A stretch of 34,460 nucleotides of DNA from Bacteroidota bacterium (GTDB lineage Bacteria; Bacteroidota; Ignavibacteria; Ignavibacteriales; Melioribacteraceae). Each line of letters opens with the position of its first letter. Position 1 is the stretch's first letter. The notes beneath the pieces were generated by a model. That model searched no databases and was not told the DNA's origin. It was given only the letters and a program-made list of their open reading frames with translations. This document shows, piece after piece, positions 1-34,460 of this stretch. The stretch is from contig JAHJTX010000156.1 of the NCBI GenBank assembly GCA_018829545.1, positions 1 to 34,460 of the forward strand, in the 5' to 3' direction. The position numbers were made by a program, and so were the translations under genes.

Positions 1-1
1 G

Positions 2-1078
2 CTTGTGATTAAGCTTTTATTTGTCAGCACAAATCCCGTTGGCTCCGACGATTATTACAGATATTTGTGGGATGGCAAAGTTCAAACAAACGGAACTAAT
101 CCATTTCAATTTGCACCAAATGACTCTGAGCTGACTCATTTGTCATCCGATATTCTCCCAGCAAAAGTAAGTTATCCGAACATTAAAACAATTTATTTCC
201 CGGTTGCACAAACCGTCTTCTCATTAAGCTATTGGCTTTCGGAAGAGTCTGTAGTTGGATTAAAAATTTACTTAATGGCAGCAGATTTATTAATTCTGAT
301 TTGCCTATTCTTTCTCTTCAAGCAATTTAAAATAGATAATAAGTTTGCTTTGATTTATTTGACTCTTCCGCTAATCTATTTCCAATTTTATATTGATGCA
401 CATATTGATTTATTTGGGGCGGCATTAATGCTTGCATCACTTACGCTATATTTTTATAACAAGAAATTATTGAGCTACATAATATTAGGTTTGTCAATTT
501 CTGTTAAACCCACAGGACTAATTTTAATTCCGTTTTATTTTCAAAATGAAGTAATGCTCAAGAAAAAATTATTTGCGGGAGCTGTCCCGCTCATAGTTTT
601 TACAATAACTTTTTTGCCTTATGTTTTCACCGCCACCCCATTGGATACTCTCATTTTGTATTCTTCTAAGTGGACGTTTAATGGAATGATTTATAATGCT
701 GTAAATCTTTTTTTTAATGGAACAACATCAATTCGAATTGCATGTGGAATACTTTTTCTATTAGCCATATTTGTAATATACATTCTCAAGATCAGGTTGG
801 AAGCCAAAATATATCTGGCGCTGTTTTTACTGCTGATATTTTCCCCGATTGTTCATCCTTGGTATTTAATTTGGTTTGCCGTTCTGCTGCCAATTTCAAG
901 AAGAGTTTCGGGAATTTACTTTGTTGCAGCGGCGAGTCTAACCTTTGCTACAGTTGCACAATTTCAGCAAACAGGAATTTGGAATGAGAATCCAATTGTT
1001 TTAATAATAGAATATCTTCCCTTGACCGCAATTTTTGTATATGAATTGTGGAAGAATAAATTTGAATTGCAGCTTTAA
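2..1078 (+). CDS. Polytopic GT-C type mannosyltransferase-like protein, 5' end cut by window edge
   Basis: The frame is open from the first complete codon. A GTG at position 5 could serve as a start, but it lacks a visible ribosome binding site and the protein lacks the usual first membrane segment, so I read this as 5'-truncated. The N-terminal part carries D-D-Y-Y-R-Y-L-W-D-G-K-V-Q followed by N-P-F, a signature seen in the DUF2029/GT87 and MptB-like polyprenol-phosphate-mannose-dependent transferases. Many hydrophobic segments follow, with a late H-P-W-Y loop typical of GT-C enzymes. The family transfers a sugar from a polyprenyl-phosphate donor at the membrane. It converges on the minus-strand GT2 gene, five bases apart; that GT2 is a dolichyl-phosphate sugar synthase type, so the two could act as donor maker and donor user. 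Exact sugar and acceptor cannot be read. Confidence 0.7.
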   Translation, partial: LVIKLLFVSTNPVGSDDYYRYLWDGKVQTNGTNPFQFAPNDSELTHLSSDILPAKVSYPNIKTIYFPVAQTVFSLSYWLSEESVVGLKIYLMAADLLILICLFFLFKQFKIDNKFALIYLTLPLIYFQFYIDAHIDLFGAALMLASLTLYFYNKKLLSYIILGLSISVKPTGLILIPFYFQNEVMLKKKLFAGAVPLIVFTITFLPYVFTATPLDTLILYSSKWTFNGMIYNAVNLFFNGTTSIRIACGILFLLAIFVIYILKIRLEAKIYLALFLLLIFSPIVHPWYLIWFAVLLPISRRVSGIYFVAAASLTFATVAQFQQTGIWNENPIVLIIEYLPLTAIFVYELWKNKFELQL

Positions 1079-1082
1079 CAAA

Positions 1083-1778
1083 TTATTTTTTGAACAAACT
1101 TGCAATGATTAAATACAAAATTTTAACAGAGGCTTTAACTGTCCCGCTAATTGTTCCGGTAACCTTTGATACGCCAATTCGCTTTCTGTAGCTGACAGGA
1201 ACCTCGGTACACTTAAGTTTGCTCTTTGCTGCTTTAATCTGCATCTCAACCGTCCACCCGAAATTTCTATCAATCATATTCAGATTGACTAATGATTCGT
1301 ATTTGATTGCGCGAAATGGTCCAAGGTCTGTGAATTTATAGTTCCAAAAAAGTTTGATCAAAAAAGTTGAAAGCCAATTGCCGAATTGTGCTTGAGGTAG
1401 CATTGCACCTTTTTCTCGATTACCGATCATTCGTGAACCTATAACTAGGTCATAGTCTTCTTTGATAATGGGCTCTACGAGGGAAGTCATTTCACCAGGA
1501 AAGTCGCTGTAGTCGCCGTCCAAAAAAGCAATAATAGAAAAATCTTTATTTTGAATATACTCCATCGCCTTTATGCAAGCTGCACCGTAACCTTTTTCGT
1601 TTTCTTTTAGAACTGTTGCCCCTGCTGCGCGCGCGACTATTTCTGTATCATCTGTCGAACAGTTATTTACAACGATTATTTCATCGACAAACGCTGGAAT
1701 GTCCGCGATAACTTTTGCTATTGACTTCTCTTCGTTGAAAGCGGGAATAATAACCGCGATTGTATTTTCGCTAATCAT
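1083..1778 (-). CDS. GT2 glycosyltransferase, polyprenyl-phosphate sugar synthase (DPM1/DPG-like)
   Basis: GT-A fold family 2 glycosyltransferase of about 231 residues. The start V-I-I-P-A-F-N-E-E, then V-V-N-N-C-S-T-D-D-T (about 36-45), and D-G-D-Y-S-D-F-P (87-94) are the donor-binding and metal-binding motifs of dolichyl-phosphate glucosyl/mannosyltransferase relatives. The hydrophobic C-terminal tail (about 20 residues) may touch the membrane. I chose the ATG at 1778 because it overlaps the arsS stop codon as ATGA, which suggests translational coupling; a TTG at 1799 would add seven residues. It is the last gene of the arsenosugar block. In this setting it may add a sugar to a lipid carrier or to the arsenosugar; that assignment is inference, and an unrelated lipid-sugar role is possible. 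Confidence 0.82.
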   Translation of the reverse strand: MISENTIAVIIPAFNEEKSIAKVIADIPAFVDEIIVVNNCSTDDTEIVARAAGATVLKENEKGYGAACIKAMEYIQNKDFSIIAFLDGDYSDFPGEMTSLVEPIIKEDYDLVIGSRMIGNREKGAMLPQAQFGNWLSTFLIKLFWNYKFTDLGPFRAIKYESLVNLNMIDRNFGWTVEMQIKAAKSKLKCTEVPVSYRKRIGVSKVTGTISGTVKASVKILYLIIASLFKK

Positions 1779-2782
1779 TCGGAAATTGCTCCGCCGCAAC
1801 TACTTCCCGATCCGGCAGTACAGCCAAAACAGTGAGAATCAAAAATAATTTGTCTGCCTGCAAGTTTCTGATAATCGAAATTAAAAACAGTCATGGGTTT
1901 TCCATTTAGCACCTGCAGCCCAAGCATTTGATTGAAGTCACAGTCGTATATTTTCCCATCGTAGGAAACACTTAATAAAGAACGGCACATAACGCCTTTT
2001 GCGGCAGAAGGATTAAAAGCGTTGACCAGTTTTTCCATGTACTCTTCGTAAGCGCCAAGCCGTTCTAGTTGATTCTTGAATCGGTGAATTGGCATGTTTG
2101 TGATTGTATATAGATTGTTGAAGCGTATATCAAACTTCTCGAATAGTTCTTTTTTGAAATCCATCTCAAGTGATTCTTGAGCGGCAGGCAAATATGCGCC
2201 TACAGGATTATAAACCAGATTTAGCGTAAGCCCGGTATTATCGATTCCATAACCGGCATGGTTAAGCAATTTTAAAGATTCAACACTTTTTACGAACACG
2301 CCCTTACCGCGCTGCTTGTCAGTAAAATATTCTTGATAATATGGTAATGAGGAAATTACTTCAACAGAGTTGTCTGCATAAAATTGAGGTAAATACTTTT
2401 TGGATTCATTAGTCGTTGGATCGCCGTCAATTGTAACGGTAAGATTGTGACGAACCATTACATGCTTCAGAAGTTTTTTTGCCTCAATTACAATGTAATC
2501 AAAATGCGGATTCAACTCCGGCGCACCGCCAGTAAGATCGAGATTCTTTATTTGAGGATTGTCTGACAATATTTCTAAACATTTGTCAATTGTTTCCTTG
2601 CTCATCTGCTCTGTGCGTATGGGCGAAGAATCTACGTGACAGTGCAAGCAAGCTTGATTGCACTTCAAAGTAATATTGACTTGCAATGTTTCGATTGCAA
2701 GTGGAGGAAGCTCAAGATTAATTCTCTCCAGCTTTTTATTAAAACAAAATTTATTTTGGATTGCTAATCCGTTTTGTCTCAT
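1775..2782 (-). CDS. arsS: Arsenosugar biosynthesis radical SAM protein ArsS
   Basis: Radical SAM enzyme of about 335 residues. Numbered from the ATG at 2782, the cluster motif C-x3-C-x2-C lies at C41, C45 and C48 (C-N-Q-A-C-L-H-C), followed by the T-G-G-A-P-E-L S-adenosylmethionine motif near residue 84. The C-terminus has the ArsS hallmark C-F-G-C-T-A-G-S-G-S-S-C-G-G, plus C-x-S/C-D-C residues before it, giving extra cysteines for a second cluster or for substrate arsenic binding. ArsS is known to join a 5'-deoxyadenosyl group to dimethylated trivalent arsenic, giving the precursor of oxo-arsenosugars. The ATG at 2782 has GGA six bases upstream; a TTG at 2800 has none. It lies 33 bases after the AhpD-like gene and overlaps the next GT2 by four bases. 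All last-motif positions are Cys, so this is not the selenoprotein form. Confidence 0.9.
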   Translation of the reverse strand: MRQNGLAIQNKFCFNKKLERINLELPPLAIETLQVNITLKCNQACLHCHVDSSPIRTEQMSKETIDKCLEILSDNPQIKNLDLTGGAPELNPHFDYIVIEAKKLLKHVMVRHNLTVTIDGDPTTNESKKYLPQFYADNSVEVISSLPYYQEYFTDKQRGKGVFVKSVESLKLLNHAGYGIDNTGLTLNLVYNPVGAYLPAAQESLEMDFKKELFEKFDIRFNNLYTITNMPIHRFKNQLERLGAYEEYMEKLVNAFNPSAAKGVMCRSLLSVSYDGKIYDCDFNQMLGLQVLNGKPMTVFNFDYQKLAGRQIIFDSHCFGCTAGSGSSCGGAISE

Positions 2783-2815
2783 ATAATTTCCAAAATCCAA
2801 GTAATGAATATTAAT

Positions 2816-3148
2816 TTAAGCGCCCGATTTTTCCAGTATGTTTAACATTTGAACTCCGTGAACAAGATTCATTCCGGCTGCCATCGCCGCAGCAACGTGA
2901 ATCGCTTCAGTCATCTGATCAGGATTTGAACCTGCTTCTAAAGATGCCGTGGTATAAGCATCGATACAATATGGACATTGCTTAAAATGAGAGATTGCAA
3001 GAGCAATCAACGCTTTTTCTCTTTTTGATAAAGCGCCATCAGTTCCGGTAGCGTCATTATAGTAACTGAAAAATTTTTCCATTAATTCCGGCTTAAATTT
3101 ACCTACTTCGGCGAAGCGCCCAAGGTCTTTTGATTCGTAGTAATTCAT
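2816..3148 (-). CDS. AhpD/carboxymuconolactone decarboxylase-like protein, arsenosugar-associated
   Basis: All-helical AhpD-like protein of 110 residues. The active-site signature C-P-Y-C-I-D-A-Y is present around residues 58-65, giving the redox CxxC pair, with the family's downstream alanine-rich helix and a final H-G-V-Q. In the arsenosugar clusters I know from family definitions, a small peroxidase-like protein of this kind sits beside ArsS. The likely role is thiol-disulfide or peroxide chemistry that keeps the arsenic substrate trivalent, but this is inference. The ATG has a strong GGAGAG ribosome binding site and overlaps the DUF547 stop as ATGA, so it is probably translated by coupling. 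It is cytoplasmic, with no signal peptide. Confidence 0.85.
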   Translation of the reverse strand: MNYYESKDLGRFAEVGKFKPELMEKFFSYYNDATGTDGALSKREKALIALAISHFKQCPYCIDAYTTASLEAGSNPDQMTEAIHVAAAMAAGMNLVHGVQMLNILEKSGA

Positions 3149-3915
3149 TTTCTCTCCAATTCTATTTTGTTAAGATTCCAATTGTAATCCTTATATGAAA
3201 TATCCCAATTAGTTATGTTATTTAAAACGTCATCAGCAATGTTTTTTGGCAAATAATTTGAAATGAATTTCAATACTTGTTCGTCTGATGAGCCAAAGTC
3301 TTCCGCAAACCAATCAAATATTTTTGATAGGTGTGCTGTTCTGTTTTTTAAATCGAAATAATTGCGCAAGTGATCGCTTAAGAATATTTTTGTTTGATCT
3401 TCTAATTGCTTTTCCAATTTAGCCTCTTCATAAGCCTCATTGAGAAGTATCGGACAGCTAATGGACGCGCAGACGATAGCAAAATGGATTCTCGGCTCAC
3501 CTAACTTTCTTAGTATTTTGTGCTCAATATCGTTGAGCGAATATTTCTTTTTATTTACGGTTATAAACTCTTTGTCCCAAACGGTTTTTCCGATTAAGTA
3601 TCCAATAATTTTCCCTCCGGTGTGAAGCTCAGTAATGCTATTAATAGGATAGTTATCAGCGACAACTTTAAGCGTAAAGGCGTTATAAGTATTGATCCAA
3701 AATGCAAGAGATTTCTCATGCGTCATTTTTTCCGGATATGAATTTGTGAGCCGCAATAAATAATCATCGAGTCTTTTATCAACTCGAAGATTGTTATAAT
3801 CAACTAATCCATCTTTCACATGCTGTTTTAAAATATCTGTGAACAACTCATGGTTTTGTGAAAAACTATTGCCCGTAATAATTATTGCAATTGCAATGGA
3901 GAGCAGTGTGCGCAT
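3145..3915 (-). CDS. DUF547 secreted protein in arsenosugar cluster
   Basis: A 256-residue protein with an N-terminal signal peptide (R-T-L-L then a hydrophobic run, cleavage near N-S-F-S-Q). The body has DUF547 features: L-A-F-W-I-N-T-Y-N-A-F (about 84-94), then I-H-F-A-I-V-C-A-S-I-S-C-P (about 143-155) with two cysteines, and W-F-A-E-D-F-G. DUF547 has a papain-like/transglutaminase-like architecture in part of the family, and the Cys and His seen here could be catalytic, but the biochemical function is unknown. The start lies 34 bases inside the end of the upstream glycosyltransferase gene, and the stop overlaps the next start, so it is embedded in the operon. It places at least one step or a binding function in the periplasm. 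Confidence 0.82.
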   Translation of the reverse strand: MRTLLSIAIAIIITGNSFSQNHELFTDILKQHVKDGLVDYNNLRVDKRLDDYLLRLTNSYPEKMTHEKSLAFWINTYNAFTLKVVADNYPINSITELHTGGKIIGYLIGKTVWDKEFITVNKKKYSLNDIEHKILRKLGEPRIHFAIVCASISCPILLNEAYEEAKLEKQLEDQTKIFLSDHLRNYFDLKNRTAHLSKIFDWFAEDFGSSDEQVLKFISNYLPKNIADDVLNNITNWDISYKDYNWNLNKIELERK

Positions 3916-5273
3916 CCCGTTTTAATCCTTCCTTTTGTCAAATTATAGATTAGCTCAATTTCAGATTTCGAACTTGTTTTTCTGCTTTCACCAAGCCATC
4001 GAACCAAATCGTTTTCGGTGTCGATATCCTGCAGTTCTTCAAGCAATTCAAAAGTTAAGCGCATCGAATTAATTTTATCTAATGTTTCAGTCATAACTGT
4101 TTTTGTGCTGAATTGAATATCATCGAAAAGCTCTGGAGTATACTTTTTCATGCCAAGCAAATAATAACCGCCGTCCTTTGCCGGACCTATTACAATATCC
4201 TTTTGATCCAAAGCACTTACAGCTTTAGTAATTATCTCAGCAGATAAATCGGGAATATCCGTTCCAAAAATAATGGCTTTCTCGGCGCCGTTACTAAAAA
4301 CTTTCTGAAAAGCATTCTGCATTTTTTCGCCAAGAGAAATGCCTTCCTGCAGAGCATAGAAAAACTTGCTTCCCAGCCAGCTCATTATCTGTTCCTTTTC
4401 ACTCAGCTTGGAATAGAAAATATACTTATTTGACCTCCGAATGGACTTTATTTCTTCGGTAATTTTCTTTGCGATAATTTTATAAAATTCTGTTGCATAC
4501 TTCTGTCCAATAGAAAAAGCCAATCTTGTTTTCACTTTTCCTTCAACAGGATATCTTGCAAAAACCATTATTGAAGCTCTGTTTGATTTTCCCTTTCGGC
4601 GATAATATAAGTTACTGAATATAAAATTTCTAAAGCCAAGTAAAAACTTGACCATTAAAAATCCATAGAATAGTTGCTGCCGAATTACACCAAACTTTGC
4701 AAACGCTCGCGCTGAGGAAATAACTTCTGCATTCAGGACGGCAACTTTGCTTTTCCTTGAAGCTCTTCTTAGAAGATCCACATCTTCGAAAATAGACCAA
4801 TCCGGGAATCCGCCTATTTGATGGAAAAAATCTTTTCTCACAGAAATACACATATCACCGAACCACGAAAATATTGAATCATATTTTGAAAAGAATTTGT
4901 ACTTGTTCAACAACCAATGGTCAATATCAAAACATAGTTTGAATCGGCATATCTTATTGCGATCACTATCAAAATAATTGCCGAGCAATTCAGCGGCGTT
5001 TGTTGGCAGGAAAGTGTCCGCGTGCAGAAAGCAAAGAATATTTCCATGCGAATAATTTGCTCCAATATTCATCTGAATGCCGCGTCCACGCTCTGATCTT
5101 AAGAGGATAACTTTTTCATCTATGGCAATATTTGCAGTTCCGTCAGCGCTTCCGCTGTCAACAACAATAATCTCTGAGGCCGGAAATAAATCTTTTAAAA
5201 TCTTTATGTTTTCTCGAAGAAAAAATTCTTCGTTTAAGATTGGGATAATAAATGAATATGTGAGTGTGTTCAT
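3882..5273 (-). CDS. Fused arsenosugar glycosyltransferases: GT2 (TIGR04283-like) plus CofC/DUF2064-like (TIGR04282-like)
   Basis: A two-domain protein of about 463 residues. Residues 5-220 are a GT-A glycosyltransferase: I-I-P-I-L-N-E-E, V-V-D-S-G-S-A-D-G-T (37-46), R-G-R-G-I-Q-M-N-I-G (62-71) and F-L-H-A-D-T (82-87), as in the MftF-like family of arsenosugar loci. Residues 232-440 are a nucleotidyltransferase-like DUF2064 domain: F-A-R-Y-P-V-E-G-K-V-K-T-R-L (238-251), F-G-T-D-I-P-D-L and G-P-A-K-D-G-G-Y-Y-L-L-G. These are usually separate neighbouring genes; here they are one frame with a short basic linker at 224-232. The ATG at 5273 directly follows an in-frame TTG; no strong ribosome binding site is seen. 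It is the first gene of the arsS block and overlaps DUF547 by 34 bases. The likely job is to make and attach the sugar part of the arsenosugar. Confidence 0.87.
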   Translation of the reverse strand: MNTLTYSFIIPILNEEFFLRENIKILKDLFPASEIIVVDSGSADGTANIAIDEKVILLRSERGRGIQMNIGANYSHGNILCFLHADTFLPTNAAELLGNYFDSDRNKICRFKLCFDIDHWLLNKYKFFSKYDSIFSWFGDMCISVRKDFFHQIGGFPDWSIFEDVDLLRRASRKSKVAVLNAEVISSARAFAKFGVIRQQLFYGFLMVKFLLGFRNFIFSNLYYRRKGKSNRASIMVFARYPVEGKVKTRLAFSIGQKYATEFYKIIAKKITEEIKSIRRSNKYIFYSKLSEKEQIMSWLGSKFFYALQEGISLGEKMQNAFQKVFSNGAEKAIIFGTDIPDLSAEIITKAVSALDQKDIVIGPAKDGGYYLLGMKKYTPELFDDIQFSTKTVMTETLDKINSMRLTFELLEELQDIDTENDLVRWLGESRKTSSKSEIELIYNLTKGRIKTGCAHCSPLQLQ

Positions 5274-5451
5274 CAATTAACAGCAAGCATTTGTTTTTAT
5301 ATTGCGCGAACCCTTTAACGTGCTGCAATAATAATTCGGTACTTCTGTCAGTATTCTAATAGATGAATCCATTCGCAAAAATTCTCCATATAATTTATGT
5401 GGTAGAAAAATAACACGAATAAGTATAACTATTTGTCACGAACCCGACAAA

Positions 5452-5649
5452 CCTAGTTCAATTATGCCGATAAGAGGAATAAGGAAAGTAAACCAAATTA
5501 TGTAAATAATATTTGTAAGAAAAATAAGTTCCATAATTGAGGTAACGATTGTAATGTTAATAAGCTTAATAAGAAATATAAGTTTTGTAAGAGAGATAAG
5601 ATCCTTAACGAAACTAAGCTCCATTAAGAAGCTTAGTTCTGTTTGTAAA
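5452..5649. repeat. Degenerate 18-bp tandem repeat array, about 11 units
   Basis: From 5452 to 5649 the sequence falls into eleven consecutive 18-base units, each roughly (A/C/G)TA-AGT-TCC-NTA-AGA-AAN on the + strand. The copies are diverged but in register without indels. Because 18 is a multiple of three, both strands show hexapeptide-like patterns (for example L-I-F-L-I-K on the minus strand), which creates spurious open frames here. The array separates the redox gene block from the arsenosugar block and runs into the last few codons and stop (5633-5635) of the FAD/polyferredoxin gene. The flank 5274-5451 holds nothing I recognise apart from an AT-rich promoter-like stretch. Confidence 0.7.
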
Positions 5650-8071
5650 AAATATTATAGGGATCAGATTTGGGCAAGCTTCCGAATGATAAAACTTGAG
5701 TGGGACAATCAACAACACATGCCGAACATCTTACGCACTCAACATCATTCATTGGAATTCCTTTGTTGGCATAATTCATAACGTCAATTCCCATGTGACA
5801 AACTTTTGTGCAAATATTGCACGAAATACATTTCTTCTTTTCAGCAAATATTCTGTAGCGAGAAAAGCGATTAACTATGTGCATCCATGCAGCCAGCGGG
5901 CATCCAAAACGGCACCAGACTCTTCCGCTTAAAAAGAAATATACCCCAACCCCAAGAACGCCCGCAAAAATTACGTCAATTCCTATGTAATAAAATATGT
6001 GCAAAAAATCAGCCGCGTAAAACATTTTTTCATTTATCAATGGAATATTGAAATTATATAAAACACTAAGCAGCTTGAATCCTGTAACAATGAAAGCGAA
6101 GAGTAAAATCCATTGCCCAAGATTCTCCCATCTTTTTGCCTTTTCACCGTGTAATGCAAGTGTGCGGTACTCGTCTCCCAGGGTTTCTGCAAGCGCACCG
6201 CAAGAACAAATCCAACCGCAATAAGCGCCCTTTCCCCAGAGGTAAACTATATAAGGGATGAACACAAAAGTCTGCACAAAACTGAATATCAACCAGAACG
6301 CAGTGACATTTGAACTATAGAGATTGCTCAAAAATAGTGGCCACGCAAGTATAAATCCGTAAGATCGCCAATAACTTTCCATCGGAAAAACTTGTGTGAA
6401 AATAAATCCATCGCTGGAGCCAAGAGCGCCAATCTTTCCTAAATATGGAAAAATAAATTCCGGCAGAATAAAAAGTGGAAGCGCTTGAATTAAAATCAAA
6501 GTCCAAGTCTGAAGCTTAATATATCGAGTTGGTTTCATTTTCATTCTTCTTAGTCCAAAGAGAAGAATAGTGAGGGAATAAAACCCGGTGTACCAAAAAG
6601 ATTGTGATTTGCCGAGCAGCTCAATTCCAAAATATCTTCCGCCAAAGAAAGTAACAGAAAAGAAAATCCCAACGGTAATAAAATAGAAATACTTAAATGT
6701 GTGCCAGTCAAATTTTAGTTTTGGTAAATAATCTTTCATGAATTTGTAAAACAGGTAAACACCGAGTAGAATTAATCCTACAAAAGAGATATAGGCAACC
6801 AAAGCATTAAAGTATTTTGTAAAACTCCAAACTATGATTGAATCAGAAAATATTGTGCTGACGATTATAACCGGAAGGGAAATAAATTTGCTCCAAAACT
6901 GAGTCTCGGTTAAATTAGAAACAACTTCCGACCAGGTATTAACATCACCGAAAAAATGTTTATACAAATCAGCGCTGCTTTTTCCAAAATACAGAACGCC
7001 GGCAAAAAGCAACAGCAAAACAAACTGAAGTTTTGCAATAATTGATAGCTCTCCTTCTATCTGAATTTTTGATCTCTTAAAAAAATCAAGCGGAAGCTCG
7101 GTGCCAATCATTGTAAAAATCATTGAGTTCGCTAATTCTAAATCGTCTTTATTTTGCTCAATCACTACTGTGTTCTCGGTAATTTTCCTTACTTGAGATT
7201 CCATTATAAGCGTTATTTTCCCATTGGCAGCAAGTTTATCTAGCCTTTCAATATTGCCATGCTTAGGACGCGAGAACGAAGATTTGCGATATGAAATGCT
7301 AACAGATTTTGCGTAATCGGAAACAGCTATTGCCGCTTCCAATGCAGAGTCTCCTCCGCCAACAATTAAAACATCGTGTCCAGTAGCGTCTGCGGGATCG
7401 AACAATCTATTAAATACTTTTGGAAGACTTTCTCCGTCAACGTTTAGCATTCTTGAATTTCCAGATTTACCAATTGCCAGCACAACACGCAGAGTTTTAA
7501 ATATTCCCTTATTTGTTACAAGCTCAAAATGATCGCCAATCTTTTTAATTGTTTCTACCGTCACACCTTCCTCAATAGGAAGGTCTTTGTCTTTTATTTG
7601 ATCGTAAAGTTCTTGAAGCAAAGATTCTTTGGTGCCTTCATTGATAAGCAGCTCCGCCTCTTGTTTATAATCAACAGGCTCTGCAAAAATGGGCTTGCCT
7701 TTAGGGAAGTTTGCAATTGTGTTATAACGCTGCGAGGATTCAAGAATTTTAAAATTAATCTGATTTCTTCGAGCTTCTAATCCGGCAGATATTCCAGCGG
7801 GGCCGGCTCCGATAATAACAACATTATAAATATCAGAATTCTTAACAGACAATTTTACTTTTTTATAATCATCCGAGTTAAGAATATGCTGAATTACTTT
7901 TTTCCCGCTCTCAGCAGCAAGTTTTAGCAAGGGAATTCCTGTAAGATCGCCGGCGACAAAAACACCCTTTACAGTGGTCTCGCCGTTTTCATCAATTTTA
8001 GAATATCTCTCAACCTCTCCGGTTGGAACATCTTTTTGAAGCCAGTTAAAATATTTATTTATAATATTCAT
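5633..8071 (-). CDS. FAD/NAD(P) oxidoreductase fused to membrane domain and NapH/NosR-type 2x[4Fe-4S] polyferredoxin
   Basis: An 812-residue fusion. Residues 34-64 contain V-F-V-A-G-D-L-T-G-I-P-L-L-K, the FAD-binding segment that normally closes a thioredoxin-reductase-like fold. A YpdA/TrxR-like domain follows, with G-A-G-P-A-G (88-93) and the NAD(P) motif V-G-G-G-D-S-A-L-E-A-A (237-247), but no C-x2-C disulfide. Residues 345-700 hold many hydrophobic segments, including the G-W-I-C-S-C-G-A and C-R-F-G-C-P-L-A-A-W signatures of NosR/NapH/CcoG membrane ferredoxins. The end carries two clusters, C-I-S-C-N-I-C-T-K-V-C and C-V-R-C-S-A-C-V-V-D-C-P. It should pass electrons between NAD(P)H, flavin, iron-sulfur clusters and probably the membrane. 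It follows the Rieske-flavodoxin gene by 24 bases. The partner and direction of electron flow are unknown. Confidence 0.85.
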   Translation of the reverse strand: MNIINKYFNWLQKDVPTGEVERYSKIDENGETTVKGVFVAGDLTGIPLLKLAAESGKKVIQHILNSDDYKKVKLSVKNSDIYNVVIIGAGPAGISAGLEARRNQINFKILESSQRYNTIANFPKGKPIFAEPVDYKQEAELLINEGTKESLLQELYDQIKDKDLPIEEGVTVETIKKIGDHFELVTNKGIFKTLRVVLAIGKSGNSRMLNVDGESLPKVFNRLFDPADATGHDVLIVGGGDSALEAAIAVSDYAKSVSISYRKSSFSRPKHGNIERLDKLAANGKITLIMESQVRKITENTVVIEQNKDDLELANSMIFTMIGTELPLDFFKRSKIQIEGELSIIAKLQFVLLLLFAGVLYFGKSSADLYKHFFGDVNTWSEVVSNLTETQFWSKFISLPVIIVSTIFSDSIIVWSFTKYFNALVAYISFVGLILLGVYLFYKFMKDYLPKLKFDWHTFKYFYFITVGIFFSVTFFGGRYFGIELLGKSQSFWYTGFYSLTILLFGLRRMKMKPTRYIKLQTWTLILIQALPLFILPEFIFPYLGKIGALGSSDGFIFTQVFPMESYWRSYGFILAWPLFLSNLYSSNVTAFWLIFSFVQTFVFIPYIVYLWGKGAYCGWICSCGALAETLGDEYRTLALHGEKAKRWENLGQWILLFAFIVTGFKLLSVLYNFNIPLINEKMFYAADFLHIFYYIGIDVIFAGVLGVGVYFFLSGRVWCRFGCPLAAWMHIVNRFSRYRIFAEKKKCISCNICTKVCHMGIDVMNYANKGIPMNDVECVRCSACVVDCPTQVLSFGSLPKSDPYNIFYKQN

Positions 8072-8095
8072 GTCATTGTTTGCTAATAGTTATAA

Positions 8096-9193
8096 TTATT
8101 TTTCTCGGGAAGCTTTCCTCCCGCCCTTATCAAATTTTTGCTGTAGCGCATTTTCACCAATCATCAAGCCGGCCATTTCATAAATCCTATCAACGAGTGA
8201 TTTTGCGCCTTCATGCAAAATCTTACTCTCTCGCACATATTTAACATTGCTCTCCATATCTTCAGCACTCCAGCCGCGAGAATGTGCAATAAATGGAAAT
8301 TGAGGAAATTGACAACCGAGTTCGGCAAAAAAGCCAAGCATATTACCAGCAACGCCTTGAACATTATCTTGTCCGCCGGTAATTATCAAGCCAACAACTT
8401 TGTTTTTAAGCAGATGCTTTCCAGCGATGGTTTCTTGATTTTGAATGCTGTTCATTCTCTCCACCATTTTATAATAAAGACTTCCGGCAACTCCCCAGCG
8501 GATTGGAGTGGAAACAATAAACGCATCACCCCAATGTACAAACGCATCGTAAATATTTTCCATTTCATCGTTTGGATCCATTTGGGTTATTGTGCAAGGG
8601 AACGTGCAAGCTCGGGCTGATTTGGAGTAATATCCCTCGCAGTTTTTAATATTCATTTCATTCAACTTAAATAGCTTTGTTTCACAGCCCTTTTCCTTTG
8701 CGTAATTAAGAGAAGTATTGAGAAGATGATCTGAAGTACTGTAGCGTGGAAAATCTTTATTCATTGCAGTTGTTGATATTCCGACCAGACGAACTCCCCC
8801 CGGCTCTCTTTCAATTTTTCTTGTTAGCGGATGCGGAGCGTGAGGAAGTTTATTTCTCTTTGTCGCAGAGTTTAAATCAACAAATAATTTTTCATTTTCA
8901 ATTCTAAAATTATATGACGGCACTTTATCATTTTCATATCCGAGTTCGCCTTCGCCAGTTTTGTGATGGAATTTCCAAAAATGCCAGGGACAAACAACAT
9001 AATCGCCATCCAAATGCCCATCTCCCAACGGACCGCCAACATGATTGCAGACACTTGAGATTATTCCGAACTCACCGTTCTTGAAACTTATGGCTAACTT
9101 TGTTTTCCCAATTTGAAATTCGGCGAGTTCTTTTTGTTTTAGTTTCTCAACTTCTCCAAGGTCAATCCAATTTTCCATTTCCGGCTCACACAT
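8096..9193 (-). CDS. Rieske [2Fe-2S] ferredoxin fused to flavodoxin-like NADPH-dependent FMN reductase domain
   Basis: A 365-residue cytoplasmic fusion. Residues 8-107 are a Rieske domain: C-N-H-V-G-G-P-L-G-D-G (49-59) and C-P-W-H-F-W-K-F-H (68-76) give the two Cys and two His ligands, most like the soluble nitrite-reductase-small-subunit or dioxygenase-ferredoxin type. Residues 135-345 are a flavodoxin-like FMN reductase domain: V-R-L-V-G-I-S-T-T near the start, then W-G-D-A-F-I-V-S-T-P-I-R-W-G and V-V-G-L-I-I-T-G-G-Q-D. The usual N-terminal phosphate loop G-S-P-R is replaced, so FMN binding needs testing. The ATG overlaps the kinase stop as TAATG; an ATG at 9178 is an alternative. With the next gene it looks like a two-protein electron transfer chain. 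Confidence 0.85.
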   Translation of the reverse strand: MCEPEMENWIDLGEVEKLKQKELAEFQIGKTKLAISFKNGEFGIISSVCNHVGGPLGDGHLDGDYVVCPWHFWKFHHKTGEGELGYENDKVPSYNFRIENEKLFVDLNSATKRNKLPHAPHPLTRKIEREPGGVRLVGISTTAMNKDFPRYSTSDHLLNTSLNYAKEKGCETKLFKLNEMNIKNCEGYYSKSARACTFPCTITQMDPNDEMENIYDAFVHWGDAFIVSTPIRWGVAGSLYYKMVERMNSIQNQETIAGKHLLKNKVVGLIITGGQDNVQGVAGNMLGFFAELGCQFPQFPFIAHSRGWSAEDMESNVKYVRESKILHEGAKSLVDRIYEMAGLMIGENALQQKFDKGGRKASREK

Positions 9194-10743
9194 TATAATG
9201 CAAACAATTTTTCTTTGGGAATGTTGATTTCAACAGTAGTTCCTTTCCCTTTTACGCTTTTTATATCAATAGCAAACCCATTTAAATCACAGCACTTTTT
9301 TGTTAGTGCAAGTCCAATTCCATTGCCCTCAAATTGCCGTTGAAGAGCCATATCTTCCTGCCTAAATGGTTTGAACAAATTCTTCATAAACTCTTCCGAA
9401 ATACCAATTCCCGAATCTTCAATAATTATAGATAGACCTGAATCATCGTTATTTTTAATGCAATAAATATTTTCCCCTCGTTGTGTAAATTTCACGGCAT
9501 TTTCCATTAATTGTTTCAGGGATTCTTCCAGCAATCGTTCGTCTGCTTTTATCATTCCGGTGGTTGCGTTGCACTCAATCTGTATTTTTATACCTTTTTC
9601 TTCGGCTCGCGGTTTATACTGTTCTATTAGATTGAAGAAAAGTTGAGAAACATTCACAAATCCTTCAGTCTTTCCATAACTGCCCGATAGTAAATCGCTG
9701 TAAAGAACAATCATTTCGATTGTTCGTATAAGGCGGTCGCTTCCAAATTTTATTGAGTTGGTAATTTCCAATAAATCTTCTATTTCGCTATCGGCTAATT
9801 CTAATTTAAGAATTTCAATATTTCCCAAAATTATATTTAACGGTGTGCGGATTTCGTGAGACAGCAGAGCTAAAAACTCACTTTTCATTTTATCTGAGGA
9901 TTCTGCTTTTTCTTTTGCCCCTCTTAATTCAGATACCGTTTGAAAGATTTTTTCCTGCTGCTCAAGAATTGTTTTTTGCAAATTTTCAGCCGCTTCGATT
10001 AAAGCTTTTAATTCCCCACCGGCTTTTATTCTTTTGTTCTCAGAATAGTTGCCAAGCGATATTTTATTTATAACGCGAATAATTTTTTCAATCGGATTTA
10101 AGAAATATTTTGCAACGAGAGCGCTAAACAAAATTGTAATTGGGAATAAAATAATTCTTAACCACAGTATTAGTTCTTCGATTCCTGCAATTTTAGCATA
10201 AACATTATCTGCCGAATTATCTACTTGTACAATGCCAACAATTTTGTTTTGACTGTTTTTAATGGGAGCTAATCCGCTAATCCATTGACCGTACTTGTCT
10301 TCGTACAAATCAGTATATACACATTTGTCTTCTTTATAGGTTTTGTAAATGGCGTCAATAGCTGTAAAGCTAGTCAGATGCAATGTATCTCCGGCAAACA
10401 ATATTTCGTTTGTCATTACTCCGAACATTGCCGTAGTATCATCTATAAAATTAAGGGTATAGATGTCTTCTGTCATTTGAAGGTCTAATTTTGTATGCTG
10501 AAGCTGCTTTCTAATTGAATTGAAAATAGGAGATTGCACAATAGTTGGATTAGAGAAGTCGAGATTTTGATATTCATCTCCATCGATTGACGCAGTTGAA
10601 GCGGCTGCAATTGATTTTAATTTTTCACCAATAAGAGAGAAAGAATTGTCCTTTATCTCTGGAAGGATAATAAATAAAGTAAGCTGAATAATAACATTAA
10701 CTATTATCGTAAAGGATATTGCTAATTTAATCCAAAGCTTCAT
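9193..10743 (-). CDS. Membrane sensor histidine kinase, no partner regulator nearby
   Basis: About 516 residues. A first membrane segment lies at residues 8-29, an extracytoplasmic sensor region of about 160 residues at 30-190, a second membrane segment at 191-212, HAMP at about 213-262, and a short coiled coil. The HisKA domain has the phosphoacceptor S-H-E-I-R-T-P (H296), and the ATPase domain has E-N-A-V-K-F-T (N box), D-S-G-I-G-I-S and G-N-G-I-G-L-A (G boxes). I chose ATG 10743 because AAGGAGAG sits just upstream; a TTG at 10761 lacks one. The sensor part resembles a double-Cache-like fold by its V-G-I-V-Q-V-D ending, but I am not sure. No response regulator is in the window, so its target is unknown. 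It is the first gene of the redox operon and overlaps the Rieske gene. Confidence 0.9.
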   Translation of the reverse strand: MKLWIKLAISFTIIVNVIIQLTLFIILPEIKDNSFSLIGEKLKSIAAASTASIDGDEYQNLDFSNPTIVQSPIFNSIRKQLQHTKLDLQMTEDIYTLNFIDDTTAMFGVMTNEILFAGDTLHLTSFTAIDAIYKTYKEDKCVYTDLYEDKYGQWISGLAPIKNSQNKIVGIVQVDNSADNVYAKIAGIEELILWLRIILFPITILFSALVAKYFLNPIEKIIRVINKISLGNYSENKRIKAGGELKALIEAAENLQKTILEQQEKIFQTVSELRGAKEKAESSDKMKSEFLALLSHEIRTPLNIILGNIEILKLELADSEIEDLLEITNSIKFGSDRLIRTIEMIVLYSDLLSGSYGKTEGFVNVSQLFFNLIEQYKPRAEEKGIKIQIECNATTGMIKADERLLEESLKQLMENAVKFTQRGENIYCIKNNDDSGLSIIIEDSGIGISEEFMKNLFKPFRQEDMALQRQFEGNGIGLALTKKCCDLNGFAIDIKSVKGKGTTVEINIPKEKLFAL

Positions 10744-10874
10744 TCTCTCCTTCCTAATCAAATACTATCTGTTTGTCGCTCCCTTCAAAAAGCTCTTGAA
10801 TGCTCTTCCATTTTGGAATGAATTAATATACTTAAAAAATATTCCTCAAGTTCATCAATTGAATGAATCAAGCA

Positions 10875-10912
10875 AATTTCACCAGTTAACTTAAGTCGTA
10901 AGGAGAAAGACT
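10875..10912 (-). promoter_or_regulatory. Shared upstream motif, copy 1 (before the kinase gene)
   Basis: This stretch matches 11465-11502 imperfectly over about 38 bases (core on the + strand TAAGTCGTAAGGAGAAAGA against TAAATCGTAAAGAGAAAGA). It begins with the same AATTTCAC. It lies about 130 bases before the kinase start, on the side expected for a minus-strand promoter or leader. Having the same element before two minus-strand genes suggests a common control site or leader; a chance duplication is also possible. Confidence 0.4.
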
Positions 10913-10916
10913 CACT

Positions 10917-10965
10917 CAAAAAATTGCCGAAGGATTGGAATAAAAATTCCAAAAACAGCGGCAAT
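10917..10965 (-). terminator. Hairpin terminator for the 11000-11437 membrane protein gene
   Basis: A nested hairpin: outer stem ATTGCCG (10923-10929) with CGGCAAT (10959-10965), and inner stem TTGGAAT with ATTCCAA around an AAAA loop (10935-10952). Read on the minus strand, the outer stem runs directly into a run of six T. It lies 35 bases after the stop of the membrane protein gene, so it fits a Rho-independent terminator that insulates the kinase operon. Confidence 0.7.
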
Positions 10966-10999
10966 ATTTAGCACCCAACATCTATCATTTTCGATACTG

Positions 11000-11437
11000 C
11001 TATGACTTAGGTTTATATATCGTTCCCAGAACGGCTCCAAAAATTAAATGTCCAACAAGACTTGCCACAGCCATCATCATCGAGCCGGAGAATAATCCCG
11101 ATGTATAACTTCCTCCGCCCATCATACTCATCATTGGCATAACCATTACTTGAGCGGCAAGCCATGGAAGCAATCCAAACAAAGCGCCGCTTTTAAAATC
11201 CGCTGCTTTATTTGTCATTTTAAGAAAAGCAGACGCATAACCTATAGCGAGAATTTCGCCAACCATAAAATGAGCCATCCAGCCAACAATTATGGGCGCC
11301 CCCATTGTTCCGGCTAACATTTTAGGTATATTCATTTCAAAACCCATTAATGGCGCCATGAATGTAAAAGCCGTCATTGCTGCAGTAGCTAAGAACCCGG
11401 CAATTAATGCAGATTGAATTGAGAAAGTTGATTTCAT
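11000..11437 (-). CDS. Small four-helix membrane protein (DUF6789-like), unknown function
   Basis: A 145-residue protein with about four hydrophobic helices and many methionines and glycines, including M-V-M-P-M-M-S-M-M-G-G-G. It resembles the small DUF6789-type proteins of unknown function that start with a conserved A-G-x-x-A-T-x-A-M-T helix, seen here at about residues 13-22. The methionine-rich loop could bind a soft metal, but there is no direct evidence. The ATG is preceded by AAGGAG. It is a single gene with its own terminator and an upstream motif shared with the kinase gene. Confidence 0.7.
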   Translation of the reverse strand: MKSTFSIQSALIAGFLATAAMTAFTFMAPLMGFEMNIPKMLAGTMGAPIIVGWMAHFMVGEILAIGYASAFLKMTNKAADFKSGALFGLLPWLAAQVMVMPMMSMMGGGSYTSGLFSGSMMMAVASLVGHLIFGAVLGTIYKPKS

Positions 11438-11788
11438 TTTATAACTCCTTTAATTAATAAATGTAATTTCACAGCAAAGTTAAATCGTAAAGAGAAAGAT
11501 TACTGTCCGCTTTATGACAAACAAGGTTTTGGGTATAACTCAAAAAATGATAGCACGAAAAATCCACATGAACTTGTTTTTTAGATTAATTATTTCGAAA
11601 TTGCTCAAGCAGTTATACAAAAATTCCTGATAAACGAAAAATATTCCACGTGCCGTTAATTCAGATATTCAGCGTGAGCACTGGTTTCACTTTTCACTCA
11701 TTCATGATTTTTACCAGGCGGAAGGAATTATTTCTCATTATTTAATGTTATAGTAAGTAGAATTTCAAAACATCATTAAAGAAAAACT
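11438..11788. other. 350-base intergenic region
   Basis: Apart from the motif at 11465-11502, I see no supported gene here. A frame of about 50 codons on the + strand ends near 11742 but has no start with a ribosome binding site and a composition unlike the neighbours. The region should hold divergent promoters for the membrane protein (minus) and the AP2-like gene (plus). Confidence 0.5.
11465..11502 (-). promoter_or_regulatory. Shared upstream motif, copy 2 (before the membrane protein gene)
   Basis: The second copy of the roughly 38-base motif described at 10875-10912, in the same orientation. Here it ends 28 bases before the ATG at 11437, so it overlaps the expected promoter or 5' leader. 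The differences between copies are mostly transitions. A shared operator for the kinase operon and this gene is the simplest reading. Confidence 0.4.
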
Positions 11789-12334
11789 ATGATACCCAAA
11801 AAGTACAAGAGCGTAACCAGAGTAGACAAGGCTAACGTAAAGCTATTCGGTTATTATGTAAGAGTGGCTTATGACGGGGCAATTTACAAACCAAGATTTT
11901 TTTCGGATAAGAAATTTAAGTCTGTTCAAAGAGCGCTAGTAAATGCGCTGACGTACAGGGATTTAATGGAAAAGGAAATTGGGAAAGTCCGTTCAGAAGA
12001 TGTAGTGAGAACAAAAATCACCAATTCAACCGGATACCTTGGTGTTCGCGAAATTATGGAAAAGCAAACTAAAAACGGCAAAGTTTATGAATGGCCTGTT
12101 TTTGAAATAACCAGCCCAAAGAGAAAAGGGGATAAGGTTAGAAGAACAAGAGTTTCCATCAATAAGCATGGACGTGAAAAAGCGTTAGAGTTGGCAGCCA
12201 AAAAACGCAGAGAATGGGAAATAGAAGTTTTTGGCGATGACGCTGATCTTCATGCAGGGAAAGAACGAGTTGCGCGCAGAATTGCAAGCGGCTCAAATAG
12301 AAAATCGAAATCGCGGAAAAAAGTTTCTAAATAA
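11789..12334 (+). CDS. Bacterial AP2-like DNA-binding protein with two repeats
   Basis: A basic protein of 181 residues with two units like the AP2/integrase-type DNA-binding fold. The first (about 6-68) has V-T-R-V-D, Y-Y-V-R-V-A-Y-D-G, then F-F-S-D-K-K-F-K-S-V and a helix ending Y-R-D-L-M-E-K-E-I-G. The second (about 84-150) has G-Y-L-G-V-R-E-I, W-P-V-F-E-I, V-S-I-N-K-H-G-R-E-K-A-L and a helix A-A-K-K-R-R-E-W-E. The tail is rich in Lys, Arg and Ser. In this family the three-stranded sheet binds DNA. No integrase or homing nuclease domain is present, so it may be a chromatin-like or regulatory protein, or a leftover of a mobile element. It stands alone, convergent with the GHL10 gene. Confidence 0.7.
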   Translation: MIPKKYKSVTRVDKANVKLFGYYVRVAYDGAIYKPRFFSDKKFKSVQRALVNALTYRDLMEKEIGKVRSEDVVRTKITNSTGYLGVREIMEKQTKNGKVYEWPVFEITSPKRKGDKVRRTRVSINKHGREKALELAAKKRREWEIEVFGDDADLHAGKERVARRIASGSNRKSKSRKKVSK

Positions 12335-12358
12335 ACCACAGTGCTCTTTTGTCATAGT

Positions 12359-12377
12359 AGTGAAAAAGCATTTCACT
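12359..12377. terminator. Short hairpin between convergent genes
   Basis: AGTGAAA (12359-12365) pairs with TTTCACT (12371-12377) around a five-base loop, in the 79 bases between the AP2-like and GHL10 stops. There is no clear T run on either side, so a bidirectional terminator is possible but weakly supported. Confidence 0.3.
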
Positions 12378-12413
12378 AAGTACGATATTTCAAACAATTC
12401 TTTCCATAGCAGC

Positions 12414-13907
12414 TTACTCCATCGAAAATACTTTTTCCGCGTAACTGGCGCTTTCATTATTTAGTTTATCCAGCGCAGTTACAACGTATCTAAATTCACA
12501 GCTTCCTTCCGAAGGCAGATCATCCAAATAAATAGTTGCGCTGTGAACAATTGCCAAAATTTTTGAAGCGTCATCTAAATTAATTTTTTCACCTACATTA
12601 AATTTATAAACAATATACTTTGAAGCATATTCGCCGTCCTCGGCAAAATCGGGTTCTTCCCAATTAACGATTATGCTCAATGAGTCTGCCTCAATTTCAA
12701 GATTCCTTGGAACGTTTGGCTTTATAGAATCCTTCCATGGCATTGGCGGCGTTAACGCAGGATATTTATACCATGATTGTTTCATGCTGTCCGCCATTCC
12801 GCTCCAATTAAATCCAATGGATTTTGCGCTGAAAAATACCGAGCCGTGAACATTCTCTGTTGCACGATTCAAATTAATCTGAGCGCCGATCTCGCCTTTA
12901 TTCTCATATCTCTGAGCCATCATTCTACTTGAGTATTGCCCGATGTATAAATGCATGTCCTTTGTAATTTCCGCCCACCAGTGCAGCAGCTTTGCGTAAT
13001 CCGCTTTAGAGTGACCGATTTCCCAATAGATTTGGGGATTCATATAATCAAGTATTTTATTGTCAATCCAGTTCATTGGATCGCAGTATAAAATGTCAAA
13101 AGAATTAAATCCGTCTGTTCCGGAGTACTCATTTCTAACAATACCAAAAGGACTAATTCCGAATTTTACGTGAGGCTTAACTGCTTTTATTACCGCATTA
13201 ATTTGAGCCATTAACAGATTGATATTATCTCTGCGCCAGTCGTCAATGTCTGTGAATCCCCTATTAAATCTTGCGAAAGTAAGGCTGTCTTCATTAGAAA
13301 CTTTTGGCGTGTAAGGATAGAAGTAGTCATCAAAATGGATGCCGTCAATGTCATATCTTGTAAGCACATCGGACATTACTTTTAAAACATGCTCGCGTAC
13401 TGCAGGCAAACCTGGATCAAGCATTCTATATTTACCGAATTCAAGTATCCAATCGGGATGCGATTTAACAACATGCGTTTCTGCCAGCTTAAAGTTTTCA
13501 ATATCGCGAGAAGCTCTGTATGGATTAAACCATGCGTGAAGTTCCATTCCATGATTGTGCGCTTCTTTAATTGCAAATTCGAGAGGATCAAAAAAAGGTT
13601 CCGGCGCTATGCCCTGCCTTTCCGTTAAGTAATATGACCATGGTTCAATCTCGGATTCATAAAAGGCGTCACACTCAGTTCTTATTTGAAACAGAACGGC
13701 ATTTATTCCTGCGGACTTCAGCGAATCGAACAAGACTACAAGTTCTTTGACTTGATTTCCGGATGTGATATTGTTTCGGGAAGGCCAATCGATATTGGCA
13801 ACAGTTGCAACCCAAGCTCCGCGGAATTCATACTTCCCTTTGTATTGCTGGGAATAAAAATTAATTGTTAGAATGAGAATTAAACCGATTGCTAAAATGC
13901 GCTTCAT
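12414..13907 (-). CDS. Secreted family 10-like glycosylhydrolase (GHL10/DUF187) with C-terminal Fn3-like domain
   Basis: About 497 residues. A signal peptide at 1-20 (K-R-I-L then a hydrophobic run ending N-F-Y-S-Q) is followed by a TIM-barrel-like GHL10 domain to about residue 385: E-F-R-G-A-W-V-A-T-V, N-A-V-L-F-Q-I-R, E-L-H-A-W-F-N-P-Y-R and I-D-G-I-H-F-D-D-Y-F-Y-P. The paired acidic residues in the last motif are the likely catalytic or binding site. A fibronectin III-like region ends the protein. Family members act on cell wall or glycan polymers; the substrate here is not known. ATG 13907 follows AGAGGAAAT; the longer TTG start is less likely. It is transcribed divergently from the lipoprotein gene at 14078. 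Confidence 0.85.
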   Translation of the reverse strand: MKRILAIGLILILTINFYSQQYKGKYEFRGAWVATVANIDWPSRNNITSGNQVKELVVLFDSLKSAGINAVLFQIRTECDAFYESEIEPWSYYLTERQGIAPEPFFDPLEFAIKEAHNHGMELHAWFNPYRASRDIENFKLAETHVVKSHPDWILEFGKYRMLDPGLPAVREHVLKVMSDVLTRYDIDGIHFDDYFYPYTPKVSNEDSLTFARFNRGFTDIDDWRRDNINLLMAQINAVIKAVKPHVKFGISPFGIVRNEYSGTDGFNSFDILYCDPMNWIDNKILDYMNPQIYWEIGHSKADYAKLLHWWAEITKDMHLYIGQYSSRMMAQRYENKGEIGAQINLNRATENVHGSVFFSAKSIGFNWSGMADSMKQSWYKYPALTPPMPWKDSIKPNVPRNLEIEADSLSIIVNWEEPDFAEDGEYASKYIVYKFNVGEKINLDDASKILAIVHSATIYLDDLPSEGSCEFRYVVTALDKLNNESASYAEKVFSME

Positions 13908-14077
13908 ATTTCCTCTGCCCAAAATTCAGAATTATTCTTAAGCAAGTTATTAAAAAATATGCGGAGAATTAAATAAAAGTATTTGTTGACTTATTCTTAT
14001 AATTCTCATTAAGTTATTTCCGAAATATTTACTTCATACTTTTTGCAACATTTTCTAAAGAATAATTGAGGCACTCA

Positions 14078-14812
14078 ATGAATATAAAGTCAATTTCCGG
14101 CGTGATATTAATTTATTTTATAATTACAGGATGCGCTGCCATAAACATGAATCATTATCAGGATGGTAAAACTGTTGGAGATGGTAATTTCGATGCAAAA
14201 GTGGGAATAGGCACGGGGCTGTCATTTATTTCGGACACAGTTAAAGTAAACCAAAATAATTTTGAAGTTAAAACAAGCCGTGGTCCATCATCGGTATTTT
14301 TGAATCTTTCTGTTCAAGGAGGCGCCACATCAAATTTGGATGTTGGCGGAGAAATTTTCGCCACGCTCGGATCAACAGGATTTAAATTCTTCGGAAAATA
14401 TGCGCTGCTCGATTCAACTTCAAAATACGGCGTGGCTCTAATGCCAATTATCGGATTCAGCTTTCCTTGGTTTGAACCAGATGAAGATAGTTATGAATAT
14501 GATTCGGGAGAAATAAATTTTTCTGTAGGGTCTTTGATTCTGGAATTTGTAATGCCCATGAGTTACCATCCATCTGAGAAGATCGCCTTTGTGGTTACAC
14601 CGAAGGCATATTTCCATCATAATTTTATGTATCAATCAACGGGAGAGTCGGTTGATTTACAGAGAAAAGGAAATGCGTCCTATTTTTCGCCAGGTATTTC
14701 TCTTGGCATGAAAATACACGATGTTCGATTTGAGGGGACGCTAATTAACTTAAATGGAAAAGTGTGGATGCCGTATTTTGGTTTTACAATCAGGCCGGAT
14801 ATATTTTTCTAA
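14078..14812 (+). CDS. Outer membrane beta-barrel-like lipoprotein, unknown function
   Basis: About 244 residues. The lipobox I-T-G-C-A puts the lipidated Cys at residue 19. The rest is glycine-rich and built of alternating strands (for example L-N-L-S-V-Q-G-G, V-G-G-E-I-F-A-T-L-G), ending in F-T-I-R-P-D-I-F-F, an aromatic last residue as in beta-barrels. This suggests a surface or periplasm-facing lipoprotein. The start is ATG 14078, with GAGG upstream, rather than the TTG at 14066. It lies 62 bases before clpB on the same strand. I do not recognise a specific family. Confidence 0.7.
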   Translation: MNIKSISGVILIYFIITGCAAINMNHYQDGKTVGDGNFDAKVGIGTGLSFISDTVKVNQNNFEVKTSRGPSSVFLNLSVQGGATSNLDVGGEIFATLGSTGFKFFGKYALLDSTSKYGVALMPIIGFSFPWFEPDEDSYEYDSGEINFSVGSLILEFVMPMSYHPSEKIAFVVTPKAYFHHNFMYQSTGESVDLQRKGNASYFSPGISLGMKIHDVRFEGTLINLNGKVWMPYFGFTIRPDIFF

Positions 14813-14874
14813 AGAAACATTGACTAGTTTTTTTTGTCAAAAGTGGAAAGTGAACGGTAACACAAGGTGAAATT

Positions 14875-17493
14875 ATGACATTCGATTTTAACAAATTTAC
14901 TTTGAAAGCGCAGCAAACGATTCAAACCGCTGTTGAAATTGCTCAGAACTACACAAACCAAATAATTGAGCCTGAGCATATTTTGGCTGCAATGCTGCAG
15001 GATGCCGATAGCGTTTCGGTTTCAATTTTACAAAAAGCGGGCGTAAATGTTGACGGAATAAAAATTAAGATTGGAGCGCTACTCGAAAATCTTCCAAAGG
15101 TTTCCGGCGCTGGAGTAGGAAGCCAGCAGATGTCTCAGCAGACTGCAAAGCTGCTTGATAAATCTGCGAAGGAATCAGCAGATCTAAAAGATGAATATAT
15201 TTCTACAGAGCATCTGCTTCTAGCTCTTTCTGAGGATGACGGCAAGGCAGGTAAATTACTGATTGATTCCGGAATTAATAAAAATGTAATTCTTTCTGCA
15301 TTAAAAGATATTAGAGGTAGTCAAAGGGTAACAACGCAGAATCCCGAAGAAACGTATCAAGCATTAAAAAAATACGGCAGAAATTTAAATGAGCTCGCAA
15401 AACAAAACAAACTAGATCCGGTAATCGGACGGGATGAAGAAATTAGAAGAGTGCTTCAAGTTCTTTCGAGGAGGACTAAAAATAATCCAGTATTAATAGG
15501 CGAACCTGGAGTTGGCAAAACAGCAATCGCAGAAGGAATTGCTCATAGAATAGTTTCGGGAGATGTTCCGGAAAATCTTAAAACAAAAAACATCATCGCG
15601 CTTGATATGGGTCAGTTGGTTGCGGGCACTCAGTTCAGAGGACAGTTTGAAGAAAGAATGAAAGCTGTAATTAAGGAAGTACAAAATTCTAATGGCGAAG
15701 TTATTTTGTTTATCGATGAACTTCATCAACTAGTTGGCGCAGGAAAAACCGAAGGAGCGATGGACGCAGCAAATATTTTAAAACCAGCTCTTGCCAGAGG
15801 GGAGCTTCACGCAGTAGGCGCAACAACATTGAAAGAATACAAAAAGCATATCGAAAAAGATGCTGCGCTGGAAAGACGATTTCAACCCGTGCTCATTTCC
15901 GAACCCAATGAAGAGGATTCCATTTCAATACTCCGCGGCTTAAAAGAGAGATACGAAATTCATCACGGAGTAAGAATTACTGACGGCGCAATTGTTGCGG
16001 CTGTACAGTTTTCTAAAAGATACATATCCGATAGATTTCTTCCCGACAAGGCAATCGATTTAATTGACGAAGCTGCATCTAAGTTAAGAATTGAAATAAA
16101 TTCTATGCCGGAAGAATTAGATGCAATCGAAAGAAGAGTTAAGCAATTGGAAATTGAGCGCGAAGCATTGAAACGGGAGAAGGATAATGAATCTGCTCAA
16201 AGGCTGGAAGAATTAAAGGAAGAACTTGCTAATCTAGAGGAAGAAAGAATTTCTTTGCGGAATCATTGGAAAAGCGAAAAAGAAAGAATTGAAAAAATTC
16301 GCGAAATGAAAAATAATATCGAAAGTACAAAGCAAGTGGCTGATAAATATGAACGCGAAGGAAATTTCGGAAAGGTTGCGGAACTGCGGTATGGAGTAAT
16401 TTCTGATTTGGAGAAAAAATTAAAATCCGAAACAGAGGAGCTAAGTAAAATTCAGCGAAATAAAAAAATGCTAAAAGAGGAGGTTGATGCTGAGGATATC
16501 GCAGAAGTTGTTGCCAAATGGACTGGCATACCGGTAAATAAAATGCTGGAAGGTGAGCGAGGAAAATTGCTAAGACTCGAAGAAGAACTTCATAAAAGAG
16601 TAGTTGGGCAGAGCGATGCTGTTAGCGCCGTAGCAAATTCAATCCGCCGCTCTAGAGCAGGGCTTCATGATGCGAACAAACCAATTGGTTCGTTCATTTT
16701 TCTTGGAACTACCGGTGTTGGAAAAACCGAATTAGCAAGAACTTTAGCCGCATTTCTTTTTAACGATGAGCACTCGATGATTCGAATTGATATGTCTGAA
16801 TATATGGAAAAGCATTCTGTTTCGAGATTGATTGGGGCGCCTCCAGGTTATATCGGCTACGAAGAAGGCGGGCAATTAACCGAAGCTGTCCGCAGACGCC
16901 CTTACTCCGTGGTGCTGCTAGATGAAATTGAAAAAGCTCATCACGATGTCTTTAATATTCTTCTCCAGGTTCTCGATGATGGAAGACTTACCGATAATCA
17001 AGGTAGAACGGTTGATTTTAAAAACACGATTATAATAATGACATCGAATATTGGCTCTCAAATCATACAAGAAAAATTGAACCATGCGGATGAGAATAGT
17101 TTTGAGAACGCTTTGGGACAGATTAGAATTCAAATTTCTGAATTGTTGAGGAAAACTATTCGCCCGGAATTTCTAAACCGTATTGATGAAGTAGTTTTAT
17201 TTAAACCATTGAATAAGGATGAACTCTCTAAAATCATCGACATTCAACTTGAAAAGTTAGCCGCCATGCTTAGTCAAAAGAATATTTCGTTTGAGATTGA
17301 AGAAGACGCAAAGGAGTTTATACTAAAAGTCGGATACGATGTAACCTTTGGAGCGAGACCACTTAAGAGGACAATTCAAAGATATGTTGTTAATCCTCTA
17401 TCCACAGAACTACTAATGAATAATTTTGTATCTGGCGATACAATTAAAGCAAAATATCCCGGCGGAGGCGGATTGATTTTTGAAAAACAATAA
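14875..17493 (+). CDS. clpB: Disaggregase chaperone ClpB
   Basis: A full-length 872-residue ClpB/Hsp104 AAA+ protein. The N-domain is at 1-145, the first AAA+ module has Walker A G-E-P-G-V-G-K-T (209-216) and Walker B V-I-L-F-I-D-E-L (276-283), and the coiled-coil middle domain at about 400-530 separates ClpB from ClpA/ClpC. The second AAA+ module has G-T-T-G-V-G-K-T at about 610 and a Walker B V-V-L-L-D-E-I-E-K-A. The first G-x4-G-K-T proline of the usual second Walker A is Thr here. It works with DnaK to extract and refold aggregated proteins. AAGGTG precedes the ATG. I see no CIRCE or other heat-shock operator in the 62-base upstream gap. The next gene is 58 bases downstream. Confidence 0.97.
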   Translation: MTFDFNKFTLKAQQTIQTAVEIAQNYTNQIIEPEHILAAMLQDADSVSVSILQKAGVNVDGIKIKIGALLENLPKVSGAGVGSQQMSQQTAKLLDKSAKESADLKDEYISTEHLLLALSEDDGKAGKLLIDSGINKNVILSALKDIRGSQRVTTQNPEETYQALKKYGRNLNELAKQNKLDPVIGRDEEIRRVLQVLSRRTKNNPVLIGEPGVGKTAIAEGIAHRIVSGDVPENLKTKNIIALDMGQLVAGTQFRGQFEERMKAVIKEVQNSNGEVILFIDELHQLVGAGKTEGAMDAANILKPALARGELHAVGATTLKEYKKHIEKDAALERRFQPVLISEPNEEDSISILRGLKERYEIHHGVRITDGAIVAAVQFSKRYISDRFLPDKAIDLIDEAASKLRIEINSMPEELDAIERRVKQLEIEREALKREKDNESAQRLEELKEELANLEEERISLRNHWKSEKERIEKIREMKNNIESTKQVADKYEREGNFGKVAELRYGVISDLEKKLKSETEELSKIQRNKKMLKEEVDAEDIAEVVAKWTGIPVNKMLEGERGKLLRLEEELHKRVVGQSDAVSAVANSIRRSRAGLHDANKPIGSFIFLGTTGVGKTELARTLAAFLFNDEHSMIRIDMSEYMEKHSVSRLIGAPPGYIGYEEGGQLTEAVRRRPYSVVLLDEIEKAHHDVFNILLQVLDDGRLTDNQGRTVDFKNTIIIMTSNIGSQIIQEKLNHADENSFENALGQIRIQISELLRKTIRPEFLNRIDEVVLFKPLNKDELSKIIDIQLEKLAAMLSQKNISFEIEEDAKEFILKVGYDVTFGARPLKRTIQRYVVNPLSTELLMNNFVSGDTIKAKYPGGGGLIFEKQ

Positions 17494-17551
17494 ACAGAGC
17501 GCTCAGTCACTCAAAATATATTAGCAGAAAAAGATATAAATAAAATGGAGA

Positions 17552-18076
17552 ATGGTATTGAAAAATCGCCCTGTAAATACAGAATACCCGGAATGGTATC
17601 AGCAATATGTAGACGCCGTTGCTGACGGTGATATTGTAGAAGCATTGAAAAACCAATTAAAAGAATCTGCCGAGTTATTAAATGAGATTTCCAAAGAAAA
17701 ATCATCTCACAGATATGCCGAAGGGAAATGGAGTATTAAAGAACTGTTGGGACACGTCATTGACGCTGAAAGGATTTTATCTTACCGCTTGCTGAGATTT
17801 GCAAGGAAAGATAAAACGGATCTTTCTCAGTATGATCACGATGAATATGTTATTAACTCACAAAACGACGTTGACAGCTTTGAAGATTTGAAAAAAGAAT
17901 TTCGTTTTGTTAGAAAATCGACTTTGATGCTGTTGAGCAAATTAAACGATGAAGCATGGCTTTTAACCGGCTGCTCAGGAGGCAAATCCTTTACCGTTAG
18001 AGCAATGGCATTTATAATTGCCGGACACGAAAAGCATCATATGAAAATTTTGAAAGAAAAATATTTGGATAAATAA
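17552..18076 (+). CDS. DinB-fold (DinB_2) protein, possible metal-dependent thiol transferase or hydrolase
   Basis: A 174-residue four-helix DinB_2-type protein. The conserved W-S-I-K-E-L-L-G-H-V-I-D-A-E-R (about 59-73) supplies the first His, and G-H-E-K-H-H-M-K-I-L (about 158-167) supplies the others, forming the three-His metal site of the family. Relatives include YfiT-like hydrolases and bacillithiol/mycothiol transferases; the substrate here is unknown. The ATG at 17552 is only two bases after GGAG; a TTG at 17558 would have better spacing, so the start is uncertain by two codons. It follows clpB on the same strand. Confidence 0.82.
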   Translation: MVLKNRPVNTEYPEWYQQYVDAVADGDIVEALKNQLKESAELLNEISKEKSSHRYAEGKWSIKELLGHVIDAERILSYRLLRFARKDKTDLSQYDHDEYVINSQNDVDSFEDLKKEFRFVRKSTLMLLSKLNDEAWLLTGCSGGKSFTVRAMAFIIAGHEKHHMKILKEKYLDK

Positions 18077-18160
18077 AGGATTTACTTTCGGGAGCCTGTC
18101 TTGGGCGCTAGTATACCTACTATTAGTCGAAAATACTTCTGATCGTAATTTTTTGTGGCA

Positions 18161-18263
18161 CTTCGTGTCTTCTTCTTGGAACTTCGTGTAACAAAAAACA
18201 TTTCACTATGTCCACGAAGAAAAACTTGCACGAACTTGTATGCCTCTGGCATAAGACACGAAG
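18161..18263. repeat. Palindromic CTTCGTG/CACGAAG intergenic element
   Basis: CTTCGTGTCTT (18161-18171) is the perfect inverse of AAGACACGAAG (18253-18263). Inside are a second CTTCGTG (18182-18188) and an opposing CACGAAG (18213-18219), so the arrangement is two forward and two reverse copies. A short TGCC/GGCA hairpin lies at 18241-18251. It is noncoding and looks like a decayed interspersed repeat. A related fragment is at 33061-33087. Confidence 0.6.
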
Positions 18264-18285
18264 GATTTATTTTCGAGCAAATTAA

Positions 18286-18424
18286 CTTTAAAACTCATCT
18301 TACGTAAAAGGATAAAAATTGTAGGGCGATCCGCTGAATCGATTAGTCAATTTAGTTCAAATTATTCAATTAATGAGCGAAACAGAGTTTCGCTCTACAT
18401 TTTTGCGTAACATGAGTTTAAAAG
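18286..18424. repeat. MITE-like element with about 30-base imperfect terminal inverted repeats
   Basis: The left end (18286-18324, CTTTAAAACTCATCTTACGT onward to TTGTAG) is an imperfect inverse of the right end (18395-18424, CTACATTTTTGCGTAACATG then AGTTTAAAAG). The left arm carries a short extra stretch. An internal perfect hairpin, GAGCGAAAC with GTTTCGCTC around AGA, lies at 18375-18395. No transposase frame is inside. The right end overlaps the stop codon and last codon of the beta-barrel gene, so that gene's terminus may have been set by the insertion. Confidence 0.65.
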
Positions 18425-19566
18425 TAATATTCCAACTGAAGATATATTGTGCTGGGATAGTACCAATACTCGCTTGAACTTTTTCCGTAAAACACCTGAC
18501 CGCCGATGGCTGTGTAAATATTATCCGACAAAGAATAATTTGCGCTCAATCCCGTGAATCCGCTGCCATCATTAAGATTGCTAATCTCAGTGAGAGTAAA
18601 AGTAAGCAGCGGTGTAAATTGGTACATGGCGCTGAAGGCTAAATAGTTTTTTCCAAGATTTAAAATATCACCTTCAATAAGTTTGTCGAACTCATAATTA
18701 GATTTACTCAGTTTTCCAGCGCCATTATGCTGGTATTCAATGAGAGCATAAATATTTTGAGTGAATTGATAGTCCGCACCTAAAATAAAATGGACATAAT
18801 TGGCGACACTCTTAAAGGACACAATGCTTTCTCCGCGCACACCCGCATCAAAAAAGTTTCCCGCAAAATCCAAACCGCCAATCAATCTCTCATCAAATCT
18901 TCCGGAGATAATTGCAACATCAAATTCGGAAATATTTGTTCGAAACCTAAAACCGTAATTACTGTTTCGAAGAACTTCTTTGGGATTATAAACAAGGTGA
19001 AGATCGGTAAAACTGTCGAAACTAAATTTAGCCGTTACCGCATCTGCGCCGTCTTGTTCTAGTTTATAAAATGACGTGGGATTTATCGGATTAAAAAGAT
19101 CTGTCGGATTCCAGACTCTGCCTGTTCCCCAGGAAATTCGCTGTCTGCCGATTATAATATTTCCCCAATTAAATCCCTGCCGGAAATACAATCTGTCAAT
19201 TAAACTCAGCGCCGTAAAATTACCACTCGTTTTGACAACGGATAGATTGGCTAATTGTCGGCTAGATTTTTTTGCTTCCGAAATAAAGAAAGCAGATAAA
19301 TCATCGTACAATAATAAGGACGATTCAATCTCTGCGGCAATTCTACTGTTTTCAGAAATGTAGAAGGCGGGTTTTAATCTAACCCGCGTCAGATTCATTT
19401 TTATTGCGCCGGCTAAATTATAGGAATTTGCTTGCTGCTGATTGAACAATTGTAAGATCGGCATGGTAATAACGTATCCGGTAAATTCGAATTCGGGTTG
19501 TGCAATTGTTTTTATGTTTATAAATAGAGTACAGAAGAGAACAGTTACTGAAAAAATCTTTTTCAT
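18418..19566 (-). CDS. Outer membrane beta-barrel protein linked to LolA-like/ABC operon
   Basis: A 382-residue protein with a signal peptide (K-K-I-F start, cleavage near I-A-Q). Its mature part has many alternating strands and ends with L-Q-L-E-Y-Y-F, the aromatic terminus of outer membrane barrels. The segment I-I-I-G-R-Q-R-I-S-W-G-T-G-R-V-W-N-P-T-D-L-F-N-P (about 136-159) is typical of DUF1302-like/alginate-export-like barrels. The ATG overlaps the ATPase stop as ATGA, so it belongs to the ABC operon. The natural reading is an outer membrane receiver or channel for cargo moved by the upstream LolA-like protein and ABC transporter. The last two codons overlap a MITE-like repeat end. Confidence 0.82.
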   Translation of the reverse strand: MKKIFSVTVLFCTLFINIKTIAQPEFEFTGYVITMPILQLFNQQQANSYNLAGAIKMNLTRVRLKPAFYISENSRIAAEIESSLLLYDDLSAFFISEAKKSSRQLANLSVVKTSGNFTALSLIDRLYFRQGFNWGNIIIGRQRISWGTGRVWNPTDLFNPINPTSFYKLEQDGADAVTAKFSFDSFTDLHLVYNPKEVLRNSNYGFRFRTNISEFDVAIISGRFDERLIGGLDFAGNFFDAGVRGESIVSFKSVANYVHFILGADYQFTQNIYALIEYQHNGAGKLSKSNYEFDKLIEGDILNLGKNYLAFSAMYQFTPLLTFTLTEISNLNDGSGFTGLSANYSLSDNIYTAIGGQVFYGKSSSEYWYYPSTIYLQLEYYF

Positions 19567-20237
19567 TTCAAATCCAGTTTTCCGTCCCTCAAAAGGATTA
19601 GCCTCTTTGCTCTCTCAATCACCTGATTATCGTGAGAAGAAAAAATAAATGTAATGTTTTTATCTCTGTTCATTTTTTCCATCAGATCAAGAAGTTTGCC
19701 GCCAGTAACCGAATCAAGATTTGCGGTTGGTTCATCGGCAAAAACAATTTCCGGATCATTTACAATTGCCCGCGCAACGGCAACTCGCTGCTGCTGTCCG
19801 CCGCTCATTTCGTTGGGTCTTTTGTATGCAAGATCTTTTATTTCAAGTTCATCCAGCAAACTAAGCGCTTTACTTCTTCTTTCGGATTCTGGAATTCCCA
19901 ACAGCATCATACTGAATTCAATATTTTCAATTGCAGAAAGTACAGGAATTAAATTATATGCTTGAAAAACAAATCCGAATTTATTCAATCGAAGAGCGGA
20001 AAGTTCTTTTCTCTTTTTGATTGTTATGTCACTACCCTCTAAAAATATTTTTCCGTTTGTAGGCTTATCCAAAGCTCCAATTACATTAAGCAGAGTAGTT
20101 TTCCCGGAGCCTGAAGGTCCCGCAATTACGGTAAACTCGCCGCGCTCGAAAGAAAGATTAATATCTTTGAGTGCCTCAACAGGAACTCCATTATCGCTGT
20201 AAGTCTTATCTAAGTTTTCGGTTTTAATTAAATCCAT
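19563..20237 (-). CDS. ABC transporter ATPase, LolD/MacB type
   Basis: A 224-residue ATPase with Walker A A-G-P-S-G-S-G-K-T-T (39-48), Q-loop F-V-F-Q-A-Y-N-L-I-P, signature M-S-G-G-Q-Q-Q-R-V-A-V-A-R (143-155), Walker B I-V-F-A-D-E-P-T-A-N-L-D and a switch His in S-S-H-D. The sequence and the two FtsX-type permeases place it in the LolD/MacB/FtsE class, which extracts substrates from the outer leaflet of the inner membrane by mechanotransmission rather than transport through a channel. AGAGGA precedes the ATG. It sits nine bases after the permease gene and overlaps the barrel gene. Confidence 0.93.
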   Translation of the reverse strand: MDLIKTENLDKTYSDNGVPVEALKDINLSFERGEFTVIAGPSGSGKTTLLNVIGALDKPTNGKIFLEGSDITIKKRKELSALRLNKFGFVFQAYNLIPVLSAIENIEFSMMLLGIPESERRSKALSLLDELEIKDLAYKRPNEMSGGQQQRVAVARAIVNDPEIVFADEPTANLDSVTGGKLLDLMEKMNRDKNITFIFSSHDNQVIERAKRLILLRDGKLDLK

Positions 20238-20246
20238 AAAATCCTC

Positions 20247-21461
20247 TTATACGTGTCTTATTGCAGTTACAGGTTGAAGCTTTACGGCTCTATATGCAGG
20301 ATAAAAAGCGCCGATAATTGATATCAACGGAATAGTAAGCAGCAAAGAAATCAAATTTTCCATTGAGAGTTTAGGATAGAGAATTGCTCCAATTCCGAAA
20401 GAATCCAGACTCTCTGCAAAAGAACTTAAATCTATTCCGTTAATCAGAACGCCTTTGTACAGAACCCAGCCAAGCACAACTCCGATAATTGTTCCCAGCA
20501 GCCCAATTAAAAAAGCTTCGAGAACAATCATATTTACTATTTTGCCATTTTTCATCCCTATTGCCATTAGAACTCCTATTTCCTGAGTCCTTTCATAAAC
20601 AGCCATAAGCATGGCATTTATTATTCCGAATATTAATGCAAGTCCAATAATAAAATTAATAACGTAAATCATTTCCTTGTACATGTCCAACTGCATAACC
20701 AATAAGGGAAGCACTTCGTCATAGGAAAGAACTTCAAATCTCTCACCCAATTTTGATTCGATTTCATCAGCTGCTTGCGGTGCGAAATGATAGTCCTTTG
20801 TAATGATTGCCAATTCGTGATACTCAGCGCCGAGTTCAAGCATATTTTGCGCATCGGTAATAGGAACGTATATATATGCTTTGTTGTATTCTGAATCGGG
20901 CGAGCGGAATATTCCAATTACGCGGAATACATCCGAACCAATTGAACCGTCCTTCATATTTGCCATGCAAACGATTTTATCTCCAATATCAACCTGGAGT
21001 TTTTCCGAAAGAGTAGTTCCAATTAATACTTCTCGAATTCCGGTTTCAAAATATTTGCCTTTAACAACCGAGCTGATGATGATCGACACATTTTTTTCTA
21101 ATTCGGGATCAACGCCGAATAGAAATATTCCGGATGAGTTGTTAGCGCTGCTTATTAATCCGAATGTTATTACGCGTTTACTGTAAAAAGAAACGTGTTC
21201 ATTTTCGATGGCAGCTTGCTCAGCGGCGTTGTTATCGGGAATTGTATTTTGAACAATCTTGTTGTCAATAAATCCGTTCTTATGAATTTGAATATGCGAT
21301 GTACTCAAATTGATTTGGTTGAAAAGCATTTGATAAAGCATACCGTTCTGCAACGCATCCATGCAGATCGCCGCAACAATTCCGACTATCACGGAACTTA
21401 AAACAATTATCGACCGGCGTTTATTACGCCAGATATTTCTCCACGCAATTTTTATCAACAT
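20247..21461 (-). CDS. FtsX-type ABC permease, second of the pair
   Basis: A 404-residue MacB/LolC/E-like permease. It opens with K-I-A-W-R-N-I-W-R-N-K-R-R-S, the conserved cytoplasmic hook, then a first membrane helix at about 17-37. A large periplasmic MacB_PCD region spans about 40-265, and three C-terminal helices form the FtsX domain, ending with Y-P-A-Y-R-A-V-K-L-Q-P-V-T-A-I-R. The E-R-T-Q-E-I-G-V-L-M-A-I-G-M coupling helix motif touches the ATPase. It is four bases after the other permease, so the transporter is probably a heterodimer, as in LolCE. The cargo is not shown by sequence. Confidence 0.9.
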   Translation of the reverse strand: MLIKIAWRNIWRNKRRSIIVLSSVIVGIVAAICMDALQNGMLYQMLFNQINLSTSHIQIHKNGFIDNKIVQNTIPDNNAAEQAAIENEHVSFYSKRVITFGLISSANNSSGIFLFGVDPELEKNVSIIISSVVKGKYFETGIREVLIGTTLSEKLQVDIGDKIVCMANMKDGSIGSDVFRVIGIFRSPDSEYNKAYIYVPITDAQNMLELGAEYHELAIITKDYHFAPQAADEIESKLGERFEVLSYDEVLPLLVMQLDMYKEMIYVINFIIGLALIFGIINAMLMAVYERTQEIGVLMAIGMKNGKIVNMIVLEAFLIGLLGTIIGVVLGWVLYKGVLINGIDLSSFAESLDSFGIGAILYPKLSMENLISLLLTIPLISIIGAFYPAYRAVKLQPVTAIRHV

Positions 21462-21465
21462 AGCA

Positions 21466-22695
21466 TTATGTATATCTAATTCCTTTGAGTGGTTCTAATT
21501 TATATACTTTGTACGCCGGATAAAGAACGGAAATTATAGAAATCACGAAAATAACCAATGAGGTATTTAAGAAAATAATCAAATCGACTGAAGATTCAAT
21601 AATTGGGAGGAAACCGTATTCTTCGTACATCTGTTCGAACTCAGCGCCAAGAGTGATCGGGTTATTATGAATGTATGAATTAATTCCATATCCAATTAAG
21701 TCTCCAAGCAGTATTCCTATTGAAGCAATGAAAACAGTTTCCATTATTATCAAAGTAACGAGCTTTATTTGAGGCATGCCTATTGAAAGAGAAACGCCGA
21801 ATTCTTTGAATCTTTCCGTAACCGACATTAAGACAGTATTTAAAATTCCGAATGCAACTATGATAACCAAAATCAAAAGCATCAGCGCACCGCTCACATT
21901 ATCGAGGTCAATTGACTGTTTAAATTCAGGAAGAACCTCGCCCCAATCAAGGACAACAAGAGAGGCATCATTAATTTTATTCTGCAATCCAGTCTTAACT
22001 TCATCCAAGTCGCCCTGCGAACTAAGTGTAATAACAATTGAATGGATGCGGTTTTCCATCGCCAATAATTCCTGCGCGCTATTTAACGCGACGAACACTG
22101 CAGACAAATCCATTTCCGGATTGCCAAATTTTACTGTTCCGCTGATTTTAAATTTTAGATTTCCCAGCGAACCATCAATGCCCTGCGAAAGGACAACTAC
22201 TTCGTCTCCAATTTTGGCGTTAAGATTTTTTAAAAGTTTATATCCAACGACTATATCGTAACTGGTATCGGAAGCGAAAAAACTTCCCTCCATTAGTCTA
22301 TTCATAATAGTAGTTGATGCAGATTCATGTTTTGGCGAGAATCCGATTAGCGCGGCGCCTTGAGAATTGTTTTTGAAACTTATCAGCCCGCCGCTCATTA
22401 CCCGCGGAGCAAATCCCTTAATAAGTTTGTTTTCAGAAAGAATATTCTGCAGCTCTTGGGAGAATTTAAAGTTCTTTGTAAGCGAATTATCTTTTTGGAA
22501 TCCCGCTTTCTGAACTTGAATATAGCCTGAGAAAAGATTGAGAACGTATTTTATATTAACATCGTAAGTGCCAATTTGAACTCCGCGCATAGCAATTGCA
22601 GTCATCGTTGCAAACACAATTGCAATTAGAGTAAGTAAAGACCTTCTCTTATTGCGCCAGATGTTTCTCCAACTGAGTTTTAAGAGAAGTCCCAC
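21466..22695 (-). CDS. FtsX-type ABC permease, first of the pair
   Basis: A 409-residue paralogue of the next permease, with the same topology: K-L-S-W-R-N-I-W-R-N-K-R-R-S at the N-terminus, one membrane helix, a large periplasmic domain, and three helices ending in Y-P-A-Y-K-V-Y-K-L-E-P-L-K-G-I-R. The coupling motif is E-R-F-K-E-F-G-V-S-L-S-I-G-M. The start is GTG, directly abutting the TAA of the LolA-like gene. An AGAGGA ribosome binding site lies inside that upstream gene, so translation is probably coupled. The two permeases are clearly diverged, consistent with a heterodimer. Confidence 0.9.
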   Translation of the reverse strand: MGLLLKLSWRNIWRNKRRSLLTLIAIVFATMTAIAMRGVQIGTYDVNIKYVLNLFSGYIQVQKAGFQKDNSLTKNFKFSQELQNILSENKLIKGFAPRVMSGGLISFKNNSQGAALIGFSPKHESASTTIMNRLMEGSFFASDTSYDIVVGYKLLKNLNAKIGDEVVVLSQGIDGSLGNLKFKISGTVKFGNPEMDLSAVFVALNSAQELLAMENRIHSIVITLSSQGDLDEVKTGLQNKINDASLVVLDWGEVLPEFKQSIDLDNVSGALMLLILVIIVAFGILNTVLMSVTERFKEFGVSLSIGMPQIKLVTLIIMETVFIASIGILLGDLIGYGINSYIHNNPITLGAEFEQMYEEYGFLPIIESSVDLIIFLNTSLVIFVISIISVLYPAYKVYKLEPLKGIRYT

Positions 22696-23433
22696 TTAGT
22701 TTCCTCTTTCCAATTCTTGAAACGAAAAAGTACGCGATGGAATTTTAACATCAAATTTCATGTCAATAACCTTCATCTCAGTTGAACTGCCTTCTTTGGA
22801 AGTATTTATCATTCTCCAAATTGTCGGCATCTTTTTTCCGTTAAGAGTTTTAACTTCTTCAAACTCCATGTACCTTTTCATGTTTCCTTTTTCATCAAAG
22901 TAATCTAACCGCGTAGGAATAAAATCAGATTTACGCACCCAGTAATGAATTTCCCCCCACACTACGGCAACGTCAGGATTTGGAATTAATTCAACCCCCC
23001 AGCACAATTCGCCGCTCAAGGTTTTATCGGGCAAAAACTTGTGTTTATAATCTTTTTCGAGGTTGGATTCTCTAACTAAATCATCATTCGTAAAATCCGA
23101 TCCATTCCACGATTGAAGCATCATTGAAGGAGGGATTTTAATTGTAGTTTCGGTATTCTTTAAGTAGTTCCACATTTCGTTGCCGATCTTTAGCGTTTTA
23201 TTTCCGCGCTCTCTTTTTGGCGAATCAATAATAATCAGAGCTTTTTCATTTCCAACCCACCAGCTTCTCATTTTAAGAGTTCTTTCGTAATCGGGATTAA
23301 CAACGGTCATGGAAATTTCGCCATAAGCATTTTCGCCTTTAATAACGTTTTCTGCTTTCTTAATGATCTCCATTGCGGATTGGGAGAAGACTTGCGATGT
23401 GATTGCAATTAAAAAAAAGATTAGCTTTTTCAT
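22696..23433 (-). CDS. LolA-like outer membrane lipoprotein-sorting protein
   Basis: A periplasmic protein of about 245 residues. The signal peptide K-K-L-I-F-F-L-I-A-I ends near V-F-S-Q at residue 18. The mature part is of the LolA_like (PF17131-type) family: S-P-K-R-E-R-G-N-K-T-L-K-I-G-N-E-M-W-N-Y-L and G-S-D-F-T-N-D-D-L-V, then the strand R-L-D-Y-F-D-E-K-G-N-M-K-R-Y-M. These proteins have the lipid-binding half-barrel of LolA/LolB and carry lipid or acyl groups across the periplasm. The true start is ATG 23433, preceded by AAGGG; the frame extends upstream for 33 codons without a signal peptide. It is the first gene of the operon, before the ABC permeases. Confidence 0.88.
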   Translation of the reverse strand: MKKLIFFLIAITSQVFSQSAMEIIKKAENVIKGENAYGEISMTVVNPDYERTLKMRSWWVGNEKALIIIDSPKRERGNKTLKIGNEMWNYLKNTETTIKIPPSMMLQSWNGSDFTNDDLVRESNLEKDYKHKFLPDKTLSGELCWGVELIPNPDVAVVWGEIHYWVRKSDFIPTRLDYFDEKGNMKRYMEFEEVKTLNGKKMPTIWRMINTSKEGSSTEMKVIDMKFDVKIPSRTFSFQELERGN

Positions 23434-23563
23434 AACAGCCCTTAAAATGAATATGCGGTCATTCAAAAAATATTTTATTTTGGAACGAAAGTCAATTTTA
23501 ATATGAATTTTGAACGCAAGCACACGCGCCAATTTATCATAATAATTTCAATAGCCGTAAAAT

Positions 23564-24778
23564 TTATCCGACCATTGAGGCGGCAAATTGGAATACATTT
23601 CTAAAGTTTACATCCACAATTTCTTTCAACTTTTCGTTGGCAGGGAATGGATTTTCGTGAGTGTACTCGTAAGGGAAGTCCGAAATTAAAGTTCTTACGG
23701 GCACCTTCATCTTGTCGCCGTTGAGAGTGCTTATCACCGAATCCGGAGGAAATACTTTGTCTTTAATTAATGCCATCGCAAAAATGCGGTCTTTTAACTC
23801 ATCAAACTTTTTATCCCGCAGTTCGCTGTTGTTATTATAATCGGAAAGGAACTCTAAAAAATTTATTTCAATCAAATCCTTTAGCTTGGCCAACGGCTTG
23901 GTTAGAGGCGAATCCGAAGAGAAAAGCTTCTTTAAAAAATCAGTCAGCGAAGAAGATGCTTCGCTATCCAAAATAGCTTTTGCCACAGGCGAAGTTAGAT
24001 CGAGAGAAGAACCCCCGCAAAAAATGAATAGCTTAGATTTATCGAAGTAATTGTTTTTATTAGACATCATTAAAACTTGGGCTAACAGGGCGCCGATTGA
24101 ATAGCCGAATAAATCAATACTTGCATCATCGTAGATGAATTTATGTTTGCCGGAGCGAATTTGTTTAATTATGTTAATTACATCTGAATAACTCTGCATT
24201 CCGGATTGAAAAAATTTGTGGGGCTGATAGTGTATTCTCGTGCTGAGAACAGCATTCGCAAAAGTTGAATTGCTTAGTCCGGGCAAATTTTGTTTGCGCT
24301 CTTCTGATATAGCCTTTAACCGCGCCAAATTAAACCACGATTGAGGCGTGCGGTTGATGTGAAATGCGAGAGGAAACATTAAAATGGCTTTCCCCGTCAA
24401 TAGATGAAGCTCGAGCGCCCATGGTAGATATTTTAACCAAGACCTCTCATTCAATCCGTGGAAAAAAACTATTACTTCCTTTGCGCGGACGTTCTCTTTG
24501 TCCTTTATCAAAATGTAATTAAACGATTTGTTGTCCTGCGAATCCTCGTCTGATTCGTTATTTAGCTTAAAGGATTCAGATGAATTATTCAGTAATAAAT
24601 TTTGATGTTCATTCTCTCTTTGATATTCCGATCGAATTTTGGACAGAAACTCTTTGTTCATTTTAAAATTCGACTTGAAATTTATATGATGAAGAACGGA
24701 TTTTTGATTGTCCAAATTTATCAGCGGAATATTTGGGTTATACTGATTCTTAAAAGAATTCAACGTATTGTAATACAC
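23564..24778 (-). CDS. Alpha/beta hydrolase-like protein of DUF6051 type
   Basis: About 404 residues, without a signal peptide. It has alpha/beta hydrolase hallmarks: the oxyanion loop V-F-F-H-G-L-N-E-R-S-W (about 104-114), the nucleophile elbow L-F-G-Y-S-I-G-A-L-L (Ser near 231), and late candidates for Asp and His (K-D-K-V-F-P-P-D, and H-E-N-P-F near 380). It resembles the poorly described DUF6051 family of Bacteroidota-like bacteria. The start is GTG 24778, ten bases after the MerR-like stop with GAG upstream; an ATG at 24661 is possible but would drop 39 residues. Sharing an operon with a MerR-type regulator suggests regulated hydrolysis of an ester or similar substrate, which is inference. 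Confidence 0.72.
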   Translation of the reverse strand: MYYNTLNSFKNQYNPNIPLINLDNQKSVLHHINFKSNFKMNKEFLSKIRSEYQRENEHQNLLLNNSSESFKLNNESDEDSQDNKSFNYILIKDKENVRAKEVIVFFHGLNERSWLKYLPWALELHLLTGKAILMFPLAFHINRTPQSWFNLARLKAISEERKQNLPGLSNSTFANAVLSTRIHYQPHKFFQSGMQSYSDVINIIKQIRSGKHKFIYDDASIDLFGYSIGALLAQVLMMSNKNNYFDKSKLFIFCGGSSLDLTSPVAKAILDSEASSSLTDFLKKLFSSDSPLTKPLAKLKDLIEINFLEFLSDYNNNSELRDKKFDELKDRIFAMALIKDKVFPPDSVISTLNGDKMKVPVRTLISDFPYEYTHENPFPANEKLKEIVDVNFRNVFQFAASMVG

Positions 24779-24788
24779 TTTGTACTCA

Positions 24789-25487
24789 CTATTTGTTTTC
24801 GCGTTTGCTGTTTTTAGTTTTAAGCGAAGTGATTTCTTTTTTCTTCGCCTTTAGAAGTTCTTCCCATCTCTCTATGCCTTCTTTGAAATCGTTCATTCTA
24901 GCAAATAAATTTTGAACCTCATCGCTCATCTCAGAAAGTTTTTGCTCGACATCTCCCATTGGAGAGGCTTCATAATTTCTTTGAAGGGCAAGAAATTCCC
25001 GGAAGAAATCAGATATCTTTTTTATTTCATCCAACGAATAACCAAAGAGCTGAAGATCCTTAATTAGTTTGCAGAGATAAACGTAGATTTCCGAGTAGAG
25101 ACGAAAACCGCCCTCACTTCTCATTTCAGAATCGATTATTCCTTTCTCCTCCCAATGCTTAATTGTTCTTGGGCTAATTCCCACAAGTTCCGCTAAGTTT
25201 CCAACGGTTATAAATTTTTCGGTCTCGGACTTTCCGGAATCTAATTCAGCGGCTTTGGGCAGCCCAACCTTTTTGATAATTTTATGAATTTCGCTCGTAC
25301 CGTATCCAAGATCTGTCAGTGTTCTGATCTGCTTTACTTTTTCCACAGCAGCGCTTGTGTAAAAAGCAACTTTATCATCTGTAACCCCGGAAGGAGAAAT
25401 AAGTTTTTCATTCTCGTAATTTTTTAATGCTTCTTCTGTAATTCCGGCTGCTTTAAGGAACTCAGCAATAATAAATATTTGATTCAT
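24789..25487 (-). CDS. Transcriptional regulator with two tandem MerR-type DNA-binding domains
   Basis: A 232-residue regulator. Residues 3-76 form a diverged MerR-like unit (L-K-A-A-G-I-T-E-E-A-L-K-N-Y-E-N-E-K-L-I, then I-R-T-L-T-D-L-G-Y-G). Residues 91-163 form a clear second MerR unit (I-T-V-G-N-L-A-E-L-V-G-I-S-P-R-T-I-K-H-W-E-E-K-G, then L-F-G-Y-S-L-D-E-I-K-K-I). The C-terminal 60 residues are a lysine-rich coiled coil for dimerisation, with no obvious metal-binding cysteines. A GAGGT ribosome binding site precedes the ATG. It is co-transcribed with the DUF6051-like gene and lies beside a palindrome at 25515-25542 that could be its own operator. Confidence 0.85.
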   Translation of the reverse strand: MNQIFIIAEFLKAAGITEEALKNYENEKLISPSGVTDDKVAFYTSAAVEKVKQIRTLTDLGYGTSEIHKIIKKVGLPKAAELDSGKSETEKFITVGNLAELVGISPRTIKHWEEKGIIDSEMRSEGGFRLYSEIYVYLCKLIKDLQLFGYSLDEIKKISDFFREFLALQRNYEASPMGDVEQKLSEMSDEVQNLFARMNDFKEGIERWEELLKAKKKEITSLKTKNSKRENK

Positions 25488-25514
25488 GTGACCTCAGCGT
25501 GTAATTGCGAACAA

Positions 25515-25542
25515 ACTATACGTAAACGTACACGAATATAGT
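25515..25542. promoter_or_regulatory. Putative MerR-type operator, nested palindrome
   Basis: ACTAT (25515-25519) and ATAGT (25538-25542) flank an inner inverted repeat, TACGT-AA-ACGTA (25519-25530). It lies 28-55 bases upstream of the tandem MerR start, where a MerR protein would bind a promoter spacer. Binding by this regulator is inference. Confidence 0.4.
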
Positions 25543-25599
25543 GCGGTTAATTATACTATGCAAGAAAAATTTTTAGAATGAGCTTTTTGAGGAAAATTA

Positions 25600-25631
25600 A
25601 ATCAGCCGCGATTTTTTTATCGAGGCTGATT
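25600..25631 (-). terminator. Hairpin terminator of the GH16-GH3-GH5 operon
   Basis: AATCAGCC (25600-25607) pairs with GGCTGATT (25624-25631), and inside CGAT (25609-25612) pairs with ATCG (25619-25622) around a six-T loop. It starts 14 bases after the GH5 stop on the minus strand and is followed there by a T-rich stretch. It closes the glycoside hydrolase operon. It could partly act for both strands. Confidence 0.7.
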
Positions 25632-25644
25632 ATTAAAGGAAAGA

Positions 25645-26853
25645 TTAATCTGTTAAACCAAGCGCTTTTATATAACCCTCATTTGCTTCGCACTTTTTTA
25701 GATTACAATTTTCAAGGTATTCTGCCAAGATTTGTTTAACTACAGCCTGATCTAACCGGTTCTCTCTAATGAATTGATAGTTATCGCGCGGTTTTTCGGC
25801 GTAATCCATAATCGTTTCATAATTGGAAGGATATTTAATCTGCACTATTCCCGCGGATGATTCAAGTTTTTTATAAGGCCAGAAGCACCAGCCGATATTG
25901 TGCTGTTCCAGCAGAGTTCTAAAATTGTTCACCCATTCGTCCGAGTTTTCGCCCGATTCACCGAGGTATAACGGCACATTATATTTTTCGGAGAAATCGA
26001 GATACTCCTGTATCTGTTCTTGAACCGGCTCCATCCAATATTTGTGAAATGTATAAACTAAGTTATCGTCAAACGGTTCGCCGAAAACGGAAAAATTAGT
26101 ATTCCATTTAGCGCCGCCCAGAAATATGATGTGGTTCTTATCTACTTCACGAATTGCAGCAGTCGCCTTTTTATAGAGAGGCTCAAGTTTTTCATAGAGT
26201 CCATCTTCTTCAAAGTAATGCGCAATAGGCTCGTTTAGTAAATCATAACCAATAATTATTTTATCATCTGCATATTTTTCTGCGATTGATTTCCAAATTT
26301 TAATGAATTCATTTTGGCAATCCTCAGATGTGAACAACCAGGGATAGCCCCAGCTATCGTCAATGTTGTCGCCGGTCTGCCCGCAAGGCGCGCCGTGCAT
26401 ATCAAGAATTACATAAAGATTTTCTTTTCTGCACCAATCTAAGATTCTGTCGAATAATTCAAATCCTCTTGCCTGCGTATTGTGAAGAAATGTCTCGTCG
26501 TTAAACAAAGCATAATGAAAAGGAAGGCGGATTGAATTAAGTCCGAGCCTTTTGATGAACTTAATATCTTCATGAGTAATGTAAACATCCTGAAAATTAA
26601 CCCAGAATTTTTTAGCTTCATCCGGTCCAATCAATTCAGCAAAAACAGAAGTAACCAATCGGGGTGAATTCGGCTTTTTGAATTTGAACATATAACCTTC
26701 CGGCAGAAGCCAATTCCCGATGTTCATTCCCTTAAGAAGAATCGGTTCGCCACTTGGAAGAATAATTTCCTTTCCTCTGGTTTTTACAAAATCACCGGCA
26801 AACATTTGAAATGATAAAACCGTCAGCATTATTATTACAAATCGAAGTTTCAT
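25645..26853 (-). CDS. Secreted GH5 family glycoside hydrolase (endo-glucanase/exo-beta-1,3-glucanase-like)
   Basis: About 402 residues with a signal peptide (K-L-R-F-V-I-I-M-L start, cleavage near M-F-A-G). The GH5 TIM barrel shows L-N-S-I-R-L-P-F, V-I-L-D-M-H-G-A-P, the acid/base Glu in Y-D-L-L-N-E-P (E208) and the nucleophile in Y-L-G-E-S-G-E (E299). The motif G-M-N-I-G-N-W-L-L-P-E-G near residue 42 recalls the exo-beta-1,3-glucanase-type GH5 branch. The start is ATG 26853 with GAGTTG upstream rather than the TTG at 26859. It is the last gene of the operon, 12 bases after GH3. Confidence 0.88.
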   Translation of the reverse strand: MKLRFVIIMLTVLSFQMFAGDFVKTRGKEIILPSGEPILLKGMNIGNWLLPEGYMFKFKKPNSPRLVTSVFAELIGPDEAKKFWVNFQDVYITHEDIKFIKRLGLNSIRLPFHYALFNDETFLHNTQARGFELFDRILDWCRKENLYVILDMHGAPCGQTGDNIDDSWGYPWLFTSEDCQNEFIKIWKSIAEKYADDKIIIGYDLLNEPIAHYFEEDGLYEKLEPLYKKATAAIREVDKNHIIFLGGAKWNTNFSVFGEPFDDNLVYTFHKYWMEPVQEQIQEYLDFSEKYNVPLYLGESGENSDEWVNNFRTLLEQHNIGWCFWPYKKLESSAGIVQIKYPSNYETIMDYAEKPRDNYQFIRENRLDQAVVKQILAEYLENCNLKKCEANEGYIKALGLTD

Positions 26854-26865
26854 AGTCAACTCAAG

Positions 26866-29094
26866 TTATTCAGTTATAAAAAAAGATGTTCCAAGTCCGC
26901 AATCGGAATCACCGCCGACCCATAATTTAAATTCACCTGGCTCGGTTACTCTAAGCATTTCGTTATTAATAAATGATAGATCGTCAGTGCTTAATTGAAA
27001 CAAAATTGTTTTTTTATCTCCCGGTTTCAAAGTCACTCGCTCGAATCTCTTAAGCTCTTTTACGGGACGAGTAACGCTTGCGTACAGATCTCTTACGTAA
27101 AGTTGAACAACTTCAGTGGCTTCATAATCACCAATATTATTAAGGTCGAAAGAAACTGAAAACGAGGACTTGTTTTTAACTTCATTCGGAAACATTTGAA
27201 GATTGCTGTACTCAAATTTTGTGTAAGATAATCCATAACCGAAAGGATATGCCGGCGTAAAATCAACATCGAGATAATTTGACACAAAACCCTTTGGATC
27301 CAACGGAGTTCCAATGGGAATACCGAGCATATTTTCGGAAGGCGGACGACCAGTATTTTTATGTGAATAATATATTGGAATTTGTCCAACGGTTCGCGGG
27401 AATGTTACAGGAAGTTTTCCCGAAGGAGAAGTAAGCCCAACAAGAATATCCGCGATTGCGGGCCCGCCCATTGTTCCTGGATGCCATGCGTATAAAATGG
27501 CATCTGCTCTTTCAGAAATATTTGGGAAGGTGAGCGGTCTTCCTGCCATTATAACAACTACAATCGGCTTTCCAGCGTGACTTAAAGTTTCGAACAAATC
27601 ATCTTGTGCTCCGGGCAAATTTAAAAATGCGCGGCTATGCGCTTCGCCGGAAAGGATTGCCTCTTCACCAAGGAACAGTAGAATTACATCGCTCAATTCA
27701 GCCAATTTAACGGCATCCTCGAATTTGCTTTTATCAATTGTCCTGCTGTTTTCAAGCACATCTAAATACTTTATTTCAGCTATCCCTTCCAGTGATTTTT
27801 TAAGTGAAGTCAATGGCGTCTGCGTGTTTTCTTTTTTCCCATCCGGTGACCAAGTTCCCATTTGATCTTCAGGGCTGTCTGCCAACGGACCGAATACTGC
27901 AATCGTTTTCACTTTTTTTGATAGAGGCAGAACAGTATTGTTTTTAAGCATAACAATTGATTGTTCAGCTAATTGTTTTGCTGCCGCGAGATGATTCTCG
28001 GTTAATAGTTTGGAAACCTTTGGCTCTTTTGTATAAGGATTTTCAAACAAGCCGCAGCGGAATTTTATTCTCAAAATATTTCCAGCGGCTGTATTAACAA
28101 CTTCTTCAGAGACGAGTCCATCTTGAATTAGTTTTTCGAGATTATCCGCATAGCTCAAAGATACCATTTCCATATCCACGCCGGCGTTGGCGGATTTCAT
28201 TGCAGCCTCATACTCATCCTTTGCGTAACCGTGAGTGATCATTTCAGTTACTGAACTCCAATCGCTGACCACAAATCCATCAAAATTCCACTCGCCTCGT
28301 AAAACTTTGTTAAGCGTAAAATCATTTCCAGAAGCGGGAATTCCGTTTATATCATTGAATGCGCTCATAAGAGTCGCAACGCCGGCATCAACGGCGGATT
28401 TGAAAGGAGGCAGATAAATTTCTCTTAAAAGCTGCTCGGGAATATATGTGGTGTTATAATCTCTTCCACCTTCGGCAGCGCCATAGCCGACATAATGCTT
28501 CGCGCAGGCTGCAATCGATTCTGCATCTGACAAATTTTCACCTTGAAACCCTTTTACCATTGATGCTGCGAGTTTAGATGCGAGGTACACATCCTCGCCG
28601 CATGATTCTGCAATGCGACCCCATCTTGGGTCGCGGGCATTATCTATCATAGGCGCAAAAGTCCACTTAATTCCTTCGGAAGACGCTTCAACCGCCGCAA
28701 TGCGGGCAGCTTCTTGAACAAGAGCGGGATTCCAGCTTGCGGCTTGTCCAAGCGGAATTGGGAACATTGTTCTGTAGCCATGAATTACGTCTCTACCATA
28801 AATTAACGGAATTCCCAATCGGCTCTCTTCAACTGCAATTTTTTGAAGATCGTTTTTTGTTTTTAAATCTCCCGCGTTTAATAGTGAGCCGACTAATCCT
28901 TTTTTAATATCATCCTTAATATTGTCTTCGCCGCCCTTCGACCACAAATGATACTGCGCCATCTGCCCGATTTTTTCCTTTAACGTCATTTTCGATAATA
29001 AATCTGTCACGCGTTTTTCAACATCGTCTTGTGAATAGATGTTGAATGAAACGAAGAGCAGCAGTGATAAAACTATTGTTGATTTCATTTTCAC
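26866..29094 (-). CDS. bglX: Periplasmic GH3 beta-glucosidase (BglX-like)
   Basis: A 742-residue GH3 enzyme close to the usual BglX length. A signal peptide occupies about 1-21. The (beta/alpha)8 domain has G-R-D-V-I-H-G-Y, the K-H motif at 199-200 and the nucleophile in G-F-V-V-S-D-W-S (D278). The alpha/beta sandwich domain includes F-L-G-E-E-A-I-L-S-G-E-A-H-S-R, which should carry the acid/base Glu. A C-terminal Fn3-like domain at about 655-735 ends the protein. It releases glucose from short beta-glucan chains made by the neighbouring GH16 and GH5 enzymes. The start is GTG 29094, four bases after AGGGG; ATG 29088 is the alternative. Confidence 0.92.
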   Translation of the reverse strand: MKMKSTIVLSLLLFVSFNIYSQDDVEKRVTDLLSKMTLKEKIGQMAQYHLWSKGGEDNIKDDIKKGLVGSLLNAGDLKTKNDLQKIAVEESRLGIPLIYGRDVIHGYRTMFPIPLGQAASWNPALVQEAARIAAVEASSEGIKWTFAPMIDNARDPRWGRIAESCGEDVYLASKLAASMVKGFQGENLSDAESIAACAKHYVGYGAAEGGRDYNTTYIPEQLLREIYLPPFKSAVDAGVATLMSAFNDINGIPASGNDFTLNKVLRGEWNFDGFVVSDWSSVTEMITHGYAKDEYEAAMKSANAGVDMEMVSLSYADNLEKLIQDGLVSEEVVNTAAGNILRIKFRCGLFENPYTKEPKVSKLLTENHLAAAKQLAEQSIVMLKNNTVLPLSKKVKTIAVFGPLADSPEDQMGTWSPDGKKENTQTPLTSLKKSLEGIAEIKYLDVLENSRTIDKSKFEDAVKLAELSDVILLFLGEEAILSGEAHSRAFLNLPGAQDDLFETLSHAGKPIVVVIMAGRPLTFPNISERADAILYAWHPGTMGGPAIADILVGLTSPSGKLPVTFPRTVGQIPIYYSHKNTGRPPSENMLGIPIGTPLDPKGFVSNYLDVDFTPAYPFGYGLSYTKFEYSNLQMFPNEVKNKSSFSVSFDLNNIGDYEATEVVQLYVRDLYASVTRPVKELKRFERVTLKPGDKKTILFQLSTDDLSFINNEMLRVTEPGEFKLWVGGDSDCGLGTSFFITE

Positions 29095-29123
29095 AATGCC
29101 CCTTACTTTTTATGGATACAATT

Positions 29124-30965
29124 TTATTTTATGTAAAGAATTTTTTTTACAAAAGAGAAAGCGTCATTATTAATTACAATAATATAAGTTCCTGAATTCA
29201 GCGATTCCGCGGGATTCCATTCATAAACGTTTGCGCCAAGGCGGATAATTATTTCTTTAGTAAAAACCTTTCTCCCCAAAACATCGTACACTATCATTTC
29301 CTTATTAAGATCGGATAGAGAATTTGAAGTTAGTGCAACCTTCACATTCCCATTAAATGGGTTGGGGTAAACCTCGATTTTGTTTTCATACGAAAAATCT
29401 CGTTCGCCCTCCACACCGGTTGCAAGTAATGAGAATGCGATTTTATCTAAATTAAATCCACCGGTTGATGTTGAAAAACAAATAACATGGAGTCCCTTAG
29501 GAAGTTGAAATGCGGAAGAAATTCTTTCAGTCCAATTTTGCCAGCCGCCGGTGTTCGGCAGAATCTGCTCGCCTGTTAAGTTTGTCTCGTTGAGAAATAA
29601 CTCAAACTTATTGCCGTCATTGGGCGAAGCAGTTCGTGTTGATAATGTATAAATCCCGCTATTGATAATATTTACTGTATATTCAAACCACTCGCCCGCA
29701 TCTATCCATCCAACATTGAATCCGCTATCGGAAGAGCCTTCGGTATCAACTCCTTCATCAGTGCGAAAACTGTTTCCGTAGTTGTTGCCCGTGTTAATCG
29801 AATCAGTATCAAAGTATGCAGTTTCGGCGCCACCGAGGTCAAAATATTCAGCTTCAATAGTTCCTGGAATTTCTAAAGGGAATCCAAGGTAAGGAGATTG
29901 ACCGCATCCGGCGCCAATGCTAACTTCGATTGGTTCGGACTTGCGGATATTGCCTTCGTTATCTGTTACTTTTGCAATTAGTTCATAACAGCCAGACTGA
30001 ACATTTTCCCAATTATAAGTGTAAGGAGTGTTTGTGAATGTTTTCAATAATCCGTCCATTTGAAACAACTCAACTTTTGCTACGTTTCCATCGGGATCGG
30101 ATGCGCTGATGATTACCGGAATGGCTTTTCCATAATCGAATAATTGATTGTTCGTTGGATAGAGAATTGATGATTTGGGAAATTTATTAGCATCTTTATA
30201 AACGCGCACAAAATCAACTTCCATTTTTTGCGGAAACTGTGTTGAATTATCCGGACTCCCAGGCCATGTTCCTCCGACGGCAAGGTTTAGCAAAAGAAAA
30301 AAGTTGTTATGAAATTCAGAAAGTTGAGCGGGAGTAATATCAATTACGTGATATTGAATTCCATCAAGTTTCCAAACAATTTTTTTTTCGTCCCACTCAA
30401 TTGCAAACAGATGAAAAGCATCTGCAAAAATTCCGCTCGAAAGTTTTCGAGATCCGGCGTAAGAAGCGTGTTGTCCGTTATTTGACCAGTGAGCGGCTCC
30501 ATGTACGGTGTTGTCATTTCCCGTTCCGCCAATTAGCTCAACGATGTCAATTTCTCCGCATGCGGGCCATCCGACTTGTTTGAAATTTTCTCCCATCATC
30601 CAAAATGCAGGCCACATACCCTGACCATATGGCAGTCTTATCGAAGCCTCAACTTTGCCGTATTTCCAGAATCTTTTTCCCATAGAAATCATTCTTGCAG
30701 AAGTATAACTTTTTCCGCTATACGATTCGTTTTTGGCGACAATAACAAGTTTGCCATCTTCAACATAGGAATTATCACTCCTATTTGTATAATATTGTAA
30801 CTCTTGATTTCCCCAACCGTGTCCGCCGGTTTCGTGTGTCCAAGTTGAGGAGTTTATTTCGCTGTTGTCAAATTCATCCGACCATACGAGTTCATAGTTC
30901 TGCGTAAATATTTGTGACGATAAAAATAACGTTAGCAACAGTGATGAGAAAAACTTTATTTTCAT
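29124..30965 (-). CDS. Secreted GH16 laminarinase-like enzyme with Ig-like, CBM6 and type IX secretion domains
   Basis: A 613-residue multidomain enzyme. It has a signal peptide (1-22) and a GH16 beta-jelly-roll at 23-257, with the catalytic motif G-E-I-D-I-V-E (E138, D140, E143) and W-P-A-F-W-M-M-G. This is the endo-beta-1,3-glucanase type. A bacterial Ig-like domain (about 265-350) and a CBM6-like carbohydrate-binding domain (about 365-510, ending in G-F-N-L-D-K-I-A-F) follow. The last 80 residues are a type IX secretion sorting domain with V-Y-P-N-P-F-N-G and Y-D-V-L-G-R-K-V-F, so it is exported to the cell surface or outside. It is first of the three hydrolase genes and cuts polymer for GH3 and GH5. 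Confidence 0.93.
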   Translation of the reverse strand: MKIKFFSSLLLTLFLSSQIFTQNYELVWSDEFDNSEINSSTWTHETGGHGWGNQELQYYTNRSDNSYVEDGKLVIVAKNESYSGKSYTSARMISMGKRFWKYGKVEASIRLPYGQGMWPAFWMMGENFKQVGWPACGEIDIVELIGGTGNDNTVHGAAHWSNNGQHASYAGSRKLSSGIFADAFHLFAIEWDEKKIVWKLDGIQYHVIDITPAQLSEFHNNFFLLLNLAVGGTWPGSPDNSTQFPQKMEVDFVRVYKDANKFPKSSILYPTNNQLFDYGKAIPVIISASDPDGNVAKVELFQMDGLLKTFTNTPYTYNWENVQSGCYELIAKVTDNEGNIRKSEPIEVSIGAGCGQSPYLGFPLEIPGTIEAEYFDLGGAETAYFDTDSINTGNNYGNSFRTDEGVDTEGSSDSGFNVGWIDAGEWFEYTVNIINSGIYTLSTRTASPNDGNKFELFLNETNLTGEQILPNTGGWQNWTERISSAFQLPKGLHVICFSTSTGGFNLDKIAFSLLATGVEGERDFSYENKIEVYPNPFNGNVKVALTSNSLSDLNKEMIVYDVLGRKVFTKEIIIRLGANVYEWNPAESLNSGTYIIVINNDAFSFVKKILYIK

Positions 30966-31000
30966 ATTTAAAAAATCCCGGGAAAAAATTAATTAACAAA

Positions 31001-31087
31001 ATAAACGCTCAAGAATCATGCAAAACAAATTGTTTGAAAACAGAACAAAAAAGAAACAAATTACAAAAAGTTGATAAAAGCGTTTAT
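31001..31087. promoter_or_regulatory. Separated inverted half-sites upstream of the hydrolase operon
   Basis: ATAAACGCT (31001-31009) and its perfect inverse AGCGTTTAT (31079-31087) lie 36 and 114 bases before the GH16 start. Separated operators of this kind can serve a DNA-looping LacI-type repressor, but no such repressor is in the window. The rest of 30966-31200 is AT-rich and holds the promoters of GH16 and of the divergent membrane gene. Confidence 0.3.
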
Positions 31088-31170
31088 TAAATATATAATA
31101 TAAAATTATCGGATTGATAATTTCGTTTTCACTTGGAATGAATATAATTTCACTTCTTTAAGAAAAATAT

Positions 31171-31178
31171 TATATTTG
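31171..31178 (+). promoter_or_regulatory. TAnnTTTG promoter-like element
   Basis: TATATTTG fits the -7 element TAnnTTTG used by Bacteroidota-type housekeeping sigma factors. It lies 22 bases before the ATG at 31201. I do not see a convincing partner -33 element, so support is modest. Confidence 0.35.
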
Positions 31179-31200
31179 AATCAAAATTAGAGAGGAAACA

Positions 31201-31719
31201 ATGAATTATAGTTTAACAAATTGGTTATCCTTCGAAAAAAGCAAAGTTCTATTATTTGATTTATTGGCGATACTGGTTATTGCTTTTCTCCCTTCCATTA
31301 GCCACTTAGTTGCCTTTCCTATTTATTATTTAGACCCGATGAGAATTATCATTATTGCATCGCTGGTTTTGACGACAAAAAGAAACACCTATTTAATAGC
31401 TCTGCTTCTGCCTTTGTTTTCGGTTTTAATCTCTTCTCACCCGTCTATAATCAAGTCCACATTAATACTTTCAGAGCTTTTGTTAAACGTTTTTCTGTTT
31501 TACGCGATCAGCAAAAAAACAAGCAATCTGTTTCTCTCTGGATTTGCCAGTATATTTTTCAGCAAGGTGTTCTATTATTCTGCAAAGTACATTCTCCTTT
31601 CAACAGCAGTAATGGCAGGTTCTTTAATATCAACACCGCTCGTTATTCAAATCGGGATGATGATATTATTAAGTCTATTTGTTCTATTTTTTTCAAGTAA
31701 AATCATGCAATCGAAATAA
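31201..31719 (+). CDS. Polytopic membrane protein, possibly ECF S-component-like
   Basis: A 172-residue protein with about five or six hydrophobic segments. The first helix is followed by L-P-S-I-S-H-L-V-A-F-P-I-Y-Y-L-D-P-M-R, then L-P-L-F-S, and E-L-L-L-N-V-F. This layout, with a P-x2-H and a P-M-R near the first loop, resembles small substrate-binding components of ECF vitamin transporters. I do not recognise a specific family, and no ECF ATPases are nearby. GAGAGGAAAC precedes the ATG. It is transcribed divergently from the hydrolase operon. Confidence 0.6.
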   Translation: MNYSLTNWLSFEKSKVLLFDLLAILVIAFLPSISHLVAFPIYYLDPMRIIIIASLVLTTKRNTYLIALLLPLFSVLISSHPSIIKSTLILSELLLNVFLFYAISKKTSNLFLSGFASIFFSKVFYYSAKYILLSTAVMAGSLISTPLVIQIGMMILLSLFVLFFSSKIMQSK

Positions 31720-31846
31720 AAATTTATTATGCGGTTTTTCCACGATTTCAATTTTTTAAAACTTAAAATCGAGTAGAGCTTCTTTCCAAAGAAAATCTTC
31801 GTTGATAGTTATGCGTGAATCATATTAGTAAAAAGGTCACGGGAAA

Positions 31847-32089
31847 ATGAAAAAGAAATTTATAAAAGCTGGTGACTTCGACACGAAGTTTGAATTGGGC
31901 GAAGATATTAGCGAACATTTCGATTTAGAAAACGCTAGTAGACCTGGGCAGAAGCAAAAAAGAGTAAATGTTGATTTTCCTGTTTGGATGATTCAATCGC
32001 TTGATAGAGAAGCAAAAAAAATGGGAGTTACAAGACATTCAATAATTAAGTTTTGGATTTCCGAAAAACTTCAACACATTGCTTCATAG
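31847..32089 (+). CDS. Solitary ribbon-helix-helix (CopG/BrnA-type) antitoxin-like protein
   Basis: An 80-residue protein. Its C-terminal half (K-R-V-N-V-D-F-P-V-W-M-I-Q-S-L-D-R-E-A, then M-G-V-T-R-H-S-I-I-K-F-W-I-S) is the ribbon-helix-helix fold of BrnA/CopG antitoxins, with strand residues 39-45 for DNA contact. The N-terminal half would normally wrap the toxin. BrnT-type toxins usually precede such genes, but the 127 bases upstream contain no toxin frame that I can find. It may be an orphan, pair with an unlinked toxin, or be a plain repressor. Confidence 0.72.
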   Translation: MKKKFIKAGDFDTKFELGEDISEHFDLENASRPGQKQKRVNVDFPVWMIQSLDREAKKMGVTRHSIIKFWISEKLQHIAS

Positions 32090-32258
32090 CAATTACAATC
32101 CAAGGCTGCCGCAGTTCAATTTTACATGTGCATTCAGGGGAAAAATATTTGTATGCTAACCGGAGAATTACAGTGACTATTTCGTAAATCTCGGCGTAGA
32201 ATTGCATGAAGAAATCATAAATAGAGCAGAACAAAATTCTTTTTAATATGAGAGCAAA

Positions 32259-33014
32259 TTGGAGCTAAAATATTCGAGTCATTCATCGCTAAAAGTAAAC
32301 ACACCAAATGTTGCGCTTCTTCCGTGGGGCGCAACCGAAGCGCACAATCAACATCTTCCATATGGATCGGATATAATTCAATCCGAAGTTATTGCCAAAA
32401 CTGCGGCAGAAGCGGCAAATTCAAAAGGAGCAAAGTCAATAGTTCTTCCCGTAATTCCATTTGGGAATAATGCTCAGCACTTGGATCAGATTGCAGCGAT
32501 ACACCTCAATACAACAACCGCGTATTCAATACTAAAAGATGTTTCGTACTCATTATTAAAGCAGGGAATTGATAGATTGATAATAGTTAATTCACATGGC
32601 GGCAATGATTTTAAGCCGCTGGTCAGAGATATTCAGAGTGAATTAAAAGTTTTGATAATTCTTGCCGATCTTCACAAAATGATTCCCGATGTTGTTGGCG
32701 AATTATTTGATACTCCGGGAGACCATGCCGGAGAGTTGGAAACAAGTATGATGATGTATTTGCTCAATGACGATGTTGACATCAGTAAAGCGGGCGAAGG
32801 AAAGAGAACTAAATTCAAAATCAAAGGACTAAATCAAGCTGGCGTTTGGACTCCGCGTCCGTGGAAATTATCGCACCCCGATCTAGGTTCCGGCAATCCG
32901 GAGAATGCGAATATTGATAAAGGGAAAATTTATTTTGAGAAACTAACCGAAGCCCTTTCTACCGTAGTTCTGGATTTATCCATTGCAGTGAAAGGTGATT
33001 TGCCGTATATTTAG
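32259..33014 (+). CDS. Creatininase-family amidohydrolase
   Basis: A 251-residue creatininase fold protein. The metal-site motif G-A-T-E-A-H-N-Q-H-L-P-Y-G-S-D is at 24-38 (E27, H29, D38), N-S-H-G-G-N is at 111-116 (H113), and D-H-A-G-E-L-E-T-S is at about 155-163. The family includes creatininase, the riboflavin and F420 pathway hydrolase ArfB, and the mycofactocin peptidase MftE; the exact substrate is not clear. The start is TTG at 32259, supported by GAGAG five to six bases upstream; no better in-frame ATG is present. It lies 169 bases after the antitoxin-like gene. Confidence 0.85.
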   Translation: MELKYSSHSSLKVNTPNVALLPWGATEAHNQHLPYGSDIIQSEVIAKTAAEAANSKGAKSIVLPVIPFGNNAQHLDQIAAIHLNTTTAYSILKDVSYSLLKQGIDRLIIVNSHGGNDFKPLVRDIQSELKVLIILADLHKMIPDVVGELFDTPGDHAGELETSMMMYLLNDDVDISKAGEGKRTKFKIKGLNQAGVWTPRPWKLSHPDLGSGNPENANIDKGKIYFEKLTEALSTVVLDLSIAVKGDLPYI

Positions 33015-33060
33015 TTTGCTTTTCGTGTTGAATAAACGTCAACTTAATTAGGGAATGGTT

Positions 33061-33123
33061 TTCTTTGTGTCTTCGAGACTTGGTGGCGTATTTTAACTTA
33101 GAGCACAGAGGGCGGTAAAATAC
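33061..33123. repeat. Degenerate interspersed repeat fragment with hairpin
   Basis: Bases 33061-33087 (TTCTTTGTGTCTTCGAGACT and following) resemble the CTTCGTG-type element at 18161-18263. Next to it, GTATTTTA (33088-33095) and TAAAATAC (33116-33123) form an inverted repeat with a 20-base spacer. It lies between the creatininase and lipoprotein genes and may be a decayed noncoding repeat or a weak terminator. Confidence 0.4.
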
Positions 33124-33145
33124 TTCATTTACAGTTGGAGTAATA

Positions 33146-33733
33146 ATGAAAGGTAAAATTATATTGATGCTGGTTTTAACAACGCTGCTGTTGAATGGCT
33201 GCGCAAGTACACCGATGAATGACTTTTTCGGAATTCAAATGAATCCTGACGAGGAAAAGGATTTTAAGATTTACTCATATTCTGATTTCGAGGGAGTTAA
33301 ATACTCAAGTAATATCAACATGAATCCAAATGTTTACGCTTGGGCAGAATTTGATCTAACCGCTATCCGAATAAAAGTGCTCAACAACTCGGGAAAGAAT
33401 ATTCCCATAAGTTACATCAACGATAATTTTTTACTTCAGACGAAAGACGGCGAAGCTTATGCTCTAACAAAGGAAGAGATTTTTAATTATACTAAAATTA
33501 CTTCTTTGGAACCGGGCGCATCGGTCGAGTTTAAGTTAGAAGTGCCCTCAAGATTTTGGGACTCGATAGGAAAAAGGAATGTTCAAATGCAGGGAAAAGA
33601 GGTCTTCTCACAATTTGATAAGAACGAAAATTCATTGTCAATTATTAAAGAAAATGTAAAAAGCATTTACATACAATTTGGCGGAGAAGTGAATATTGTA
33701 TTGAAAGCCGTGCCCGCTGATTCGATTGAATAA
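33146..33733 (+). CDS. Small lipoprotein, unknown function
   Basis: A 195-residue protein with signal peptide and lipobox L-N-G-C-A, putting the lipidated Cys at residue 19. The mature part is beta-rich, with a central immunoglobulin-like stretch (A-I-R-I-K-V-L-N-N-S-G-K-N-I, about residues 71-84) and a later S-L-E-P-G-A-S-V-E-F-K-L-E strand pair as seen in periplasmic Ig-like lipoproteins. No enzymatic motif is visible. GGAG precedes the ATG. It lies 41 bases before the cupin gene on the same strand, so they may be co-transcribed. Confidence 0.7.
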   Translation: MKGKIILMLVLTTLLLNGCASTPMNDFFGIQMNPDEEKDFKIYSYSDFEGVKYSSNINMNPNVYAWAEFDLTAIRIKVLNNSGKNIPISYINDNFLLQTKDGEAYALTKEEIFNYTKITSLEPGASVEFKLEVPSRFWDSIGKRNVQMQGKEVFSQFDKNENSLSIIKENVKSIYIQFGGEVNIVLKAVPADSIE

Positions 33734-33774
33734 ATTCACAAAAATGCTACCATCCAATTTGAAAGAGGAAAATA

Positions 33775-34137
33775 ATGCCGATAAAAATTTTGCAGCCAAC
33801 CGTAATAGAAGCAGCAGGGAACAAGCCGAAAATAATTAAAGAATACGTTGGAAGAGTAAATTCAGGCACAGGCGATGTAAGTATCGCTCACATGAAAAGT
33901 CCAGCAGGCTGGGTTGAGCCGGGACAAACTCCCGAATTCGATGAATACACATTGGTTCTTAGCGGAACATTACAAGTTGAATCGAAAGACGGAATTATTG
34001 AAATTAATAGCGGAGAAGCCGTTATTGTAAAAAAAGGAGAATGGATTCGGTACAGTTCTCCGCACTCCAACGGCGCTGAATATATTGCCGTATGCTTGCC
34101 TGCTTTCTCACCGGATACAGTTCACCGCGACGAGTAA
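33775..34137 (+). CDS. Single-domain cupin protein
   Basis: A 120-residue cupin. The first motif region is G-W-V-E-P-G-Q-T-P-E-F-D-E-Y-T-L-V-L-S-G (46-65) and the second is S-G-E-A-V-I-V-K-K-G-E-W-I-R-Y-S-S-P. The usual H-x-H of motif 1 is replaced by residues with Glu/Asp, so metal binding may differ or be absent. Function is unknown; many such proteins are isomerases or sensors of small ligands. GAGG precedes the ATG. Confidence 0.78.
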   Translation: MPIKILQPTVIEAAGNKPKIIKEYVGRVNSGTGDVSIAHMKSPAGWVEPGQTPEFDEYTLVLSGTLQVESKDGIIEINSGEAVIVKKGEWIRYSSPHSNGAEYIAVCLPAFSPDTVHRDE

Positions 34138-34182
34138 CGATGCGATAAGCGCAGCCCGCATGATTGATTTGCTAGAGCGCGA

Positions 34183-34335
34183 TTAAAATATTTCCTTGAA
34201 TATTTGATCTAATTTTGTCCCGTCATAATCACCATTTAAAGAAAAGGGGATTTTGAGATTAGAAAGGACTTCGCTAAACTTTCTGTAACCATTTTCATTG
34301 CGTAATTCAACCCAGTTAACACTTAGTGCATAATT
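34183..34335 (-). pseudogene. Headless C-terminal gene remnant
   Basis: A 50-codon open frame on the minus strand ends in TAA at 34183-34185 and reads like real protein (N-W-V-E-L-R-N-E-N-G-Y-R-K-F, then S-L-N-G-D-Y-D-G-T-K-L-D-Q-I-F). It has no start codon and is blocked by a stop just upstream at 34336-34338. The next 120 bases do not continue it in another frame. It is probably the tail of a truncated gene. I do not recognise the family. The rest of 34138-34460 shows no gene. Confidence 0.45.
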
Positions 34336-34460
34336 TCACAAATACAGTGACGTATAAAATAATGGCTAAATGTATTAGCTCTGTCAATAAGTTAACAAAA
34401 GTATAATAACTAATCTAGGGTATTTACTTCCTGCCACTAATAGAATATGGCACAATTAAA

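Follow-up and report, generated by a model that had tools for sequence, protein, structure and literature searches.

Little is known of how hydrophobic molecules get across the periplasm and outer membrane, and a compact locus in a Bacteroidota genome of the family Melioribacteraceae raises the question of whether a single operon could encode the whole route. The locus lies in a window of 34,460 nucleotides, which is the entire stretch of DNA analysed (contig JAHJTX010000156.1, assembly GCA_018829545.1). An earlier note, made from the letters alone, had described it as a self-contained operon and had suggested a separate route for a lipid or a lipoprotein. At issue, then, are whether the genes form a conserved unit, whether that unit is simply a Lol system, and what kind of molecule it might carry.

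Organization of the Locus

Five open reading frames occupy positions 18418–23433 of the window on the minus strand, all at the place given earlier. Read 5′ to 3′, they encode a LolA-like carrier, two FtsX-type permeases (FtsX1 and FtsX2), a LolD-like ABC ATPase and an outer-membrane barrel protein. The carrier gene (22696..23433) opens with an ATG and encodes 245 amino acids matching PF17131, including a cleavable signal peptide, read by eye, without a lipobox cysteine. An alternative TTG reading frame of the same gene extends to 23532 and is probably not the true start. FtsX1 (21466..22695) has a GTG start and follows with no gap; FtsX2 (20247..21461) lies 4 bases further on, and the ATPase gene (19563..20237; PF00005, E 6e-34) another 9. 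The barrel gene (18418..19566) overlaps the ATPase gene by 4 bases at an ATGA. Spacings of 0, 4, 9 and −4 bases confirm the tight coupling, with gaps of no more than nine bases, that had been claimed for the set. A perfect 9-bp hairpin at 18375..18395, 22 bases past the barrel stop, was called on the plus strand by a scan for terminator-like sequences, and possibly serves as a terminator between convergent units.

Upstream, on the same strand and about 130 bases ahead of the LolA-like start, lie a DUF6051 gene with weak similarity to alpha/beta-hydrolases and a MerR-type gene that matches in two stretches (23564–25487, minus strand). Beyond them, at 25645–30965 on the minus strand, GH5, GH3 and GH16-CBM6 genes stand in a row, the GH16 protein bearing a type IX secretion tail, in what looks like a block for beta-glucan degradation. 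Neither the DUF6051 and MerR-type genes nor the glycoside hydrolase genes are conserved with the module. There is no TetR or MarR gene beside the window copy, and the window contains no HAIR site of the HspR type.

Conservation of the Five-Gene Set

A first survey covered 395 genomes of the phylum and counted a LolA-like match as strong at 120 bits or more. Such matches occurred in 88 genomes, and in 81 of these the barrel gene followed on the same strand, no more than 12 kb downstream, a linkage far above chance. The median distance between the two genes, 3.5 kb, would accommodate two permease genes and an ATPase gene, and the gene order was confirmed in most of the 40 regions that were read individually; G389 and G196 had the other four genes but the barrel elsewhere. 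Among the remaining seven genomes, the barrel was elsewhere in the assembly in six (some on short contigs) and missing from one. Conversely, the barrel never occurred without a LolA-like match (103 of 103 barrel genomes, a count that ignores shared ancestry).

A second survey, of named contigs, took the best 80 of at least 574 relatives and so leans to the closer ones; some genomes may be common to both surveys. Where at least 5.2 kb of downstream sequence was available (51 loci of the best 80), a permease was found in all 51, an ATPase in 50 and the barrel in 48, with the exact gene order of the window in 37. Record titles, many of them metagenome bins, named Bacteroidota, Ignavibacteria, Poribacteria, Zixiibacteriota, Gemmatimonadetes and Spirochaetia as well as Beta-, Gamma- and Deltaproteobacteria, and a complete set was found on a Vibrio campbellii replicon. 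In some Proteobacteria, the module has only one permease gene; in several of these copies its length is about doubled, and it may represent two permeases fused. Across 21 loci, and uncorrected for the species tree, pairwise distances of the barrel correlated with those of the other four proteins at r 0.905–0.946, and distances among all five at r 0.905–0.956, a pattern that fits joint inheritance. Both surveys thus bear out the view of the set as a conserved, self-contained unit to which the barrel belongs.

Variation within the set takes several forms. The permease pair is duplicated in L098 (G377) and L142, giving four FtsX-type permeases per operon, and in the closely related L079 (5706–8379) and L082 (8768–11863), a gene for an NmrA-like NAD-binding protein sits between ATPase and barrel. 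In L164 and L191, from Piscinibacter and Roseateles, the start of the LolA-like gene is overlapped by a gene for an FtsH-type protease, and the ATPase gene is preceded by one for a phosphoketolase (tested by Pfam in L164); neither would be expected beside an exporter. The LolA-like matches at G377:C6:41626-42330 and G259:C3:15949-16668 each include one stop, which may be the normal terminal codon, a sign of decay or a fault of assembly. A further variant replaces the ABC part with an MMPL/RND pump: L112 reads TetR, LolA-like, barrel, MMPL; L113 is the same without TetR; and a similar combination occurs in Prevotella nigrescens. The window module itself has no RND/HAE3 inner-membrane pump by Pfam, which finds the ABC transporter instead.

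Regulators are a recurrent feature of the relatives. Of the 69 loci of the best-80 sample with enough upstream sequence, 37 have a TetR-type gene next to the LolA-like gene, and a related family stands beside the module in 7 more, the two members tested both matching MarR. No cargo gene is constantly linked to the module: clustering of the nearest genes, some of which could be named, showed that neighbours differ between lineages. Genes for FtsH, phosphoketolase, NmrA-like, UbiA, fatty acid hydroxylase and chemotaxis proteins were each considered as a clue to cargo and set aside as lineage-specific, so no cargo is assigned from the neighbourhood.

Relationship to the Lol System

The same genome carries a separate, canonical Lol system, with lolC-lolE-lolD in tandem on contig 401 and a LolA gene directly after ftsK on contig 14. 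The module is thus not the sole Lol-type set, and across 57 genomes of the family, TIGR02212 matches were mostly tandem canonical pairs, scoring higher, as against module-type permeases, scoring lower. The earlier note had named two outcomes that would count against it, a barrel mostly absent from the operon in relatives and a set that was the only Lol system in its genome; neither arose, because the barrel is conserved with the set and a canonical system is present. Its contrast between the barrel and the usual LolB receiver fares less well. It is weak, because PF03550 finds no LolB in the module or anywhere else in this genome, where a divergent one may exist. LolB is often absent outside Proteobacteria.

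Like LolCDE-LolA, the module combines an ABC ATPase, two FtsX-type permeases of the LolC/LolE fold and a periplasmic carrier of the LolA fold; the ATPase and the permease pair were assigned from Pfam, the nearest NCBIfam models, PDB sequence matches and Foldseek. The carrier matches PF17131 LolA_like (E 3.7e-51, 173.9 bits against a Pfam gathering score of 30) rather than PF03548, the family of the classical carrier, and its profile matches the solved LolA-fold proteins 9tp6, 3buu, 4z48 and 3bk5. The ATPase has an intact Walker A (GPSGSGKT), signature (MSGGQQQR) and Walker B (VFADEPT) as read in the sequence, and its nearest NCBIfam model is LolD (TIGR02211), at 221 bits, below the cut-off of 308. 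Both permeases contain FtsX and MacB_PCD domains (PF02687 and PF12704), and NCBIfam ranks LolCE first for each, at 155 and 112 bits against a cut-off of 362. The genome's own canonical LolC and LolE (305 and 262 bits) fall short of it too, so that missing it says little either way. FtsX2 is closest in sequence to LolF and LolE (PDB sequence matches of 1.4e-26 and 1.1e-20). FtsX1, with four transmembrane helices and a periplasmic domain, was modelled by AlphaFold2 at a pLDDT of 90.6; its top Foldseek matches, LolE and LolC, rank above MacB and point to a LolC/LolE-like fold; its Hook region is short.

The Hook is one point at which the module departs from Lol, and its own barrel in the operon is another. 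In LolC, the Hook (E. coli residues 167–179) is essential and likely the universal recruiter of LolA (PMC10865981). In one alignment, the region is 7 residues long in 57 of 57 module permeases, often reading xxDGSxG, against 13 in E. coli LolC and 13 and 15 in the genome's own LolC and LolE, so the known docking device for LolA is reduced. Since its permeases are without the full-length LolC Hook, the set, judged by sequence, appears to be Lol-like, not Lol.

The Barrel

That the last gene encodes an outer-membrane beta-barrel is supported by an AlphaFold2 model with a mean pLDDT of 91.6, built on an alignment of 33 relatives, in which about 18 strands (counted from the DSSP list) are predicted and the C-terminal residue is Phe. 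On its own, the sequence has no match in Pfam, NCBIfam or PDB sequences, and a profile search gave one spurious match. Foldseek against the PDB returned general porin-type barrels, namely MOMP, OmpF/OmpC and AlgE, at TM 0.46–0.58. An Omp85 insertase was considered and ruled out: no Omp85 protein is among the 50 best PDB folds, and Pfam finds no Omp85 or POTRA domain. The most conserved segment, GRQRIxWGxGRxWNPTDLFNPxNP, includes a long ordered coil (residues 143–173) that, judging from strand parity in the model, would leave the barrel from the outer side, like loop 3 of porins.

The barrel had been called DUF1302-like. Membership in that family does not hold, as the window protein has no match to PF06980 and only 1 of the 33 relatives a marginal one (E 0.023). 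Kinship would be distant, by two links: a Prevotella protein annotated as DUF1302 is picked up by PF06980 (1.3e-13) as well as by the profile of the module barrel (7e-15), and hhalign of that profile against four DUF1302 proteins gave a marginal match (probability 54%, E 1.3e-4, with no unrelated barrels as control). As a statement of distant homology, the term seems fair.

Comparison with Known Transport Clusters

A close precedent is AmeABCD of Castellaniella defragrans, where a LolA-superfamily protein and a DUF1302-type barrel are likewise co-encoded with an inner-membrane transporter, and whose deletion lowers monoterpene tolerance (PMC6394551). It differs in that the transporter is an RND pump rather than an ABC transporter, the carrier belongs to DUF1329 rather than PF17131, the barrel protein has 605 amino acids, and there is an extra periplasmic protein, AmeC. 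A LolA-like protein has also been found within a limonene-degradation operon (PMC12583861). MMPL-LolA-like-DUF1302 operons of Porphyromonas and Prevotella, which are upregulated 13- to 223-fold under iron limitation (PMC10434189), resemble the module in their TetR and LolA-like genes; L204 adds a barrel of DUF1302 type to which the module barrel profile also matches. Where the module has its FtsX-type transporter, these operons encode an MMPL pump together with two more proteins of ABC transporters.

Two other systems resemble the module in part. The BBJ23-29 cluster of Borrelia groups a LolA-like carrier, a MacB-like ABC transporter and an outer-membrane barrel, for which a non-polar cargo has been proposed only (PMC13078400); unlike the module, it has an Omp85-type barrel, a homodimeric permease and TPR proteins, and no TetR is described. 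In the flexirubin operon of Flavobacterium johnsoniae, LolA2-LolB2 includes an accessory carrier of the LolA fold whose presumed cargo is a hydrophobic pigment (PMC11885536). LolA2 pairs with LolB2, unlike the module carrier. To our knowledge, no dedicated ABC transporter or barrel has been described for it. A LolA-like/ABC/barrel cluster for non-polar cargo has thus already been proposed, with another kind of barrel, and the RND form is partly characterized; of the ABC five-gene set, we found no description in the open-access papers searched.

Proposed Function and Alternatives

On balance, we favour, by a modest measure, an ATP-driven export route that spans all three layers, serves a hydrophobic molecule and runs apart from the housekeeping Lol pathway. 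In this route, FtsX1, FtsX2 and the LolD-like ATPase would together make up a type VII ABC transporter, by which a lipid, pigment, terpenoid or other amphiphile is pushed out of the inner membrane or extracted from it. The LolA-like protein would then ferry this cargo across the periplasm inside its hydrophobic half-barrel, and the route's own porin-type barrel would admit it into or through the outer membrane. We infer the transport, its outward direction, the hydrophobic nature of the cargo and the contact between carrier and barrel from this assembly of parts. Two observations speak against it: no gene that would hint at a cargo accompanies the set throughout, and the window copy has neither a TetR nor a MarR gene at its side. 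By analogy, the best reading is of a ligand-inducible ABC counterpart of RND-LolA-like-DUF1302 exporters such as AmeABCD.

The separate route of the original proposal is retained here; of its two candidate cargoes, a lipid or a lipoprotein, the latter is what the evidence leans away from. A second lipoprotein-sorting route, of the kind proposed for Borrelia, is unlikely, if the least so of the alternatives. In such a route, the ABC transporter would extract certain lipoproteins for the LolA-like protein to transport, and their insertion, or their flipping to the cell surface, would fall to the barrel. The permeases are closest to LolC, LolE and LolF in sequence and fold, the carrier has the LolA fold, PF03550 finds no LolB in the genome, and the Borrelia cluster joins a LolA-like protein and a MacB-like ABC transporter to an Omp85 barrel (PMC13078400). 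The module's barrel, however, is porin-like rather than Omp85, the genome already possesses canonical lolCDE and lolA, and no lipoprotein gene is constantly linked. The short Hook of all 57 module permeases also counts against lipoproteins, although it would be compatible with their carriage, since these permeases may use another contact. The reduced Hook, the TetR/MarR regulators, which fit small ligands, and the AmeABCD precedent, all of them indirect, together tip the balance towards a hydrophobic molecule or lipid that is not a lipoprotein.

Among such cargoes, bulk outer-membrane lipids deserve mention, with phospholipids or a lineage-specific structural lipid moved in either direction for homeostasis. 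LolA-fold proteins and FtsX-type ABC systems do handle acylated molecules, and single copies are directly preceded by a fatty acid hydroxylase gene (L148) or a UbiA prenyltransferase gene (L193). Those enzymes are isolated cases, however, and both the repressor-type local regulators and the patchy distribution (88 of 395 phylum genomes with a strong match) are unlike a housekeeping lipid route, which makes this account improbable. Uptake, in which a hydrophobic nutrient would enter through the barrel as its specific porin and then be handled by the carrier and the ABC transporter, would suit a porin-like barrel and the glycoside hydrolase genes nearby, but those neighbours are not conserved, no solute-binding protein is present, and the solved relatives of the permease fold, LolCDE and MacB, are exporters; it is very improbable. 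We give least credence of all to a drug-efflux or signalling ABC transporter of the MacB/BceAB type standing beside a carrier and a porin by chance. It would account for the MacB_PCD domains of both permeases and for the TetR linkage in relatives, yet the unit has no MacA-type adaptor or TolC (Pfam and NCBIfam of the five genes), LolC and LolE outrank MacB in the structure comparison, and every surveyed genome with the barrel also has a LolA-like match.

Significance

Beyond the hydrophobic export route proposed for this operon, we raise, as a tentative suggestion more doubtful than the route itself, that the set belongs to an unnamed and widespread class of ligand-inducible exporters, in which a soluble LolA-type carrier, rather than a rigid adaptor tube, would deliver a hydrophobic cargo to its own porin-type gate in the outer membrane, and ABC and RND motors would be interchangeable behind one carrier-barrel pair. 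In practical terms, the database name “outer membrane lipoprotein-sorting protein” implies a role in lipoprotein sorting, and caution is warranted before the module genes are annotated in that way. If the proposal is true, one operon would encode a complete shuttle, spread across phyla and open to deletion and reconstitution, and monoterpene efflux, the iron-induced MMPL operons and the Borrelia cluster would be one kind of machine with exchangeable motors.
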